NCBI RefSeq assembly: GCF_012317045.1
Contig: NZ_CP051154.1
Location: 3,472,001-3,536,000, forward strand
Source of the DNA: Leifsonia sp. PS1209
GTDB taxonomy: Bacteria > Actinomycetota > Actinomycetes > Actinomycetales > Microbacteriaceae
DNA: 64,000 nucleotides
Direction: 5' to 3'
Part shown: positions 1 through 64,000 of the stretch, in pieces
Layout: every line of letters starts with the position of its first letter
Numbering within the stretch: position 1 is the stretch's first letter
Notes under the pieces: generated by a model
What the model was told of the DNA's origin: nothing
Databases searched by the model: none
What the model saw: only the letters and a program-made list of their open reading frames with translations
Program-made: the position numbers and the translations under genes

Positions 1-2156
1 ATGTCCAGGTTGCGCACGTTGTTCGAGATGGTGTTGTTCCAGACCTGCGCGTTGCTCACGTCGTTCAGCTTGATGCCGGACTTCTGATTGCCGGACACCA
101 CGTTGTCGACGAGGTTGGCCGTGGCCGAGATCTCGATGACGATGCCGTTGCCGACGTTGTTGAGCGAGTCGTTGCCCGCGACGGCCATCCCGTACACCGA
201 CTCGTCGAACCACAGGCCGTGGCTGGCGTTGTTGAGGAACGCGCTCGACCGGACGTCGACCCCGCGTGACCGGGTGATCTTCACGCCGCCGCTGACGGGC
301 GATGTATTGAAGTGCTCGCTGTTGTCGTTGGCTGCGAGCACACCGGTCAGCTTGAGGTTGTCCGAGTTGTTCGCGTGGATGCCGAGCAGGCCGTTGCGGG
401 CCGCCGTCACCTGCCGGAACGTGTTGCCGGAACCGCCGACCGACACACCGGTGGTGGCGTTGTCGAGGAACGAGACGTTCTCGAACGTCGCGCCGCCCTT
501 GTAGTCGGTGACCGTGCCCATGTCTGGGACGGATGGGGCGTAGCGGCGCACGCCGACACCCTTCAGGGTAAAGCCGGTGCTGCCGACCGAGATGGCCTTC
601 TGCAGGTCGCTCGCGCGGACCTCCTTGCCGGTCGGGTCGGACCCCATCACGAGTGCCTTGGCTCCCGTGTCGTAGAAGAACGTGCCCGGCTTGACGGCGG
701 CGCGGCTGGAGACCTGCGTCTGCGCGACCCCGCCGACGAACAGCTGGTCGGGATGCGCGGCCATCGGGTATGCGGGGTTCAGCCACTGCCAGCCCGCTGC
801 CGTGCCGTCGGATGCTCCGCGGTCGTACGTGGGGCTCGCGTCGAAGACGTGGTTCCAGCCGGAGGCGACCCAGGTCGTCCCGGACTTCGCCCAGCCGCCG
901 ACCACGGAGCTGCCATCGAACCAGGCGGCTTCCTTCGGGTACGACTGCACGGTGATGGCCTTGCCGGACGGGACGTTCACCGACTCGTGATAGGTGCCGC
1001 CGCGGAGCACGATGGTCGCGCCGGACGGTGCCACGTCGAGCGCGCGCTGCACCGTGCGGAACGGGGCAGCGACGGTGCCCGCCGCGGAGTCCGAGCCGGA
1101 GGGCGAGACGACGACCGCGTTGGCCGGCACGGCGTACGACGTGCTTCCGATGGCCGCTGCGCCTGCCGCGACGCGCATCCCGGTGGTGTCGATCGACGGG
1201 TCCGCTGACGGCGCCGGCTGCGTGGGCTGGGTCGGCTGCGTGGGCGTCGTCGGGGGAACCGGCTTCGCCGGGGTGGTCGGAGCCGGGGCCGGAGTGGTCG
1301 GCGCCGGGGCGGGCGTCGTGGTCGGCGGCTTCGTCGGGGCGGGAGCCGGGGTCGTCGTGGTGACGGGGACCAGGGTGCTCGCGCTCAGGTTGTCGAAGGC
1401 GACGTTCTGGGCGGCGGTGGAACCGGACAGGTACGACCAGGCTGCGAGGCTGCCCGCGCGCTGGATGCGCTGAGTGCTGCTGTCGGATGCGGTGGCCTGC
1501 CAGTTGGGCTTGGCCGCGCCGTTCTGCCAGGCACGCGCCGAGAGGGCGACCGGGTTGGTGCCCGTCGCCTGGAACTCGAGCTGAACGCTGGCGCCGGGCT
1601 TCAGGCCGGTCGCGACACGCACCTCGGGTGCGACCGTCGTCTGGTTGGCGGTGGAACCGTTGACGCGCACGATCGTGAGCGTGAGGTTCCCTCCGGCGCC
1701 GACGCGCACGTTCGCCTGGTAGTACGACCCTGCTGCGAGGCGCAGCTGCAGACCGGCGTACACGCCGTTGCCACTGGTCGGGATGCGCGGCACGTCGATC
1801 GTAGTCGACGCCGTCACATCGTTCGCGCTGACCGCGGGAAGCGCGGCGGTGAGAGACGAACCCGGGCGGGGGAGCGCCATGACGCCCGTCTTCCCGTCGG
1901 CGGAGAACGACTTGCTGCTGCTGAGCGAGTAGCTGCCGCCGACCTGGGCTGCACCCCAGCCGTTCGGCTGGGTGCGGTCGAGGGAGTCGGCGACGATGCG
2001 CTGACCGACCTGGTAGCTCAGTGGAGCTGCGGTCGCTGCGAGCGCGGGCAGCCCGAAGGCCGCAACAGCCACGACGGTAGCGCCGGCGGCGATTCCGTAT
2101 CCGAGTCTGCGGTTCTTTTTGGGGGTTTCATTACGGTGGGCAGGCTGACGAATCAT
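1..2156 (-). CDS. Secreted right-handed parallel beta-helix protein, C-terminus cut by window edge
   Basis: About 718 residues are visible and the frame is still open at base 1, so the 3' end lies outside the window. Starting from the ATG at 2156, the N-terminus is basic (KKNRR), followed by a hydrophobic segment ending in LPALAATA, a typical Sec signal peptide. Residues about 40-250 look like a concanavalin-like beta-sandwich. A Pro/Thr-rich linker (repeated TTPAPAPT) follows, and then a DUF1565/beta-helix region beginning near VSPSGSDSAAGTVAAPFRTVQ with many short Asn/Val/Gly coils. Families of this kind act on, or bind, extracellular polysaccharide. A second in-frame ATG about 27 bases downstream is a possible start; neither has a strong ribosome site. 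Enzyme or structural role is not decidable here. Confidence 0.8.
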   Translation of the reverse strand, partial: MIRQPAHRNETPKKNRRLGYGIAAGATVVAVAAFGLPALAATAAPLSYQVGQRIVADSLDRTQPNGWGAAQVGGSYSLSSSKSFSADGKTGVMALPRPGSSLTAALPAVSANDVTASTTIDVPRIPTSGNGVYAGLQLRLAAGSYYQANVRVGAGGNLTLTIVRVNGSTANQTTVAPEVRVATGLKPGASVQLEFQATGTNPVALSARAWQNGAAKPNWQATASDSSTQRIQRAGSLAAWSYLSGSTAAQNVAFDNLSASTLVPVTTTTPAPAPTKPPTTTPAPAPTTPAPAPTTPAKPVPPTTPTQPTQPTQPAPSADPSIDTTGMRVAAGAAAIGSTSYAVPANAVVVSPSGSDSAAGTVAAPFRTVQRALDVAPSGATIVLRGGTYHESVNVPSGKAITVQSYPKEAAWFDGSSVVGGWAKSGTTWVASGWNHVFDASPTYDRGASDGTAAGWQWLNPAYPMAAHPDQLFVGGVAQTQVSSRAAVKPGTFFYDTGAKALVMGSDPTGKEVRASDLQKAISVGSTGFTLKGVGVRRYAPSVPDMGTVTDYKGGATFENVSFLDNATTGVSVGGSGNTFRQVTAARNGLLGIHANNSDNLKLTGVLAANDNSEHFNTSPVSGGVKITRSRGVDVRSSAFLNNASHGLWFDESVYGMAVAGNDSLNNVGNGIVIEISATANLVDNVVSGNQKSGIKLNDVSNAQVWNNTISNNVRNLD

Positions 2157-2475
2157 CAATACGTCTGTCCAAACTTTCGTCGTTGTGGGGATGGAACAGT
2201 AGGTGAGACCAACGACTACTGAAATGCTGCTGAGCACGCTAGCAGACGGGATACGCCCGCGCGAAACATAAATCAATAAGCGTACCGCGTGTCTCACGAT
2301 TGCCCTCACCATCAGCGACCCCCCATTCGGGTGGCGCGATCCGCGAGATAGCGCGCCATTCAGATTGGCCAACAAACGTTTTCTTGAGGAAAACACAGGG
2401 GTGAAGCGCTCTCACAGACCCACTTAGAGGGCCACCGCTCTCAGGGGATTGCCAGCCTGAAGGCCCCTGCGTCGC
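2157..2475. other. Divergent intergenic region with no gene seen
   Basis: This 319-base space separates the leftward beta-helix gene from the rightward phosphatase gene. It is visibly lower in G+C than its neighbours and must hold both promoters. I see no convincing -35/-10 pair and no RNA gene. Open frames that cross it lack ribosome sites and family resemblance. Confidence 0.5.
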
Positions 2476-3102
2476 GTGGTAAGCGCATCCATCGCGGCGG
2501 TCCGCGAGAATGGTCGGGTGCCAGCACCGACCTTCCGCATCCTGACGCTCTGCACGGGGAACATCTGCCGGTCCCCCGCCGCCGATCTGCTCCTCGCGCA
2601 CGCCCTCGCCGGCGACGAGCGCTTCGACGTCAGCTCAGCCGGCACGCACGCGATGACCGGATGGAGCATCTCCTCCCCGATGGACGAACTCCTCGCCGAG
2701 CGGGGCATCGAGAGCGACCAGTTCGTCTCCCGGCAGGCGGATCGCGCGCTGCTCTCCTCCGCCGACCTCATCCTCACGGCCACCCGCGAACACCGCGAGT
2801 GGGCGGTGGGCGCCGCGCCGGGCACGGTGCGGAGGGCCTTCACGCTGACGGAGTTCACGGATGCGGCCGACGCGCATCCCGAGCCTGCTGCGGTCACCGC
2901 GCGGGAGCTGACGGCGTGGGCGGCGTCGCACCGGCCGAGCGCCGCCGTCGCGAACCGCGGGACGGCGACCAGGCGCGGGTATGTGGAGGGGGACATCCTC
3001 GACCCGTACGGGCGCGGGCGGTCGGCGTATGTGGCATCGCTCGGACAGATCGAACCGCTCACCGGGAGGATCGCACGGGTGCTGCTGAGCACGCATCACT
3101 AG
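2476..3102 (+). CDS. Low-molecular-weight protein-tyrosine phosphatase
   Basis: Cytoplasmic phosphatase of the LMW-PTP (Wzb/PtpA) family. The catalytic loop CTGNICRSP (Cys-x5-Arg-Ser) sits about 20 residues from a conserved start, and a DPYG motif near the C-terminus supplies the general-acid aspartate. In bacteria these enzymes often dephosphorylate BY-kinases that control capsule or exopolysaccharide export. The neighbouring secreted beta-helix gene and cytidylyltransferase gene fit a surface-polysaccharide setting. The start is uncertain: GTG at 2476 has a distant GAAGG, whereas GTG at 2518 begins closer to the conserved FRILTLC strand. No partner kinase is in the window. Confidence 0.85.
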   Translation: MVSASIAAVRENGRVPAPTFRILTLCTGNICRSPAADLLLAHALAGDERFDVSSAGTHAMTGWSISSPMDELLAERGIESDQFVSRQADRALLSSADLILTATREHREWAVGAAPGTVRRAFTLTEFTDAADAHPEPAAVTARELTAWAASHRPSAAVANRGTATRRGYVEGDILDPYGRGRSAYVASLGQIEPLTGRIARVLLSTHH

Positions 3103-3139
3103 CTCGACGGAGCGAGTTTCGCGGGAGGGGTGACAAATT

Positions 3140-3165
3140 CTCACTTATTCGACAGAATAGGTGAG
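3140..3165. promoter_or_regulatory. Near-perfect inverted repeat upstream of cytidylyltransferase gene
   Basis: Arms of 11 bases (CTCACTTATTC and GAATAGGTGAG) flank a 4-base GACA centre with one mismatch. It lies 27 bases before the GTG chosen for the next gene and is AT-rich against a GC-rich background. It could be an operator or a hairpin in the 5' leader. Confidence 0.5.
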
Positions 3166-3192
3166 GAAACCTCAACCCGGAAGGCGAAGCCC

Positions 3193-3615
3193 GTGACCCG
3201 ACGCGTCGGCTATGCAGCAGGGGCGTTCGATCTGTTCCACATCGGACACCTCAACATCCTCAAGCACGCCAAGAGCCAGTGCGACTACCTGATCGCCGGC
3301 GTCGTGTCCGACGAGATGCTGCGGCAGGTCAAAGGCATCGACCCTGTCATTCCGCTCGCCGAGCGGCTCGAGATCGTGCGGAACATCGGCTTCGTCGACG
3401 AGGCGGTCGCCGAGACGGTGCCGGACAAGCTCGACACCTGGCGCGAACTGCAGTTCGACGTGTTCTTCAAGGGCGACGACTGGCGCGGCACGGAGAAGGG
3501 CCTGCGCCTCGAACGCGAGTTCGCCGCCGTCGGCGTCGAGGTCGTCTACTTCCCGTACACGATGACCACGTCGTCCACCACGCTCCGCCGAGCCCTCGCG
3601 GTCCTCGCCGGCTGA
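3193..3615 (+). CDS. TagD/TarD-like nucleotidyltransferase (glycerol-3-phosphate cytidylyltransferase family)
   Basis: A 140-residue cytidylyltransferase-fold enzyme. The nucleotide-binding motif HIGH (in DLFHIGHLNIL) and the C-terminal signature TTSSTTLRR (family ssTtlr) are both present, and length matches TagD-type enzymes (about 130-150 residues). Family members activate glycerol-3-phosphate, or a related alcohol phosphate, as the CDP derivative for teichoic acid or glycopolymer synthesis. I chose GTG 3193 because GGAAGG lies 8 bases upstream; an in-frame GTG at 3130 would add 21 residues encoded across the inverted repeat and looks non-coding. Substrate cannot be told from sequence alone. 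Confidence 0.87.
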   Translation: MTRRVGYAAGAFDLFHIGHLNILKHAKSQCDYLIAGVVSDEMLRQVKGIDPVIPLAERLEIVRNIGFVDEAVAETVPDKLDTWRELQFDVFFKGDDWRGTEKGLRLEREFAAVGVEVVYFPYTMTTSSTTLRRALAVLAG

Positions 3616-3640
3616 CCTCCGCACCTCACGTCCCCCAGCC

Positions 3641-3702
3641 ATCGAGCCGGGACTTATGTACGCCTGCGCCCGGCGTGTCGCGTACACAAGTCCCGGCTCG
3701 AT
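3641..3702. terminator. Long palindromic hairpin between convergent genes
   Basis: Two 22-base arms (3641-3662 and 3681-3702) are reverse complements with one mismatch and enclose an 18-base GC-rich loop. It lies between the stop of the cytidylyltransferase gene (3615) and the stop of the leftward amidohydrolase gene (3718), where a bidirectional terminator is expected. There is no run of T after either arm, so intrinsic termination is not certain. Confidence 0.6.
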
Positions 3703-3717
3703 TGCTTGAGGAGGCGG

Positions 3718-4902
3718 TCAGGCGGGGAGCTCCTGGCCCGCGACGAGGACGAGCGCGCGGGGCGGCGCGGCGACGAGCGCCTCCGGAACGTTCTGCGCGT
3801 CAAGAAGCACGACGTCGGCGACCGAGCCGACCGTGAGGTCGTGGGTGGCCCTGCCGACGAACGACGCGGCGTCGCTCGTGGCGACGCGAACCGCATCCAC
3901 CAGGTCGTCGTCGCGGCGGAAGCCGGACAGCTGCGCCAGCCTGGCCGCCAGCCGCAGCAGGTCGCCGTCCCCGTACGGTCCCCACAGATCCCGGATGCCG
4001 TCGGTGCCGAGCCCGACGGGCACGCCGGCCGCGCGCAGCTCGGCGAGCGGCAGGCGGGGCGCGTTGATCGGGGCGACCGTGGTGATGGACACGCCGGTCT
4101 CGCGCATCCCGTCGATGAGCCCCCGCCGCCGCGCCTCCGGCAGCTCGCCGATGGCGAAGCCGTGCGCCACGTTCACCCGCCCGGCGAGCCCGGTCGCGCG
4201 CGTGCGCTCGATGATCAGCTCGTACTGGAACGCGCCGAGCTCCCCGCCGTCGTGCAGGTGGATGTCGATGCCGACGCCGCGCCGGTCTGCGATGTCGAAC
4301 AGCGCGTCCAGCTGACCGACGGGGTCGCGGTCGATGGATGCCGGGTCGAGGCCGCCGATGTGCTCCGCGCCCTCCGCAGCGGCACGGTCGAGCAGGTCGA
4401 GCACACCCGGCCTGCGCAGCACGCCGTCCTGCGGGAACGCCACGATCTCCAGCGCCACCGGCACGCCGAGCGCCGCGACAGCCTCCCGCACCACCCGGAT
4501 GCCGTCCAGCCCGACCCCGAGGTCAACGTCGACGTGCGAGCGGAACGCCGTCGTCCCCTGCTCCACCAGCGCGCGCAGCAGCGCCAGTGTGCTCTCGCCG
4601 CTCGGGATGCCCAGCTCGCCCCTGTGCGCCCGCTCGTGCTCGATGCGCCCCTGCGTGGTGGCCTCGCCGCCGTACGACACCCACGGCTTGCCCCACCAGC
4701 TCTTGTCGAGGTGGGCGTGCGCGTTCACCAGTCCGGGCAGCGCCAGCAGCCCGTCGCCCTCGATGAACCGGGTGCCCGGGTCGCCGGACACGGCCTCCGC
4801 CGTCGGGTCGTGCCGCTCGACCGCGACGATCACGCCGTCGGCGATCCGGAGGTCGGACGCCTCCCCACCCCATGGCCGCACATTGCGCAGAACGGTCTGC
4901 AT
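3718..4902 (-). CDS. Amidohydrolase-superfamily protein (cytosine deaminase-like)
   Basis: A 394-residue metal-dependent hydrolase of the cytosine-deaminase/hydroxy-triazine branch. Metal ligands are visible: HAHLDK near residue 75, HVDVD, HLHDGG, AHGFAIG, and the late aspartate in GTDGIRD. These enzymes deaminate or hydrolyse cyclic ureas and pyrimidines in the cytosol. ATG 4902 begins MQTVLRNV, the usual short N-terminal strand of the composite domain, so the longer open frame upstream is not used. The gene sits 5 bases after the proline iminopeptidase gene and is probably cotranscribed with it. The true substrate is unknown. Confidence 0.8.
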   Translation of the reverse strand: MQTVLRNVRPWGGEASDLRIADGVIVAVERHDPTAEAVSGDPGTRFIEGDGLLALPGLVNAHAHLDKSWWGKPWVSYGGEATTQGRIEHERAHRGELGIPSGESTLALLRALVEQGTTAFRSHVDVDLGVGLDGIRVVREAVAALGVPVALEIVAFPQDGVLRRPGVLDLLDRAAAEGAEHIGGLDPASIDRDPVGQLDALFDIADRRGVGIDIHLHDGGELGAFQYELIIERTRATGLAGRVNVAHGFAIGELPEARRRGLIDGMRETGVSITTVAPINAPRLPLAELRAAGVPVGLGTDGIRDLWGPYGDGDLLRLAARLAQLSGFRRDDDLVDAVRVATSDAASFVGRATHDLTVGSVADVVLLDAQNVPEALVAAPPRALVLVAGQELPA

Positions 4903-4907
4903 CGCAC

Positions 4908-5864
4908 TCACCCGGCGAACCGGTCGGTGGCCTCGATCAGCGCATCCAGGATGCCCGGCTCGTCGAAGGCGTGACCCGCATCCGGGATCATGCGGAAGTC
5001 GGCCTCCGGCCACGCACGGTGCAGATCCCACGCCGTCATCGCCGGGGTGCACACGTCGTACCGGCCCTGCACGATCACGGCCGGGATGTCCGCGAGCAGG
5101 TGGGCGTTCCTGATCAGCTGCTCCTCCTCGAACCAGCCGCCGTTCATGAAGTAGTGGTTCTCGATGCGCGCGAACGCCACGGCGTACTGCTGCTCGGTGA
5201 AGCTCGCCACCACATCCGGCCGGGGAAGCAGGGTGATCGTCGACGACTCCCACCGCGACCACGCGACACCCGCCGGGATGTGCACGGCAGGGTCCGGGTC
5301 GTTGAGCAGCCTGCTGTACGCCCGGATGAGCCTCCCGCGCTCGGCGACGGGCACCGGCTCCACGAAGCCCTCCCACAGGTCGGGGAACAGCGCGGCCGCC
5401 CCTCCCTCGTAGAACCAGTCGAGCTCCGCGGGACGCAGCGTGAAGATGCCGCGCAGCACCAACTCGGTCACGCGGTCGGTGTGCGTCTCGGCGTACGCGA
5501 GCGCGAGCGTGCTCCCCCACGAACCGCCGAACACCATCCACCGCTCAACGCCGAGGTGCTCGCGCAGCTTCTCGATGTCGGCCACGAGATGCCAGGTGGT
5601 GTTCGCACTGAGGTCGGCCTCCGGCTCGCTGGCGTGCGGCAGGCTCTTGCCGCAACCCCGCTGGTCGAACAGCACGATCCGGTACTTCTCCGGGTCGAAC
5701 GCGCGCCGCTGGTTCGGGTTCGTGCCTCCGCCCGGGCCGCCGTGCAGGAACACCACCGGCTTGCCGTCCGGGTTTCCGCTCGTCTCCCAGTAGAGCTGCT
5801 GGCCGTCGCCCACGTCGAGCAGGCCGGAGTCGTATGGCTCGATTTCGGGGTAGAAAGTGCGCAT
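4908..5864 (-). CDS. pip: Proline iminopeptidase (prolyl aminopeptidase)
   Basis: A 318-residue alpha/beta-hydrolase of peptidase family S33 that removes N-terminal proline from peptides. The oxyanion segment HGGPGGG, nucleophile elbow GGSWGS and catalytic histidine in DAGHAFD are all present, and the segment LFDQRGCGKS is diagnostic of the family. Length matches known enzymes (about 310-320). The ATG at 5864 gives the canonical MRTFYPEIEPYDSG start. It forms a two-gene unit with the downstream amidohydrolase. Later in the window another locus handles imino-acid peptides, but the two are not adjacent. Confidence 0.93.
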   Translation of the reverse strand: MRTFYPEIEPYDSGLLDVGDGQQLYWETSGNPDGKPVVFLHGGPGGGTNPNQRRAFDPEKYRIVLFDQRGCGKSLPHASEPEADLSANTTWHLVADIEKLREHLGVERWMVFGGSWGSTLALAYAETHTDRVTELVLRGIFTLRPAELDWFYEGGAAALFPDLWEGFVEPVPVAERGRLIRAYSRLLNDPDPAVHIPAGVAWSRWESSTITLLPRPDVVASFTEQQYAVAFARIENHYFMNGGWFEEEQLIRNAHLLADIPAVIVQGRYDVCTPAMTAWDLHRAWPEADFRMIPDAGHAFDEPGILDALIEATDRFAG

Positions 5865-5874
5865 ACGCCCGAGG

Positions 5875-6765
5875 CTACAGCGAGCCCGCCCGCACCGAGA
5901 ACGTGTCGCAGGACGCCGCGCCGTTCTGGAACCCCGTGGAGAACCAGCGCTGCCGCTGCTCGGACGATCCGTGCGTCCAGGTGTCCGGCTGGATGTCGCC
6001 GGTGGATGCGCGCTGGATGCGGTCGTCGCCGACGGCGGAGGCCGCGCTGAGCGCATCCTGGATCTGGGCCTCGGTGATCGGCTGCAGGAAGGGCACGCCG
6101 TTCTCGTCCTTCGTGGTCGACGCCGCGCCCACCCACGCTCCGGCGAAGCAGTCGGCCTGCAGTTCCAGCCGCACGCTGTCGGAGGCCGCGCCGCTGGAAC
6201 GGCTGGGGTGCACATCCATGATCCCGCCGATGTTCTGGATGTGGTGACCCCACTCGTGCGCCACCACGTACATCTCGGCGAGCGGGCCGCCGCTCGACCC
6301 GAAGCGGGTGCGCAGCTCGTCGTAGAACGCGGTGTCGACGTACACGGTCTGGTCGGTCGGGCAGTAGAACGGGCCGGTCGCGCTCGACGCAGCGCCGCAT
6401 CCCGTGCCGGTCTGGCCGGTGAAGAGCACGAACTGCGGGGAGGTGTACGAGCCGCCGAGCGCCGGCATCTCAGTGGTCCAGAACGCCTCGATGGATGCCG
6501 CTGCGCCTTTCATCCTGCAGTCGATGCGCGCGTTGGCGTCCGCGCCGGTCGTGCAGTCGGTGAGCTCCTCCCCTGTGCCGATCTGCTGGGTCTGGCCCTG
6601 GGACGCCCCGCCGTCGACGAACCCGGTGAGGTCGACGCCGAGAAGCTGCGAGAGCAGCAGGATGGCGATGGCGCCGAGTCCGACGCCACCGGCCGCGATC
6701 CCGGCCGTGCGCCCGCGCCGCTTGGTCTTTCCACCGCTGATGTCGGCGTTCGGGTTGAAGGTCAT
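5875..6765 (-). CDS. Membrane-anchored neutral zinc metallopeptidase (YpfJ family)
   Basis: A 296-residue protein of the YpfJ/putative neutral zinc metallopeptidase family. It has a short basic cytoplasmic start (GKTKRRGR), one transmembrane segment near residues 22-42 (GIAAGGVGLGAIAILLLSQL), and an extracytoplasmic peptidase-like domain with the zinc motif HEWGHH. A downstream LQADCFAGAW segment supplies the likely third ligand region. Substrates of this family are not established. The gene ends 10 bases upstream of the proline iminopeptidase start and may be part of the same transcript. The start ATG 6765 is the only one that precedes the membrane anchor. Confidence 0.88.
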   Translation of the reverse strand: MTFNPNADISGGKTKRRGRTAGIAAGGVGLGAIAILLLSQLLGVDLTGFVDGGASQGQTQQIGTGEELTDCTTGADANARIDCRMKGAAASIEAFWTTEMPALGGSYTSPQFVLFTGQTGTGCGAASSATGPFYCPTDQTVYVDTAFYDELRTRFGSSGGPLAEMYVVAHEWGHHIQNIGGIMDVHPSRSSGAASDSVRLELQADCFAGAWVGAASTTKDENGVPFLQPITEAQIQDALSAASAVGDDRIQRASTGDIQPDTWTHGSSEQRQRWFSTGFQNGAASCDTFSVRAGSL

Positions 6766-6802
6766 GCCCGCCACGGTAGTACGGGTTGGTGGCCCGTCAT
6801 AG

Positions 6803-7834
<1,032 letters not shown>

Positions 7835-7864
7835 TCCGGCAGCCGCGCTCCTCGCTCCCGGCCG

Positions 7865-9964
7865 TCAGCGCTTGGGCGACTTCTCCGGGGTGGGGGCCGT
7901 GCCGGAGGCGCGCTGGTCCGCGTAGTACGCGCGGGCCTCGGCCTGGCGCTCCGCCTCAGCGCCGGTCGCGATCTTCGCGCGGATGTGCTCCGGCCCGTAA
8001 CCGAACGCATCCACCAGGTCGACGGCGTGCGGGCGGAGACGGGTGAGCAGCCGGTCGATGTACGCCGTGACCGCCTGTGCGCGCTGCGGAGACAGACGAC
8101 CGTGGATGAGGTACCAGGCCAGGTGCTTCTCGATCAGCCCGAAGCCGAACAGGTCGCGCAGCCAGGTCAGGACCTGGCGGGTCCCCGCATCCGGAGCCTG
8201 CTCGAGGGCGTCGGTGAACGCCTCCCATTGCAGGAGCTCCGCGTGGGCGCGGGCCGCCTCGATGAGCTCGTTCTGCTGCGAGTTGAACAGGTCGGCCGCC
8301 GCCTTCTTGCCCAGCTTGGATGCCGGGCGCAGCTTGCCGGCGACGTCGGCGATCATCGTCGCGACCCTGTCGGTGAGCAGTTCGCGCTGGGTGGCGGGCT
8401 CCTGCAGCCAGTTGACGGCGCGGGCGGTCGAGCCGAAGTCCTTGACCGTCTGCGCGACCGACCGCAGGCCGGAGCCGTGGTAGGCCTTGCCCGCCGCCTG
8501 GGTGACGACGTAGCGAGCGAGCGCCCCGGTGTCGGCCTTGGCGAACTTGCGCGAGAAGTCGGTGAGCAGCCGCTTGGCGACGAGCTGCAGCAGCACGTTG
8601 TTGTCGCCCTCGAAGGTCACGTAGATGTCGAGGTCCTGGCGCAGGGAGGTGAGCCGGTTCTCGGTGAGGAAGCCGGAGCCTCCGCAGGCTTCACGCGCCT
8701 CCTGCAGCGTGTCGAGCGCGTGCCAGGTGGACAGCGGCTTGAGGGCCGCCGCGATGGTCTCGAGGTCCTGGCGGTCGGTGTCGCTGTCTGCGCGCCCGCT
8801 GAACACGTCGTCGAACTTGTGCAGGAACACCTCGTGCGCGAACCCGGCCGCGTATGTGGTCGCGAGCAGCGGCAGCAGGCGGCGCTGGTGACGCTGGTAG
8901 TCGAGGATGACCTCTTCGTCCGTCTCGCTTCCCGCGGTGAACTGGCGACGCTCGTTGCCGTACGTGATCGCGATCTTCAGCGCGACCTTCGCGGCGTTGA
9001 CGGCGGAGCCATCGAGCGAGACCCGACCCTGCACGAGCGTCCCGAGCATGGTGAAGAAGCGGCGGCCCGGGCTGCTGATCGGCGACGAGTACGTGCCGTC
9101 CTCCGCCACGTCGCCGTACTTGTTGAGCAGGTCGGTGCGCGGGACGCGGACACCGGTGAAGTGCAGGCGGCCGTTGTCGATGCCATTCAGACCGCCCTTG
9201 AGGCCGTCGTCCTCTCCGCCGACACCGGGCAGGAAGGCGCCGTCCGCATCCCGGATCGGCACGTAGAAGGCGTGGACGCCGTGGTTGACGCCCTTGGTGA
9301 TGAGCTGCGCGAACACGACGGCCGCGATGCCGTCCTTCGCCGCGTTGCCCAGGTAGTCCTTCCACGCCCCGCGGAACGGGGTGTCGATGACGAACTCCTG
9401 GGTCTCCTCGTCGTAGGTGGCCGTGGTCGCGACGCTGGCGACGTCGGAGCCGTGCCCGGTCTCCGTCATCGCGAACGCGCCAGGCACATCCAGCGACATG
9501 ATCCCCGGCAGGTACTTCTCGTGGTGCTGGGCGGTGCCGAGCTGCAGCACGGCGGCGCCGAACAGCCCCCACTGCACGCCGGACTTGATCTGCAAGGACG
9601 GGTCGGCCACCACCAGCTCTTCGAAGCCGGCGATGTTGCCGCCATTGTCGTCCCCGCCCCCGACGCTCTTCGGGAACGCGCGGTGCACCTGGCCGTTCTC
9701 GACAAGCAGTTTCAGCTGCTCGAAGGTGCGGGCGCGCTGGTCGTCGAGGCTGAGCCCCTCGACCTTCTGCATCTCCGGACGGCCGGACAGCTCGCGGGAC
9801 GCCAGCCGGATCTCGGCCCAGTCACCGAGCAGCTGACGCCCGAGCGCCGCGACGTCGACACGCGCGGACGGATCGCCGGGCGGAGTGGTCGCCGATCGGG
9901 GGTCCGCCACCGGGGCGGTCGGCTTCTTCGCGGACGGAGTCGTGCGCTCGGCGGTATCGACCAT
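7865..9964 (-). CDS. Acyl-CoA oxidase/dehydrogenase-family flavoprotein
   Basis: A 699-residue protein, much longer than ordinary acyl-CoA dehydrogenases (about 380-400) and close to the acyl-CoA oxidase length. The flavin/substrate strand AFAMTETGHGSDVA, the central domain with PFRGAWKDYLGN, and the helical domain with ACGGSGFLTENRL and EGDNNVLLQ are present, followed by a long C-terminal helical extension. The role is alpha,beta-dehydrogenation of an acyl-CoA in beta-oxidation. Whether electrons go to oxygen or to an electron-transfer protein cannot be read here. The first 45 residues are Pro/Thr/Ala-rich and probably disordered. It stands alone between convergent mdh and a divergent SRPBCC gene. 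Confidence 0.88.
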   Translation of the reverse strand: MVDTAERTTPSAKKPTAPVADPRSATTPPGDPSARVDVAALGRQLLGDWAEIRLASRELSGRPEMQKVEGLSLDDQRARTFEQLKLLVENGQVHRAFPKSVGGGDDNGGNIAGFEELVVADPSLQIKSGVQWGLFGAAVLQLGTAQHHEKYLPGIMSLDVPGAFAMTETGHGSDVASVATTATYDEETQEFVIDTPFRGAWKDYLGNAAKDGIAAVVFAQLITKGVNHGVHAFYVPIRDADGAFLPGVGGEDDGLKGGLNGIDNGRLHFTGVRVPRTDLLNKYGDVAEDGTYSSPISSPGRRFFTMLGTLVQGRVSLDGSAVNAAKVALKIAITYGNERRQFTAGSETDEEVILDYQRHQRRLLPLLATTYAAGFAHEVFLHKFDDVFSGRADSDTDRQDLETIAAALKPLSTWHALDTLQEAREACGGSGFLTENRLTSLRQDLDIYVTFEGDNNVLLQLVAKRLLTDFSRKFAKADTGALARYVVTQAAGKAYHGSGLRSVAQTVKDFGSTARAVNWLQEPATQRELLTDRVATMIADVAGKLRPASKLGKKAAADLFNSQQNELIEAARAHAELLQWEAFTDALEQAPDAGTRQVLTWLRDLFGFGLIEKHLAWYLIHGRLSPQRAQAVTAYIDRLLTRLRPHAVDLVDAFGYGPEHIRAKIATGAEAERQAEARAYYADQRASGTAPTPEKSPKR

Positions 9965-10152
9965 CAGGGTTCCTCTTCGCTCTCGTGCGGGATATCGTCA
10001 CGCTACGACGAGCATCCCCGTTCGCGAAGTCGTCGGTGCGCGGCCTACAAACCGCAGCCGGATGCGCCGCGACTGGTTTGCGGAATGCTCCAATCGCGGG
10101 GGTGCCGATTGTGCCTCTGTCCACAACAATGCATGGAAAGCGACGGGATGCG

Positions 10153-10209
10153 ATGGGCGAGCACAGCGATGCGACGGGTGCGCAGAGCGACGCGACGGGC
10201 GAGCACAGC
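10153..10209 (+). repeat. 21-base tandem repeat at start of SRPBCC gene
   Basis: Two full units (10168-10188 and 10189-10209) and one partial unit before them encode DATGxxS-type heptapeptides. The repeat lies between the start codon and the folded domain, so copy number could vary without touching the fold. Confidence 0.6.
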
Positions 10210-10659
10210 GCGCGCGTGACGAAGGCGGTCGCGGCGGAGCGGCCGCTGGTCTGGGAGGCGTTCACCTCCGCGGACGCCCTGGCCTCGTGGTTCTGGCCGC
10301 CGCGCTTCGCCACGACGGCCACGATGGATGCGCGCGAGGGCGGTGCGTGGAGCATCCGGTCGGCGCCGACGGCGATGGGTGCATCCGGGACGGTGGTGCG
10401 GGCGGTGGAGCCGGAACGGCTGGAGCTGAGCTGGCGCTGGGACGGGGAGGCGGAGGAGACGCGCGTGGCGGTGACGCTGGCGCAGGATGCGCTGGCGGAG
10501 GTCGACGGCGGCACGGCGGATGGCGCGGCGGGTGCCACGACGATCACCGTCGTGCACGACGGCTTCGCGTCGGAGGAGGCGGCAGCCGACCACGTGGAGG
10601 GGTGGAGCGACTGCCTGGACAGGCTAGCGGCGCGACTCGACTCCCAAAGAACTGTTTGA
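10153..10659 (+). CDS. SRPBCC (AHSA1-like) domain protein
   Basis: A 168-residue protein with the START/AHSA1 fold: RPLVWEAFTSADALASWFWPP is the typical first helix and loop, and the C-terminal helix reads DHVEGWSDCLDRLAARL. These domains bind hydrophobic ligands; many are cotranscribed with ArsR-type regulators, as here. Before the domain lies a short low-complexity tail made from a 21-base repeat (DATGAQS, DATGEHS). I chose ATG 10153 with a GGAAAG about 12 bases upstream; an in-frame ATG at 10129 would add eight residues. Ligand unknown. Confidence 0.75.
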   Translation: MGEHSDATGAQSDATGEHSARVTKAVAAERPLVWEAFTSADALASWFWPPRFATTATMDAREGGAWSIRSAPTAMGASGTVVRAVEPERLELSWRWDGEAEETRVAVTLAQDALAEVDGGTADGAAGATTITVVHDGFASEEAAADHVEGWSDCLDRLAARLDSQRTV

Positions 10660-10690
10660 CAGTTGCTGCGCGAGTGGCCAGACTGGGAGG
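10649..10690 (+). promoter_or_regulatory. Promoter and probable autoregulatory operator of ArsR-type gene
   Basis: An inverted repeat AACTGT-TTG-ACAGTT (10650-10664) overlaps a consensus -35 TTGACA (10656-10661). Seventeen bases further is a -10-like CAGACT (10679-10684), and the GTG start follows 6 bases later, which would make the transcript leaderless. A dimeric regulator bound to the repeat would block the -35. The repeat also covers the stop codon of the preceding gene. Confidence 0.6.
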
Positions 10691-11254
10691 GTGACCGACC
10701 AGAACACCCAGACGCACTTGTCTGCGCCGCGCGAGCCGCGCGAGCTGCGCGAGCTGCGCGACCTGCGCGTCCTCGCGCATCCACTGCGGCTGCGGCTGCT
10801 CTCGCTCCTCGGCGGCGCCGCCCTCAGCGCGGCGGAGGCCGCCCGCGAGCTCGGCGACACCCAGGCAAACGTGAGCTACCACCTCCGGCGGCTGCACGAC
10901 GCCGGGCTCGTCGACGTGGTGGAGGAGGTCGCCATCCGCGGCGGCAAGGCCAAGCGTTACCGCCACGATCCCACCAGCGGCGAGCGCCTCGGGATGGCCG
11001 GAGCCCCCGAACTGTTCCTCGCCATGAGCGCAGAGCTCGCCCGCCGCGCCGTGCTGCAGGCGCCGGGCACGCGCTCCACCTTCACCGACGCGGAGTTCTC
11101 GATCGACGACGCGGCGTACCGCAAGGTGGAGGCGCTGGTGCGGGAGGCGGGCATCGTCCTGGCCGACGCCGCCCAGCCCAGTGGCACCGCCGGAACCCAC
11201 CGGGTGGCGGCGACGCTGGCGCTGTTCGAGCTGGCGCAGGGAGACGCGCAGTGA
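10691..11254 (+). CDS. ArsR-family winged-helix transcriptional regulator
   Basis: A 187-residue DNA-binding protein. The winged helix spans about residues 20-100: LRVLAHPLRLRLLSLL is helix 1, ANVSYHLRRLHDAGLV is the recognition helix, and RGGKAKRYRH forms the wing. The remaining half is a ligand or dimer domain of unknown specificity. No metal-binding Cys motif is seen, so it is probably not a metal sensor. Its last codons overlap the GTG of the MFS gene (GTGA), giving coupled translation, and it likely controls that transporter. The start GTG 10691 has GGGAGG immediately adjacent, too close for a normal ribosome site, which agrees with a leaderless message. Confidence 0.88.
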   Translation: MTDQNTQTHLSAPREPRELRELRDLRVLAHPLRLRLLSLLGGAALSAAEAARELGDTQANVSYHLRRLHDAGLVDVVEEVAIRGGKAKRYRHDPTSGERLGMAGAPELFLAMSAELARRAVLQAPGTRSTFTDAEFSIDDAAYRKVEALVREAGIVLADAAQPSGTAGTHRVAATLALFELAQGDAQ

Positions 11255-12552
11255 GCCGCGAGTCATACGCCGACGTCCTCCGCATCCCGGGCGCCGCCGC
11301 GCTGTTCGGCTCCGCCCTGGTCGGGCGGCTCGCGTTCGCGACCGTCTCGCTGTCGCTGCTGCTCAGCGTGCAGGCGTCGACGGGAACCTTCGCCGCCGCC
11401 GGAGCAGCGACCGGCGCGTTCGGCGTGACCAACGTGATCGCCTCCCCCACCCGCGCGCGGGCCGTCGACCGGTTCGGGCCCACCAGGGCGCTGCTGGTGA
11501 TGGGGGTGCTGTTCTCCGCATCCCTCGTCGCCACCGCGTTCGGCTGCCTGACCGACGCCCCGGCCGCGCTGCTGATCGTCCTCGCGGCAGTCGCCGGTGT
11601 GTTCGCGCCGCCGCTCGGGTCGACCATGCGTGTGATGTGGGCGTCCATCGCCCCGGATGCGCGCATCCTGCCCCGCGCGTACAGCCTGGATGCGGTGGCG
11701 GAGGAGCTGCTGTTCACCACCGGCCCCCTGCTGGTCGGGCTGCTCGTGTTCGTCGCCGGGCCGGTGACGGCGCTTTTCACGACGGCCGGTGTGGCGTTCG
11801 TGGGGACCGCGCTGTTCTGCCTGCACAGGCACGTGCGCGCGAAGGGCGCGGCGACGACGACAGCGCACGCGCACGAACGCCCGCTGCGGCAGCGCGGCTT
11901 CCCGACGGTGCTGGTCGCGCTGACAGGGGTCGGCCTGGTGATCGGCACCGTCGAGACGGCTGTGCCCGCGTTCACCGCCGAACGGTCGATGGCGGCGGCG
12001 TCCGGCATCCTGCTCGCCCTGCTGGCGGCGGGGAGCGCGGTCGGCGGGCTGGTCTACGGCCACCGCGCCTGGAAGCCTGCGCTGGCGATCCGGCTCACCG
12101 TGCTGAGCATCGCGTTCGTCGCGGTCAGCGCCATCGCCGCCCTCGCGCCGGACCAGATCACGCTCGGCGTCATCCTGTTCGGCCTCGGGCTGTTCCTCGC
12201 TCCGACGGTCATCACGGCGTACCTGCTCGCCGACGCGCTCACCGCCGAACACGTGCGCACCGAGGCGACCACCTGGACCAACACCGCCGTGAACTTCGGC
12301 GTCGCGGTGGGGGCGGCGGTGGCGGGCGTGCTCGTCGACCACGCGGGCACGACCACCGCCTTCGCGGTCGGCGCGACGGTCGCGGGCGTGCTGGTGCTCG
12401 CCGCCGGTTCGCGCACGCGCGCGCTCGGCGTGGCCAGCGCGCCGGCCGCAGGCGGCGCGCCCGCAGCGGGTGGCCCCACCTCCCCCGAGGAGGACGGCAC
12501 CACCCCCACAGCCGTCTCCGCCCCCGGCGACCTGCCCGCATCCCGGGACTAA
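11251..12552 (+). CDS. MFS transporter, putative efflux pump
   Basis: A 433-residue inner-membrane protein with twelve predicted hydrophobic helices in two halves separated by a polar, His/Arg-containing loop near residue 200 (HRHVRAKG...HAHERPLRQR). It resembles actinobacterial major facilitator proteins of the drug/solute:proton type, without recognisable substrate residues. The C-terminal 40 residues are a Gly/Pro/Ala-rich cytoplasmic tail. The GTG start overlaps the stop of the ArsR-type regulator by four bases, so the two are translationally coupled and the regulator presumably senses the transported compound. The gene ends just before a dispersed palindromic repeat. Confidence 0.87.
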   Translation: MSRESYADVLRIPGAAALFGSALVGRLAFATVSLSLLLSVQASTGTFAAAGAATGAFGVTNVIASPTRARAVDRFGPTRALLVMGVLFSASLVATAFGCLTDAPAALLIVLAAVAGVFAPPLGSTMRVMWASIAPDARILPRAYSLDAVAEELLFTTGPLLVGLLVFVAGPVTALFTTAGVAFVGTALFCLHRHVRAKGAATTTAHAHERPLRQRGFPTVLVALTGVGLVIGTVETAVPAFTAERSMAAASGILLALLAAGSAVGGLVYGHRAWKPALAIRLTVLSIAFVAVSAIAALAPDQITLGVILFGLGLFLAPTVITAYLLADALTAEHVRTEATTWTNTAVNFGVAVGAAVAGVLVDHAGTTTAFAVGATVAGVLVLAAGSRTRALGVASAPAAGGAPAAGGPTSPEEDGTTPTAVSAPGDLPASRD

Positions 12553-12566
12553 CTCCCCCCAGACAG

Positions 12567-12626
12567 ACGAAATACCAGCAGCTGTCGCGAAACGCGCGGG
12601 ATGCGCGACAGTTACTGGTATCTCGT
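12567..12626. repeat. Dispersed palindromic element, copy A
   Basis: Arms 12567-12589 and 12604-12626 are reverse complements with three mismatches, enclosing a 14-base loop AAACGCGCGGGATG. A second copy with almost the same arms and loop lies at 42361-42418. This copy sits between convergent genes (MFS stop at 12552, hexapeptide gene stop at 12638) and may act as a bidirectional terminator, but the presence of a copy between divergent genes argues for a mobile or otherwise functional repeat family. Confidence 0.8.
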
Positions 12627-12637
12627 GGGGTGGGGCG

Positions 12638-13108
12638 CTACGCCGCTCGGCGGGTGGCGTCCCTCCGGGCGTGCTGTGCGGCGGGGCGCACGGGCGCCGA
12701 CAGGGCGGCGCGGGCTGCGGCGGAGCCGCGGAGCTCGATCACCGTGCCGGCCTCCACCTGCGCGTCGCGGTCGATGCGCGCTCCGTTGCCGACCATGACG
12801 GCCTGGCCCAACTTGGCGTTGCTGCCGATGCGCACACCGCTGCCGATCACGCATCCTGCTCCAACGTGGACGTTCGCGCCCACGAAGGTGCGGTCGCCGA
12901 CCGTCGCACCGGTGTCGATCCAGCTGCCCGCGCCGACGTATGCGTCGAGTCCGACGCGGGCGTCCTTCTCGACGTATGCGGTCGCGTCGATGAACGCCGA
13001 CTCCGCCACACGCGCGGTGGGCGCAACGAGGCCACGCCCGTTGACGTGCCTCTTGTACTTGATTACGGCGCCGGTCTCATCCTCGAGCTCTTCGATCATT
13101 CGTGCCAT
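12638..13108 (-). CDS. Left-handed beta-helix (hexapeptide repeat) protein
   Basis: A 156-residue protein dominated by hexapeptide turns of the I/V-G-x-x-A-x type (VGAGSWIDTGATVGDRTFVGANVHVGAGCVIG is spread over several rungs), as in acyltransferases and gamma-carbonic-anhydrase-like proteins. The three metal-binding histidines of gamma carbonic anhydrases are not evident, and no acceptor domain is attached, so activity is unknown. The first 25 residues (MARMIEELEDETGAVIKYK) form a charged helix. ATG 13108 was chosen because AAGGGAGA lies 6 bases upstream. The C-terminus is Ala/Arg-rich. The promoter region is shared with the divergent YdeI-like gene. Confidence 0.78.
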   Translation of the reverse strand: MARMIEELEDETGAVIKYKRHVNGRGLVAPTARVAESAFIDATAYVEKDARVGLDAYVGAGSWIDTGATVGDRTFVGANVHVGAGCVIGSGVRIGSNAKLGQAVMVGNGARIDRDAQVEAGTVIELRGSAAARAALSAPVRPAAQHARRDATRRAA

Positions 13109-13256
13109 CGCGTCTCCCTTCGAGATCGTCGCTTCAGTCCACATTCTGATAACACGAGACGGCCAGGAAAGATTCCCTGATCGTCCCGCAGAACCGGGAC
13201 AGTACACCGTCGCTTTCGTTACAGCCACCCCGTACTTTTCCGGGCAGTATTCAGGT

Positions 13257-13826
13257 ATGGCCGAACACAGCATCCTGTACCTCCCCGACGCGGCAGCCTG
13301 GCGGGACTGGCTGCAGCAGAACCACGACACGGAAGCGGGAGTCCGGCTCGCCATCGCGAAGAAGAACTCCGGCCACACGAGCCCCACCTACGCGGAGGCG
13401 GTCGACGGCGCCCTCTGCTTCGGCTGGATCGACGGCCGCAGGAACAGCCTCGACGACACCCACTTCCTGCAGACCTTCACGCCGCGCGGCCGCCGCAGCA
13501 TCTGGTCGCAGCGCAACCGCGAACTCGTCGCGGCGCTCATCGAATCCGGCGAGATGACCGAGCACGGGATGCGCGAGATCGAGCGAGCGCAGGCCGACGG
13601 CCGCTGGGATGCGGCCTACCAGCGCCAGTCGGACAAGACGGTGCCCGACGACCTCGCCGCCGCCCTCGCCGCCAACCCGGAGGCCGCGGCGTTCTTCGAG
13701 ACCATCAGCGGCCAGAACCGCTTCGCGATCATCTTCCGCGTGTCCACGGCCAAGCGCGCAGACACCCGCGCCCGCCGCATCGCCACGTTCGTCGACCAGC
13801 TCGCCCGCCACGAGACGCTGTACTGA
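13257..13826 (+). CDS. YdeI/OmpD-associated-type protein
   Basis: A 189-residue soluble protein of the bacteriocin-protection YdeI/OmpD-associated family. The conserved start YLPDAAAWRDWLQQNH, the segment YAEAVDGALCFGWIDGRRNSLD and the C-terminal helical repeat with RIATFVDQLARHE are all typical. E. coli YdeI was linked to resistance to peptides, but the biochemical role of the family is unknown. Length agrees with relatives (about 190). ATG 13257 directly begins the domain; AGG lies just upstream at weak spacing. The gene is monocistronic and divergent from the hexapeptide protein. Confidence 0.85.
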   Translation: MAEHSILYLPDAAAWRDWLQQNHDTEAGVRLAIAKKNSGHTSPTYAEAVDGALCFGWIDGRRNSLDDTHFLQTFTPRGRRSIWSQRNRELVAALIESGEMTEHGMREIERAQADGRWDAAYQRQSDKTVPDDLAAALAANPEAAAFFETISGQNRFAIIFRVSTAKRADTRARRIATFVDQLARHETLY

Positions 13827-14096
13827 CGGCGGGACGGGCTCCCCTCCATCCACGCCACCCGAGCCCGCGGATGTGAAGAACCTCAGACTCGATGGATGCG
13901 CGTCATCCGCCGTTCGCGAGCCGTTCATCCCGTGTTCCCGCAGCGTCACGAAGCTGCGAGTGTTCGCATCCACGTCGGAGCGGCGCGCGAGCTGCACCCG
14001 GGCGCGCCGCATCCATCCGGTGAGCCGCGCCAGCCGCGGTCGCCTCGCGGTCGCCGTCGATGCGCGCTCCCCCGTCGTCGCAGAAGGAGAACACGC

Positions 14097-16448
14097 TTGC
14101 GCACTCACTGGCGAGGAACGATGGCGGCCCTGGTGGCCGCAGCGTTCGCCACAGCTCCCCTGGTCGCGGTCGCGGCCCCCGCATCCGCAGCCCCCGCGCC
14201 ATCGCCGGTGGTCATCAACGAGGTCGAGTCGAGCGGCGGAACGCCGGGCGACTGGGTCGAGCTGATGAACACGGGCACCACCACCGTCGACGTCACCGGC
14301 TGGTCGCTGCTCGACAACGACGACACCCACACGGCCGTTCCGCTTCCGGCAGGGTCGACCATCGCCGCCGGCGGATTCCTCAGCGTCGACGAATCCCTGC
14401 TCGGCTTCGGCCTCGGCGGCGCGGACTCCGCCCGTCTGTACGACGCATCCCACACACTGGTCGACTCGTACAGCTGGACAGCGCACGCGACCACCACCTA
14501 CGGCCGTTGCCCGGACGGTTCCGGCGCGTTCACCACCACCACCTCGCCGACCAAGGCCGCCGCCAACGACTGCAGCGTCCCCGTCGCCATCAACGAGGTC
14601 GAGTCGAACGGCGACGCCACCGACTGGATCGAACTTATCAACAACGGCTCCGCACCAGTCGACCTGTCCGGGTACATCCTGCGCGACAACAAGGACAGCG
14701 ACGCCTTCCCGATCCCCGCCGGCACCGTCGTCGCGGCGGGCGGCTACTACACGGCCGACGTGGATGCGGCATTCGGACTGGGAGGGGCGGACTCCGCGCG
14801 CCTCTTCGCACCGGACGGCACGACCCTGGTCGACTCGTACGAATGGACGGCGCACGCCGCCACCACCTACGGGCGCTGCCCCAACGGCACCGGCGCGTTC
14901 GCCACGACGGCTGCTTCCACGAAGAACGCGCCGAACGCGTGCGAGGGCGATGTGCAGCTCACCCCGTGGCCGGGCGGATCGACGATCGCGACCGCCGACG
15001 ACGCCACCGTGCTCGGCGGCAACATGAGCGGCCTCTACTACCAGGCGTCCGGAACCAGCGCGCCGGGCGTGCTGTGGGCCGTGAAGAACGGGCCGGGCAC
15101 CCTGTACCGCCTGCTCTGGAACGGCACGGTGTGGACACCGGACACGGCCAACGGCTGGGCAGCGGGCAAGGCGCTGCACTACGCCGACGGCACGGGCGAC
15201 CCGGACTCGGAGGGCGTCACCATCACCGGCACGGGTCCGGATGGGGGCATCTTCGTCTCAACCGAGCGCAACAACGCCAACAACGGCGTGAGCCGCCCGG
15301 CCATCCTCCGCTTCGACCCGGCGCAGCCCGGCACGAGCCTCACCGCGACGGCCGACTGGAACCTCACCGCCGACCTTCCGGCGGTCGGCCCGAACCTGGG
15401 CCTCGAGGCGGTCACCTGGATCCCGGATGCGTACCTCACGGCCAACGGGTTCGCCGACCATCACACCGGAGCGGCTTACGACCCTGCGTCGTACCCCGGA
15501 CACGGCGACGGCCTGTTCTTCACCGGCCTCGAAGCGAACGGCTCCATCTACGCGTACGCGCTCGACCAGTCCGGCACAGGATTCACCAGGGTCGCGACCA
15601 TCGTGAGCGGGATGCCCGGCGTGATGGAACTGCAGTTCGACCAGGAGACGCAGAAGCTGTGGGCGGTCTGCGACGACACCTGCGACGGGCAGCACGAGAC
15701 GCTGACGATCGCATCCACGGGTGCGGACGCGGGCCACTTCACGGTCGACACCACGTACGCCCGGCCGACCGGGATGCCCAACTTCAACAACGAGGGCTTC
15801 GCGATCGCCCCGCAGGCGGAGTGCGTCGACGGCCACAAGCCGGTGATCTGGTCAGACGACACGAACGACGACGGCCACGCGCTGCGCGCCGGCACCATCG
15901 CGTGCACGGTGGTGACGGAGCCGGGCGGACCCGGTGAGCCGGGCGGACCCGGTGAGCCGGGCGGTCCCGGTGAGCCGGGCACCACACCCGCGACCGTGAC
16001 GCTGTCGTCCGGGACGGTGGCGGTCGGCGGCGCGCTGAGCCTCACGGCCTCCGGGTTCACGGCGGGCGAGACGGTCGAGGTGTGGCTGCACTCGACGCCG
16101 GTGAAGCTGGCGACGCTCACGGCATCGGGAACCGGCGCGATCTCGGCGACCGTGAGCATCCCCAGCGGGACGCCAGCGGGCGCGCACACGATCGTGGTGA
16201 CAGGCCTGACCTCGGGCGTCACGGGCTCGATGGCCATCACGGTAACGGCAGCCGCCGCCCCGGGAGGCACGGACCCGGGCACCACCCCGCCCGGCACGAC
16301 CCCGGCGGTCACCTCCCCGGCCGACAACACTCCGGCCGGACTCGCCGCGACAGGTTCGTCGGTCACGGTCCCGCTCCTCGCGGCCCTCACCGCCGCGCTG
16401 CTCGGAACCGTCCTGCTCCTGCTCCGGATGCGCCGCCCGGCCCGCTGA
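14097..16448 (+). CDS. Surface protein with two lamin-tail domains and LAxTG sorting signal
   Basis: A 783-residue exported protein. TTG 14097 is the start: GAAGGAGA lies 6 bases upstream and gives a signal peptide ending near PASAAPAPS. Domains: two lamin-tail (LTD) repeats at about residues 37-160 and 163-285, each with INEVES and DWVEL/DWIEL motifs; a large beta-propeller-like region (about 290-605); a GGPGEP repeat (about 608-628); an Ig-like module (about 632-715); then LAATG (749-753), a hydrophobic helix and the basic end RMRRPAR. The last part fits the LAxTG signal of class E sortases, so the protein is probably wall-anchored. No nuclease motif is obvious. The 270 bases upstream hold no gene. 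Confidence 0.85.
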   Translation: MRTHWRGTMAALVAAAFATAPLVAVAAPASAAPAPSPVVINEVESSGGTPGDWVELMNTGTTTVDVTGWSLLDNDDTHTAVPLPAGSTIAAGGFLSVDESLLGFGLGGADSARLYDASHTLVDSYSWTAHATTTYGRCPDGSGAFTTTTSPTKAAANDCSVPVAINEVESNGDATDWIELINNGSAPVDLSGYILRDNKDSDAFPIPAGTVVAAGGYYTADVDAAFGLGGADSARLFAPDGTTLVDSYEWTAHAATTYGRCPNGTGAFATTAASTKNAPNACEGDVQLTPWPGGSTIATADDATVLGGNMSGLYYQASGTSAPGVLWAVKNGPGTLYRLLWNGTVWTPDTANGWAAGKALHYADGTGDPDSEGVTITGTGPDGGIFVSTERNNANNGVSRPAILRFDPAQPGTSLTATADWNLTADLPAVGPNLGLEAVTWIPDAYLTANGFADHHTGAAYDPASYPGHGDGLFFTGLEANGSIYAYALDQSGTGFTRVATIVSGMPGVMELQFDQETQKLWAVCDDTCDGQHETLTIASTGADAGHFTVDTTYARPTGMPNFNNEGFAIAPQAECVDGHKPVIWSDDTNDDGHALRAGTIACTVVTEPGGPGEPGGPGEPGGPGEPGTTPATVTLSSGTVAVGGALSLTASGFTAGETVEVWLHSTPVKLATLTASGTGAISATVSIPSGTPAGAHTIVVTGLTSGVTGSMAITVTAAAAPGGTDPGTTPPGTTPAVTSPADNTPAGLAATGSSVTVPLLAALTAALLGTVLLLLRMRRPAR
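15918..15980 (+). repeat. 18-base tandem repeat encoding GGPGEP
   Basis: Three 18-base units and a half unit, differing by a single base, encode a Gly/Pro/Glu linker between the propeller-like region and the Ig-like domain of the surface protein. Such tracts act as flexible stalks and are prone to copy-number change. Confidence 0.85.
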
Positions 16449-16462
16449 TCGGGCGTTCGGCC

Positions 16463-16535
16463 GGACATATCCCGCGACACGCCGCTGCGTTCTCCGTTCC
16501 GACGGAGAACGCGGCGGAGGTGGCGCGGGACGTCC
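16463..16535. terminator. Long imperfect hairpin between convergent genes
   Basis: Left arm 16463-16497 and right arm 16502-16535 pair over about 34 bases with a few mismatches and one small bulge; the inner 13 bases (GCGTTCTCCGT side) pair almost perfectly around a 4-base loop. It lies between the stops of the surface-protein gene and recQ. A short CTTTTA follows on the plus strand. Likely a bidirectional terminator. Confidence 0.6.
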
Positions 16536-16554
16536 GCTTTTACGAAGGCATCGC

Positions 16555-18546
16555 CTACGCCGACGCCACCACTTCCAGGAGGGCCTCGCCGTAGGCCTCG
16601 CGCTTCTTGGCGCCGATGCCGGTGATGCCGTCGAGGTCGCCGAGGGTGGCGGGCTTCGCGGAGGCGACGGCGCGGAGGGTGGCGTCGCCGAAGACGATGT
16701 ATGCGGGGACGCCCTGTGATCTGGCCGCCTCTGCCCGCCAGGCGCGGAGGGCTTCGAACAGGGGGTGGTCTGCCGGTTCGAGGTCGGCGGCAGCCGCTGC
16801 GGAGCGGGCGGCGCGGGCCGGGCGCTCCGGGCGGTCCGGTTCGCGGCGCAGCACGACGGGGCGGTCCCCGGCGAGAACCGCGGCGCTCTGCGGTGTGATC
16901 GCGAGCACGCCGTATTCGCCTTCCGGCTTCAGCAGTTCCTGTGCGATCAGCTGCCGCACGACCCCGCGCCACTGGCTCTCGCTGAGGTCGGCGCCGATGC
17001 TCCAGGTGGCGAGCGCGTCGTGGCCGTGCTGCTCGACGCGCGGGGTGCGCTTGCCGCGCAGGATGTCGACGAGGTGGCCTGCCCCGAACTGCTGGTTGCG
17101 TTCGCGCTTCAGGCGCACCACGGTCGACAGCAGTTTCTGGGCGGGGACCGTGCCGTCCCAGCTCTCCGGCGGGGTGAGGCAGGTGTCGCAGTTGCCGCAC
17201 GGCTCCGCGCGCTGACCGAAGTAGTTCAGGAGGTTGACGCGGCGGCACTGCACGGTCTCGCAGAGGGCGAGCATCGCATCCAGGTGCTGCGTCATGCGGC
17301 GGCGGTGGGCGAGGTCGCCGGGCGAGTCGTCGATCATGCGGCGCTGCTGCACCACGTCTTGCAGGCCGTAGGCGAGCCAGGCGGTGGACGGCAGGCCGTC
17401 GCGGCCGGCGCGGCCGGTCTCCTGGTAGTAGCCCTCGACCGACTTGGGCAGGTCGATGTGGGCGACGAACCGCACGTCGGGTTTGTCGATGCCCATGCCG
17501 AACGCGATGGTGGCGACCACGATCACGCCCTCCTCGCGGAGGAACCTGGCCTGCGTCTGGGCGCGCACTCGCGCATCCAGTCCCGCGTGATACGGGAGGG
17601 CGTTCAGGCCGCGCGCGCTGAGGAACTCGGCCGTGCGCTCCACCGTGTTGCGCGACAGGCCGTAGACGATGCCGGCGTCGTTCGGGTGCTCCGTGGTGAT
17701 GAAGTCGAGCAGCTGCTTGCGCACCTCCACCTTGGGAACGATGCGGTACTGGATGTTCGGACGGTCGAAGTCCGCGACGAACTGCGCCGCCTTCTGCATG
17801 CCGAGGCGCTCGGTGATCTCGCGGTGCGTCGCCTCCGTGGCCGTGGCGGTGAGGGCGATGCGCGGCACCTCCGGCCAGCGCTCCCCCAGCTCGGACAGCG
17901 CCAGGTAGTCCGGACGGAAGTCGTGGCCCCACTGGGAGACACAGTGCGCCTCGTCGATGGCGAAGAGTGCGATCTTGCCGCCGGAGAGGAACCGCTTGGT
18001 CGCGTCGGAGGACAGCCGCTCCGGCGCGACGTAGAGCACATCCAGCTCGCCGGAGAGGTAGGCGTTCTCGACCCTGGACCGCTCGGCGGAGTCTTGGGTG
18101 GAGTTGAGGAAGGCGGCGCGCACGCCGACGGCGGTCAGCGCATCCACCTGGTCTTGCATGAGTGCGATCAGCGGCGAGATGACGACGCCGGTGCCCTCGC
18201 GCACGAGCGACGGGATCTGGTAGCAGAGGCTCTTGCCTCCACCCGTCGGCATGAGCACCACGGCGTCGCCGCCGTCGACGAGCTGGTCGATGATCTGGGC
18301 CTGCTCCCCGCGGAACGAGTCGTAGCCGAACACCGTGTGCAGCGCCTCGGCCGGGCTGGCGAACTTGGCCGTGGATGCTCGGACCTCCCGCTGAGGAGCC
18401 GCCACGCGCGTCGACGTAGCCGCACCGCCACCGAACTCCACCGCCCCGCCGAGGTACGCGTCGTCAGGCGGGAACGCCTCCTCCGGATACTCCGGTGGCG
18501 CGTCGCGCTCGTCCGGCTCCCAGGGGTGTTCCGCGTTCCAACTCAT
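16555..18546 (-). CDS. recQ: ATP-dependent DNA helicase RecQ
   Basis: A 663-residue 3'-5' DNA helicase. Order of parts: a 75-residue acidic, disordered N-terminal extension not found in E. coli RecQ; helicase domain 1 with Walker [11 protein letters not shown] and the DEAH box in [19 protein letters not shown]; domain 2 with TGRAGRDG; the RQC zinc site with four cysteines in the stretch from [10 protein letters not shown] to CGNCDTC; a winged helix; and a C-terminal HRDC domain ([15 protein letters not shown]...IVFGDATL). It acts in recombination and fork repair. ATG 18546 begins MSWNAEHPW. Convergent with the surface-protein gene. Confidence 0.96.
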
Positions 18547-18660
18547 CCCCTGATCGTAACGAGCGGGACCGACGAAAACCTGGCCGTCGCAGATCTGTGG
18601 AAAACACCCCGGTTTTGATAGCTTGTGGAAGCTCGACCACGGGGGAAACCAAGGGGGACC

Positions 18661-19866
18661 ATGACCGACGACGCCGCGCACCCGACCGCGCACGCGGACG
18701 CGCACCCGACCGCGCCGACCACCAGCCCCCGCGAACGCCGGCGCGCCCGGCCCTGGATCGTCGCCACCGCCGCCGTCCTGCTCGGAGCCGGTGTCGTCTC
18801 CGGCGCGGCGTACGGCTGGTCCGTGTTCGCCCAGGCCCGGTTCACGGTGGCGAACCAGCAGTCCGTGCAGGTCGCCCACGCGCTCACCGACGTGTCCGAC
18901 CAGCGCGGCGCCGCCATCGACAAGGCGAAGGTCACCACCAGCGCAGTCGACAGCTTCGTCGCGCAGCCCCACACCGGCTACGTCAGCGCCGCGGCACTGG
19001 ATGCACTGAAGAAGGCGGACAACGACCTCCACTCCGCGAGCAACGACCTCACCTACGCGCCGGAGGAGGTCACACCGGTGCCGTCCCGTCCGTCCGACCT
19101 CTGGCCACTGACCGTCATCCGGGAACTGCTGCTCATCCGGACATCGACCGACGGCGAAGTCGCTCTCCTCAAATCCCGGGCGGCGGAGCTCGCGGCGATG
19201 AAGACCGCGCAGAAGGAGGTCGGCACCGCCGGCACGGCCGTCTACGGCCAGGTCAAGGCGCGCGCTGAAGCCACCATGAAGGCGGCCGTCGACGCCACGT
19301 ACGAGAGCAGGATCGGCCTGACGCACGCGCTGGCCGGAGCATCCGGTTCCGTCAGCTTCTCCGGGATGGGACTGCCCGCGATCATCAGTGCCTCCGACGC
19401 CGTCGCAGCGTCGGAGGCGGCGGGCCAGGCGGCGAAGCAGGACCCGGCATACCCCGCACACGCGGCGATCGAGGCGTACGCGCGGAGCATCGCGCACGGC
19501 GTCAACCTGGACTTCCAGTGGCACCAGGTTGTCGGCGGCTACGGCACCGGCTGGTATTCGGGCACCACCATGTATCACGAGGGGGACGGCGGCTGGGCGA
19601 CCATCGACCTCAACTTCGACACCGTCGACGGCTGGTCGCGGGGCGACGTGGATGCGAAAGCACTCATCACGCACGAGGTGGGCCACTCGCAGGTGGTGCG
19701 CCCGGAGTGCCGCACGCTCTTCACCGGACCGGTGTTCAATTCGGACGACGAGATGTGGGCGACCGCGTGGGCGATCAGCATGGGCTTCGACGACGACGGC
19801 TCCGGCATCCAGGCGTACGGGCGGCCGAGCGACCAGCAGATCGCGACCGCCGGGCAGTGCCGCTGA
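18661..19866 (+). CDS. Membrane-anchored protein with HEVGH zinc-protease-like motif
   Basis: A 401-residue protein I do not recognise. A His/Thr/Ala-rich start is followed by RERRRARPW and one membrane segment (about residues 42-62), so the rest is outside the cell. The middle (about 70-280) is Ala-rich and helical, probably coiled. The C-terminal part contains HEVGH at residues 338-342 and a following DDEMWATAW in which the glutamate could be the third zinc ligand, the arrangement of gluzincin-type peptidases. Peptidase activity is an inference from the motif only. AAGGGGG lies just before ATG 18661. It is divergent from recQ. Confidence 0.72.
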
Positions 19867-19891
19867 CCGCAACAGCGGTACCATCGGCCAC

Positions 19892-20455
19892 ATGCGCCGA
19901 TTGATCGTGACCGAGTTCATGACCCTCGACGGGGTCGTCGAGGCCCCGGGAGGGGAGCCGACGCATCCGCACGCCGGATGGACGATGCCGTACGGCACGG
20001 ACGCCCTGTACGCGTTCAAGCTGCGCGAGACGATGGAGGCGGAGTCCCTGCTGCTCGGACGCAAGACGTTCGAAGGCTTCAGCGCTGCCTGGCCGGGGCG
20101 CGACGGCGAGTTCGCCGACAAGATGAACGCCATGCCGAAGCTGGTGGCCGCGAGCGGCACGGGCGACCTCGGCTGGAACGCCACGCGCATCCAGGGTGAG
20201 GTGCGCACGGCCGTCGCCGACCTGAAGGAGGGCGACGGCGGCCCGATCCTGGTGGCGGGAAGCGCGACCCTCGTGCGCTCCCTGCTGGTCTGGGGCCTCG
20301 TGGACGAGCTGCGCCTGCTCACCTACCCGGTGATGGTCGGCGGTGGCCTGCGCATCTTCCCCGACGACAGGGAGAAGTGGTCGTTCGAGCTGGCCGAGCT
20401 CGAACGGTTCGACAGCGGTGCCGTGCTGCACGTCTACCGGCTCGCCGGGAGCTGA
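19892..20455 (+). CDS. Dihydrofolate reductase-like (RibD C-terminal domain) protein
   Basis: A 187-residue protein of the RibD_C/YwjB family, with the start [21 protein letters not shown], the mid-strand [13 protein letters not shown] and the C-terminal [13 protein letters not shown]. These proteins share the dihydrofolate-reductase fold and probably bind NADPH, but most have no assigned substrate, and it should not be read as a biosynthetic folA or ribD. The stop codon overlaps the ATG of the EamA transporter gene (TGATG), so the two are translationally coupled. ATG 19892 is the only reasonable start. Confidence 0.87.
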
Positions 20456-21369
20456 TGCTCACCGTCGTCCTCGGGCTGGTCGGGGCGTTCGTCTACGGGT
20501 CCGCCGACTTCCTCGGCGGGATCGCCTCCCGGCGGATCAGCGCGCTCAGGGTGACGGCGATCGGCGCGCTGTCCGGGCTCGTGCTGCTGCTCATCGCCCT
20601 GCCGGTCTTCGGTGGAGAGTGGTCGGCCGCCGCGATCGGCTGGGGCGCCCTCTCCGGCGTGACCGGAGCCGTCGCCATCTCGCTGCTGTACGCCTGCCTC
20701 GCGATCGGGCCGATGAGCATCCTGTCCCCGCTCACCGCGCTGGTGTCCGCGATCGTCCCGATGACCTGGGGGCTGCTCGGCGGCGAGCAGTTCGCGCCGA
20801 TCGGCTACGCGGCGCTCGGCGTGGCCCTCGTGGCGGTGGTGCTCGTCGGGTTCGTGCCGGAGAAGGGGGCGGTGCGGCCGAGCGTCCGTGGCATCCTGAT
20901 GGCGGTCGGCTCCGGGACGATGATCGGTGCGTTCCTGATCATCATCGACCAGACTCCGCAATCGTCCGGGCTTGTGCCCCTCGTGCTGAACCGCGGCGTG
21001 AACGGCGCGATCATGCTGGCGGTGATCGGGCTGGTCGCGCTGCAGGCCAGGTCCAGGCGGGCGCGCGCAGCCACCAGCCAGGCACCGGATGCGGCGGTCG
21101 CCCCCGACGCGCGCCCCACCATCGCCGCCGGCTGGCTGCCCGGGCTCCCGTTCGCGCTCGCCTGCGGAGTGCTCGACACCGTGGCGAACGTGGTGATGCT
21201 CGTCGGCCTTCGGCTCGGCGATCTTGCCGCGTTCTCCGTGCTGATCGCGCTGTATCCGGCGGGGACCATCGTGCTCGCCGCCGTGGTCCTGCGGGAGCGG
21301 ATCGCCCCCATCCAGTGGGTCGGGCTGGCGCTCGCGATCGCGGCAGCCGGGATGCTCGCTGTCGCCTGA
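20455..21369 (+). CDS. EamA-family (DMT) transporter
   Basis: A 304-residue integral membrane protein with about ten hydrophobic helices arranged as two EamA repeats of five. The first repeat opens with VVLGLVGAFVYGSADFLGG and the second follows the polar RSRRARAATSQAPDAAVAPD loop. The family exports or imports amino acids, nucleotides or other metabolites; substrate cannot be inferred. Its ATG overlaps the stop of the DHFR-like gene. The end of the second repeat (LRERIAPIQWVGLALAIAAAGML) is the typical family signature. Confidence 0.9.
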   Translation: MLTVVLGLVGAFVYGSADFLGGIASRRISALRVTAIGALSGLVLLLIALPVFGGEWSAAAIGWGALSGVTGAVAISLLYACLAIGPMSILSPLTALVSAIVPMTWGLLGGEQFAPIGYAALGVALVAVVLVGFVPEKGAVRPSVRGILMAVGSGTMIGAFLIIIDQTPQSSGLVPLVLNRGVNGAIMLAVIGLVALQARSRRARAATSQAPDAAVAPDARPTIAAGWLPGLPFALACGVLDTVANVVMLVGLRLGDLAAFSVLIALYPAGTIVLAAVVLRERIAPIQWVGLALAIAAAGMLAVA

Positions 21370-21378
21370 CGCCGCATC

Positions 21379-21394
21379 GTTCACTAGTGTGAAC
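21379..21394. promoter_or_regulatory. Palindrome over likely promoter of amino acid permease gene
   Basis: GTTCAC-TAGT-GTGAAC, with perfect 6-base arms, lies 24 bases before the permease ATG. The centre contains a -10-like TAGTGT (21385-21390), so a protein bound there would block transcription. A possible operator; regulator unknown. Confidence 0.4.
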
Positions 21395-21418
21395 AACTGA
21401 AACACGGAGGGGCTCGAC

Positions 21419-22999
21419 ATGACACAGCACGACCCGGCCGACGAGCTGGAGAACGATCGCGAACACATCGGCGACATGAGCCAGGCGGTTCAGGACTTCT
21501 CGAGCGAGCAGGAGGGCTACCACAAGAGCCTCAAGCCGCGGCAAGTGCAGATGATCGCCATCGGCGGCGCGATCGGCACCGGCCTCTTCCTCGGGGCGGG
21601 CGGCAGGCTCGAACAGGGCGGCCCCATCCTCGTCTTCGTCTACGCGCTGTGCGGGTTCTTCGCGTTCCTCGTCTTGCGTGCGCTCGGCGAGCTGGTGCTG
21701 CACCGGCCGTCGTCCGGCTCGTTCGTGTCGTACGCCCGCGAGTTCTACGGCGAGACGATGGCGTACGTCGCCGGGTGGATGTACTTCCTCAACTGGGCGA
21801 TGACGGCCATCGTCGACTCCACCGCCATCGCGCTCTACGTCAAATACTGGAGCGCCTTCTCCTCGGTGCCACAGTGGCTACTCGCGCTCATCGCGCTGAT
21901 CGTGGTGGTGAGCCTCAACCTCATCTCGGTGAAGGTGTTCGGCGAGATGGAGTTCTGGTTCGCGCTGATCAAGGTGACGGCCCTGGTGGCGTTCCTCATC
22001 ATCGGCATCGTCGTGCTCGCCTTCGGCTGGCCGACCGACCAGGGTGCGACCGGCATCGCGATGCTCGCGGAGAACGGCGGGCTGCTGCCGCACGGGATCG
22101 CGACGATCGGCATGGCGATCGTGCTCGTGCAGGGCGTCGTGTTCGCGTACGCGGGCGTGGAGCTGGTGGGTATCGCGGCGGGCGAGACCGAGCATCCGGA
22201 GAAGATCATGCCGCGCGCGATCAACAGCGTCGTGCTGCGCATCGCGGTGTTCTACTGCGGCTCGGTGCTGCTGCTGGCGCTGCTGCTCCCCTCCCACGTC
22301 TACAGCGGTGACGAGAGCCCGTTCGTGACGTTCTTCAGCCATCTCGGATCGCCGGAGCTGGGCGCCATCGTCGGCTCGATCATGAACTTCGTCGTGCTCA
22401 CCGCCGCCCTGTCCAGCCTGAACGCCGGGATGTACTCGACGGGGCGCATCCTGCACTCGATGGCGCAGACGGGGGCGTCGCCGAGGTTCACCGGCCGCAT
22501 GAACAAGCGGGGAGTGCCGTACGGCGGCATCCTGCTCACGGCCTGCATCGGTGTGCTCGGCGTGTTCCTCAACCTGATCGTGCCCGAGGAGGCGTTCAAC
22601 ATCGTCGTGAACGTGGCGTCCCTCGGCATCATCACCAGCTGGGGCATGATCGTGATCTGCCAGATGCAGCTACGCAGGTGGGCGCTGCAGGGCAAGCTCG
22701 AGCGACCGGCCTTCCGGCTGTTCGGGGCGCCGTTCACGGCGTACCTGACGCTGGCGTTCCTGGTCGCCGTCGTCGTGCTGATGGCGTTCGACTACCCGAC
22801 GGGAACGTACACGGTCGCGTCGCTCGTCATCATCATCCCGTTGCTGGTGATCGGCTGGTTCGCGCAGCGTCAGCGCATCCTGGCCATCGCGCAGGAGCGG
22901 CAGGGGTACACCGGCGCGCATCCGGTGATCGCGGCGCGGCCCGGCATGAACGGCGGCCGCCGTCCCCCGTCGACGCCCTCCGATGACCCGCCGGCGTAG
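21419..22999 (+). CDS. Amino acid permease of the APC superfamily (AnsP-like)
   Basis: A 526-residue proton-coupled amino acid permease with twelve predicted helices. After a 40-residue acidic cytoplasmic start comes the family signature [20 protein letters not shown] and [13 protein letters not shown], closest in my recollection to L-asparagine and GABA/aromatic permeases (AnsP/CycA group). [19 protein letters not shown] and [17 protein letters not shown] are conserved substrate-pathway segments. Substrate is therefore a guess within that group. AGGGG lies 7 bases before ATG 21419. A palindrome covers its probable promoter. Confidence 0.9.
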
Positions 23000-23017
23000 C
23001 CCGGTCTTCGTCGACGC

Positions 23018-23737
23018 ATGAACCGCACGGACCGGCTGTATGCGCTGGTGGAGGAGCTGCGGGCCGTCGCGCCGCGGGCGCGGAGCGCGCGGTGGCTGGC
23101 CGAGCGCTTCGAGGTGAGCACGCGCACGATCGAGCGCGACCTGTCCGCCCTGCAGCAGTCCGGCGTGCCGATCTGGGCGGAGCAGGGCCGCACGGGCGGG
23201 TACTGCATCGACCCGGCACACACCCTCGCGCCGCTGGGCTTCACCCCGGACGAAGCGCTCGCCGTCAGCATCGGGCTCGGCATGCTCGCGGCGAGCCCGT
23301 TCGGCAGCGCTGCGGCCTCCGCGGCGCGCAAGGTGGCGGCGGTGATGGACGAGCGCGGGCTCGCACGGACCGCCGAGCTCGCGGCGCGCATCCACCTGCT
23401 CGACGACGGTCCCGTCCGGGATGCACCGTCCGCGCTCAGCGACATGCTCGGCGGCGCGCTCGGTTCCGGCCGCGTGCTCACGATCGCCTACCGCGACCGC
23501 GCGGGATCGGAAACCGTGCGCGACGTGGAGCCTCTCGGCTACGTCGGCAAGGGAACGGACTGGTATCTGATCGGCTGGTGCCGCCTCCGCGACGGCATCC
23601 GGGCGTTCAAAGGCGACCGGATCGTGCGGGCGACCCCGACCGGCGAGCGAGCGCCGGAGCGCACTCTGCGGGCGGAAGACCTGGAGATCCCGTACGGCGA
23701 GCTGCGCTCTGTCGGCCTCGGCCGGGATGCGGACTGA
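23018..23737 (+). CDS. YafY-type HTH/WYL-domain regulator
   Basis: A 239-residue transcription factor. The N-terminal HTH_11 domain is residues 5-60 (ARSARWLAERFEVSTRTIERDLSALQQSGVP region), and the WYL ligand-binding domain lies at about 135-215 with GKGTDWYLIGWCRLR and IRAFKGDRI. It lacks the longer WCX extension of some relatives. Such single-WYL proteins commonly control an adjacent VOC or SRPBCC gene; here a VOC gene lies 98 bases downstream, with a palindrome in the gap. ATG 23018 has no strong ribosome site. Confidence 0.9.
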   Translation: MNRTDRLYALVEELRAVAPRARSARWLAERFEVSTRTIERDLSALQQSGVPIWAEQGRTGGYCIDPAHTLAPLGFTPDEALAVSIGLGMLAASPFGSAAASAARKVAAVMDERGLARTAELAARIHLLDDGPVRDAPSALSDMLGGALGSGRVLTIAYRDRAGSETVRDVEPLGYVGKGTDWYLIGWCRLRDGIRAFKGDRIVRATPTGERAPERTLRAEDLEIPYGELRSVGLGRDAD

Positions 23738-23751
23738 AAAACTCCCGCTAA

Positions 23752-23769
23752 ACACCGACAGGACGGTGT
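23752..23769. promoter_or_regulatory. Inverted repeat between WYL regulator and VOC gene
   Basis: ACACCG-ACAGGA-CGGTGT, with perfect 6-base arms, lies 14 bases after the regulator stop and 66 bases before the VOC start. The ACAGGACGGTGTC core resembles sites I associate with YafY/WYL regulators. Probable operator of the VOC gene. Confidence 0.5.
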
Positions 23770-23835
23770 CGCCTCGGCGGCCCACGATGGAGTCAACCGG
23801 CCGGATCACGGTCGGACTCTCTCGAAAGGACCCTC

Positions 23836-24243
23836 ATGGACTTCGCCTCGATCAGGATCATCACCGACGACGTCGACAGGCTCGCGCACTTCTACGAGCT
23901 CGTCACCGGCACCCCCGCCGCGCGCCCTGCGCCGGTGTTCGCCGAGTTCCGCACGCAGAGCGCCACGCTCGCGATCGGCAGCACAGCGACCGTCGCCATG
24001 CTCGGCGACCAGGCCCCGCGCCCGGGCAGCAACGCCTCCGTCGTCATCGAGTTCCAGGTGCAGGACGTGGATGCGGAGTTCGCGCGCATCCGGAACGCCA
24101 TCGGGGGCGCCGAGGCGGCCGCCGCCGACGCCGCCGTCGTGATGGAACCCACGACGATGCCGTGGGGCAACCGCTCCGCCATCGTCCGCGACCCCGACGG
24201 CAACCTCGTGAACATCTTCTCCCGCCCAGAGGCGCGCTTGTAA
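23836..24243 (+). CDS. VOC-superfamily (glyoxalase/bleomycin-resistance fold) protein
   Basis: A 135-residue single-domain protein made of two beta-alpha-beta-beta-beta modules (DFASIRIITDDVDRLAHFYEL at the start and RSAIVRDPDGNLVNIFSRP at the end). Members bind a metal and act as isomerases, dioxygenases or drug-binding proteins; no specific activity can be named. GAAAGGA lies 6 bases before ATG 23836. It is presumably controlled by the upstream WYL regulator. Its stop codon is the first triplet of the iron box of the following transporter operon. Confidence 0.87.
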   Translation: MDFASIRIITDDVDRLAHFYELVTGTPAARPAPVFAEFRTQSATLAIGSTATVAMLGDQAPRPGSNASVVIEFQVQDVDAEFARIRNAIGGAEAAAADAAVVMEPTTMPWGNRSAIVRDPDGNLVNIFSRPEARL

Positions 24244-24259
24244 GGTAATCCTTACCTCA
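24241..24259 (+). promoter_or_regulatory. Probable DtxR/IdeR iron box upstream of ECF transporter
   Basis: The 19-base site TAAGGTAATCCTTACCTCA agrees at 14 of 19 positions with the DtxR consensus TTAGGTTAGCCTAACCTAA as I recall it. Both half-site cores, AGGT and ACCT, are intact. It lies 17 bases before the ATG at 24277, where a repressor would block initiation. Confidence 0.7.
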
Positions 24260-24276
24260 TCTACGCTGGTGGGGAC

Positions 24277-24906
24277 ATGAAGAACACCAGCACCCGACTC
24301 CTCCTCACCTGCGCCGCGATCGGTGTCGCCGGTGGGATCGTGTTCTCGATCAGCGCTTACATCTCCGGCACGCTCGCCGCCGCTGCGCCGATGTTCTACG
24401 GCGCGGTGATCGGCGTGTACTTCCTGCCGGGCGTGATCGCCCAGGCCCTGCTGCGCCGGGGCGGTGTCGCGCTGATCACCTCGGTGATCGCCGGCCTGGT
24501 CTCCGTGCCGTTCCAGCCGATCGGTTTCGCAGCGGTGATGGCGGCCGGGTCGATCGGGCTGCTGCAGGAACTGCCGTTCGCGGTCACGCTCTACCGCTAC
24601 TGGAGGGCGTGGCTGTTCTACGCGGCCGTGACGGTGGCCGGGCTGGTGTTCGGCATCGGCGTGTACATCGCGCAGGGCGCGGAGCAGAGCCAGCCGTGGG
24701 TGCAGGTGCTGCACATCGGCCTGTTCGTGGTGTCGCCGATCCTGTTCACCTGGGCTGGCCGCGCCGTCGCCGCCGGGCTCGACCGCACGGGGGCGGGCCG
24801 CGGACTGCAGCTGCCCGTGGTGCGCGCGCGCCGCGGAAGCGGAGGGGACGCCGGCCCGGACGCGCTGCCGCTGCTCGCCGCGCCATCGCCGACACTGTCG
24901 CTCTGA
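24277..24906 (+). CDS. ECF transporter substrate-binding S component (YkoE-like)
   Basis: A 209-residue membrane protein with about six hydrophobic helices and no ATP motif. The stretch MFYGAVIGVYFLPGVIAQALLRRGG resembles the YkoE family of S components, which are predicted to capture thiamine precursors. It is followed by its own ATPase and EcfT genes, so this is a dedicated (group I) ECF transporter. No TPP riboswitch fits in the 33-base gap upstream; instead there is a DtxR-type iron box. The cargo may therefore be linked to iron limitation rather than thiamine. The last 35 residues are a polar cytoplasmic tail. Confidence 0.8.
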   Translation: MKNTSTRLLLTCAAIGVAGGIVFSISAYISGTLAAAAPMFYGAVIGVYFLPGVIAQALLRRGGVALITSVIAGLVSVPFQPIGFAAVMAAGSIGLLQELPFAVTLYRYWRAWLFYAAVTVAGLVFGIGVYIAQGAEQSQPWVQVLHIGLFVVSPILFTWAGRAVAAGLDRTGAGRGLQLPVVRARRGSGGDAGPDALPLLAAPSPTLSL

Positions 24907-24911
24907 GCGCC

Positions 24912-26630
24912 GTGGCCCCCGAGCCCGCGTCCCCGCCGCTGTCGGTGCGCGGGGTGCGCATCCGGCACGACGGTGCCGACCAGTGGACGCCCGACGGCGT
25001 GACGTTCGACCTCCACCCCGGCGAGGTGCTGCTGGTGCTCGGTCCGAGCGGCTGCGGCAAGTCGACGCTGGCCCTCGCCCTCAACGGCCTGGTGCCGCAC
25101 GCGGTCCCCGCGACCCTCGACGGCTCGGTGCTCGTGGCGGGCGTCGACACCGTGGATGCGCGGGTCGCCGAGCTGAGCGAGCACGTCGGCACGGTGTTCC
25201 AGGATCCGGATGCGCAGCTCGTCACCGCGACGGTCCTGGACGAGGTCTGCTTCGGCCCGGAGAACCAGCTGGTGCCCGCCGACGTGGTGCTCGCCCGCGC
25301 GGAGGCCGCGCTGCGCGCCGTCGGGCTGTGGGAGCGCAGGGGCGACAACCCGGACACGCTCTCCGGAGGAGGCAAACAGCGCCTCGCCATCGCCTGCGCG
25401 CTCGCCCTGGAGGCCCCGGTGCTGGTGCTCGACGAGCCGACGGCGAACCTCGACCCGGCCGGAGCGGAAGAGGTCTACGCGGTGCTCGCCACGCTCACCG
25501 GGCCGGGCTCGACCAGGGCTGTCGTGCTGGTGGAGCACAATCTGGATGCGGCGATGCCGGTGGTGGACACGGTGCTGGTACTGGATGCCGCGGGCAGGCA
25601 GGTGGCGCACGGACCGGTCGCGACGGTGTTCCGCGAACGGGCGGAGGAGCTGGCGGCGCTCGGCGTGTGGCTGCCGGTGGCGACGCTCGCCGGGCTGCGG
25701 CTGCGGGCGGCGGGGTGGGACGTGGAGCGGCTGCCGGTGACGGCGGAGGAGCTGGCGGACGTGGTGGCGGGTGCCGGAGCTGCGTTCGCGGGTGGCGAGC
25801 GCCACCGGCCCGAGCGCCCCGAGGCGCCCACCGAGCCCGCCGTCGACGTGCGCGGACTGGAGGTGCGGCGCGGCAAGCGCACCGTGCTGCGCGACGTGCG
25901 GCTGCGGGTGGGTCGCGGCGACTTCGTCGCGGTGCTCGGCGCGAACGGCGCGGGGAAGACCTCGCTCGTGCAGGCCATCGCCGGGGTGGTGCGGCCGCCG
26001 CGCGGCACCGTGTCCGTGGGCGGGATCGACCCTGCCCGCGCGAGCGTCGCGGAGCTGACCGCGGCCATCGGGTTCGTGTTCCAGAATCCCGAGCATCAGT
26101 TCGTGGCCGACTCCGTCGAGGACGAGCTCGCGTACGGCCTGCGCGTGCGACGCACCCCCGCCGACGAGATCGCGCGCCGCGTCGACGGGATGCTCGGCAC
26201 GCTCGACCTCGCCGGGCACCGCCACGCGCATCCATACCTGTTGTCCGGAGGGCAGAAGAGGCGGCTGTCCGTCGGGACCGCGCTGATCGCCGGTGCCCCC
26301 GTGCTCGTGCTCGACGAACCGACGTTCGGTCAGGACCGCGAGCGCGCCACCGAACTGCTCACCATGCTTGCCGAGCTCAACGAGCAGGGCACCACGGTGA
26401 TCATCGTCACCCACGACCTCCAGCTGGTCGCCGAGTACGCCACGCACGCGGCGGTGCTCGTCGACGGCGCGCTCGCCGCCCACGGACCGACCGCAGACAT
26501 CCTCGCCGACGCCGCCCTGCTCGAACGCAGCGGGCTGCGGCAGCCGCCGCTCGCCAGGGCGCTCGGCGGAGTGCCCGGCTGGAGCCACGTCACCCGGCTC
26601 GCCGACCTGCCGGGAGGGGATGCGCCGTGA
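24912..26630 (+). CDS. ECF transporter ATPase with two fused ABC domains
   Basis: A 572-residue cytoplasmic energy-coupling subunit containing both EcfA-type ATPases in one chain. Domain 1 (about residues 10-260) has Walker A GPSGCGKST, signature LSGGG and Walker B LVLDEP. Domain 2 (about 310-545) has Walker A GANGAGKTS, signature LSGGQKRR and Walker B LVLDEPTFG. The GTG start 24912 lies 3 bases after the S-component stop. The 3' end overlaps the GTG of the EcfT gene by four bases, so the three genes form one coupled operon. Confidence 0.93.
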   Translation: MAPEPASPPLSVRGVRIRHDGADQWTPDGVTFDLHPGEVLLVLGPSGCGKSTLALALNGLVPHAVPATLDGSVLVAGVDTVDARVAELSEHVGTVFQDPDAQLVTATVLDEVCFGPENQLVPADVVLARAEAALRAVGLWERRGDNPDTLSGGGKQRLAIACALALEAPVLVLDEPTANLDPAGAEEVYAVLATLTGPGSTRAVVLVEHNLDAAMPVVDTVLVLDAAGRQVAHGPVATVFRERAEELAALGVWLPVATLAGLRLRAAGWDVERLPVTAEELADVVAGAGAAFAGGERHRPERPEAPTEPAVDVRGLEVRRGKRTVLRDVRLRVGRGDFVAVLGANGAGKTSLVQAIAGVVRPPRGTVSVGGIDPARASVAELTAAIGFVFQNPEHQFVADSVEDELAYGLRVRRTPADEIARRVDGMLGTLDLAGHRHAHPYLLSGGQKRRLSVGTALIAGAPVLVLDEPTFGQDRERATELLTMLAELNEQGTTVIIVTHDLQLVAEYATHAAVLVDGALAAHGPTADILADAALLERSGLRQPPLARALGGVPGWSHVTRLADLPGGDAP

Positions 26631-27421
26631 CCTTCCTCTCCACCGACCCGTACGGCACCAGCGCCGCGCCCGCCGGACGCTTCCTGCACCACCTGAACCC
26701 GCTCGCGAAGGTGGCCGCCGTCGTCCCCGCCTGGGTGGCGCTGCTGTTCACCCGCGACATCCTGACGCCGCTGATCTTCATCGTCATCGCCGTGCTGCTC
26801 ATCCTGGTCGGCGCCCGGCTGCGTCCGTCGATCGTCGTCGGGCTACTGCTCGTGCTGCCCGCGGTCGTGCTGGTGATGGCGCTGAGTTTCGGGCTCTGGA
26901 CCGACGCCTCCCGGGTCGCGGACCAGCGCATCCTGTTCTCCGTCGGGGAGTTCCACTACACCGTCGGTGCGTTCGCGGTGGGCCTCGCCACCTCGCTGCG
27001 GCTCGGCGCGCTGGTGTCCCTCGCGCTCGTCGGCGGACTCACCACCACCGGGCCCGACCTGGCCCGCTCACTCGTCGCGCAGCTGCGCATCCCGTACCGG
27101 ATCGGATACACGGCCATCGCCGCCTACCGTTTCCTGCCGCGCTTCGGCAGCGAGCTGGCGCTGATCAGGCAGGCCCAGCGGGTGCGCGGCGTCGCAGGGG
27201 GATGGGGTCCCGTCGCGGCCGTGCGGCGCGCGTTCGCCGCGGTGGTGCCGCTGCTGGCGTCGTCGATCAGGCACGCCGAGCGTATGGCGCTGGCGATGGA
27301 GTCGCGGGCGTTCGGCGCACACCCGACCCGCACGGAGCGCGCCCCGTCGCGCTGGCGCGCGCGCGACACGGTGTTCGTGGCGGTCGGCGTCGCCGTGACC
27401 GTCGCGGTCTTCGTGATCTGA
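26627..27421 (+). CDS. ECF transporter transmembrane component EcfT
   Basis: A 264-residue membrane subunit that links the S component to the ATPase. It has about five hydrophobic helices, then the conserved cytoplasmic coupling helices containing QAQRVRG and MALAMESRAFG, the equivalents of the two Ala-Arg-Gly motifs of EcfT (CbiQ family). Its GTG overlaps the TGA of the ATPase gene. A final hydrophobic helix follows the basic loop RTERAPSRWRARD. It completes a three-gene dedicated ECF system regulated, on sequence evidence, by iron. Confidence 0.92.
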   Translation: MTFLSTDPYGTSAAPAGRFLHHLNPLAKVAAVVPAWVALLFTRDILTPLIFIVIAVLLILVGARLRPSIVVGLLLVLPAVVLVMALSFGLWTDASRVADQRILFSVGEFHYTVGAFAVGLATSLRLGALVSLALVGGLTTTGPDLARSLVAQLRIPYRIGYTAIAAYRFLPRFGSELALIRQAQRVRGVAGGWGPVAAVRRAFAAVVPLLASSIRHAERMALAMESRAFGAHPTRTERAPSRWRARDTVFVAVGVAVTVAVFVI

Positions 27422-27512
27422 CGAGGCGGCCGGTGCACGCGACGCCGACGGCGGCCGACCGGTATGTTCGGGGAACAACGCTGCCACTGCGTTGCGCTGC
27501 GAAGGAGCACGA

Positions 27513-27989
27513 ATGTCGACACCCATCGAGTATCGGCCGCTGGATGCGGTCACCGTCTATGCGGTGCGCGGAACGGCACCCGGCACAGGTCCGGAGAAGG
27601 TCGGCCCCGTCGTCGGACCCCTGATCGGCGCGCTCGACCAGGCGCTGACCGCGGCAGGGCGTCCCCTTCTCGCCCCCTCCACGTTCTGGTACGAACCGCT
27701 CGACGACGGCGGGATGGCGGTCTCCATCTCGTATCCCGCCGAGAATCCGCCGCAACCGGGCGACGGTTACGACGTGGTCGAGCTTCCCGCGGTCCCGCTG
27801 GCGGCGACGCGGCTGCACCGGGGCGACATGTCCGGCATCGGCGACTCCTGGATGGCCCTGATCGATCAGCTTTCCGCGGACGGCTATCGCATCACCGGTC
27901 CGACGCGTGAGGTCTACCTGGAGGCGGCGGGGCACGAGCCGGGTCCCGACTGGGTCACCGAACTCCAGGCGCCCGTCGAGCGCGCGTAG
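27513..27989 (+). CDS. GyrI-like (effector-binding) domain protein
   Basis: A 158-residue protein of the GyrI/AraC-effector-binding fold, made of two SHS2 modules (residues about 5-80 and 85-155). The end GPTREVYLEAAGHEPGPDWVTELQAPV is the classic family ending. No DNA-binding part is attached, so it is a free-standing small-molecule binding or hydrolysing protein. AAGGAG lies 7 bases before ATG 27513. It follows the ECF operon after a 91-base gap and is probably a separate unit. Confidence 0.87.
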   Translation: MSTPIEYRPLDAVTVYAVRGTAPGTGPEKVGPVVGPLIGALDQALTAAGRPLLAPSTFWYEPLDDGGMAVSISYPAENPPQPGDGYDVVELPAVPLAATRLHRGDMSGIGDSWMALIDQLSADGYRITGPTREVYLEAAGHEPGPDWVTELQAPVERA

Positions 27990-28024
27990 CCGGCGGGTAC
28001 GGAGCGCGACGACGGCCGGCGCCG

Positions 28025-28483
28025 CTAGGAGACGTGCGCGGCAGCCTCCAGCGCCGGCAGGGCCGCCGCGAGCGCCGTGACCTGCTCCGGTGTCAGCTCG
28101 GCGATGATCGACTGCACCGTGCGGGCCCGGTCGGAGCGGGCGCGCAGGAGCAGCTCGATGCCGGCCTCGGTGCCGCTGACGAACGACGAGCGGCCGTCGT
28201 CCGGGTCCGGCTCGCGCTGCACCAGGCCGCGCGACTCGAGGTCGGCGACCACGCGGGTGATGGTCGGGGCGGCGACAACCTCGATGGCGGCGAGCTCGCC
28301 GGGGCGCAGCGGCCCGCGGCGGACGATGGTGGACAGCGCGGAGAGCTGGCCGTGGCTCAGGTCGCCGGTCGACGAGCGCATCCGGCGGTTGAGGCGGCCG
28401 ACCGCGAGCGCCAGGCGTCCGGCGAGGTCGTCGTCGTTCAGGGCGGAGCGTCCGTCCACGGACCGCCCCTTCTCGGTCACCAC
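28025..28483 (-). CDS. MarR-family transcriptional regulator
   Basis: A 152-residue winged-helix regulator. The HTH is centred on GPLRPGELAAIEVVAAPTIT with recognition helix TRVVADLESRGLV, followed by the wing EPDPDDGRSS and a C-terminal dimerisation helix. It lies 15 bases downstream of the drug-type MFS transporter gene on the same strand and is almost certainly cotranscribed, acting as its repressor through the palindrome at 30252-30293. The start is GTG 28483 or the adjacent in-frame GTG. Confidence 0.9.
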   Translation of the reverse strand: MVTEKGRSVDGRSALNDDDLAGRLALAVGRLNRRMRSSTGDLSHGQLSALSTIVRRGPLRPGELAAIEVVAAPTITRVVADLESRGLVQREPDPDDGRSSFVSGTEAGIELLLRARSDRARTVQSIIAELTPEQVTALAAALPALEAAAHVS

Positions 28484-28498
28484 GGTCGTTCCTTCACG

Positions 28499-30241
28499 CT
28501 ATGCGCGGCTCGCACCGACTTCCTCGCCTTCTTCGCTGACCGCCCGGGATTCTGCGATCTTCTCCTCATGAACATACTTGCCGCCGCCTGCGAATGAGGC
28601 GATAGCTCCGATGATGCTCATGATGGCGGCGGCGATGAAGACGACGACGAGGCCGTCGTGGAACGGTCCGGAGATCAGCTGGGGGAAGAACTCCTTGCCG
28701 GTGAGGGTGGCCGCATCCACGTGGGGGCTGCTGAGCACGCCCGTCGGCCCGAGCAGGCTCGCGATCGGGTTGTAGCCGAGGAAGGCGGCGAACAGGCTGC
28801 CGACCGGAGGGGTCGCGCCGATCTGCGTCGCGACGGCGTGCGGGACGCCGTGCGTGGTGAGCCCGTTCGTGAGCGCCGTCGGCAGGGCCACGGAGAGGCC
28901 GGCGATCATCAGCGAGAAGAAGATGCCGATGGACAGCGAGCTTCCCGCGTTGAGGGCGACGCCCGCCATTCCGGATGCTGCCCCGCGCTCGTTCGCCGGC
29001 ACGCTGTTCATGATGGAGGTGCGGTTCGGCGACGAGAACAGGCCGGAGCCGATGCCGTTGAGGCCGGTGAGCACGGCGAACTGCCAGTAGTCGAAGTTCA
29101 CCGGGATGAGCAGCAGGCCCACGAAGGTGACCGCCACGAGCGAGAGGCCGACCGTCGCGAAGACGCGCGAGCCGTACCGGTCGGACAGCGCGCCGGAGAT
29201 CGGCCCTGCGACCAGGAAGCCGACCGTGATCGGCAGCATGTAGATGCCGGCCCAGAGCGGCGTCGACTCGTAGCTGTAGCCGTGCAGCGGCAGCCAGATG
29301 CCCTGCAGCCAGATGATCAGCATGAACTGCAGGCCGCCGCGCCCGATGGCGGCGAGGAACCCGGCGAAGATGCCGGACGAGAACGACCGGATGCGGAACA
29401 GCCGCATGTCGAACATCGGCGACTTCACCCGCAGCTCGATCAGGACGAACGCCGCCAGCAGCACGATGCCGCCGATGATCGAGCCCAGCACCCACGGGTT
29501 GCCCCAGCCTTGCGAGCTTCCGCCGTACGGCTGGATGCCGTACGTGATGCCGGTGAGCAGGGCGATCAGGCCGACCGCGAACGTGGCGTTGCCGATCCAG
29601 TCGATCCTGCCCGGGTTCTTCTGGCCCACCTCGTGCAGCGACTTGTACGACCAGATGGTCCCGATGATGCCGATCGGCACGGAGACGAAGAACACCGCAC
29701 GCCAGTCGATCTCGGCGAGCACCCCGCCGACGATGAGGCCGATGAAGCTTCCCGCGATGGCCGCGACCTGGTTGAGGCCGAGGGCGAACCCGCGCTTGTT
29801 GGCGGGGAACGCATCCGTGAGGATGGCGGTCGAGTTCGCGAACAGCGCCGCGCCGCCGACGCCCTGCACGAACCGCCACACGATCAGCCACATCGCGGCA
29901 GGTCCGCCGGTGAACGGGTCGAGCGACAGCGCGATGGCGGCCACGGTGAAGATGACGAACCCGGCGTTGTAGATCTTCACGCGCCCGAACTGGTCGCCCA
30001 TCCTCCCGAACATCACGACCAGCACGGCGGTGACGAGCATGTAGCCCATCAGCATCCAGAGCAGGTAGGAGACGTTGCCCGGTTCGAGCGGGTTGAGCTT
30101 GATGCCGGTGAAGATCGCGGGGAGCGAGATGATGACGATCGACGAGTTGATCGTCGCCATCAGCATCCCGAGGGTGGTGTTACTGAGCGCGACCCACTTG
30201 TAGTGCGGGTGATCCTTGGCGAACATGCCGGTGGGTGGCAA
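28499..30241 (-). CDS. Drug-type MFS transporter (DHA2, 14-helix)
   Basis: A 580-residue membrane protein with fourteen predicted helices, of the EmrB/QacA drug:proton antiporter group. The segment [24 protein letters not shown] is its conserved first helix, and [15 protein letters not shown] is motif A of the superfamily. The C-terminus is an acidic tail. The start is ambiguous: TTG 30241 has GAAGGA about 9 bases upstream, ATG 30226 is internal ([11 protein letters not shown]), and ATG 30274 lies inside the operator. I chose the TTG on ribosome-site grounds. It is cotranscribed with the MarR gene. Confidence 0.88.
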
Positions 30242-30251
30242 AAGAGTGCGT

Positions 30252-30293
30252 CCTTCGAGTTGGTTTATATGCATTAACTATATAACTCGAAGG
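30252..30293 (-). promoter_or_regulatory. Nested palindromic operator of the MFS-marR operon
   Basis: Perfect 10-base arms CCTTCGAGTT and AACTCGAAGG enclose a 22-base AT-rich core. Inside, TTATAT and ATATAA form a second inverted repeat around TATAGT- and TATAAA-type -10 sequences of the minus strand. A MarR dimer bound here would block RNA polymerase. The distal arm overlaps the likely ribosome site GAAGGA. Confidence 0.65.
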
Positions 30294-30319
30294 GCGGCGG
30301 CGGAACGGCCGCGGGAGCG

Positions 30320-31372
30320 TCACACGGTCAGCGTGACCTTCTTCAGCCCCGCGGGGTTGTCCGGGTCGAGGCCGCGGCCGACGGCCAGCTCCAGGGCGAT
30401 GCGCTGCAGCGGCACGATCTCGCGCAGGGGAAGCAGTTCGTCGTCCTGCTCGTCCAGCGGGAGGTGCACGGCGGCGCCGTCGACCAGACCGGGGCCGAGT
30501 TCGATCACGCGTGCGCCGAGTGCCGTGGCCCCGGAGGCGAACGACAGCACGGAGTCGCGTCCGGCGGGGCTGCCGGTGAGGGCGACCACCACCGAGCCGG
30601 GGACCACCTGGCCGAGCGGGCCGTGCGTCGCGTCGGCCGCGCTCCAGCCCGAGGCCGCGATCGCGTTCGTCTCCATCAGCTTCAGCGCGCCCTCGCGGGC
30701 GGTCGACATCGAGTATCCGCGGCCGACGACGATCACCCTGTCGACGCCGGAGAGGGCTGCGACCGCGGCGTCCACGGCTGCGGGAGCGGCGAGGTCGGCT
30801 GCGACCGAGGCGGCGATCCCGCGCACGCGCTCGTCGAGCTCCGGCCATCCTGTTCCGGCTGCGCGGTGCAGGGTCAGCGCGAGAGCGAGGAGTTCGGCGG
30901 TGTACGTCTTCGTGGCGGCGACCGACGTCTCCGGGCCCGCCGCAAGCGAGACGTGAACATCGGCGGCCCCGGCGAGCGCGCTGCCCGGATCGTTGGAGAA
31001 ACCGATCACCGGCACGTCGGCCGCCGCGATGGAGGCGACGGTCGCGAGCAGGTCGGGAGAGCTGCCGGACTGCGAGACGGCGAGCGCGACCGAGCGCGGG
31101 AAGGCGAGCTGGGTGCCGAAGCCGGTGACACTGGCCGGGGTCGCGAGCATCGCCGGGATGCGCAGCAAGTTGTGGGCGAGGTACTGGGCGTACATCGCGG
31201 CGTGGTCGCTCGACCCGCGTGCCGCGAAGACCAGGAGTTCCGGCCGCTGCGACGTGATCAGCTCTGCCGCGGCGTCGATCGACGCGCGGGCGTCGAGGAG
31301 GTCGAGCCAACGGTCGGGCTGCTCGGCGATCTCCGCGCGCATCCGGTGGCCGGCGACGGTTTCGCCGCTCAC
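30320..31372 (-). CDS. Double-SIS-domain sugar isomerase/deaminase (GlmS isomerase-like)
   Basis: A 350-residue cytosolic protein with two SIS domains (about residues 35-165 and 195-330), comparable to the isomerase half of GlmS without its glutaminase domain. Visible motifs: SQSGSSPDLLAT (sugar-phosphate serines), SVAATKTYTAE, and AREGALKLMETNA...ATHGPLGQV. Relatives include NagB-II glucosamine-6-phosphate deaminases, AgaS and fructosamine deglycases. With the ROK kinase and sugar transporter of the same operon, an amino-sugar or sugar-amine phosphate is the likely substrate. The GTG start overlaps the ATPase stop by four bases. Confidence 0.88.
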   Translation of the reverse strand: MSGETVAGHRMRAEIAEQPDRWLDLLDARASIDAAAELITSQRPELLVFAARGSSDHAAMYAQYLAHNLLRIPAMLATPASVTGFGTQLAFPRSVALAVSQSGSSPDLLATVASIAAADVPVIGFSNDPGSALAGAADVHVSLAAGPETSVAATKTYTAELLALALTLHRAAGTGWPELDERVRGIAASVAADLAAPAAVDAAVAALSGVDRVIVVGRGYSMSTAREGALKLMETNAIAASGWSAADATHGPLGQVVPGSVVVALTGSPAGRDSVLSFASGATALGARVIELGPGLVDGAAVHLPLDEQDDELLPLREIVPLQRIALELAVGRGLDPDNPAGLKKVTLTV

Positions 31373-32133
31373 GAGCTGAGCCCCGTGATCATCGCGACCA
31401 GTTCGTTGTGGCTGGTCTCGTCGATGCGCTTGGTGCCCACCTGCGTTCCGCGGCGCAGCACGGAGACGCGGTCGGCGACCCGGAACACCTGCTCCATGTT
31501 GTGGCTGACGATCAGCACGGCGGCCCCGCGCTCCTTCAGCTTCAGGATCAGCTCCTCCACCTTGGCGGTCTCCGCGACGCCGAGGGCGGCGGTCGGCTCG
31601 TCCATCAGCACCAGGCTGCTGGCCCAGTGGGTGGCCCGGGCGATCGCGATCCCCTGGCGCTGGCCGCCGGAGAGGTCGCTCAGCGTGGCACGCGCCGACG
31701 GGATGCGCACATCCAGTTCGTCGACGAGCGCCTGCGTGCGCGCGGCCATCGTCTTGCGGTCGAGCGTTCCGAAGGGCTTGCGCCTGAGCTCTCTGCCGAG
31801 GAACAGGTTCATGTATACCGGCTGCAGGTCGACGAGCGCGAGGTCCTGGTAGACCACCTCGACTCCTCTGCTCCTGGCGTCCGACGGGTCGCGGAAGCTG
31901 GCCCGCTCGCCGTTGACCCAGATCTCGCCGTCGGTCGGCTGGTACATGCCGGAGATGATCTTGACCAGCGTCGACTTGCCAGCGCCGTTGTCGCCGACGA
32001 GGGCGACGATCTCGCCAGGCTCGATCTCGAGGTCGAAGCGCTTGATGGCGACGATGCCGCCGAAGTGCTTGGTGATGCCGTCGAGCCGAAGCGGCTTCAC
32101 CGTCGTGTCCTGCGGAGCGGTGGTGGGGGTCAT
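31369..32133 (-). CDS. ABC transporter ATPase, simple-sugar type
   Basis: A 254-residue single-domain ATPase. Walker A GDNGAGKST, Q-loop VVYQDLALVD, signature LSGGQRQG, Walker B LVLMDEP and the H-loop VSHN are complete. It belongs to the sugar (RbsA/XylG/FrcA-like) group but has one domain where RbsA has two fused, as in FrcA-type systems. It pairs with the permease and binding protein of this operon. Four-base overlaps join it to the YhfX-like gene upstream and the SIS gene downstream. Confidence 0.93.
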   Translation of the reverse strand: MTPTTAPQDTTVKPLRLDGITKHFGGIVAIKRFDLEIEPGEIVALVGDNGAGKSTLVKIISGMYQPTDGEIWVNGERASFRDPSDARSRGVEVVYQDLALVDLQPVYMNLFLGRELRRKPFGTLDRKTMAARTQALVDELDVRIPSARATLSDLSGGQRQGIAIARATHWASSLVLMDEPTAALGVAETAKVEELILKLKERGAAVLIVSHNMEQVFRVADRVSVLRRGTQVGTKRIDETSHNELVAMITGLSS

Positions 32134-33356
32134 GCTGTCCTCCCGGATGCGGCGAGCGCCGCCGCGGTCGTGATGGGTGCAGAGCCGTCGGCCGACCAGA
32201 TGCCTGCGACGGTGGGGTTTCCGGTGCTGAGCCCGGCGATGCCGGCTGTGAGGCCGCGGGTGACGAAGACCTGCGGGCGGAATCCGAACAGCACGGTGTC
32301 CCCCGGCTGAACGGTGCGGCCGGAGAGCGGGATGGTGGCGTAGTAGTCGATGGCCTCCGGAGCCGGCATGTCGACCAGCAGCTCGGGGGCGGATGCGGTG
32401 TCCGCTCCCTGTCCGACGATCAGGGCACTCGTCGTGGTCCCGCCGAGCACGGGGTCGACGTAGAGGCCGCCGCCGAACACGTACGCATCGCCGTTCCAGA
32501 GGTGCGACACCTCGGAGACGTACGCGATGGCCGGCTCCTCGATGAGGTCGTGGGCGGCGTGCAGCGGCGTCGTCCCTGTGAGGCCGTGGCCCGGTTCGAC
32601 CTGCGTCGCCCCTGCGGCGGCGAGGGTCTCGAGGACGGACACGGACGTGGTTCCCGGGGCGTTGACCTGGACGCCAGTGCGGCCGGCGCCTTCGAGCGCA
32701 CGGAGCGCCGTCGTCAGGGTCTCCAGGTTGTGGGTGGAGCGGGCGGTGCCGGTCTCCGCGTCGAACAGGGTCGCGGGGAAGGTGGTGATGCCGGCGAACC
32801 GCACGCCGGGGATGGCGTCGACCCTGTCGGCCGCCGCGACGATGTCGGCTGCGTCGAATCCGCCCTCGTGGCCGCGGTAGAACCGGTCGCCGGGAGCTGC
32901 GATGCGCAGCAGCACGTCCTGCACCCTGCCGCGTTCCGTTGCCGCCGCACCGGCCTCGCGCGCCTTCTGCTCCGAGAAGACGGTCCAGTAGAGCGGTTCG
33001 AGCGCCGCGGCGTCCGCGGCCGAGTGGCGGGGGATCTGCACGAGGTGGCCGAGGTGGCCGATGGCCAGGCCGCCGCTCGCCGCTGCGACCGCGCACTCCA
33101 GGTCGACGCCGACGGCGTGACCGATGCCTCCGGCCGCGATGGCACGGGATGCGTCCGGGTTGCGGCCGATCTGCTTGGTCATGGCGAACGGCGTGAGACC
33201 GAGCCTGGCCGACTCCGCCGCGAGGGCGGAGGCGTTGCGGGTGACCGCATCCAGGTCGATGACGTAGGTGTTGGGCGGGATGGCGCCGCTCTGGTGGAAC
33301 CGGGTGGCCGCGTCGAGCAGTGCCTGGTTGCGGCGGCGGAGGAGGTCGAGGAACAT
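32130..33356 (-). CDS. YhfX-like PLP-dependent fold-III enzyme
   Basis: A 408-residue protein of the YhfX family, related to alanine racemase and D-threonine aldolase barrels. The PLP lysine is most likely Lys61 in FAMTKQIGRNP, where racemases have VKANAYG. YVIDLDAVTRNASAL is the usual N-terminal strand, and GHGLTGTTP and the C-terminal beta domain are conserved-looking. E. coli yhfX lies in an operon of unknown function together with php, a phosphotriesterase homologue; here a phosphotriesterase-like gene is again in the same operon. The reaction is unknown. It overlaps the ATPase gene by four bases. Confidence 0.82.
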   Translation of the reverse strand: MFLDLLRRRNQALLDAATRFHQSGAIPPNTYVIDLDAVTRNASALAAESARLGLTPFAMTKQIGRNPDASRAIAAGGIGHAVGVDLECAVAAASGGLAIGHLGHLVQIPRHSAADAAALEPLYWTVFSEQKAREAGAAATERGRVQDVLLRIAAPGDRFYRGHEGGFDAADIVAAADRVDAIPGVRFAGITTFPATLFDAETGTARSTHNLETLTTALRALEGAGRTGVQVNAPGTTSVSVLETLAAAGATQVEPGHGLTGTTPLHAAHDLIEEPAIAYVSEVSHLWNGDAYVFGGGLYVDPVLGGTTTSALIVGQGADTASAPELLVDMPAPEAIDYYATIPLSGRTVQPGDTVLFGFRPQVFVTRGLTAGIAGLSTGNPTVAGIWSADGSAPITTAAALAASGRTA

Positions 33357-33383
33357 CGTTTGTCTTCCTTACTGTCTTCCCGG

Positions 33384-34364
33384 CTAGTTGCTCTTCTTGG
33401 CGCGGAGGGAGAGCGAGACCGCCACCAGGATGATCGCGCCGCGCACGATCATCTGCTGTGCGACGGTGAGCCCGCCGAGGAGCAGCCCGTAGTTGATCAT
33501 GCTCATGAAGAGGCTGCCGACCAGGGCGCCGATGATCGAGCCCTTTCCTCCGGTGAGCGCGGTTCCTCCGACGATCACGGCGGCGAGCACGCTCATCAGG
33601 TCCGAGCTGCCGAGCGTGTACGTCGCACCGGCCAGCCGCCCCGCATAGAGCAGACCGGCGAGTGCCGCCGTCACTCCACTGACGATGAACACGGCCATCC
33701 GGACGCGGTTGACCTTGATGCCGCTGACCGCGGCAGCCGCCGCCTTGTTGCCGACGGCGAGCACGTGGGCGCCGAACGCCCGCTGACGGAGCACGTGCCA
33801 GCCGATCGCCGTCACCGCCGCCGTCCACCAGATCAGAATCGGGATGCCGAGCAGCGTTCCACCGCCGAAGAGCCAGCCGAACGCTGCATCGGTCACCGGC
33901 ACGGACTGCAGGTTGGTCGACTGCTGGGCGAGGCCGGTGATGAGTCCCATCGTCGCCAGCGTGACGAGGAAGGACGGCAGCCGAACGAGCGTGACGAAGA
34001 TGCCGTTGACCGCGCCGATGACGGCGCCGACCGCGAGGCCGGCGATGGCCGCGATCAGCCACTGGTGCGTGCTCTGCAGCGTGACGGCCGCGACCAGGGC
34101 GGAGAGGGCGACGGTCGAGCCGATCGAGAGGTCGATCTCGCCGAGGCTGAGCACGAACACCGTGCCGATCGCCATCACCGTGATCGGCGTCGCCTGGGTG
34201 ATGATGTTGACCAGCGTCGTGCCGTTGAGGAAGTTGCCGCCCTGGGTGATGGCGAAGTAGAGGAACACCACCACGAACCCGATGTAGACGACGTACTGCC
34301 GCCAGTCCGCGTGACGCAGCCGTTCGCCGACGGTCATCCTGCCGTCGGTGGTCGATACAGTCAT
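33384..34364 (-). CDS. ABC transporter permease, ribose/RbsC type
   Basis: A 326-residue inner-membrane permease with about ten hydrophobic helices, of the BPD_transp_2 (RbsC/XylH) group. VFVLSLGEIDLSIGSTVALSA is the family signature, and ALTGGKGSIIGALVGSLFM is the conserved coupling segment. It forms the channel for the sugar-type transporter with the ATPase at 31.4 kb and the binding protein at 36.4 kb. Its stop is 27 bases before the YhfX gene, and its start overlaps the ROK kinase stop by four bases. Confidence 0.93.
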   Translation of the reverse strand: MTVSTTDGRMTVGERLRHADWRQYVVYIGFVVVFLYFAITQGGNFLNGTTLVNIITQATPITVMAIGTVFVLSLGEIDLSIGSTVALSALVAAVTLQSTHQWLIAAIAGLAVGAVIGAVNGIFVTLVRLPSFLVTLATMGLITGLAQQSTNLQSVPVTDAAFGWLFGGGTLLGIPILIWWTAAVTAIGWHVLRQRAFGAHVLAVGNKAAAAAVSGIKVNRVRMAVFIVSGVTAALAGLLYAGRLAGATYTLGSSDLMSVLAAVIVGGTALTGGKGSIIGALVGSLFMSMINYGLLLGGLTVAQQMIVRGAIILVAVSLSLRAKKSN

Positions 34365-35302
34365 GATGCTTCTCTTTCCGTGCTGAGCAGTGCGGCGTCG
34401 ATGGCGAGACGGACGGCGCCGAGGATGGGGGCATTGGAACCGAGGCGGCTGATGCGCACCTCGATCGTCGGCCGGCCGAGTTCGCCGAGCCAGTGGAGGA
34501 CGGGTGCGAGCAACTCCTCGCGGCTGCCGATGCCGCCGCCGAGGACGAACAATCCAGGATCGACGACGGCGTCGACGGAGACGATCGCGTGGGCGAGCCA
34601 GCGCGCCTCCTCGTCGAGCGACGCCGCCGCATCCCGGTCTCCGTCGCCGGAGCGCTCGAAGACGTCGACGGTGGTCGAACCGGTGCTGCCGGATGCGCGC
34701 TCGTAGCGCTGGACGATCGCCTCACCGCTGACGACCTCCTCCAGCGGGCCGCGGCGGTGGTTGGCGGGGTCGAGCGGGTCGGCGCCGATCGGCAGGTAGC
34801 CGATCTCGCCCGCGGCACCGCGGACGCCCTGCCAGACGCGGCGGTCGAGCACGAGCCCGACGCCGATGCCGGTGCCGACGGAGACGAAGGCGAAGCTGTC
34901 GACCTCTGCTCCCACGCCGTCGTGCAGTTCGCCGAGCGCTGCGATGTTCACGTCGTTGTCGATCACGACGGCGTGCCCCAGTCGCCTTTCGAGCTCGGCG
35001 ACCACGCCGAAGCCTTCGAGGCCGCCGAGGTTCGGCGCGAGGTCGAAGTGGCCCGCGTCCGCGTCCGGCACTCCCGCTCCGCCGACCGCCGTTGCGACGA
35101 CGGCTGCTCCGGATGCGCCGACCGCCGCGGCGAGGGCGGACACGATCTCCGTCACCTGCGCGACGATCTCGCGCCCGTCGAGGGTCGGCTGGGTCAGCTC
35201 GTGCAGGACGTCGCCCGTGATGGTCGCGATGCCTGCGCGGATCTTCGTTCCGCCGAGGTCGATGCCGACGACGTAGCGGCCGTCGGCGCGCGCGGCGCTC
35301 AT
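34361..35302 (-). CDS. ROK-family sugar kinase
   Basis: A 313-residue ASKHA-fold kinase of the ROK family. The phosphate loop GIDLGGTKIRAGI opens the protein, and VIDNDVNIAALGE, VGTGIGVGLVLD and the catalytic-region AGEIGYLP are present. The zinc motif CxCGxxGCxE of most ROK kinases is missing; the site reads PLDPANHRRGPLEEVVSG. No HTH precedes it, so it is an enzyme and not a repressor. It probably phosphorylates the imported sugar. Four-base overlaps with both neighbours show translational coupling. Confidence 0.88.
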   Translation of the reverse strand: MSAARADGRYVVGIDLGGTKIRAGIATITGDVLHELTQPTLDGREIVAQVTEIVSALAAAVGASGAAVVATAVGGAGVPDADAGHFDLAPNLGGLEGFGVVAELERRLGHAVVIDNDVNIAALGELHDGVGAEVDSFAFVSVGTGIGVGLVLDRRVWQGVRGAAGEIGYLPIGADPLDPANHRRGPLEEVVSGEAIVQRYERASGSTGSTTVDVFERSGDGDRDAAASLDEEARWLAHAIVSVDAVVDPGLFVLGGGIGSREELLAPVLHWLGELGRPTIEVRISRLGSNAPILGAVRLAIDAALLSTEREAS

Positions 35303-36309
35303 ACGGCCTCCAGGACGGCAGCGGGGTTGGCCGCGAGCATCGTCTCGATGGCGGCGTCGGAGACACCACGCTCCTGCAGCGCGGGCACGAAGACCGTTCC
35401 GAGGTACGAGTATCCGAGGGCGCCGTGGGTGCCGGGGTTCATCCACACCTCCGCGCCGGTCAGGTCCTGTGCGAGCAGGATGCGGTCGGCCAGCCCGTCC
35501 GCGACGAGTCCGGCGACGAGGTCGGCGCGTCCAGCATCCGATCGGTGGAACGATTGCTTGGCGTACTCGCCGTCGTCGCGCGCGTCGGGCACCGGACCGA
35601 GGAAGAACTCCCAGTCCTCCTTGCCGATCGTGTCGACGGCCACCCGGGCGCCGGCGTCGATCACCCGGCGCGGCAGTTCGGAGCCGAGCTGGGTGTCGAT
35701 GTGCCCGACGACCACGCGGTCGAGGTCGATGCCCTCCGAGCGGAGGATGTCGAGCTGCTCCAGCGCTTGGGTGCCGTGCGTGGTGTGCGTCATGATGCCG
35801 AGTCCCGTCGCGCGCTGGGCCCTGGCAACGGCACGGAGGCACTTCTCCTCGTGCGGCGTGATCTCGCCCAGGCTGGTCGCCTGCTCGCCGAACACGCCGG
35901 CCCGGACACCGGAGTCGCCGATCCCCTGCTCCGCGTCGCGGATGAGGCGGGCGGTGAGGGCGTCGAGGTCGGCGTCGAGCGCCCAGCCCGGCGCGTACGC
36001 CTCGAGGTAGAGGGCCGTCCCTGACACGATGTGGAGGCCGCTGCGCCGGGAGATCTCGACGAGCTGCGCGGCGTTGTCGCCGTTCGCATCGCGGCCGACC
36101 ACGTTGTACGGGCTGAGGTCGACCACGGTTCCGAAGCCGAGGTCGCGGAGCCTGGCGAGCGCATCCACCGCCCTGTCGACACTGTCGTCGCTGGTTCCCC
36201 CGGTGAGCCAGGGGCCCGGCGTGAGCGACAGCAGATGCTCGTGCGGCATCACCCGTCCGAGTTCCGCCGGGTCGACCGGGCCGAGCACGGTCATGACCTG
36301 CCGTGTCAT
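35299..36309 (-). CDS. Phosphotriesterase-family hydrolase (Php-like)
   Basis: A 336-residue TIM-barrel metal hydrolase of the phosphotriesterase family. Metal ligands are H23 and H25 (MPHEHLL), a probable bridging carboxylate in HEEKCLRAV, histidines in MTHTTHG and VGHIDTQLG, and the late aspartate in LAQDLTGAE. Members act as lactonases, including sugar-phosphate lactonases, or as uncharacterised Php proteins. It is the first enzyme gene after the binding protein in this operon. Association with a YhfX-type gene, as in the E. coli yhf operon, is notable. Substrate unknown. Confidence 0.87.
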   Translation of the reverse strand: MTRQVMTVLGPVDPAELGRVMPHEHLLSLTPGPWLTGGTSDDSVDRAVDALARLRDLGFGTVVDLSPYNVVGRDANGDNAAQLVEISRRSGLHIVSGTALYLEAYAPGWALDADLDALTARLIRDAEQGIGDSGVRAGVFGEQATSLGEITPHEEKCLRAVARAQRATGLGIMTHTTHGTQALEQLDILRSEGIDLDRVVVGHIDTQLGSELPRRVIDAGARVAVDTIGKEDWEFFLGPVPDARDDGEYAKQSFHRSDAGRADLVAGLVADGLADRILLAQDLTGAEVWMNPGTHGALGYSYLGTVFVPALQERGVSDAAIETMLAANPAAVLEAV

Positions 36310-36385
36310 CGTTCTCCTTCATGGTGCGTGCGGCAGGCGCTCGCGCGCGCTGTGCCGCCTGTTTCGTGTGCTGCTGGTGGAAGCC

Positions 36386-36414
36386 GAGCGGCCGGAGGGG
36401 GAGTCCGGCCGCTC
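36386..36414 (-). repeat. Intra-operon hairpin after binding-protein gene
   Basis: A perfect 11-base stem (36386-36396 with 36404-36414) with a 7-base loop lies 20 bases downstream of the binding-protein stop on the minus strand. It is not followed by a T run. Such hairpins commonly protect binding-protein mRNA or cause partial termination, so that binding protein exceeds the other subunits. Confidence 0.7.
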
Positions 36415-36433
36415 AGCCGTTCTGGGGGGGGCG

Positions 36434-37555
36434 TCAGCCGGTGACGCTCGCCGGCGGCTTCACGCCGTAGTCGGCCTTCCACGCCTCGTCGAGATTGGCC
36501 TTCGTGACCTTGGTCGGAACGGACGCGACGAGCTCAGGGGCCTTCTTGCCGATGACTCCGTATGCGCCGGCCAGTGCGAGGCCCTTGCCGATGCCGATGG
36601 AGCCGTTGCCCACCATGCCCGCGACGTTCGTGCCGGACATCATCGCGGCGCCGAGCGTGGTGTCGAGGTCGTTCGTGACCACTTTGATGTCGCTGCGGCC
36701 GGATGCCTTGATGGCGGCGACGACGCCCTGCGCCGCTGTCGCCCAGGAGACGTAGATGCCCTTGAGGTTCGGGTTCTTGGCGATCATCGCGGCCGCGATG
36801 GTCTGCGTCGCCGTCTCGTCGGCGAAGCCCTCGGAGTCGACGATCTTCACATCCGGGTACTCGTAGGCCAGCCAGTCCTTGAAGGCCTTGTCGCGCTGGT
36901 TGGTGAACCAGAAGTTCGCGTTGTACGACAGGTAGCCGACCTCGCCCTTCTTGCCGAGCGCGTCGCCGAGGATCTCGGCGTTGTCCCTGCCTGCCGCTGC
37001 GAGGTCTTCGGTGACGATCGAGACGAAGTCGGTCCCCGCCTTGTATCCCTCCGGCGGCGTCGTCATGATGACGAGCTTCGTCCCGGCCTCGACGGCCGGC
37101 TTGAACGCCTTGGCGGCCGAGGTGGGGTCGACGGCGATCGTGACGATGATGCTCGGGTGCAGGGCGAGCACGGTCTGGACGTTGTTGGCCTGGGTCGCTG
37201 CGTTGAAGCTCGCCTGGGTGCTCGCCACCACGTCGATGCCGAGCTTCTTGAACTCGTCGCGGGCGCCCTTCTCGACGGCCGTGACGAAGTCGGACGAGGT
37301 GTGCCAGACGAACGCCGCGGTGTACTTGCCGTCCTCGACCTTCTTCTGCTCGTCGCTGGTGAGGGACAGCTCGGACAGCGCGCCCGGCTTCTCTCCGTTG
37401 GGACCTTCGAACACGAGGCTCGGCTTCTCGGCGGGGGTGGACGAGGAGGACGCCGCTGTTCCTGCCGAACAGCCGGTGAGCGCGAGGGCCAGTGCGAGGG
37501 CGCCGACCAAAGCGGCGCGGGCGCCGGGGCGCCGGGTGGGATGTGCTGTGCTCAT
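36434..37555 (-). CDS. Sugar ABC transporter substrate-binding lipoprotein
   Basis: A 373-residue exported lipoprotein. The signal peptide ends in the lipobox LALTGCSAG, so the mature protein begins with a lipidated cysteine. The rest is a type I periplasmic-binding fold (Peripla_BP_4): TAAFVWHTSSDFVTAVEKGA, VASTQASFNAATQANNVQ and KVVTNDLDTTLGAAM are typical of ribose/xylose-type binding proteins. It is the promoter-proximal gene of the operon; a hairpin follows it. ATG 37555 was chosen because it begins the signal peptide. Cargo is unknown but should be a sugar or sugar derivative. Confidence 0.93.
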   Translation of the reverse strand: MSTAHPTRRPGARAALVGALALALALTGCSAGTAASSSSTPAEKPSLVFEGPNGEKPGALSELSLTSDEQKKVEDGKYTAAFVWHTSSDFVTAVEKGARDEFKKLGIDVVASTQASFNAATQANNVQTVLALHPSIIVTIAVDPTSAAKAFKPAVEAGTKLVIMTTPPEGYKAGTDFVSIVTEDLAAAGRDNAEILGDALGKKGEVGYLSYNANFWFTNQRDKAFKDWLAYEYPDVKIVDSEGFADETATQTIAAAMIAKNPNLKGIYVSWATAAQGVVAAIKASGRSDIKVVTNDLDTTLGAAMMSGTNVAGMVGNGSIGIGKGLALAGAYGVIGKKAPELVASVPTKVTKANLDEAWKADYGVKPPASVTG

Positions 37556-37631
37556 GTGTGGATTGCCTTCCGGGACCGGGTTGAACTCCTGTGCGGTGGC
37601 GTCCCCCGGGCATCTCGTGACCCCGTCACCG

Positions 37632-37677
37632 TTGACTTGCTGAAGCCATTTTGATTTCAACAAGCAATCAAAGTCAA
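37632..37677. promoter_or_regulatory. Nested inverted repeats between sugar operon and ROK repressor gene
   Basis: Outer arms TTGACTT (37632-37638) and AAGTCAA (37671-37677) are perfect; inner arms CTTGCTGAA (37636-37644) and TTCAACAAG (37656-37664) differ at one position. The tract is strikingly AT-rich. A minus-strand -35 TTGACT lies in it. It fits an operator for the divergent ROK regulator controlling the operon. Confidence 0.65.
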
Positions 37678-37800
37678 GCGTGAATTTGTGTCGGACAGGT
37701 TTCGGGGTGGTAAATCCTGCGAAATCCGGGCTGCGGGTGGCGCCGGATCCGCATCCTGAGCTAGTTTTGGGTTCACACTGAAGACAAAGGGGGTGGAGCG

Positions 37801-38982
37801 GTGCAAGACACCCGTGCCATCAACCGGAACGCCGTGCTCACCGCCCTGATGGGGTCGCGTCCGGCCAGCCGCAAGCAGATCGCGGAGCTGACCGGCATCT
37901 CCGCCGCAACGGTCACCCGCTCGGTCGATCAACTCCTCGCCGAGGGCATCGTGCGCGAGACGACGGAGATCGTGTCGGAGGCCAGAGGGCGCCGCGCGGT
38001 CGAGCTCGACATAGTGGCCGACCGCTCGTACGTGGTCGGCGTCGACCTCGGCGCATCCAACACCCGCATCATCGTGGCCGACCTGCTCGCCCGCCCGGTC
38101 TTCGCCTCCGAGACGCCCACCCCGACCACCATGCCGGAAGCCGAACTGGTGGAGTGGATCGCCGCGACGGTCCGCGAGGCGGCCGCCGATGTCTGGGACA
38201 GCGTCGAGCACGTCTGCCTCGGCCTCCCCGGCGCAGTGAGCCAGCGGGACCTCACCGTCTCCAACGCCCCCAACCTGCTCCAGGTCGAGTCGCCCACCTT
38301 CCTCGCCGCCGTGCAGCGCGCGGTGGGGCGGGCGATGCACTTCGACAACGACGCCAACTACGCCCTCCTCGGCGAGATGCACTACGGCGCCGCCCGCGGA
38401 GCCCCCAACGCCGCGATGCTCACGATCGGCTTCGGACTGGGCGCCGGTCTCGCCATCGAAGGACGCATCCTGCAGGGCGAACGCGGGCTGATCGGCGAGT
38501 TCGGCCAGCTGCCGATCGGCCCCCTCGGCACCCGGCTCGAACACATGGTGACGGGTGGAGGGATCCTGCGCAGGGCGGCAGAGGCCGGACTCCACCTGGA
38601 TGCGCCGGCCGAGCTGTTCGCGGACGACGCGGGCCCCGGCCTGCTGTCGCTCAGAGGGCACTTCGACCAGGCGCTCCTCGTGGTGCTCACCGCCACGACG
38701 GTCTCCTGCGACCCGCAGACGATCGTGCTCGGAGGGGGCATCGCGAACTCGCTCATCTCCTCCATCGACCGCTACCGGATCGCCCTGGAGCAGAACCTCC
38801 GCATCTCCCCCGACATCGCCACGGCCGAGCTCGGCGACTTCTCCGGGGCGGTCGGCGCCGTCGTCGCCAGTCTGCACGCGGTCTACGCGGGACTCGGCGT
38901 CGAGGAGGTGGCGATCGTGAGCCTGCCCAACGGGGACGCGCTGACCGCCGACCAGGTCGCGCGCGCCCGAAGCCTCGCCTAG
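37801..38982 (+). CDS. ROK-family transcriptional repressor
   Basis: A 393-residue NagC/XylR-type regulator. An N-terminal winged helix (residues about 5-65, with SRKQIAELTGISAATVTRSV) precedes a ROK sugar-binding domain starting at VGVDLGASNTRI. FDNDANYALLGE and the ATP-site glycines are kept, but the CxCGxxGC zinc motif found in NagC and Mlc is absent (sequence GPLGTRLEHMVTGGG). It is transcribed away from the sugar operon, with nested palindromes in the gap, and most likely represses that operon until the sugar binds. Confidence 0.9.
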   Translation: MQDTRAINRNAVLTALMGSRPASRKQIAELTGISAATVTRSVDQLLAEGIVRETTEIVSEARGRRAVELDIVADRSYVVGVDLGASNTRIIVADLLARPVFASETPTPTTMPEAELVEWIAATVREAAADVWDSVEHVCLGLPGAVSQRDLTVSNAPNLLQVESPTFLAAVQRAVGRAMHFDNDANYALLGEMHYGAARGAPNAAMLTIGFGLGAGLAIEGRILQGERGLIGEFGQLPIGPLGTRLEHMVTGGGILRRAAEAGLHLDAPAELFADDAGPGLLSLRGHFDQALLVVLTATTVSCDPQTIVLGGGIANSLISSIDRYRIALEQNLRISPDIATAELGDFSGAVGAVVASLHAVYAGLGVEEVAIVSLPNGDALTADQVARARSLA

Positions 38983-39004
38983 CTCGGGCCTACGCGCACC
39001 CGGC

Positions 39005-39700
39005 CTACACGCACCCGTCCACCACCTCCAGCAGCTCCCTGCTCGCCAGGATCCGGAAGTGGCCACCCACCGGCAGCTCGACGTTCCTCGCGCCCTCCAG
39101 CGCGCTTCCGCCCGGGATGTGCGGGTCGAACCACCCGTAGACCGACACGATGCGCTCGTTCGCCGCGCTCTCCCGCCCGAGGCGGAGCAGCGACGCGTCG
39201 GTCGGCGCGAGCGAACGGAGGCTGCGCGTCGGCAGGTAGCGTGCGTACACCGATCCGGCGAACGGCGTGCACACGGTCACCGCCAGCCGAACCCGCCCGC
39301 CGGCCGGCAGCGACGACATCAGCTGCTTGGCGATCAGGCCGCCTTTGCTGTGCGCCACGATCGTCACGTCGCGCAGGTCGTGCTCGTCCAGGTGCGCGGC
39401 GACCAGCTCGGCGCCGTCCGCGATGCTCAGGCGGTTCCGGCCGAGAGCGGCGATGACGTGCACGGCGTTGCCGCGGTCGTGCAGGTGCCTGGCGAGCGGG
39501 AGCATGAACCGCCAGGTCTCCAGGATGCCGGGCAGCAGCACGACCGTGGATGCGCCGGGCCGCCCAGCGGCGAGCACCTCCGGGTCGTCGCGGCTCACGG
39601 CGGCGCGCAGCTGGTGCCGTGCCGCGTACAGGTAGTCGAGCATCCACACTCCGGCCTTGCGGAGGGAGACGCCCGCCCACCGGAGGGGCTGCGCGGTCAC
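39005..39700 (-). CDS. Alpha/beta-hydrolase, lipase-like
   Basis: A 231-residue hydrolase. TVVLLPGILETWRFMLPLARHL is the oxyanion strand, and the nucleophile elbow reads VAHSKGGLIAKQL, as in PGAP1/triacylglycerol-lipase-like proteins. The terminal GGHFRIL holds the likely catalytic histidine. There is no signal peptide. The GTG start 39700 overlaps the stop of the next upstream hydrolase by four bases, so both are made from one message. Substrate unknown; ester or lipid hydrolysis is inferred from the fold. Confidence 0.8.
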   Translation of the reverse strand: MTAQPLRWAGVSLRKAGVWMLDYLYAARHQLRAAVSRDDPEVLAAGRPGASTVVLLPGILETWRFMLPLARHLHDRGNAVHVIAALGRNRLSIADGAELVAAHLDEHDLRDVTIVAHSKGGLIAKQLMSSLPAGGRVRLAVTVCTPFAGSVYARYLPTRSLRSLAPTDASLLRLGRESAANERIVSVYGWFDPHIPGGSALEGARNVELPVGGHFRILASRELLEVVDGCV

Positions 39701-40491
39701 CGGACGGAACCGGCCAGGAGGGCGAGCAGCCCGTCCGTCGCCTCCGGTCGCGTGTGCATGGCGAGGTGGCGGGCACCGTCGATGGTCTTCGCTCCCCCGC
39801 GCCGTGCCGACGCCGCAAGGACGGACACCCACCCCGCACGCGCGATGGGGTCCCGCTCGCCGCGGAGCACGAGCACCGGGCAATCGACCAGGGGGATGTC
39901 GTCCTCGATCCGGTAGGTCAGCATCGAGGGGAGAACGGCGAGGTACCACCGGAGGCCGCAGCGGGCGTAATCGCTGAGCACCAGCCAGTTGGCGCGCGGA
40001 CGCTCCCCCGCGCAGTCGAGCGCTAGGAGGGCCGCCGCGCGGAACGGGGACCGGTCGCGCGGGTCCATCACCGGGCCCATCAGCGCGAGCGCCGCCACCG
40101 CCTCCGGCCGGTCGATGGCGAGCCTGGTGGCCACCTGCGTGCCCATCGAGTGACCGAACACGACGCATCCGGACAGGCCGAGCTCGTCGACGACCGCCGC
40201 AACGCACTCGGCGAAGTCGTCGACGCCCAGGGCGCGGCCGGGCTTCGGAGCGCGGCCGAATCCCGGCAGGTCGACGGCCACGACCCTGGCGCGTCGGGCG
40301 AGCAACGGGATGATGCGCTCGAAGTAGCGGGAGCTCACGCCGATGCCGTGGATGAGGAGGTAGTCGGGTCCGTCCGAGCCGGCGGGCCGGGCGCCGGTGT
40401 CGACGGTGACGACGGCGCGCGCCCGGTTTGCCTGCTGGGCGGTCGGGCCATCCTCGGTCTGGGCATCCTTGGTCACTCTCGAGTTGTACAC
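39697..40491 (-). CDS. Alpha/beta-hydrolase
   Basis: A 264-residue hydrolase with LLIHGIGVSSRYFERIIPLLA (oxyanion region), nucleophile elbow FGHSMGTQVATRLA, acid residue near LRGERDPIA and histidine in DGARHLAMH. It is translationally coupled to the following lipase-like gene. The first 30 residues are polar and variable; GTG 40491 and GTG 40476 are both possible starts. Fold is certain, substrate is not: esterase, lactonase or dehalogenase-like activities all occur in this branch. Confidence 0.83.
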   Translation of the reverse strand: MYNSRVTKDAQTEDGPTAQQANRARAVVTVDTGARPAGSDGPDYLLIHGIGVSSRYFERIIPLLARRARVVAVDLPGFGRAPKPGRALGVDDFAECVAAVVDELGLSGCVVFGHSMGTQVATRLAIDRPEAVAALALMGPVMDPRDRSPFRAAALLALDCAGERPRANWLVLSDYARCGLRWYLAVLPSMLTYRIEDDIPLVDCPVLVLRGERDPIARAGWVSVLAASARRGGAKTIDGARHLAMHTRPEATDGLLALLAGSVR

Positions 40492-40546
40492 CTGGCCGCG
40501 CCGGGATCAATGGCCGCGCACGGCCGACACAGATAGTCAGCCTGCT

Positions 40547-40552
40547 TATAAT
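40547..40552 (+). promoter_or_regulatory. Consensus -10 element of membrane hydrolase gene
   Basis: A perfect TATAAT lies 31 bases before ATG 40584, rare in this GC-rich window. A matching -35 is poor. Transcription would start near 40559, leaving a leader that carries the ribosome site GAGGAG at 40573. Confidence 0.5.
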
Positions 40553-40583
40553 CGGCAATGACCGACCGAATCGAGGAGCCAGG

Positions 40584-41339
40584 ATGCCGCGAACGAACCG
40601 CCGAGGGATGCGCACCGCCGTCCGCATCCTGATCTCCGTCGTCGCCGTGCTCGCCCTCGTGGTGGTCGGCTTCCTCGCCTGGGCGAACACGCCCATGATG
40701 GGCGACCGAGCGCGGGCGATCGACGTGTGGACCGACCCGGCGGTCAGCATCACCGACGAGGGAGACTCGGTGCTGCTCGCGCCGACGGGGGACGCATCCG
40801 GCCAGGGGCTGGTGTTCGTGCCCGGCGCGCTGGTCGACCCGTACGCCTACCTCTACAAGCTCGCCGGCGCTGTGGAGGACACCGGGCTGACCGTCGTCGT
40901 GACCAAGCCGACGCTGAACCTGGCGTTCTTCGACCAGCGGCCGCTGTCGACGTTCACCTCCCACGCACCGGAGGTGGCCTCGTGGTACGTCGGCGGCCAC
41001 TCGCTCGGCGGGGTGCGCGCCTGCCAGCTCGCCGACGACACGGACGTGGACGGGCTCATCCTGTTCGGCAGCTACTGCGCGAACGACCTCAGCCGCAGCG
41101 ACCTGCGCGTGCTCTCGATCGGCGGGGGCGCGGACGGCCTGAGCACCCCCGCGAAGATCGCGGCGGCCAGACCGCTGCTGCCCGCAGACGCCACGATGGT
41201 CGAGATCCCCGGCATGAACCACGCCCAGTTCGGCGACTACGGGCCGCAGCCGGGCGACAACCCTGCCGGCATCACGAACGATCGGGCGCGCGACAGGATC
41301 ACCGAGACGCTCACCGCGTTCCTCGGGAAGTCCGGCTAG
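40584..41339 (+). CDS. Membrane-anchored alpha/beta-hydrolase
   Basis: A 251-residue protein with one N-terminal membrane helix (about residues 10-32) and an extracytoplasmic hydrolase domain. GLVFVPGALVDPYAYLYKLA, nucleophile elbow VGGHSLGGVRA and the final MNHAQFGDYG histidine region match a family of actinobacterial alpha/beta hydrolases with no fixed substrate. GAGGAG lies 5 bases before the ATG. Its stop codon overlaps the stop of the convergent aldo/keto reductase gene by four bases (CTAG), leaving no room for a terminator between them. Confidence 0.85.
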   Translation: MPRTNRRGMRTAVRILISVVAVLALVVVGFLAWANTPMMGDRARAIDVWTDPAVSITDEGDSVLLAPTGDASGQGLVFVPGALVDPYAYLYKLAGAVEDTGLTVVVTKPTLNLAFFDQRPLSTFTSHAPEVASWYVGGHSLGGVRACQLADDTDVDGLILFGSYCANDLSRSDLRVLSIGGGADGLSTPAKIAAARPLLPADATMVEIPGMNHAQFGDYGPQPGDNPAGITNDRARDRITETLTAFLGKSG

Positions 41340-42313
41340 AAGCCTTCCGCCCTCCTCGGCGTGTACGGGGCTTCGAGGGCCGCGCACTCCTCCGGCGTGA
41401 GGGTCAGGTCCACCGAGGCGACGGCATCCACCAGGTGCTGCTGCTTCGTCGCGCCGACGATGGGCGCCGTCACCGCGCCCTGCTGACGCACCCAGGCGAG
41501 CGCCACCTGCGCCCGTGAGACGCCGCGCGCCTCCGCCACCTCGGCGACAGCGGCCACGATGCGCCGGTTCGACTCCTCCTCGCCGCGATACAGCGTCGCG
41601 CCGAACACATCCCCGGCCGAACGGTCGGTGCTGACACCCCAGTCGCGCGTCAGCACGCCGCGGGCGAGCGGGGACCACGGGATGACGCCGACGCCCTGAT
41701 CGACGCACAGCGGATGCATCTCCCGCTCCTCCTCGCGCTGCAGCAGGTTGTACTGGTCCTGCATCGAGACGAACCGCGCCCATCCATTGGCCTGGGCGGT
41801 GTGCTGCGCCTTGGCGAACTGCCACGCCCACATCGACGACGCACCGATGTAGCGCGCCTTGCCGGAGCGCACGACGTCGTTCAGCGCCTCCATCGTCTCC
41901 TCGATCGGGGTAGACGGGTCCCAGCGGTGGATCTGATACAGGTCGACGTGATCGGTGCCGAGACGACGCAGGCTGTCGTCGATGGCCGACAGGATGTGCG
42001 CCCGCGACAGGCCGGCCTGGTTCGGCCCCTCGCCCATCCGACCGTGCACCTTGGTGGCGATGACCACCTCGTCGCGCGTCGCGAAGTCGGCGAGCGCCCT
42101 GCCGACGATCTCCTCGCTCGTGCCGTCCGAGTACACGTCGGCCGTGTCGAACGTGGTGATCCCGGACTCCAGGGCGCTCCGGATGAACGGCCGGCTCTGC
42201 TCCTCCGGCAGGCTCCACGGGTGCGCGCCGCGCTCCGGAACGCCGTAGCTCATACAGCCGAGCACGACCGCCGAGATCTTCAGTCCGGTGCTGCCGAGGT
42301 TGACGTACTGCAT
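41336..42313 (-). CDS. Aldo/keto reductase
   Basis: A 325-residue NADPH-dependent oxidoreductase with the (beta/alpha)8 aldo/keto reductase fold. The catalytic tetrad is visible as Asp and Tyr in TFDTADVYSDG, Lys in VIATKVHG and His in LYQIHRWD. The closing GATKQQHLVDA is the cofactor-binding segment. It resembles the YajO/voltage-channel-beta group of general aldehyde reductases. ATG 42313 gives the standard MQYVNLGSTGLKIS start. It overlaps the convergent hydrolase gene at the 3' end. Confidence 0.93.
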   Translation of the reverse strand: MQYVNLGSTGLKISAVVLGCMSYGVPERGAHPWSLPEEQSRPFIRSALESGITTFDTADVYSDGTSEEIVGRALADFATRDEVVIATKVHGRMGEGPNQAGLSRAHILSAIDDSLRRLGTDHVDLYQIHRWDPSTPIEETMEALNDVVRSGKARYIGASSMWAWQFAKAQHTAQANGWARFVSMQDQYNLLQREEEREMHPLCVDQGVGVIPWSPLARGVLTRDWGVSTDRSAGDVFGATLYRGEEESNRRIVAAVAEVAEARGVSRAQVALAWVRQQGAVTAPIVGATKQQHLVDAVASVDLTLTPEECAALEAPYTPRRAEGF

Positions 42314-42360
42314 GGGTGCTCCGTTCGCTGCCGACTGGGAGCAACGCTACTCGCGCCCAG

Positions 42361-42418
42361 CGAGATGCCACGAACTGTCGCGAAACGCCCGGGATGCGGC
42401 GCAGTTACTGGCATCTCG
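42361..42418. repeat. Dispersed palindromic element, copy B
   Basis: Arms 42361-42382 and 42397-42418 pair with a few mismatches around a 14-base loop AAACGCCCGGGATG. Loop and arms are nearly identical to copy A at 12567-12626, in the same orientation. This copy lies between divergent genes (aldo/keto reductase and XRE regulator), so it cannot serve merely as a transcription terminator for converging genes. Confidence 0.8.
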
Positions 42419-42475
42419 TTGTGGTGGGACTACGGGGGCCAGGACAAGCGAAGCCGGGTGGCGCACACTGGATGC

Positions 42476-43324
42476 GTGGAAGCGAACGAGTTCGGGCGGA
42501 TGGTGCGCCGCATCCGGGACAGGGTGACGCCGGAAGCCGTCGGCCTGCCGCCCGGCCGTCGCCGCCGCGCCGTCGGGCTGCGCCGCGAGGAGCTCGCCGC
42601 TCTCGCCGGCATCTCGGCCGACTACCTGACCAGGCTGGAACAAGGGCGGGCGACCTCGCCGTCCGCGCAGATCGTCGCATCGCTCGCGCGGGCCCTCCGC
42701 ATCTCCGACGCGGAACGCGAACTGCTCTACCAGCTCGCCGGGCACGCGGCCCCCGGCCTGGACGTGGTGCCGACGCGCATCCCGCCCAGTGTGCAGCGGA
42801 TGCTCGACCGGTTGGCGAACACCCCGGTCGCTGTCTACGACGCCACGATGACGCTCATCCAGGCCAACGCCCCGTTCGACGCGCTGATGGGCGAGACGAG
42901 CCGCTGGCGGGGCAACGAACGCAACGCGGTCTGGCGCCACATCGTCGGCCCGGCAGGCCGAGTCCTGCAGTCGCAGGAAGACCACGACGACCTCGTCGCC
43001 GGGCTGGTCTCCGACCTGCGCCTCACCGCCTCCCGCTACCCGGCCGACCGCTCGGTCACCCGGTTGGTCGCCGCCCTCACGGCGGCGAGCCCCCAATTCG
43101 TCGAACTGTGGGAGAACGGCGACCTCGGCCCCCGCAGGCAAGACCCGTCGAAGCGCAAGACGATCGAGCATCCCCTGGTCGGACGCATCACCCTCGACTG
43201 CGACACCCTGATCGTCACCACCGACGACCTGCGCATCATGGTCTACACGGCCGAACCCGGCACGGAAGACGCGGAGCGGCTGGCGCTCGCGGTGGTGCTG
43301 GGGACGCAGACGCTGGTGGAGTAG
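42476..43324 (+). CDS. XRE-type regulator with MmyB-like ligand domain
   Basis: A 282-residue transcription factor. The helix-turn-helix is at about residues 30-85 (GLRREELAALAGISADYLTRLEQG), and the C-terminal half is the MmyB-like ligand-binding domain (PPSVQRMLDRLANTPVAVYDA...ANAPFDALMG), a PAS-like fold. Such regulators often control a neighbouring oxidoreductase, here the divergent aldo/keto reductase. GTG 42476 is the start that precedes FGRMVRRIRDRV. Copy B of the palindromic element is 57 bases upstream. Confidence 0.88.
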   Translation: MEANEFGRMVRRIRDRVTPEAVGLPPGRRRRAVGLRREELAALAGISADYLTRLEQGRATSPSAQIVASLARALRISDAERELLYQLAGHAAPGLDVVPTRIPPSVQRMLDRLANTPVAVYDATMTLIQANAPFDALMGETSRWRGNERNAVWRHIVGPAGRVLQSQEDHDDLVAGLVSDLRLTASRYPADRSVTRLVAALTAASPQFVELWENGDLGPRRQDPSKRKTIEHPLVGRITLDCDTLIVTTDDLRIMVYTAEPGTEDAERLALAVVLGTQTLVE

Positions 43325-43349
43325 GGGGCGCGGTCGCGGTTACGCGCGG

Positions 43350-43547
43350 CTACGCCGAGACGAGGATGAGCGCAGCCGCGGTCGCGGCGAGCAGCACGAT
43401 CCCGAGAGCGATTGGCCAGAGCCTGGCGCGGGGCGCATCGGGGAGGCGGTCTCCCCAGCTCGAGCCGAGCGGGTTGTGGTCGAGCCCAGGAGTGGGCGGG
43501 CGCGGTCGCCAGTCGACGCGGTCGTGGTCGTCCACGGTGTACTCCAC
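43350..43547 (-). CDS. Small single-pass membrane protein, hypothetical
   Basis: A 65-residue protein (from GTG 43547) with an acidic/polar first half (VEYTVDDHDRVDWRPRPPTP) and one hydrophobic helix at the C-terminus (LWPIALGIVLLAATAAALIL). I do not recognise it. The start codon is uncertain; the frame stays open further upstream without a good ribosome site. It is convergent with the XRE regulator gene and stands alone. Confidence 0.5.
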   Translation of the reverse strand: MEYTVDDHDRVDWRPRPPTPGLDHNPLGSSWGDRLPDAPRARLWPIALGIVLLAATAAALILVSA

Positions 43548-43730
43548 TCCGTCGGGCTCGCATGCGGCGAGGTGCGGTATCTCACGATGGTTACAGCTCC
43601 GGCAGGGTTGATCAATGCGTGACGCGATGACATATCTGAATTCCGCGCGCGGCCGATGTCCAGGGCGCGGGCGCCCCTCCTCAGCAGGCTTAGTATTGGC
43701 ACACGCACTGGGCATGACGAGGATGAACCG

Positions 43731-44171
43731 ATGGACGACCACCCCGCTGAGGCGGACGAGCAGCGGCCGGAGAACTGGCCGATCGGCAGGCTGCTCGGTG
43801 TCGCATCCCGGTCGGTCGAGCGGAGCTGGGCGCAGGCGCTCGAACAGCGCGGGCTGACTCATGCCGGGCTGATCGTGCTGCACTTCCTGGATGCGGGGAT
43901 CACCTCGCAGACCGAGCTGGCGCGGCTGGCCAGAGTGGAGGCGCAGACGATGTCGCGCACCATCGACCGGCTCGAACGGGAAGGGCTGGTCGCCCGCTCA
44001 CCGTATCCCGGCGACCGGCGCAGGCACGTGCTCAGCATCACCGCGGCCGGGCGGGAGGCGTTCGCGGGGGCGAAGAACCTGGAACGGGATGTGTTCCCGG
44101 CCGTCAGCGACCCTGAAGCGTTGCGCACGGCACTCGTGCAGATCGTCGCCGCCCTCGGCGACCGCAGCTAG
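43731..44171 (+). CDS. MarR-family transcriptional regulator
   Basis: A 146-residue winged-helix protein. HTH segment ITSQTELARLARVEAQTMSR, recognition helix TIDRLEREGLVAR and wing YPGDRRRHVLSITAAG are classic MarR. GAGGA lies 8 bases before ATG 43731 and a -10-like TAGTAT some 35 bases further up. No transporter is adjacent: the next gene is a convergent lipid kinase, so its target is unknown. The first 18 residues are acidic and probably disordered. Confidence 0.88.
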   Translation: MDDHPAEADEQRPENWPIGRLLGVASRSVERSWAQALEQRGLTHAGLIVLHFLDAGITSQTELARLARVEAQTMSRTIDRLEREGLVARSPYPGDRRRHVLSITAAGREAFAGAKNLERDVFPAVSDPEALRTALVQIVAALGDRS

Positions 44172-44182
44172 GCAGCACCCGC

Positions 44183-45148
44183 CTACGCCGCCCCCTCCGG
44201 CACCTTCACGATCAGGCTCCGCGGGTCGATCCACGTCTTGATCGCGGAGGCCTTGCCGAACAGGTCGCCGTCGAGTTCGACGTCTTCCGGGCTGCTGAGG
44301 CGCAGCACGAACTCGCTGCCTTTCAGGTAGTTGAGCGCCCTGACCTCCCTGGACAGGCCCATCAGGCGGCGGCCCGCGGAGGTGCGACGCAGCACCCCGT
44401 TCTCCCAGAACACCTTCCAGACGATCTGCACCCAGCCGATGAACCCTTCCGGGCGGAGGACCACGATGTCAAACTCGCCGTCGTCGACAGCCGCATCCGG
44501 GAGCAGCAGGATGTTCGCAGGCAGCGACCCGCAGTTGCCGATCATCACGGTGTGCGCGCGCACGGAGTGCACCCGCCCGCCGTCGAGCTGGTAGCGGAGG
44601 CGCAGCTGGTTCTTGTCGCGGAGGACGGTGCCGATCGCCTTCACGTATGCCAGCCAGCCCGCCTTGGCCTTGAGGTCGTCGTCGGTGGCAGCGAGCATCT
44701 TCGCGTCGATGCCGAGCCCGGCCATCACCAGGTATGCGCGCCTGCTCACCGAGCCGTCCGCATCCCGGATGTCGGCCACGCCCACGTCGATCGGCCGGTC
44801 TTCGCCGCCGAACGCCGTCTGGAGCGCGTTCTCGACGTCGTCGAGGGTGAGGTTCAGGTTGCGGGCGAGCAGGTTGCCGGTGCCGGAGGGCAGCAGAGCG
44901 AGTGGGGTGCCGGTGCCGCGGAGCTCCTCGGCCACGGTGCGGACGGTGCCGTCGCCCCCGGCCGCGATCACCACATCAACGCCGCGTTCGAGCGCCTGCT
45001 TCGTCTGACCGGTGCCGGGGTCGTCTTCCGTGGTCTCCAGCCAGAGCGTCTCCGCCCAGCCGTGCTCGGCCTCCGCGGCGGCGACGGCCTCCTTGATCGC
45101 CGACAGGTCGACCTTGATCGGGTTCACGACGATGGCTGCGGTCTTCAC
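44183..45148 (-). CDS. Diacylglycerol kinase-family lipid kinase
   Basis: A 321-residue lipid kinase of the DAGK catalytic (DgkB/YegS) family, cytosolic and acting at the membrane on diacylglycerol or a related lipid. ATP-site motif AAGGDGTVRTVAEEL and LPSGTGNLLARNL are diagnostic, and the C-terminal EDVELDGDLFG matches the family end. GTG 45148 is the start because AGAGGAGGA lies 5 bases upstream; the longer open frame is not needed. Divergent from the acetyltransferase gene. Confidence 0.92.
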   Translation of the reverse strand: MKTAAIVVNPIKVDLSAIKEAVAAAEAEHGWAETLWLETTEDDPGTGQTKQALERGVDVVIAAGGDGTVRTVAEELRGTGTPLALLPSGTGNLLARNLNLTLDDVENALQTAFGGEDRPIDVGVADIRDADGSVSRRAYLVMAGLGIDAKMLAATDDDLKAKAGWLAYVKAIGTVLRDKNQLRLRYQLDGGRVHSVRAHTVMIGNCGSLPANILLLPDAAVDDGEFDIVVLRPEGFIGWVQIVWKVFWENGVLRRTSAGRRLMGLSREVRALNYLKGSEFVLRLSSPEDVELDGDLFGKASAIKTWIDPRSLIVKVPEGAA

Positions 45149-45273
45149 GGAGTCCTCCTCTTGCGGGTGCGACGGCGAAAGCACGGGTCACGCCGCGACA
45201 CTACTGGGAGGACGCCCCCGGCGTAACCGGGGCACGGCACATCCGCAGCCCCGCGGCATGGAAAGCTGGGGGG

Positions 45274-45966
45274 ATGCACGTTCTCGACAACCCCGCCTGG
45301 CACGCACTCACCGGGGCGCACCGCTCGTTCGCCGTCGGAACGGAGGACGCCAAGCGTTACCGTCCGGACATGTCTCCGTTCGCGGCCGTCGCCGACCCGG
45401 ACGGCCCTCGGGATGCCCTGACCGAACTGGTGGGCCTCTCCGGTGGCGGAGACTCCGCGCTCGGCGTCTTCGGCGCATCCACGGGGCCGGACGGCTGGGA
45501 GACGCTCGGCGCGTACGACTGCTGGCAGCTCGTCTACGAGCACGAGACGATGCCGGAGGTGCGGCAGCTCGGCGACGACGCGCGGCTGGTGGCGCTCGGC
45601 GACGACGACGTACCGGATGCACTCGACCTGGTCGATCGGACCAGGCCGGGGCCGTTCCTCCCGCGCACGATCGAGTTCGGCGGGTACCGCGGCATCCGAG
45701 TGGGCGACCGGCTCGCGGCGATGGCCGGACAGCGGATGCGGCCGGACGGCTGGTGCGAGGTCAGCGCGGTCTGCGCAGACCCCGAGTTCCGTGGGCGGGG
45801 CTTCGCGGCGACCGTGATGGTCGAGGTGATGCGCGGGATCGTCGCCCGCGGCGAGCGGCCGTTCCTGCACGTCGAGGCGACCAACGAGCGCGCGCTCGGT
45901 GTGTACGAAGCGCTCGGGTTCACCCGGCGGCGGAGGGCGAACATCCTGGTGTGCCAGCCGCTCTGA
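45274..45966 (+). CDS. GNAT-family N-acetyltransferase
   Basis: A 230-residue acetyl-CoA-dependent acyltransferase. The GNAT core is in the C-terminal half: AVCADPEFRGRGFAATVMVEV is motif A with the acetyl-CoA pyrophosphate loop, and ATNERALGVYEALGFTRRR is motif B. The N-terminal half is the extra region of the FR47-like group. Substrate unknown. ATG 45274 begins MHVLDNPAWHALTG, a common start in this group. Monocistronic; convergent with the Ser/Thr kinase gene. Confidence 0.9.
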   Translation: MHVLDNPAWHALTGAHRSFAVGTEDAKRYRPDMSPFAAVADPDGPRDALTELVGLSGGGDSALGVFGASTGPDGWETLGAYDCWQLVYEHETMPEVRQLGDDARLVALGDDDVPDALDLVDRTRPGPFLPRTIEFGGYRGIRVGDRLAAMAGQRMRPDGWCEVSAVCADPEFRGRGFAATVMVEVMRGIVARGERPFLHVEATNERALGVYEALGFTRRRRANILVCQPL

Positions 45967-45990
45967 GTGCAGTGCGGGGACGGTAGCCGG

Positions 45991-47256
45991 CTACCTCTCC
46001 TGACTTTTGTCCTTGCCCTTCCCCGGGCCGTTTCCTGGGCCGTTACCTTTGCCCTTGCCCGGGTTTCCCTTCTCTTTCTGGCTCGGCGCAGGGGCCGGCG
46101 CTGGAGCCGGCGCAGGATCGGTGGTCGTGACGGGCGCGACGGTCGGCGCCACGCTCGGCGACGCGGGCGTGGAGGTCGTCGGCGACGGCGTCGACGGAAC
46201 GCTCGACGGGTTGGTACCAGACGGCGCGAACAGCACGCCCAGCCCGATCGCCCCGGCGACCAGCACGACGAGCGCGCCCGCGACCAGCGCGACCAGGAGC
46301 CCGCGCCGGCGCTTCGCGGGAGGGGCGAGGACGGCCGTGGGCGCGTCGGCTGCGACACTCGCACCGGCCGCGCCCGCCGACGGCATCACCGCGGTCGGCA
46401 TCTCGTCGTCCGGCTCACCCGACGCCTCCCATCCCACCAGCTGCGGGGCCAGCTCGCGCGCCATCACCGCGATCTCCATCGCCGTGGGACGCAGCGCCGG
46501 GCTGCGCGCCGTCATGGCGGCGAGCATCCCGCGCCAGTCGTCCGGCAGCGTGCTCGGGATGCGCGGGTCGTACGCCGCGCGAGCGCTCACCGACTCGACG
46601 GGCGAACCGGGGTAGCTGCGGCGGCCGGTGAGCGCTTCGAGCAGCACCAGCCCGAGCGCGTAGACGTCCGTGGACGCATCCGGCTCAGCTCCGGCGACCT
46701 GCTCCGGGCTCAGGTACGCGGCCGTCCCGATGACCGTGCCGTCGGTGGTGAGGCGTTCCGCGCCGAGCAGGTGGGCGATGCCGAAGTCGGCGAGCTTGGC
46801 GTGCAGCCGGCCGCCGGGGACAGTGGATGCGGGCAGCAGGATGTTCGCCGGCTTGAGGTCGCGGTGCACCATCCCCGCGTCGTGCACGACCACGAGGCCC
46901 TCCGCGATCTCGGCAGCCAGCTCCGCCGCCTCGACGCCGGTCAGCGGACCGTCGTCGAGACGCGTGCGCAGGTCGGTGCCCTCGATGAGTTCCATCACGA
47001 GGAAGCTGGGGGTGTCGTCGTCCACCCCGGCGAGGTGGGCGTCGTGCAGCGTCACCAGGTTCGGGTGGCTGAGGCGCGCGAGCATCGTCGCCTCCGCGCG
47101 ACGGCGGGCGTCGTCGACGGCCGTGCCGGACGCGAACAGCTTGACAGCGACGAACCGGCCCAGCTGACGGTCGAGGGCGCGGTACACCGTCGCCATCCCG
47201 CCGCGGCCGAGAGCCTCGCGCAGTTCGTAGCGTTCCAGAAGCACACGATCGTTCAC
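45991..47256 (-). CDS. Membrane Ser/Thr protein kinase (Pkn type)
   Basis: A 421-residue Hanks-type kinase. The kinase domain is residues 8-265: G-loop GRGGMATVY, lysine in VAVKLF, catalytic loop VHRDLKPANILL and DFGIAH. A linker, one membrane helix (about 305-328, LLVALVAGALVVLVAGAIGL) and an outside part follow. The outside part is not made of PASTA repeats; it is Pro/Ser/Thr-rich and then a basic Gly/Asn/Lys tail (GKGKGNGPGNGPGKGKDKS), which may bind an anionic polymer. GTG 47256 is the start. No phosphatase partner is adjacent. Confidence 0.92.
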   Translation of the reverse strand: MNDRVLLERYELREALGRGGMATVYRALDRQLGRFVAVKLFASGTAVDDARRRAEATMLARLSHPNLVTLHDAHLAGVDDDTPSFLVMELIEGTDLRTRLDDGPLTGVEAAELAAEIAEGLVVVHDAGMVHRDLKPANILLPASTVPGGRLHAKLADFGIAHLLGAERLTTDGTVIGTAAYLSPEQVAGAEPDASTDVYALGLVLLEALTGRRSYPGSPVESVSARAAYDPRIPSTLPDDWRGMLAAMTARSPALRPTAMEIAVMARELAPQLVGWEASGEPDDEMPTAVMPSAGAAGASVAADAPTAVLAPPAKRRRGLLVALVAGALVVLVAGAIGLGVLFAPSGTNPSSVPSTPSPTTSTPASPSVAPTVAPVTTTDPAPAPAPAPAPSQKEKGNPGKGKGNGPGNGPGKGKDKSQER

Positions 47257-47352
47257 TGCCCGAGCATACCCGCGTTATGCAACCCCATCCTGTCCGTGAA
47301 TCAGCCGAAAGTGTGGCCGCACTCCCTTGCCAGATCGCCGAACCTGGGTTGA

Positions 47353-47862
47353 GTGAATGGTGTGAGCGACGAGACCGAAGTGCCCGACCAGCCGGAGACG
47401 GGTGTTCTGGAAGCGCTGCAGGTCTACCGGGCGGCGGAGGCGGCGATGCGCAGACGCACGGGCGCCGCGATGGGGATCGGGGACAGCGACCTCCTGGCCC
47501 TCCGGTACATCCTCGACCGCCGCGCCCTCGGGCAGGTGACCGCCTCGAAGGATGTCAGCGCCTACCTCGGCATCTCCAGCGCATCCACCACCGCCCTGAT
47601 CGACAGGCTCGCCAAGGGCGGTTTCGTCGAGCGCAGGCCGAGCACCGTGGACAAGCGCTCCATCGAGATCGTGCCGACCGCCGCTGCGCTGGGAGACACC
47701 GGCCCGATGCTGGAGGCCGCGCAGACCCAGATCGAGGCGGCCACGGCCGAACTGAGCCCGGAGGAAGCGGCCACCATCACGCGGTTCCTCACCAAGATGC
47801 GCGAGACCGTCGACCGCATCGCGACGAAACCACGGCGTTCCGGGCCGGCCGCGAGGTCGTAA
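47353..47862 (+). CDS. MarR-family transcriptional regulator
   Basis: A 169-residue winged-helix protein with HTH SKDVSAYLGISSASTTALID, recognition-helix end RLAKGGFVERRP and wing STVDKRSIEI. Starts at GTG 47353 or GTG 47362 are equally plausible. About 55 bases after its stop lie two palindromes, followed by two small membrane-protein genes; the arrangement suggests it regulates that pair. The sensed compound is unknown. Confidence 0.88.
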   Translation: MNGVSDETEVPDQPETGVLEALQVYRAAEAAMRRRTGAAMGIGDSDLLALRYILDRRALGQVTASKDVSAYLGISSASTTALIDRLAKGGFVERRPSTVDKRSIEIVPTAAALGDTGPMLEAAQTQIEAATAELSPEEAATITRFLTKMRETVDRIATKPRRSGPAARS

Positions 47863-47916
47863 GCCCCGACGTGGACGCGCGCGAGTAAAGCAGGATTTTC
47901 CGCCATGTCAAGGGGA

Positions 47917-47945
47917 TTGCTAGGCAACTGAACTAGTAGTTCAGT
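47917..47945 (+). promoter_or_regulatory. Two adjacent palindromes, probable MarR operator
   Basis: TTGC-TAG-GCAA (47917-47927) abuts ACTGAACTAGTAGTTCAGT (47927-47945), a palindrome with perfect 9-base arms around one central base. They lie 29 bases before the first small membrane-protein gene and would cover its promoter. Confidence 0.65.
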
Positions 47946-47974
47946 GGTGTGGTCAAGGAAAGGACAACTCTGCC

Positions 47975-48139
47975 ATGAACATCCTGCTCATCGTGATCGC
48001 CATCATCGCGATCATCCTTCTGCTTACCGGCGGTTTCGTGCAGTCCCTGAACTTCCTGCTCTGGGTCGGAATCGTGCTGCTCGTGATCGCGGTGATCGTC
48101 TGGCTTGTTCGGATGCTCACCGGAAGCCGACGAGTCTGA
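47975..48139 (+). CDS. Small two-helix membrane protein
   Basis: A 54-residue protein almost wholly hydrophobic: helix 1 NILLIVIAIIAIILLLTGG, a short loop, helix 2 LLWVGIVLLVIAVIVWLVRM, then a basic end GSRRV, which should face the cytosol. I recognise no family function. AAGGA lies about 11 bases before ATG 47975. It precedes a second small membrane protein by 16 bases, and both are downstream of a MarR-type palindrome, suggesting a stress- or compound-induced pair. Confidence 0.75.
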   Translation: MNILLIVIAIIAIILLLTGGFVQSLNFLLWVGIVLLVIAVIVWLVRMLTGSRRV

Positions 48140-48155
48140 CAGGACGGGTAAGACC

Positions 48156-48413
48156 ATGAGTCTCGGAACCGGAATCGTCCTGTTCGTCATCGGCGCCATC
48201 CTGGCGTTCGCTCTGAACCTGCAGGTCGCCTGGATCGACCTCCACCTGGTCGGGTACATCCTGATGGCCGCCGGTCTGATCGGCATCATCATCGGCATCG
48301 TGCTGCTCACCCGCCGTCGCCAGTCTGTCGCCACCACGCGCAGCGCTGTCGACCCTGCGTCGGGCGAGCGCGTCACGCGCCGGACCAGCGAGAGCGACGA
48401 CCCCATCGTCTGA
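48156..48413 (+). CDS. DUF6458-type small membrane protein
   Basis: An 85-residue protein with two membrane helices (LGTGIVLFVIGAILAFAL and VGYILMAAGLIGIIIGIVLL) joined by a short acidic loop, then a polar basic tail. The pattern matches the DUF6458 family, widespread in actinobacteria and without known role. It is cotranscribed with the 54-residue membrane protein and ends in a strong intrinsic terminator. The start ATG 48156 has GGACGGG a few bases upstream. Confidence 0.8.
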   Translation: MSLGTGIVLFVIGAILAFALNLQVAWIDLHLVGYILMAAGLIGIIIGIVLLTRRRQSVATTRSAVDPASGERVTRRTSESDDPIV

Positions 48414-48437
48414 CCCGCCCCACACGCACCACACAGT

Positions 48438-48490
48438 CCGAACCCCTTCACGCCGGAGCTCTCGCGCCCGGGTGGAGGGGTTCGGCTTTT
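48438..48490 (+). terminator. Intrinsic terminator of small membrane-protein operon
   Basis: Arms CCGAACCCCTTCAC (48438-48451) and GTGGAGGGGTTCGG (48472-48485) pair with one mismatch, and CTTTT follows. It is the clearest Rho-independent terminator in the window. It could also serve the convergent decarboxylase gene, which ends at 48511. Confidence 0.85.
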
Positions 48491-48510
48491 CTGCGTCTCC
48501 GTGCCTGCGT

Positions 48511-49932
48511 TTACATCGTGTCGAGGATGGACGTGAGGTGCTCGAAGGTCGTGGTCGGGTTGACGATCGCGAACCGCGTGTTCGGCCGACCGTCGTGCGA
48601 GCTGGGCGTGACGAACGCCCGCTGCTCGTCCAGCAGCCTCGTCGACCAGCGCGCGTAGTCGTCGCGAGTCCAGCCCTCCCGCTCGAACACGACGACGGAC
48701 AACTGCGGCTCCCTCACCAGCCGGAACCCGTCGCGCGACTCGATCTCGCGCGCGATCCGCTGCGCCAGCTGCAGGGAGACCGTCACCGCTTCCCGGTATG
48801 CCGCTGCGCCGTACGTGGCGAGCGAGAACCACAGCGGAAGGCCCCGCGCACGCCTGGTGAGGTGCGCCGCATAGTCCGACGGGCTCCACTCCGAGGTGTC
48901 GGTGAGCGTGTCGAGGTACTCCGCGTGCTGCGTGTGCGCCCTGCGCCCGGCCTCCGGATCCCGGTACAGCAGTGCGCAGGCGTCGAACGGCGCGAACAAC
49001 CACTTGTGCGGATCGACGATCGCGGAGTCCGCGCGCTCCACCCCGGCGAACCGGTGCTTGGCCTCCGGCGACAGCATCCCGGCCAGCCCGTACGCGCCGT
49101 CGACGTGCAGCCAGAAGTCGTATTCGTCCTTGAGCGCCGCAATGGATGCGAGGTCGTCCACGATGCCGAAGTTGGTCGACCCGGCCGTGGCGACCACCGC
49201 GAACACGGACGCGCCGTGCTCGTCCAGCGCCTCGCGCACGGCGTCGCCGGTGAGCATCCCGGAGTCGTCGGGGCGGACGGGCACGACCTCCACGTCCATC
49301 ACCCGCGCCGCCGACGCGATGGAGGAGTGCGCCTCTGCACTGCAGACGATCTTCCAGCGGCCGTGGCCGAGCTGGGCTCCGCGCTCGGCCTTGGCGTGCT
49401 CGCGGGCGGCGACGAGTGCCGACAGGTTGCCGAGGGTGCCGCCCTGCACGAACACGCCGCCGGCGGTCGCGGGCAGCCCGAATTCGGCGGCGAGCCAGGC
49501 GAGCACCTGGTTCTCGGCGAAGACGGCGCCGGACCCCTCCAGCCACGAGCCGCCGTAGACGGCGCTGGCGGAGACGACGAGGTCGAAGGCCGTGGCTGCC
49601 TTGGTGGGCGCGGTCGGGATGAACGACAGATACTGCGGGTGGTCCGTGGTGATGCACGCGGGCGCGAGCACGTGTTCGAACAGCGCGAGCGCGCGCTCGG
49701 CGCCGATGCCGCCCTCCACCACCGTCTGCCCGGCCAGCCGGTTCAGCTCGAACTCGGACAGCGGCTTGTCGAGCGGGGTGTCCGTGCTCAGGATGCGCCG
49801 CCGCGAGTACTCGAGCACGAGGTCGACGAGGCTCCTGGTCTCGTCCGAGACGGCGTGCATCCTGGTCGGGGTGCCGGTCTGCGTGGCGGTCGGGGTGCCG
49901 GTCCGGCTGTCGTCGGCTTTGCGTGTATCCAT
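48511..49932 (-). CDS. PLP-dependent amino acid decarboxylase (group II)
   Basis: A 473-residue fold-I enzyme of the aromatic-L-amino-acid/glutamate decarboxylase group. The PLP lysine is in DPHKWLFAPFD; HVDGAYGL carries the PLP aspartate, and VVATAGSTNFGIVDD and GGTLGNLSALVAAREHA line the site. It releases CO2 from an amino acid to give an amine; which amino acid cannot be said. The first 25 residues are a Thr/Pro-rich tail. GAGAGGA lies 5 bases before ATG 49932. It is transcribed alone. Confidence 0.9.
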   Translation of the reverse strand: MDTRKADDSRTGTPTATQTGTPTRMHAVSDETRSLVDLVLEYSRRRILSTDTPLDKPLSEFELNRLAGQTVVEGGIGAERALALFEHVLAPACITTDHPQYLSFIPTAPTKAATAFDLVVSASAVYGGSWLEGSGAVFAENQVLAWLAAEFGLPATAGGVFVQGGTLGNLSALVAAREHAKAERGAQLGHGRWKIVCSAEAHSSIASAARVMDVEVVPVRPDDSGMLTGDAVREALDEHGASVFAVVATAGSTNFGIVDDLASIAALKDEYDFWLHVDGAYGLAGMLSPEAKHRFAGVERADSAIVDPHKWLFAPFDACALLYRDPEAGRRAHTQHAEYLDTLTDTSEWSPSDYAAHLTRRARGLPLWFSLATYGAAAYREAVTVSLQLAQRIAREIESRDGFRLVREPQLSVVVFEREGWTRDDYARWSTRLLDEQRAFVTPSSHDGRPNTRFAIVNPTTTFEHLTSILDTM

Positions 49933-50062
49933 GTTTTCCTCTCGGGCCCAGAGCAGACTCTCACAACGCTTCGGCACTCGTTCGCCGTCCGGCGCAACGA
50001 TCGGGCGCATCCCGCGCACTGCACGCAATACTTCGCCGCGCCCGGTGCGGTTGACTGGTCGG

Positions 50063-50659
50063 ATGCACGACCACGCCCTCTTCCTGAACGGTACCGTCGG
50101 CGTCGGCAAGACCGCCACAGCGGACGCCATCAGCCGCATCCTGATCCAGCGCGGCATCCCGCACGCGATCGTCGACCTGGATGCACTCCGCGCCGCCTGG
50201 CCGGCGCCGGAGGGCGACCCGTTCAACAACGCGCTGGAACTGGCCAACCTGCGCGCCGTCGCCGCGAACCACCGCGCGTCCGTCGCGCGCATCCTGGTGC
50301 TGGCCGGGGTGATCGAGGACCCGGACGCCGTTCCGCTCTACCGCGACGCGGTCGGCGGCCTCCCGTTCACGGTCGTGCGGCTCACCGTCGACCCGGCTGT
50401 CGGCGATGCCAGGCTGCGCGCCAGGCACGGCGACGACCACGACGCCCTCGCCTGGCACCTGCACCGCCACGGCGAGCTGGACGCGGTGCTCGATGCCGCG
50501 CGCATCCCGGGGCCCGTGGTCGACACGACGGGCAGGACGCCCAGCGAGGTGGCGGAGGCCGTGCTCGCGGCCTCCGCCACGAAGCGGCAATCCTCCGCCG
50601 GCAAGGCGGCGAATCGCTCCTCCTTGCGGCATGTGGAATGTATATATTTCATATCGTGA
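50063..50659 (+). CDS. P-loop nucleotide kinase-like protein
   Basis: A 198-residue P-loop NTPase of the adenylylsulfate-kinase/AAA_33 group. Walker A is NGTVGVGKTATAD at residues 9-21, then VDLDALRAAWP with the catalytic-base aspartate, and RLRARHGDD as a lid. It probably phosphorylates a small metabolite or antibiotic. The last 25 residues (KRQSSAGKAANRSS...) do not resemble the rest; they run over a GC-rich hairpin and into an AT-rich promoter-like tract, as if the natural stop had been lost. Confidence 0.75.
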   Translation: MHDHALFLNGTVGVGKTATADAISRILIQRGIPHAIVDLDALRAAWPAPEGDPFNNALELANLRAVAANHRASVARILVLAGVIEDPDAVPLYRDAVGGLPFTVVRLTVDPAVGDARLRARHGDDHDALAWHLHRHGELDAVLDAARIPGPVVDTTGRTPSEVAEAVLAASATKRQSSAGKAANRSSLRHVECIYFIS

Positions 50660-50665
50660 TAGGTT
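50627..50665 (+). promoter_or_regulatory. AT-rich promoter-like tract before secreted protein gene
   Basis: The sequence around 50637-50660 holds TATATATTTCATAT, exceptional in this window, downstream of a weak -35-like TTGCGG. It lies about 50 bases before ATG 50713 and overlaps the end of the preceding frame. A probable promoter, with exact -10 undefined. Confidence 0.4.
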
Positions 50666-50712
50666 CAGCGCCAGGCTGTATCAGCGGCCATTCAACGAGG
50701 AATGGAGAGACG

Positions 50713-51657
50713 ATGACGACTCGAGAGAAGACGTGGGGCGCCGCGGCGGCGGCATTCCTGATCAGTGGGATGCTGGTCGGATTCGCACCACTCGACTCAG
50801 ATGCGATCCACGCGGCAAAGGCGGTCGCGACAATCCAACAGATTGCGCCGGAGGCGGTCGCCAACCCGGAGGGTACAACGCAGACCACTGATCCCGGCGT
50901 GGCGGTGAGCGACGAATCAGTCGGTGCCAGAGCGACGATCCCCACAGACGCGGCAGACGGCATCCAGATCGAAGGGGTGACCATTGGTCTCCCGTTCGCG
51001 GAGATGGCAGATGATGCCTCTGCATCCCAGCTCCCCGGGGTCGTGGTGTACGACAACAACAACGGCTCAGCCACCGTCCCCGTGATTCGCGAGCGCGGTA
51101 CTGTGCAGATTACAACGGTCATCGGAAACGCGAACGCGCCGAAACGGTACGACTATCCGATGCGGCTGGCGCGCGGGCAGTCATTGCACCTCAACGAGGA
51201 CGGGTCGGTCGTCGCAGCAGGTCGGGACGGCTCGTTCACCGCCTACGTTGCGAGCCCTTGGGCCAAGGACGCCAACGGCGACGCAGTTCCGACCCACTAT
51301 GAAGTCAGCGGCAACACACTGACTCAGGTTGTGGACTTCACTGCCGCCACCGCGTTTCCCGTCGTCGCCGACCCCACCATGGACATCCTCTGGTGGGGCG
51401 TTGCGGCCAAGCTGTCGAAGGCTGAGACCAAGAGCCTTGCGAGCCGGATCAGCACAGCTGCGGGCGGAGTGGCTGCGTTCTGCGGCTACGTGCCGATCAT
51501 CCAAGCCCGCGTGGCTTGCGGAATGACGATTGCGTGGCGTATCGCCTCCTGGGTCGACCCGGTTCGCCAGGCAGCCGCTCAGGGCCGTTGCGCCCAGATC
51601 AATGTCCCTTACGCGTCAGGAGTGGCCCTGTGGAACGTGACCAACGAAAAGTGCTGA
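50713..51657 (+). CDS. Secreted cysteine-containing protein, uncharacterised
   Basis: A 314-residue exported protein with a signal-like N-terminus (WGAAAAAFLISGMLVGFAPL). Residues 40-220 are a polar beta-rich part; from VVADPTMDILWWGVAAKLSK onward comes a distinct domain of about 90 residues with a Gly/Ala-rich hydrophobic stretch and four cysteines, ending in a terminal Cys. I recall similar C-terminal WWG-x-LS domains in other actinobacterial secreted proteins, without known role. G+C appears lower than that of neighbours. GGAGAGACG precedes the ATG. The following small membrane-protein gene overlaps its 3' end by 28 bases. Confidence 0.75.
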   Translation: MTTREKTWGAAAAAFLISGMLVGFAPLDSDAIHAAKAVATIQQIAPEAVANPEGTTQTTDPGVAVSDESVGARATIPTDAADGIQIEGVTIGLPFAEMADDASASQLPGVVVYDNNNGSATVPVIRERGTVQITTVIGNANAPKRYDYPMRLARGQSLHLNEDGSVVAAGRDGSFTAYVASPWAKDANGDAVPTHYEVSGNTLTQVVDFTAATAFPVVADPTMDILWWGVAAKLSKAETKSLASRISTAAGGVAAFCGYVPIIQARVACGMTIAWRIASWVDPVRQAAAQGRCAQINVPYASGVALWNVTNEKC

Positions 51658-51818
51658 GGGTCGACCTTCTGTGGGCGCTCGGCGGTGGAGCGCTGCTGCT
51701 GGCCTTCCTCCTCTGGGCGACCGAATCAACCGTTGGTGAGTCGGCTGTTGGTGCAGGCATCTTCGTCGTCATTGGCGCGACGGTCGCCCTGATGCGATTC
51801 AAGCGACGTTCAAGCTGA
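51630..51818 (+). CDS. Small two-helix membrane protein overlapping secreted-protein gene
   Basis: A 62-residue protein: a charged start (VERDQRKVLRV), helix 1 LLWALGGGALLLAFLLWA, a short outside loop, helix 2 AGIFVVIGATVALM and the basic end RFKRRSS. It starts at GTG 51630 in another frame inside the previous gene, with AGGAG 7 bases upstream, so the two are translationally coupled. Size and coupling suggest a dedicated partner of the secreted protein (secretion or immunity), but that is inference only. Confidence 0.7.
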   Translation: MERDQRKVLRVDLLWALGGGALLLAFLLWATESTVGESAVGAGIFVVIGATVALMRFKRRSS

Positions 51819-51821
51819 GCG

Positions 51822-51869
51822 GGCCCAGGGTCCCGCCGCGAACATCCGTTCGCGGTGGGACCCTGGGCC
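51822..51869. terminator. Perfect-class hairpin between convergent transcription units
   Basis: Arms 51822-51843 and 51848-51869 pair over 22 bases with one mismatch around a 4-base loop. The hairpin lies between the small membrane-protein gene (stop 51818) and the end of the peptide-uptake operon (stop 51889). No T run follows. Probably a bidirectional terminator or 3'-end stabiliser. Confidence 0.7.
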
Positions 51870-51888
51870 TGATCGGTGGAGGCGGCGA

Positions 51889-53676
51889 CTACTTCCCGCT
51901 CTTCACCGACCATTCCCAGAAGTTCCAGAACGGCCCGGTCTGGTTGCCCATGTACTTCACGCCGTCGACGCGCGAGCTGACGCCGAAGATGCCGGGCAGC
52001 TGGAAGAGCGGCAGGCCGTAGCCGTCAGCGAACGTGGCCTTGTCGATCTGCTGCTCGAGCGTGATGAGCTCGTCCTTGTCGACGGTGGTCTGCGTCTTGA
52101 CCGCCACGTCGTTCATCGCGTTGTAGCGGTTGTTGTTTCCCCCGCCGCCGGTCGCGAAGAGCTGCGGGATCATCGTGGTTCCCGCTCCGGGGCTGATCCA
52201 GCCGAACAGGGATGCGTCGTAGTTGCCACCGGGGAGGAGCTTGCTCCAGTCGGGCGAACCGGCGTCGACGACCTTGAAGCCAGCCTTGGAGGCCGAGGCC
52301 GAGATGGCCTGGAACTCGTCGACGCGGTTCGGGTTGTTCGTGTTGTAGAGGATCCGGACGGTCGGGGTGGCACCGGCGAGGAGCGCCTTGGCGCCGTCGA
52401 TGTCGACCTTGTCGAACTTGTCAGAACCGTTCTGCTTCACACTGGCGGCGTACTCGTCCTGGCTGGGAAGCCAGATCTGCGAGTTCAGCACCTCGGCCTT
52501 GGGGTTCACCGGGGTGACGATGGAGTCGAGGATCTGCTGACGCGGGATGGTCTTCAGGAACGCTTCGCGCACCTTCGGGTCCTGGAAGACGGGAGCCCCG
52601 AAGTTGAGATCGAGGTGGTCGTACGAGACCTGATCGCCCGCCAGCACCGTCGCACTGGTCGCCTTGAGGGCGGTCAGCGTGTCCGCGGAGGCCTGCGGGT
52701 TGATGATGTCGACCTCACCGTTCTGCAGCGCGGTCACCTGCGCGTTCGAGTCCGGGATGATGCGGAACACGACCTTGTCGACCTTCGGCTTCAGGCCGCC
52801 GGCGTAGTACTTGTTCTTGACCATCGTGATCGACTGCCCGGGCGTCCAGCCGGATACCACGAACGGGCCGGAGGCGACCAGGAGATCCTTGTCGGTCGGG
52901 AACGCGGTGATGTCGTAGCCGGTGTTGGCGAAGTCCGCGGCCTTCTTGAGCGTCGCATCCGGGGCGGTCGGTGCGGCCTTGTCGCCCTTGGGCAGGCCCT
53001 TCAGCAGTTTGGTCAGGTCGGCGGGGAACGAGAGACCAGCCTTCTTGGCGAGCACATGCGCGGGGAGCGCGATCGGGTTGAACAGCTCCCAGTCCACGAA
53101 CGGCTTGGCGTACGTCAGTGTGATCGTCCTGTTGTCATCGCTGACGGCGGGGTACGCCGTCTGGTCGATGCCCGCCGTGCCGGCGGCCGGGGTGAAGTAC
53201 TGGGTGCCGGAGGTGACCTCGCCGGTGGCCTCGTCGAACGTGGCCGAGTCGTAGTATCCGGACTGCATCGCCCAGCCGAGGATCATGTCGTCGGCCGTGA
53301 CCGGCTCACCGTCCGACCACTTGTCCGCCTTGTTCAGCGTGTACTTGACCGTCAGCGGGTCGTCCGAGGTCTTCTCGAAGGTGCCGAACTTGTCGTCGTG
53401 GACGATCTTGTAGTTGTCGTCGATGTACTGGAACCCCGAGCCGTATGCGCCGTTGAGATAGCCGACCTGGCCGTTGGTGTCCACGTTGCCCTGCGGCGTC
53501 GACGGGTTCAGCGAGGTCAGGTCGTTGACCACGGCGACCGTGACGGTGCCTCCCGTCGCGGCGGTCGAACCCGACGTGCTGCCGGATGTGGTGCAGGCGG
53601 ACAGCGCAAGGGCTGCGACGCCGGCGAGGGCGACAGCGGTGATCGCGTGCCGTGCCCTGCTCTTTCTGATGTGCAT
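51889..53676 (-). CDS. Peptide-type ABC transporter substrate-binding lipoprotein
   Basis: A 595-residue exported lipoprotein of the SBP_bac_5 (DppA/OppA) family. The signal peptide ends in the lipobox ALSACTT. The mature protein shows VTVAVVNDLTSLNP, the family motif region KWSDGEPVTADDMILGW and the C-terminal LPLFQLPGIFGV. It delivers peptides or peptide-like amines to the permeases encoded 10 kb upstream in the same transcript; being last in the operon is unusual for a binding protein. AGGAG lies before ATG 53676. It is preceded by the dehydrogenase genes after a 49-base gap. Confidence 0.93.
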   Translation of the reverse strand: MHIRKSRARHAITAVALAGVAALALSACTTSGSTSGSTAATGGTVTVAVVNDLTSLNPSTPQGNVDTNGQVGYLNGAYGSGFQYIDDNYKIVHDDKFGTFEKTSDDPLTVKYTLNKADKWSDGEPVTADDMILGWAMQSGYYDSATFDEATGEVTSGTQYFTPAAGTAGIDQTAYPAVSDDNRTITLTYAKPFVDWELFNPIALPAHVLAKKAGLSFPADLTKLLKGLPKGDKAAPTAPDATLKKAADFANTGYDITAFPTDKDLLVASGPFVVSGWTPGQSITMVKNKYYAGGLKPKVDKVVFRIIPDSNAQVTALQNGEVDIINPQASADTLTALKATSATVLAGDQVSYDHLDLNFGAPVFQDPKVREAFLKTIPRQQILDSIVTPVNPKAEVLNSQIWLPSQDEYAASVKQNGSDKFDKVDIDGAKALLAGATPTVRILYNTNNPNRVDEFQAISASASKAGFKVVDAGSPDWSKLLPGGNYDASLFGWISPGAGTTMIPQLFATGGGGNNNRYNAMNDVAVKTQTTVDKDELITLEQQIDKATFADGYGLPLFQLPGIFGVSSRVDGVKYMGNQTGPFWNFWEWSVKSGK

Positions 53677-53725
53677 TGTTTCTCCTGTGTTTGTGCTGCG
53701 GATCGTGAGTCTGGGAGCGCTTCGG

Positions 53726-55180
53726 TCAGGGTTCCATCGGGTCCTCCCCGAGCGCGGCGTACGCACTGAGAGGCACGGGCTTGACCGGCACGTGCGCGGC
53801 GAACCGTCCGACCTCATCCACCCGGCGGTGGCGTCTGGCCGCGACGATGGCGGCGACGGCGGTCTCGCAGTAGCGGCCTTGGCACGGGCCCATGCCGCTG
53901 CGGCACTCGAGTTTGACGGCACTCGCCGTGCCGAAATGGGGGTTGCTGTCGAGGACGTCTTCGATCGTACGTCGGCTGACGACCTCGCACCGGCACACGG
54001 TGGTCGCCGGAGTCGCCAGGGCGAGGAGCGCCGCGCGGTTCGGCTCGAACATGCGCTCGACCACGCGGGAGAAGCGACGGGCCGCGCGGACGCCGCGACG
54101 CGCATCCAGGAGGGCGCGCTCGCTCGCCGTGGCACCGGTGCGCCCGTCGGCCGACGCCAGGTCGGCGGCGATGCCGAGTCCAGCGAGCCGTCCTTCCGCG
54201 CGGGATTGCTCGGCCCCGGCGACGCCGGTCGGCTCGCCCGCCACGTACACGCCGGGAATCGAGGTCGCCATCGTCTCATCGTGTTCGACGACCCAGCCGC
54301 CCTTCGGAGAGTCCCAGCGCAGCGTGCAGTCGAGTTGCCTGGCGAGCTCGGTCGACGGCTGGAATCCGTAGCCGACCACCAGCGCGTCCGTCTGCACGGT
54401 GCGCGGTGTCCCGCGCTTCCGCCAGGCCCGGTCGACCGGAGCGAGGGTCGCCGCCGTGAGCGCGCCATCCCCTTCTGCCGCCGTCACGATCGTGCGCGTG
54501 GAGATGCGCACCCCGGCGGCGACGAGTCTGGCGACGGACGCCGCCGTCTCCGCGAACAGCCCGACGTGTCCCGGGACGGCGGGCACAGCACGGACGGCCT
54601 CGCCGAGCCCCGGCAGCCCGCGGGCGAATGCGACCTCGGCGATGTCGGCCCCGGCTGACCGCAGCTGCTCGGCGACGACGAGCAGCAGTGGGTGCGATCC
54701 CGCCAGCACGAACCGCTTCGCCACGAGCAGCCGCTGGCTCTTCAGGAATCCCTGCACGGCGCCCGCCATCATCACACCGGGCAGCGTCCATCCCGGGAAG
54801 GCGACGGGCAGGTCGTACGCTCCGGTCGCGATCAGCAGGCGGCGGGCTCTGATGCGCCTCGAACCGTCCGGCGCTGCCAGCGCGATGCTGAACGCCGAAG
54901 CGCCGTCCACCCGTTCGGGGAACACCCCGAAGGCCGTCGTCCCCGCCAGCCACTGGATGCGCTGGTGCGTCTCCGCAGCGGCGAGCAGACCGCCTGCCCA
55001 CCGGTATCCGGCCGGGGACGGGGCACCCGTCGCCCCGAACTCCACGGGAGGACGCCGGAAGATCTGGCCGCCCGGGCGCTGCTGCTCGTCGATGACGACG
55101 ACGCCGATCCCCTGGTCGGCGGCTGCCAGCGCGGCGGCGACGCCTGCCGGTCCTGCCCCGATCACAGCGAGGTCGTACAT
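53726..55180 (-). CDS. FAD/NAD-linked dehydrogenase subunit with BFD-like iron-sulfur site
   Basis: A 484-residue flavoprotein, alpha-type subunit of HcnB/OoxA/D-hydroxyproline-dehydrogenase complexes. FAD loop VIGAGPAGVAAALAAAD is at the N-terminus, an internal VAGEPTGVAGAEQSRAEGRLAG follows, and the C-terminus has a BFD-like cluster of cysteines (VCRCEVV ... GPCQGRYCE). With the next two genes it forms a three-subunit amine or imino-acid dehydrogenase. Electron acceptor unknown. One base separates its start from the [2Fe-2S] subunit gene. Confidence 0.9.
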   Translation of the reverse strand: MYDLAVIGAGPAGVAAALAAADQGIGVVVIDEQQRPGGQIFRRPPVEFGATGAPSPAGYRWAGGLLAAAETHQRIQWLAGTTAFGVFPERVDGASAFSIALAAPDGSRRIRARRLLIATGAYDLPVAFPGWTLPGVMMAGAVQGFLKSQRLLVAKRFVLAGSHPLLLVVAEQLRSAGADIAEVAFARGLPGLGEAVRAVPAVPGHVGLFAETAASVARLVAAGVRISTRTIVTAAEGDGALTAATLAPVDRAWRKRGTPRTVQTDALVVGYGFQPSTELARQLDCTLRWDSPKGGWVVEHDETMATSIPGVYVAGEPTGVAGAEQSRAEGRLAGLGIAADLASADGRTGATASERALLDARRGVRAARRFSRVVERMFEPNRAALLALATPATTVCRCEVVSRRTIEDVLDSNPHFGTASAVKLECRSGMGPCQGRYCETAVAAIVAARRHRRVDEVGRFAAHVPVKPVPLSAYAALGEDPMEP

Positions 55181-55181
55181 G

Positions 55182-55463
55182 TCAGTCTCCTTGTCCGGTT
55201 CGGATGCTCATGCCGTCCGCCACCGGCGTCAGGCAGGCGCGGGTCATCGGCCGCCCGTCGATCTCGACAGAGCAGTCGAAGCAGGTGCCCATGTTGCACA
55301 GCGGCTGCCGCGGCTCCCCTCCGCGCGTGGTGAACACCGTGACCCCTGCCGCGAGCAGGGCGCCGGCCACGGTCTCGCCGGCGAAGCAGGCCACCGGTGC
55401 GCCGTCGACGTCCAGCGTCACCGGTTCCTCGCGCTCACGCGGGAGCCTCCTGGTCTCAGACAT
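55182..55463 (-). CDS. [2Fe-2S] subunit of flavin dehydrogenase complex
   Basis: A 93-residue ferredoxin-like protein, HcnA/gamma-subunit type. The cluster cysteines are in CNMGTCFDC with a further Cys in TRACLTPV, the reduced plant-type ferredoxin pattern of this family. The N-terminus (LDVDGAPVACFAGETVAGALLAAG) is the typical strand-helix. It wires electrons between the two flavoprotein subunits encoded on either side. Its start overlaps the stop of the DAO-type subunit gene by eight bases. Confidence 0.92.
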   Translation of the reverse strand: MSETRRLPREREEPVTLDVDGAPVACFAGETVAGALLAAGVTVFTTRGGEPRQPLCNMGTCFDCSVEIDGRPMTRACLTPVADGMSIRTGQGD

Positions 55464-56658
55464 GGGCCATCCCTCCGAAGCGCAGCGGCTGGTACGGCGC
55501 CATCTCGATCGCGGTGCTGCGCCCCTGCGCCAGATCGGTCAGGATGCGCGCGAAGCTCGGGCCGAGCGTGAAAGCGGAGCCGCCCGTTGCGACGAAGACG
55601 CCCGGCCGCCCCGGCACCGCGCCCGCGAGGGGGAGCTGGTCCGGGGTCACGGTGGTGGTCCCGACCCAGGTGCGCAGCACGGGCAGCGGAGCGAGCCGCG
55701 GCACCACGCGCAGCGCGGCGAGCGCATTCCCGGCGACGGACTCCTGCAGCAGGTGCGGTCGCGCAGACAGGTCCGGCAGCCCGTCGGCTCCGGTGGCGAG
55801 CGTGGCGGGCCAGCCCCCTCCGATCAGCACGGTCCCGTCCGGCGACTGCTTGAGCGACAGCCGGGTTCCCGCGTGCTGCACGAGATGCGGGATGAACGAC
55901 GGGGTCTTGGCGGTCACCGACATGGTCAGCGCCAGCGGAATGGTCGACAGGCGCACGTCGAGCATCGCCCCCAGCTGCGACGTCCACACGCCGCCGGCGA
56001 GCATCACGGTCTGGGCGACGAAGGTGCGCTGCACGGCGCGCCCGTCCGCATCCACCGACGACGTCTCCACACGCCAGCGGGAGCCGTCGCGGCGGATCGC
56101 GGTCACCTCCGTTCCGGTCAGGATGCTCGCGCCGAGACGCTCTGCACCGCGCGCGAGCGCCGGCCCGGCCCTGCGGGTGTCCGCCTTGCCCTCGATCGGG
56201 CAGAACGCCGCCGCCACGACGGAGTCGGAGAGGTACGGCGCGATCGCGTGCACCTCATCCCGGTCGAGGAGCGACACGTCGAGGCCCCATGACCGCTCCA
56301 GCTCGGCCTTGCGTTCGAGGACGGCGGCCTGCTCGGCGTTCTCGGCGAGCATCAGGCCGCCGTTCTGCACCACACCGACGGATTCGCCGAGCTCGTCGGC
56401 GAGACGCGCCCAGTGGGCCGCGGCGTCCAGGTGCAGTGGCATGGCCTCTGCCGCCTGCCGCGCCGCCTCCAGACCGTGCTCCACCATCCGGTATTCGAGC
56501 TGGAAATGCAGGCTGCCCGCGTTCTGGCCGGAGGCGTGCTGGTTCAGCTGGTCTCGCTCGATCAGCACGACCTCAGCGCCGTCACCGGCGAGCATCCAGG
56601 CCAGCGCCGATCCGAGCAGCCCGCCGCCGACGACGACGGAGTCGACGATGGTGCTCAC
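55456..56658 (-). CDS. DAO-type FAD oxidoreductase, catalytic subunit
   Basis: A 400-residue flavoprotein of the D-amino-acid/sarcosine oxidase family (HcnC/OoxB/beta-subunit type). FAD loop SVVVGGGLLGSALAWMLAGDGAEVVLIER, then the glycine-rich QNAGSLH and the C-terminal ATGGSAFTLGPSFARILTDLA are conserved. It should oxidise a secondary amine or D-amino acid, with D-hydroxyproline, D-proline, sarcosine or an opine as candidates. Being next to a DapA-family gene favours hydroxyproline. It overlaps the DapA-family gene by four bases. Confidence 0.9.
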   Translation of the reverse strand: MSTIVDSVVVGGGLLGSALAWMLAGDGAEVVLIERDQLNQHASGQNAGSLHFQLEYRMVEHGLEAARQAAEAMPLHLDAAAHWARLADELGESVGVVQNGGLMLAENAEQAAVLERKAELERSWGLDVSLLDRDEVHAIAPYLSDSVVAAAFCPIEGKADTRRAGPALARGAERLGASILTGTEVTAIRRDGSRWRVETSSVDADGRAVQRTFVAQTVMLAGGVWTSQLGAMLDVRLSTIPLALTMSVTAKTPSFIPHLVQHAGTRLSLKQSPDGTVLIGGGWPATLATGADGLPDLSARPHLLQESVAGNALAALRVVPRLAPLPVLRTWVGTTTVTPDQLPLAGAVPGRPGVFVATGGSAFTLGPSFARILTDLAQGRSTAIEMAPYQPLRFGGMAHV

Positions 56659-57587
56659 GACAGCGGAACGGTTTCGACGCCGAGACCCTCCAGCGTCGAA
56701 CGCACGATCTGCACCTCGTCCTCGGTGAGTTCGAGCAGGGGACGGCGGACGTATCCGGCCGGGACGCCCCGCAGCCGGAGCGCGGTCTTCATGATGGCCT
56801 GGGCGTTGCCGAACTGCGCCCCGTAGTCCTGGGTGAACCAGCGCTGCATCACGACGCGGTCCTTGGCGCCGAGCGCCAGCGCACGGTCGCGGTCCCCCGC
56901 GGCGAGCGCCCGCCAGAAGTCGGGGTGGTCGGCGCCGAGCGGAGCGCCGGAGCCCATCAGTCCGTCGCCGCGGCCCAGACCGACGAGGTCGGCGCCGAGC
57001 TCGCTGGTCGGGATGCCGAAGTACCGCACCGTGTTGCCGAGCGCGTACAGACCGCTCAGGAACCCGGCCGTGTCGCCCGTGGAGTTCTTGATGGCGACGA
57101 CGTTCTCGATCTCCGCGAGTTCGGAGAGCAGGTCGGTGTCGAGGTCGACGATGCAGCCGCGCGGCCAGTTGTAGATGCAGATCGGGATGTCCGTCGCATC
57201 CGAGACCTCCTGGTAGAAGGCGACGACCTCGCGCCTGGTCGGCACGATGTACGGCGGCGGGGTGAGCAGGATGCCGTCGAGCCCGGCGCGCTCAGCCGCC
57301 TTGGCGTGCCGGATGGCCTCCGCCGCCGTGAACGCGTTGCAGCCGCCGAGCACCCACATGCTCGATCCGGCGATGGATGCGCCCTGCCGGAACAGCTCGG
57401 CGCGCTCCTGCTCGCTCAGGCTGAACCACTCGCCCGTCGTCCCCGCGAGCACGACACCGTGCATCCTCTCGGCGGCGAGCCAGCCCAGCTGCTGCTCGAA
57501 CGCCGGGAAGTCGAGCTCGCCGTCGCGGGTGAACGGCGTCGTGATGGCCGGGATATAGCCGTGCCACTCCACGCTGTCTCTGTTCAT
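56655..57587 (-). CDS. DapA-family (DHDPS/NAL) lyase or deaminase
   Basis: A 310-residue TIM-barrel enzyme of the dihydrodipicolinate synthase family. The Schiff-base lysine is in NVVAIKNSTGD, the tyrosine in CIYNWPRG, and the pyruvate-binding motif is GTTGEWFSLSEQER. It is not a housekeeping dapA, given its place among catabolic genes. A close functional match is pyrroline-4-hydroxy-2-carboxylate deaminase, the step after D-hydroxyproline dehydrogenase, but other lyases are possible. Four-base overlaps link both neighbours. Confidence 0.88.
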   Translation of the reverse strand: MNRDSVEWHGYIPAITTPFTRDGELDFPAFEQQLGWLAAERMHGVVLAGTTGEWFSLSEQERAELFRQGASIAGSSMWVLGGCNAFTAAEAIRHAKAAERAGLDGILLTPPPYIVPTRREVVAFYQEVSDATDIPICIYNWPRGCIVDLDTDLLSELAEIENVVAIKNSTGDTAGFLSGLYALGNTVRYFGIPTSELGADLVGLGRGDGLMGSGAPLGADHPDFWRALAAGDRDRALALGAKDRVVMQRWFTQDYGAQFGNAQAIMKTALRLRGVPAGYVRRPLLELTEDEVQIVRSTLEGLGVETVPLS

Positions 57588-58036
57588 CGGTGGTCCTCCT
57601 CTGCCGGCACCGCTGCCGGTTCGATGTCTGTGGCGTGGTGGTGCACGATCCGCCAGCCGGATTCGTCGCGGCGTACAACGTCGGTGACCCTCACCAGCTC
57701 ACTGACCGGCGCGCCGGTGGATGCGCGCACCTCCAGCAGGTAGCGGAGCACGCCGGTGTCTCCCCACCGGTCGGCGACGATGCCGACGGGCTGGACGAGC
57801 GGGAGCGGCGTCGTGCGCTGCTCGAGGGCGATCGCCGGTCCGCGGAGTTCGTCCAGTTCGGCGATCCCCCGCAGCAGCCGCGGGTCCGCGCTCTCCCAGA
57901 CCGTCACCTCAGGATGCAGCCGTGCATCGAACGCGGCGCGGTCGCCGAGGTGCGCGTAGAGGTCTTCCACGAACAGGCGGAGTTTGCCTGCGTCGGTGTT
58001 GGGTTCGTGGTGCACTGTCGTGCCTTTCGTGGTCAT
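57584..58036 (-). CDS. NTF2-like/SnoaL-type small protein
   Basis: A 150-residue protein with a cone-shaped NTF2-like fold: LRLFVEDLYAHLGDRAAFDARLHPEVTVWE at the start and VTDVVRRDESGWRIVHHHATD at the end, the pattern of DUF4440/SnoaL-like proteins. It could be a small isomerase or dehydratase, or a binding protein. It is embedded between a peptidase gene and the DapA-family gene with four-base overlaps on both sides, so it belongs to the pathway. ATG 58036 was chosen for the overlap. Confidence 0.78.
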   Translation of the reverse strand: MTTKGTTVHHEPNTDAGKLRLFVEDLYAHLGDRAAFDARLHPEVTVWESADPRLLRGIAELDELRGPAIALEQRTTPLPLVQPVGIVADRWGDTGVLRYLLEVRASTGAPVSELVRVTDVVRRDESGWRIVHHHATDIEPAAVPAEEDHR

Positions 58037-59727
58037 CGGTCGCCGAGAAGGGTGGAGCGGAGCGGGCCGAGACCCATCGGGCCGGCTCCCAGCGCATCCC
58101 GGTGAAAGCTCTTCAGGTCGAAGCCGGCGCCGAGGCGCTGGCGGGACTGCTCGCGCGCATCCCGCCACAGCTTCGCGCCGACCTTGAACGCGAGCGCCTG
58201 ACCCGGCCAGCCGAAGTACCTGTCGACCTCGAATTTCGCCGTGTGGGCGTCGGTCATCGCCAGGTCGCGCAGGAAGGAGCCGGCGAGCTCCGGCGTCCAG
58301 GCGGTGGCGTCGGCGATGGTGGTCGCGGGGATCGCGCGTCCGGTGTGCAGGCCGAGGTCGGCGACGATGCGCACCGACCTCCAGATCTGGCCGAGCACCA
58401 TGCCGAGCCGTTCGGCGGGGCTGCGGATCAGCCCCAACTCGTCGGCGAGCCCCTCGGAGTAGTGCGCCCAGCCCTCTGCGTAGCCGTGCACCTCGCAGAG
58501 GTAGCGCTGCCAGGGGTGCAGGGATGCGTTGGCCCGGTTGATCGAGTGCTCGAGGTGGTGGCCGGGGACGCCCTCGTGGTGCACACTCGTCACCTCGTGC
58601 CAGGTGGCGATGGATGACAGGCCGCGCGGAATGGTCCAGACGATCTTGCTCCTGCTGCTCCCGTCCGGTGCGCCCGGCAGGTAGTAGACGACTCCGGATG
58701 CTGCTTCCGTGACCACGCACTCCACCTCGCCGATGTCGGCGGGCAGGTCGAACGCCGTGCCGTCGAGCTGAGCGATGGTCTGGTCGACGCGGGCGCGGAG
58801 CCACGCCGCGATCTCGTCCTGGCCGGACAGGGACTGATCCCCGGACGCCTCGAGAGCGGCGACGGCGCGACGGACGACGTCCGGATCCACCGGCGTCCCG
58901 GTGAGTTCGGACGCGATGCGCCTGGACTCGGCGACGAGGCGTTCCAGTTCGCTCCAGCCGTATGCGTAGATGTCGTCGAGGTCGAGGTCGCTGCCGAGGA
59001 ACGCACGCGCTGTGGCCTGGTAGACCTCCTCGCCGACGGCGTCTTCGGTCGGCGCTGAGGCCGCGAGCTCGGAGCGCAGGAAACTCTCGAAGGCGGCGAA
59101 AGCGGCCGTCGCGTCCGCGGCGAGCGCCACGAGTCTCGTCGCCCGCGCTGCATCCAGCCCCTGAGTGCGCAGTGAACCGAAGTAGTCCATCCCGTCCGGG
59201 TCGATCCAGGATGCGATCTGATCGGCGACCACCGTCACCTGAGTGAGACCGGCGACGCCGCCGCCGCTGAAACGGCCGAGCTCGCCCTGGTCGCGCGACC
59301 ATTCGAGGCGGCGGCGCAGGTCGTCGAGGGTGGACGGGACCGCGGCGAGGCGGGCGAGCACGGCGTCACCTGCGGCGTCCGGAGTCACCACCGTGTCATC
59401 GAACGCCTCGCGGATGAAGTGCACCGGGGTGGCGAGCGGCGCGAGCAGGCGGGGCGTGAATCCCGTGTCGAACAGGGACACGTCGCTGTCGAGCCGTTCG
59501 AGCATCGCCGCGTGCAGGGGGCGGTCCGCCGCATCCAGTGTCGTCCGGTCGATGGCGCGGAGCTCGTCGGCGACCGCGGCGTCGAGTGCCCGCCTGGCCT
59601 CCGCCCACTCGGGCGAGAAGTCCTGCAGGCGGTCGGCGGCCGGACGGCCGAGCGCTTGGGCCGCGGCAGGCTCGTGCGGAGCCAGCGCCGCCAGGTAGCG
59701 GTCGGCGATCTCGCGCACGGCGCTCAT
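58033..59727 (-). CDS. DUF885 peptidase-like protein
   Basis: A 564-residue cytosolic protein of the DUF885 family, an M32-like all-helical fold. The diagnostic metal motif HEGVPGHHLEH sits near residue 375, and GYAEGWAHYSEGLADELG is the second conserved block. Family members are presumed metallopeptidases; activity on dipeptides has been suggested for some. In this operon it would cleave the imported peptides. It has no signal peptide and is joined to the amidohydrolase gene by a four-base overlap. Confidence 0.87.
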   Translation of the reverse strand: MSAVREIADRYLAALAPHEPAAAQALGRPAADRLQDFSPEWAEARRALDAAVADELRAIDRTTLDAADRPLHAAMLERLDSDVSLFDTGFTPRLLAPLATPVHFIREAFDDTVVTPDAAGDAVLARLAAVPSTLDDLRRRLEWSRDQGELGRFSGGGVAGLTQVTVVADQIASWIDPDGMDYFGSLRTQGLDAARATRLVALAADATAAFAAFESFLRSELAASAPTEDAVGEEVYQATARAFLGSDLDLDDIYAYGWSELERLVAESRRIASELTGTPVDPDVVRRAVAALEASGDQSLSGQDEIAAWLRARVDQTIAQLDGTAFDLPADIGEVECVVTEAASGVVYYLPGAPDGSSRSKIVWTIPRGLSSIATWHEVTSVHHEGVPGHHLEHSINRANASLHPWQRYLCEVHGYAEGWAHYSEGLADELGLIRSPAERLGMVLGQIWRSVRIVADLGLHTGRAIPATTIADATAWTPELAGSFLRDLAMTDAHTAKFEVDRYFGWPGQALAFKVGAKLWRDAREQSRQRLGAGFDLKSFHRDALGAGPMGLGPLRSTLLGDR

Positions 59728-60971
59728 CGGGACGTCTCGCGATCGTCGCGGTACACGCGGCCGTCTTTCATCACCCAGTCGATGCCGCGCAGTGCGGACA
59801 CATCCAGGGTCGGGTCGTCCGCCATCGCGACGAAATCCGCGCGAGAGCCGACGCGGATCGAGCCGAACGACTCGTCGCCGATCAGCTCGGCGGCAGAGGA
59901 CGTGGCCGAGCGCATCACGTCGATGGGCGACATGCCGGCATCGACCATGAACTCCATCTCGCGCACGGTCGCCGTCGTACCGTCGAAGTTCGCGGCGGGC
60001 GGCATGTCCGTGCCCATCGCGATCTTCACCCCGCTGGCGATGGCGTTCTGCAGGCTCTCCCAGTGCCGGGGCCCCGCGCCGAGCGCGCGCTCCTTCATCC
60101 AGGCCGGCACACCCTGCTCGTCGAAGAATTCGGCGCACCGGCTGACCGTGATCGTCGGCACGTACCAGACGCCGTGCTCGGCCATCAGGTCCGTCGTCTC
60201 ACTGGTGAGCTCGTACCCGTGCTCGACACAGTCGAGTCCGAGCCGGATGGCGCGGTCGAGCGTCGATGACGGTCCAACGTGCGCCGTCACCTTCCTGCCC
60301 CAGTCGTGCGCCACCTGGATGACGGCCTCCATCTCGTCGTCGAACAGCTGCGGAGTGTCGATCTGCTCGTGCTCTCCGGCGATGCCGCCGGAGACGCACA
60401 CCTTGATGAGGTCGGCTCCCTCGCGGATCTGCAGCCGGGTGAGCCTGCGGAAGTCGTCGGGGCCGTCGCCCTCCAGCGCGTCGGACTCCCAGCCGTGCCC
60501 TCCCGTGCAGCACAGGGCGTGCCCTGCTGTGAAGATGCGCGGGCCGTCGACGGCCCCCGCGCGCACCCCGCGGCGCAGCGCGAAGTCGAGGTAGCGGCTC
60601 TCGCCGACCAGCCGGACAGTGGTCACTCCGGCCAGCAGGGTGCGCCTGGCGGAGTCGGCCATGACGAGCAGGAGGTCGCCGTCGGAACCGCTGGAGACCA
60701 GGTCGCCCGCCGTGCCAGGCAGTGCGAGACCGAAGTGCACGTGCATGTTGATGAGGCCGGGCGAGAGCACGCGGCCTCCGAGGTCGATGCGGCGCGCATC
60801 CGCAGCAGCCGCCGCCACGACGTCGGCCTCCTGACCGAGCGCGACGATGGTCCCCTCCCGGTCGATCTCGACGGCGTGACCGGTGAGCAGGTCACCGTTC
60901 CTGCCGTCGAACATCCGCATGCCTGTCAGCACTGTTCCTGTCGATGGTCCGGCGATGGTGTCAACCGACAT
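59724..60971 (-). CDS. Amidohydrolase, Xaa-Pro dipeptidase-like
   Basis: A 415-residue binuclear metal hydrolase of the amidohydrolase superfamily. Ligands: HVH in INMHVHFGL, carboxylated lysine in LIKVCVSGG, histidines in TAHVG and VEHGYEL, and aspartate in MGTDMPP. It belongs to the imidazolonepropionase-like branch, in which several enzymes were shown to be prolidases (Xaa-Pro or carboxypeptidase-like). That fits an imino-acid-peptide operon. The stop overlaps the DUF885 start, and the gene's own start overlaps the ATPase stop by eleven bases. Confidence 0.87.
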   Translation of the reverse strand: MSVDTIAGPSTGTVLTGMRMFDGRNGDLLTGHAVEIDREGTIVALGQEADVVAAAAADARRIDLGGRVLSPGLINMHVHFGLALPGTAGDLVSSGSDGDLLLVMADSARRTLLAGVTTVRLVGESRYLDFALRRGVRAGAVDGPRIFTAGHALCCTGGHGWESDALEGDGPDDFRRLTRLQIREGADLIKVCVSGGIAGEHEQIDTPQLFDDEMEAVIQVAHDWGRKVTAHVGPSSTLDRAIRLGLDCVEHGYELTSETTDLMAEHGVWYVPTITVSRCAEFFDEQGVPAWMKERALGAGPRHWESLQNAIASGVKIAMGTDMPPAANFDGTTATVREMEFMVDAGMSPIDVMRSATSSAAELIGDESFGSIRVGSRADFVAMADDPTLDVSALRGIDWVMKDGRVYRDDRETSR

Positions 60972-61794
60972 GGCTGTTCCTTTCCCGACCGGCGGCCGGG
61001 GTGGTGCCCGCGGTCTTCCGGCGTATGGTCTTCGGTCCGATCACCGGGATGGCGGAGATCAGCGTCTTCGTGTATTCGTGCGCCGGTTCGTTCCACACCC
61101 GCTCCGACGGCCCGCGTTCAACGATCTCACCCGCGAACATGACGGCGGTCTCGTCGGCGATGGCGCGCACGAGCGAGAGGTCGTGGGAGATGAAGAGCAT
61201 GCCCATCCCGAGCTCGCGCACGAGTCCGGTGAGCAGGGTGACGATCTGGGCGGAGGAGAAGGCGTCGAGGGCGGTCACCGGCTCGTCGGCGATCACCAGC
61301 GACGGCTTGGCGGCGAGCGCCCGCGCGATGGCGAGACGCTGGCGCTGGCCTCCGGAGAACTGGTTGGGGTAGCGGTTGCGACTGTCCGGGTCGAGCCCTA
61401 CCAGCTGCAGCAGCCTGGCGGCCTCTGCTGCGCGCTCCTGACGGGGCAGCGGTGAGCGCACGCCGTCGAGCAGCTGGCTGCCGATCGAGCGGCGGGGGCT
61501 GAGCGAGGCGTACGGGTTCTGGAAGATCATCTGCAGCCCGAGTGCATCCTTCGCCCTCGCCCGCAGGCGCGACGCTTCGAGCGGCCTGCCCTCGAAGCGC
61601 ACCACTCCCTCTGTCGGCGCGGACAGGCCGACGGCCACCCGGGCGAGCGACGACTTGCCGCACCCCGATTCGCCGACGAGGCCGACGATCTGGCCGGGCG
61701 CGACCGTGAGGCTCACCCCGCGTACAGCACGGACCGGGTCTCTGCCGCGGCGGTGATGCGTCACGTGCACATCGTCGAGTTCGAGCAGGTTCAT
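60961..61794 (-). CDS. Oligopeptide ABC transporter ATPase, DppF type
   Basis: A 277-residue ATPase. Walker A GESGCGKSS, Q-loop IFQNPYASLSPR, signature FSGGQRQRL, Walker B LVIADEPVTALD and H-loop ISHD are complete; the C-terminal GEIVERGPSERVW region is of the oligopeptide/dipeptide group, and it lacks the extra iron-sulfur cysteines of some members. It works with the adjacent DppD-type ATPase to drive the two permeases. Its start overlaps the stop of that gene by four bases. Confidence 0.94.
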   Translation of the reverse strand: MNLLELDDVHVTHHRRGRDPVRAVRGVSLTVAPGQIVGLVGESGCGKSSLARVAVGLSAPTEGVVRFEGRPLEASRLRARAKDALGLQMIFQNPYASLSPRRSIGSQLLDGVRSPLPRQERAAEAARLLQLVGLDPDSRNRYPNQFSGGQRQRLAIARALAAKPSLVIADEPVTALDAFSSAQIVTLLTGLVRELGMGMLFISHDLSLVRAIADETAVMFAGEIVERGPSERVWNEPAHEYTKTLISAIPVIGPKTIRRKTAGTTPAAGRERNSHVG

Positions 61795-62621
61795 CGCTGC
61801 GTCCCTTCCGCGGCCGCCTCGGCCACGCGCTCCTGCGCGAGCGACTGCGCGCGCGAGGCGATCAGCGCCCTGGTGTACTCGTGGGTCGGCCGCAGCAGCA
61901 CGTCCTCCGTGTCACCGGACTCCACGACCGTGCCGTCCTTGAAGACGTATGTGCGATCGGCGATCGTCGACAGCACGCCGAGGTCGTGCGTGATGAACAG
62001 CACAGACACCCCTGTCTCGTCGCGCAGCCGGTCGAACAGCTGCAGGATGCCCGCCTGCACGGTCACGTCGAGTGCCGTCGTGGGCTCGTCGGCGATCAGC
62101 AGCCGAGGCTCGCAGGCCAGCGCAATGGCGATCGCCGCGCGCTGCCGCATCCCTCCGGAGAACTGGTGCGGGTACGAGCGAAGCGCCTTGCGCGGTTCGG
62201 CGATCCTGACCTGGTCGAGCAGTTCGACAGCCCGCTCGACGGCCACGCTCTTGCTGACGCCCAGGTGGTGCCGCATGTGCTCGGTGATCTGCGTGCCGAT
62301 CGTCAGCAGGGGGTGCAGGGCGGCAGACGGGTCCTGGAAGACCATCGCGATGCGGTTGCCCCGCACCTGGGAGAGCTCTCGTTCCGGCAGGGTCAGCAGG
62401 TTGCGACCCTCGAAGGCCACGGTGCCCGACGTGCGCGCACCCTTCGGCAGGATGCCGAGGATCGCGGACGACGTCATCGTCTTGCCGGAGCCGCTCTCCC
62501 CGGCGAGCCCGACGATCTCGCCCTCCCCGACCGTCAGCGAGGCGTCGCGAACCACGCCGACGTATCCGGATGCGGTCGGCAGCGAGACCGTGAGGTCGTC
62601 GACGGTCAGCAGTGGCGTCAT
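61791..62621 (-). CDS. Oligopeptide ABC transporter ATPase, DppD type
   Basis: A 276-residue ATPase. Walker A GESGSGKTM, Q-loop VFQDPSAALHPL, signature FSGGMRQRA, Walker B LLIADEPTTALD and H-loop ITHD are in place. FSGGMRQR is typical of the DppD/OppD partner, as against FSGGQRQR in DppF. The last 20 residues are Ala/Glu-rich. The ATG start overlaps the permease stop by four bases. It powers peptide uptake for the downstream catabolic enzymes. Confidence 0.94.
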   Translation of the reverse strand: MTPLLTVDDLTVSLPTASGYVGVVRDASLTVGEGEIVGLAGESGSGKTMTSSAILGILPKGARTSGTVAFEGRNLLTLPERELSQVRGNRIAMVFQDPSAALHPLLTIGTQITEHMRHHLGVSKSVAVERAVELLDQVRIAEPRKALRSYPHQFSGGMRQRAAIAIALACEPRLLIADEPTTALDVTVQAGILQLFDRLRDETGVSVLFITHDLGVLSTIADRTYVFKDGTVVESGDTEDVLLRPTHEYTRALIASRAQSLAQERVAEAAAEGTQR

Positions 62622-63523
62622 CGGAGCTTCCCCGTCCTGTTGCGCGGGTCCAGATAGTCCTGGACGCTGTCGCCGAGCATGTTGAAGGCGAGCACGATCG
62701 TGAGGATCGCGAGACCGGGGAACAGGCTGATCCACCAGTTCGAGAGATTCTGCGACCCGAGGGCGATCATGGCGCCCCACTCTGCGGCGGGCGGCCGGGG
62801 GCCGAGCCCGAGGAACGACAGCGCAGCGAGCATCAGGATCGCGTTGCCCAGCTCGATGGTCGCCATGACCAGAGCGGGCCCTGCACTGTTCGGGATGACG
62901 TCCTTGACGATGGATTTGATCGTCCCGGAACCGAGGAGGTGCCCGGAGACGACATACTCCTGCTCCCGCACGCTCAGCACCGAGCTCCGGATGATGCGCG
63001 CGTAGAGTGGCCAGGACACGATCACCAGCGCGAGCACCGCGTTCCCCGTGCTCGGCCCGAAGGCCGCGGTCACGGCCATCGCCAGGATGATCTGCGGGAA
63101 GGCGAGCACCAGGTCGGCCAGCCGCATCGCGACCGTGTCGACCGTGCGGCCGAGGTATCCGGCGAGCAGCCCGACGATGCCGCCGACGAGCAGCGAGAGG
63201 GCGACGATGACCACGGCGAGCGGCAGGGAGAGCCTGGTTCCTGTGATCACCCTGCTGAGCACATCCCGGCCGAGCTCGTCCGTGCCGAACCAGTGGGCGC
63301 CGCTCGGCGATTGAAGGTTGTCTCCCACGGTCTTGAGTGGATCGTACGGCGCGATCCAGGGGGCGAAGACGGCCAGGAGCGCCCAGACGACGATGACGGC
63401 CATCGAGACGATGGTCCACGGCCGAAGCCAGACGGACCCGAAGCGGGAGCGCAGCATCCGGTCGTCTGCCGAACGGCGCCCGGCGCGCACGAGGGTCTCT
63501 GCGGGAGGTGGGATTGCGGTCAT
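62618..63523 (-). CDS. Oligopeptide ABC transporter permease, DppC type
   Basis: A 301-residue membrane subunit with six predicted helices. An N-terminal OppC_N segment (LRPWTIVSMAVIVVWALLAVFAPWIAPYDP) is followed by GAHWFGTDELGRDVLSR, the hallmark of DppC/OppC, and the coupling (EAA-like) loop in VVSGHLLGSGTIKSIVKDVIPN. The end, NMLGDSVQDYLDPRNR, is the classic last motif. Four-base overlaps join it to the DppB-type and DppD-type genes. Confidence 0.94.
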   Translation of the reverse strand: MTAIPPPAETLVRAGRRSADDRMLRSRFGSVWLRPWTIVSMAVIVVWALLAVFAPWIAPYDPLKTVGDNLQSPSGAHWFGTDELGRDVLSRVITGTRLSLPLAVVIVALSLLVGGIVGLLAGYLGRTVDTVAMRLADLVLAFPQIILAMAVTAAFGPSTGNAVLALVIVSWPLYARIIRSSVLSVREQEYVVSGHLLGSGTIKSIVKDVIPNSAGPALVMATIELGNAILMLAALSFLGLGPRPPAAEWGAMIALGSQNLSNWWISLFPGLAILTIVLAFNMLGDSVQDYLDPRNRTGKLR

Positions 63524-64000
63524 TTCGATCCGATCCGGGGGTCGACGACGCTGTAGAGCACGTCGACGAGCAGGTTGATCAGGGTGTAGACGAGCGCGAC
63601 GAACAGGGTGACGCCGAGGATCGCCTGGAGGTCGAGCGACAGGGCGCTCTTGTACGCGTACTGCCCGAGGCCCGGCCAGCTCAGGATCTGCTCCACCAGT
63701 ACCGCTCCGCCGAGCAGCGACGCCATCGTCAGCCCGGACACGGTGAGCACGGGAAGAAGCCCGGCGCGGAAGACGTGCCGCCAGGTGATGACACGGCGCG
63801 GCAACCCCTTGGCGACGGCGGCGCGGATGTAGTCGGAGTCGAGCACTTCCAGCATCGACGAGCGCACGAACCGCAGCAGTCCGGAGACCGTGAGGAAGGC
63901 CAGGATGCCGACCGGGAGCACGAGGTGCCACACCGCATCCCAGAACACGTCGAACTGGCCCGCGAACAGCGCATCCACGGTGTACATGCCGGTGACCGTG
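63520..64000 (-). CDS. Oligopeptide ABC transporter permease, DppB type, N-terminus outside window
   Basis: About 160 C-terminal residues are visible and the frame remains open at the window edge, so the start lies beyond 64000. The visible part has the coupling loop SSMLEVLDSDYIRAAVAKGL, the segment LLGGAVLVEQILSWPGLGQY and the terminal DVLYSVVDPRIG, all hallmarks of DppB/OppB permeases. It pairs with the DppC-type subunit. The promoter of this operon is not in the window. Confidence 0.93.
   Translation of the reverse strand, partial: TVTGMYTVDALFAGQFDVFWDAVWHLVLPVGILAFLTVSGLLRFVRSSMLEVLDSDYIRAAVAKGLPRRVITWRHVFRAGLLPVLTVSGLTMASLLGGAVLVEQILSWPGLGQYAYKSALSLDLQAILGVTLFVALVYTLINLLVDVLYSVVDPRIGSK

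Follow-up and report, generated by a model that had tools for sequence, protein, structure and literature searches.

Within the window, the 64,000-nucleotide stretch of the Leifsonia sp. PS1209 genome that we analysed, an eight-gene locus at positions 30320-38982 comprises a ROK-family repressor facing an operon that encodes, in order, a substrate-binding lipoprotein (SBP), a phosphotriesterase-family hydrolase (PTE), a ROK kinase, a permease, a YhfX-like PLP enzyme, an ABC ATPase and a two-SIS-domain enzyme (Table 1). Domain matches confirm the genes, positions and domains of the original prediction, which had also stated that most neighbours overlap by four bases: such overlaps occur at four of the six junctions among the seven operon genes (permease/kinase, kinase/PTE, YhfX/ATPase and ATPase/SIS), whereas the genes at the remaining two lie 27 nt and 124 nt apart. 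The host is a soil bacterium.

Table 1. Genes and candidate regulatory features of the locus, in window positions
Feature	Position	Strand	Evidence
Two-SIS-domain phosphosugar enzyme, GlmS / NagB-II type, proposed amino-sugar-6-phosphate deaminase	30320..31372	-	PF01380, 96.4 bits
ABC importer ATPase, single-domain, 254 aa	31369..32133	-	PF00005; ATG start at 32133
YhfX-like fold-III PLP enzyme	32130..33356	-	PF21279, 76.1 bits (cut-off 27); PF01168
CUT2-type ABC permease (BPD_transp_2)	33384..34364	-	PF02653, 119.5 bits
ROK kinase, proposed (amino-)sugar kinase	34361..35302	-	PF00480, 154.9 bits
PTE-family hydrolase, proposed N-acyl amide hydrolase	35299..36309	-	PF02126, 184 bits (cut-off 22.4)
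Substrate-binding lipoprotein, sugar-type (Peripla_BP_4)	36434..37555	-	PF13407, 127 bits
Candidate promoter: -35 TTGACT (37677-37672), 18-nt spacer, -10-like CAAAAT (37653-37648)	37648..37677	-	Inferred by eye; conserved intergenic block
Inverted repeat TTTGATT-N9-AATCAAA across the candidate SBP promoter, candidate operator of the repressor	37650..37672		Perfect repeat
ROK-family repressor, winged helix and ROK domain, divergent	37801..38982	+	PF00480, 113.6 bits; HTH models

Conservation and boundaries of the cassette

We compared 91 YhfX loci, ascertained through YhfX with the best 80 of 396 kept, a design that builds co-occurrence with YhfX into the sample. Genes in unannotated loci were called by codon usage, and the calls were compared by eye with existing annotation for L013 alone; ROK regulators and kinases were split by length (345 aa), and the 'kinase' of L073 is probably a cut regulator. 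Counts of PTE and M20 loci refer to the 75 uncut loci, the other 16 of the 91 having as outermost core gene the first or last gene called. Identical gene order recurs across many fetched loci, so the arrangement in the window is not a product of chance, and the linkage on which the original prediction depended extends beyond the host genome. When loci were ascertained through PTE instead, YhfX lay beside it in all five further genomes (among 297), two of which look like contigs of L043 and L047.

Across about 10 kb of flank per locus, six related loci (L020-L025) have no flanking gene in common with the window at >50% identity, and the boundaries therefore look like the cassette's own. The cassette is conserved and self-contained, and it moves horizontally as one unit. 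Minimal loci, a point against the route proposed below, pair YhfX with an amino-acid permease (L083) or with PTE (L195). Several loci have peptide-type ABC genes nearby, which we presumed to be widespread neighbours, an SDR-like family recurs as a neighbour in four genera, and no Rfam model matches at gathering score within positions 28000-42000.

Importer, repressor and kinase

The Peripla_BP_4 binding protein (best PDB relative, 59.1 bits) and the BPD_transp_2 permease identify a CUT2 importer, whose ATPase is a single domain rather than the fused two-domain RbsA-type protein; variant loci such as L063 carry a full-length ATPase. In the repressor, EFGQ replaces the ExGH motif. The inverted repeat upstream of the operon, likely the operator of this repressor, has no second copy in the 4.09-Mb genome even when 1 mismatch is allowed, and among 42 PTE-type entries it recurs exactly in 12 and with up to 2 mismatches in 29, against a chance expectation at 2 mismatches of 0.01 per window on average. 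The repressor, bound across the candidate promoter, would keep the operon off until a pathway intermediate is present.

The kinase has a ROK domain, as ROK sugar kinases do. According to PMC5458393, ROK sugar kinases carry an ExGH motif and a CxCGxxGC zinc motif, and active-site features can persist without either; the window kinase (P0005) has EIGY instead and no cysteine motif. Of the short ROK proteins, 42 have a motif, which is EIG[YF] or a related form in 39, and the zinc motif occurs in 2 of 50; these 50 proteins, like the 43 SIS proteins below, were drawn from all fetched stretches and include some loci twice. Two loci (L063 and L151) have a BadF/NagK-like kinase instead, whose sole curated match at E <= 1e-8 is NagK_SO3507, scoring 95.7 and 100.4 against a cut-off of 370.

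Exchange of the hydrolase for an M20-type deacylase

The PTE scores well above its family cut-off and carries six likely metal ligands (H23, H25, E142, H175, H203 and D282, from alignment A6, with positions after mammalian PTER); its best PDB match is E. coli Php (1bf6). The six positions are kept in the 18 aligned PTEs (of 37) from such loci, with the Glu bridging as in PTER. In two reports, PTER, itself a PTE-family enzyme, hydrolyses the N-acyl amides N-acetyltaurine and N-acetyl-beta-alanine (PMC11374699, PMC13311154). The window PTE shares with PTER the family and the six metal-ligand types, bridging Glu included, but not the three substrate-contact residues given there: R204, R233 and H300 correspond to H178, T206 and T284, placed by spacing from the metal ligands with PTER outside the alignment, and the PTER substrate class is therefore not transferable.

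The proposed amide hydrolysis rests instead on gene exchange. Among the 75 uncut loci, 35 contain PTE only, 33 an M20-type deacylase only, none both and 7 neither, an exclusion that tracks phylogeny closely: the YhfX tree shows 3 changes of state in all, of which starred branches force at least 2. One M20 locus within the PTE clade (L039) retains kinase and SIS. The expected active-site residues, whose roles we presume, are kept in 35 aligned M20 proteins, and three examples score highest with an ArgE/DapE deacylase model, below its cut-off. As PTE and M20 deacylase never occur together, the most likely function of the window PTE is N-acyl amide hydrolysis rather than lactone opening. The exchange predicts amide hydrolysis in a family associated mostly with lactones and phosphoesters.

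The PTE family includes several lactonases, phosphosugar lactonases among them, and the PTE might accordingly be read as a phosphosugar lactonase in a sugar-acid or lactone route. We consider this improbable, given that the phospho-furanose lactonase model NF045706 scores 59.7 bits on the window PTE against a cut-off of 630, that M20 amidases take the place of PTE, and that no sugar-acid dehydratase was recognised by eye among neighbours recurring in at least three genera. On the first two grounds we set aside the lactone-opening role originally predicted for the PTE homologue.

The SIS enzyme and its replacement by NagB

All 43 SIS proteins keep SQSG, which we take to be the phosphate loop, together with a presumably catalytic Glu and His, and 42 of the 43 keep a C-terminal Lys whose role we likewise assume; this is the residue pattern of NagB-II / GlmS-type enzymes. 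On the window SIS the NagB-II equivalog NF046059 scores 163.3 bits, below its cut-off of 430. In L094, a NagB-I (nagB equivalog 265.3, cut-off 236.9) occupies the SIS slot, 31 nt after the ATPase gene; in L077, a NagB (232.0, just below cut-off) follows the kinase at the end of the locus; and in L160, a yhf operon, a NagB (307.3) lies at the end, overlapping yhfW. NagB is rare, being found in 2 of 91 loci of the window kind (L077 and L094) and 1 of 17 yhf-type loci. From the residues and the NagB in the slot, we propose that the locus SIS is an amino-sugar-6-phosphate deaminase, and NagB in that slot names the expected end product of the route. Canonical nagA (two) and nagB genes lie elsewhere in the host genome.

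The same comparison bears on an Amadori/Heyns-type pathway for glycated amines, as in frl, fra and gfr, in which the kinase would be followed by an SIS deglycase and PTE would open a lactone. E. coli frl, the fructoselysine operon, has equal functional classes (importer, kinase, SIS), shares a kinase and a two-SIS-domain enzyme with the locus and an APC importer with some variants, and adjoins yhf in K-12. However, the locus kinase belongs to another family, ROK, and the SIS active site differs at SQSG and the C-terminal Lys: E. coli FrlB has SDYG and lacks such a Lys, with only the Glu and His in common. The FrlB model is absent from the matches of the window SIS (P0001) at E <= 0.001 and reaches a weak 43.6 of 430 bits on the L099 SIS, we know of no deglycase activity of NagB, and the M20 exchange misfits a lactonase. 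We thus judge this pathway unlikely, and the Amadori-type deglycase role entertained for the SIS gives way to that of a deaminase, to which its residues and NagB in its slot point.

The YhfX-like PLP enzyme

YhfX scores above its family cut-off, and its K61, invariant in 40 sequences, is likely the PLP lysine. Solved structures exist for YhfX (4kbx) as for Php, and in the titles and abstract openings of the literature searched no function is assigned to yhfX or to this locus; the searches likewise found none for Php. In fold, the closest relatives of YhfX are D-threonine and hydroxyaspartate aldolases, but it lacks their metal ligands: in a profile alignment, the His, His and Cys of metal-dependent fold-III aldolases and dehydratases (H421, H444 and C446 in A3, which we take to be the ligands) are absent, the D-threonine aldolase and D-serine and hydroxyaspartate dehydratase ligands being replaced by IDYY and FGFRxQxFVTR, and a domain search found no PF14031 match. 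Decarboxylases, dehydratases and racemases trail within a few Z units in the fold search, so the fold does not name the reaction. A putative action of YhfX on the released amine, as in the original prediction, is reasonable. As a main idea we discarded the D-glucosaminate retro-aldol, with YhfX as an aldolase yielding glycine and arabinose, since its metal site is gone and a pentose phosphate would not suit the NagB found in the SIS slot.

Proposed route and its alternatives

Computation shows which genes are present, how they are conserved, which enzymes replace one another, which residues are kept and that the repeat is unique. From these results we propose, giving the scheme even chances, that the cassette serves uptake of an N-acylated amino-sugar conjugate, its deacylation, a PLP step, phosphorylation and deaminating isomerisation, a reading that supports the original prediction that an amino-sugar conjugate is taken up, phosphorylated and cleaved. 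Binding protein, permease and ATPase together would import an N-acylated amino compound carrying, or becoming, an amino sugar, and the PTE homologue would hydrolyse the N-acyl amide bond, a task that mutual replacement would assign to the M20 deacylase in sister loci. YhfX would bind the freed amine as a Schiff base and carry out metal-free PLP chemistry, most likely epimerisation or racemisation, or else an elimination releasing the sugar part. The ROK kinase would phosphorylate the sugar part, and the SIS enzyme would release fructose-6-phosphate and ammonia from the amino-sugar phosphate, the reaction expected of NagB in the locus where it takes the SIS slot; deacylation, the YhfX step and phosphorylation may run in any order. 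Aminoacyl-glucosamine conjugates seem less likely as substrates, the block in Embleya L016 having no hydrolase.

Complete M20-type loci have the ROK kinase in only 3 of 33 cases and the SIS gene in 10 of 33, and PTE-type loci have the SIS gene in 24 of 35; the sugar-phosphate half is therefore not obligatory. The absence of the ROK kinase from 30 of 33 complete M20 loci favours a catabolism of N-acyl-D-amino acids, in which PTE or M20 would deacylate, YhfX would racemise or otherwise process the D-amino acid, and kinase and SIS would serve an optional sugar branch of their own. The usual products of M20 enzymes are amino acids, several fold-III relatives of YhfX act on D-amino acids, and one tight APC amino-acid permease family, spanning seven genera at a looser threshold, occurs in or by L016, L058, L076, L083 and L097. 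However, kinase is kept in 34 of the 35 PTE loci and SIS in those 24, NagB is present in three loci, and the block in Embleya L016 lacks both PTE and M20 but contains an APC permease, YhfX, kinase and SIS, which suggests that the output of YhfX feeds the sugar enzymes. We therefore regard D-amino-acid catabolism as a rather doubtful alternative to the amino-sugar route. A link to 5-oxoproline was dropped, as pxpA near L035, L043 and L196, and by annotation L013, gives too few independent cases; L035 has 5-oxoprolinase genes at the expected SIS position, and L043 and L197 are seemingly one contig.

Relation to known systems

The kinase, deacylase and deaminase roles of the locus are common to the Shewanella variant of the N-acetylglucosamine pathway, which uses NagK and NagB-II according to PMC2996990, and the best curated matches of the SIS enzyme and of the BadF variants are the Shewanella NagB-II and NagK, below cut-off. 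The locus differs in having PTE or M20 rather than NagA as deacylase, an additional PLP enzyme and ABC import.

In E. coli, the yhf/php operon (yhfSTU-php-yhfWX-YZ) brings the YhfX and PTE families together as the window locus does; php, yhfW and yhfX stand in a row in K-12, as the original prediction had it in placing php and yhfX in one operon. Unlike the window locus, the K-12 operon lacks an ABC importer as well as genes for a ROK kinase, a ROK repressor and an SIS enzyme, and it instead carries YhfT, YhfS, a phosphopentomutase-like YhfW and DUF2620 (YhfU), for which a ribose-5-phosphate-isomerase-B-like (RpiB-like) fold is predicted; none of the eight window genes matches the yhfS, yhfT, yhfU or yhfW families. 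Among 17 yhf-type loci, 14 have a PTE-family gene and 9 a gene like the annotated amidase of L017, which scores below its Pfam cut-off.

The cassette is thus a concrete lead on the E. coli families yhfX and php. Tentatively, and as speculation, the YhfX/PTE pair may mark a way of catabolising N-acylated glyco-amino acids that has not been described before, in which a PTE or M20 amidase would expose the amino group, a metal-free YhfX elimination or epimerisation would free or convert the amino sugar, and interchangeable kinases and isomerases (SIS, NagB, or RpiB-like YhfU with YhfW in E. coli) would lead to central metabolism. If true, this strategy would provide a function for the orphan yhf operon of E. 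coli and establish PTE enzymes as amidases in bacteria. Compact and well bounded, with a single candidate site for the repressor and enzymes that replace one another, the cassette makes such ideas testable with few proteins. A phage collection contains one YhfX match.

A conserved cassette with a sporadic distribution

Our comparisons confirmed the observation: the locus forms a conserved catabolic cassette, to which no publication that we found assigns a function. The mechanism with the most support, predicted from sequence, is a route in which an amino-sugar conjugate would be deacylated, pass through a PLP step, be phosphorylated and undergo deaminating isomerisation. All eight genes named in the original prediction are present, with the domains it gave them: a divergent ROK repressor and genes for a substrate-binding lipoprotein (SBP), phosphotriesterase homologue (PTE), ROK kinase, permease, YhfX, ATPase and two-SIS-domain phosphosugar enzyme (SIS). 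Given the ATPase start (table), the four-nucleotide overlaps it described between most neighbours hold at four of six operon junctions; permease and YhfX are 27 nt apart, and SBP and PTE 124 nt.

Gene order is strikingly constant over the 91 compared loci (the window, seven plasmid loci, 80 scanned loci, being the best 80 of 396 relatives in a collection scan for YhfX, and three further ones, with the E. coli-type L017 excluded; eight of 19 plasmid records with YhfX were fetched). The order is kept in many Actinobacteria, which bears out the linkage beyond this genome that the prediction had proposed to check: most have the ROK repressor divergent from SBP-PTE-kinase-permease-YhfX-ATPase(-SIS), and Alphaproteobacteria mostly have ROK repressor-M20-SBP(s)-permease-YhfX-ATPase, sometimes with SIS next, M20 being an M20-type deacylase.

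The distribution of YhfX is sporadic: matches occur in 8 of 99 genomes in the relatives sample (seven strong, including the host's own, and one weak, E=6e-4), including 6 of its 28 same-genus genomes, and in 19 of 396 phylum genomes at E <= 0.001, where only G000, G432, G357, G265 and G379 match strongly. In the phylum of comparison locus L063, 14 of 398 genomes match at E <= 1e-20, centre genome included, and 12 of 15 YhfX places lie within yhf-type gene groups (like the E. coli yhf/php operon); an alphaproteobacterial class sample gave 2 of 289, one being the centre genome. With PTE as query, six of the 297 genomes searched in the order gave a close homologue, the window's own among them, and YhfX lies beside it in all five others, three of them new cases because L197 and L198 look like the contigs of L043 and L047. 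The L195 block holds two ROK genes, YhfX and PTE without an importer.

The closest relatives of the locus, in a host genome of 4.09 Mb, are from Leifsonia strains (YhfX 92%), and none of six close-relative loci has a flanking gene more than 50% identical to the window's flanks, so the cassette seems to move as one unit.

Locations of features in the window and in comparison sequences
Feature	Location	Strand	Remark
Inverted repeat TTTGATT-N9-AATCAAA	window 37650-37672		Candidate operator, between SBP and repressor
ATPase start	window 32133
MarR-like regulator and large MFS-type exporter gene	window 28025-30274		Just past SIS end; translation reading
Second, divergent YhfX copies within loci	L039:2745-3941; L044:11217-12416		44-47% to window (alignment A4)
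YhfX homologue	MT836239.1 6846-8000		Faecal contig filed as Bacteriophage sp.; 38.6% to L063
5-oxoprolinase pxpA	L035:12046-12816		27 nt past ATPase, in expected SIS place
DUF2620/YhfU	L160:14823-15191	-
HPr gene (PF00381) and, by eye, enzyme I-like genes in or beside yhf-type groups	L163:6202-8168; L164:5687-7648		One Blastococcus genome
Convergent yhf and fructoselysine frl operons	NC_000913.3 3501000-3514000		E. coli K-12

Exchange of PTE for an M20 deacylase

Among 75 loci uncut by contig ends, 35 carry only PTE, 33 only M20, none both and seven neither. The YhfX tree implies three changes between the two, of which well-supported branches force at least two. L039, which has kinase, SIS and M20, falls within the PTE clade, and the same three genes occur together in L099. 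Taken together, these patterns suggest that two unrelated metallohydrolases do one job, in a split that largely tracks phylogeny. For three M20 proteins tested, the best model was the ArgE/DapE deacylase, below its cut-off, and the expected active-site residues are kept in 35 aligned M20 proteins. The lactone opening originally predicted for PTE was not supported, M20 deacylases standing in its place.

Two reports describe mammalian PTER, of the PTE family, as hydrolysing N-acetyltaurine and N-acetyl-beta-alanine (PMC11374699, PMC13311154). Six metal-ligand positions, including the bridging Glu, are kept in 18 aligned PTEs (of 37 from such loci); the yhf-side PTE of L163 has Lys where that Glu is expected. 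PTER's three substrate contacts are absent from the aligned locus PTEs, so their substrate probably differs from PTER's. Separately, L159 combines YhfX, an ABC importer and an ArgE/DapE-type M20 (240.4, above cut-off) with neighbours resembling, by eye, PfkB kinases and a class II aldolase, another possible downstream route.

Predicted kinase and isomerase steps

ROK kinase is present in 34 of 35 complete PTE loci versus 3 of 33 M20 loci, and SIS in 24 versus 10. ExGH is usual at one motif position in ROK kinases; 39 of 42 short ROK proteins with a readable motif (50 in total from fetched stretches, duplicates counted) have EIGY or an EIGF-like motif there, and two of the 50 have the zinc-cysteine motif. 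A Listeria protein, 4htl, named a beta-glucoside kinase in the PDB list, has Tyr at that place (PMC5458393). The kinase type also varies: L063 and L151, both YhfX loci, encode BadF-family proteins that match a single curated model, NagK_SO3507, and score under its cut-off.

Against curated models, the SIS protein scores best with NagB-II and next with GlmS, all below cut-off. All 43 SIS proteins (from fetched stretches, some loci counted twice) have the SQSG loop, the Glu and the His, and 42 also have a C-terminal Lys; in the deglycase FrlB of E. coli the Glu and His are shared, SDYG takes the place of SQSG, and the Lys is missing. Thirteen M20 loci have a same-strand gene at most 250 nt downstream of the ATPase: ten have SIS there, two (L077, L129) a ROK kinase and one (L094) NagB (265.3 against a nagB equivalog cut-off of 236.9). 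L077 ends with ROK kinase and NagB (232.0, just below cut-off), and in the yhf-type operon L160 a NagB (307.3) overlaps yhfW by our own gene calls; NagB is rare, at 2 of 91 compared and 1 of 17 yhf-type loci. Canonical nagA and nagB lie elsewhere in the host genome, so the cassette, in its predicted role, is not the host's sole amino-sugar route. The gene pxpA lies near the cassette in L035, L043, L196 and, by annotation, L013.

Candidate operator and yhf-type groups

The inverted repeat has a single genome match at up to one mismatch. Among 42 PTE-type entries, in which two contigs appear twice, it is exact in 12, within two mismatches in 29 and absent within three in 11; the two top inverted-repeat words of 36 SBP/repressor intergenic regions, forming one site, occur in 11, whereas the best word of each of 20 shuffles reached one or two regions. 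This uniqueness and recurrence fit a dedicated repressor with a single predicted operator. In 39 M20 loci the repeat is found in none within one mismatch and two within two; among the 31 M20 loci whose repressor gene lies directly before M20, 13 carry AGTTCG-N9-CGAACT (no shuffle control) ahead of the repressor.

In yhf-type groups, DUF2620/YhfU and 15 homologues have a confident RpiB/LacAB-like predicted model, with a conserved Cys in D-x5-C-x-[TS]-G-x-G across 16 aligned sequences. The L163 and L164 stretches also hold, by eye, enzyme I-like phosphotransferase system genes.
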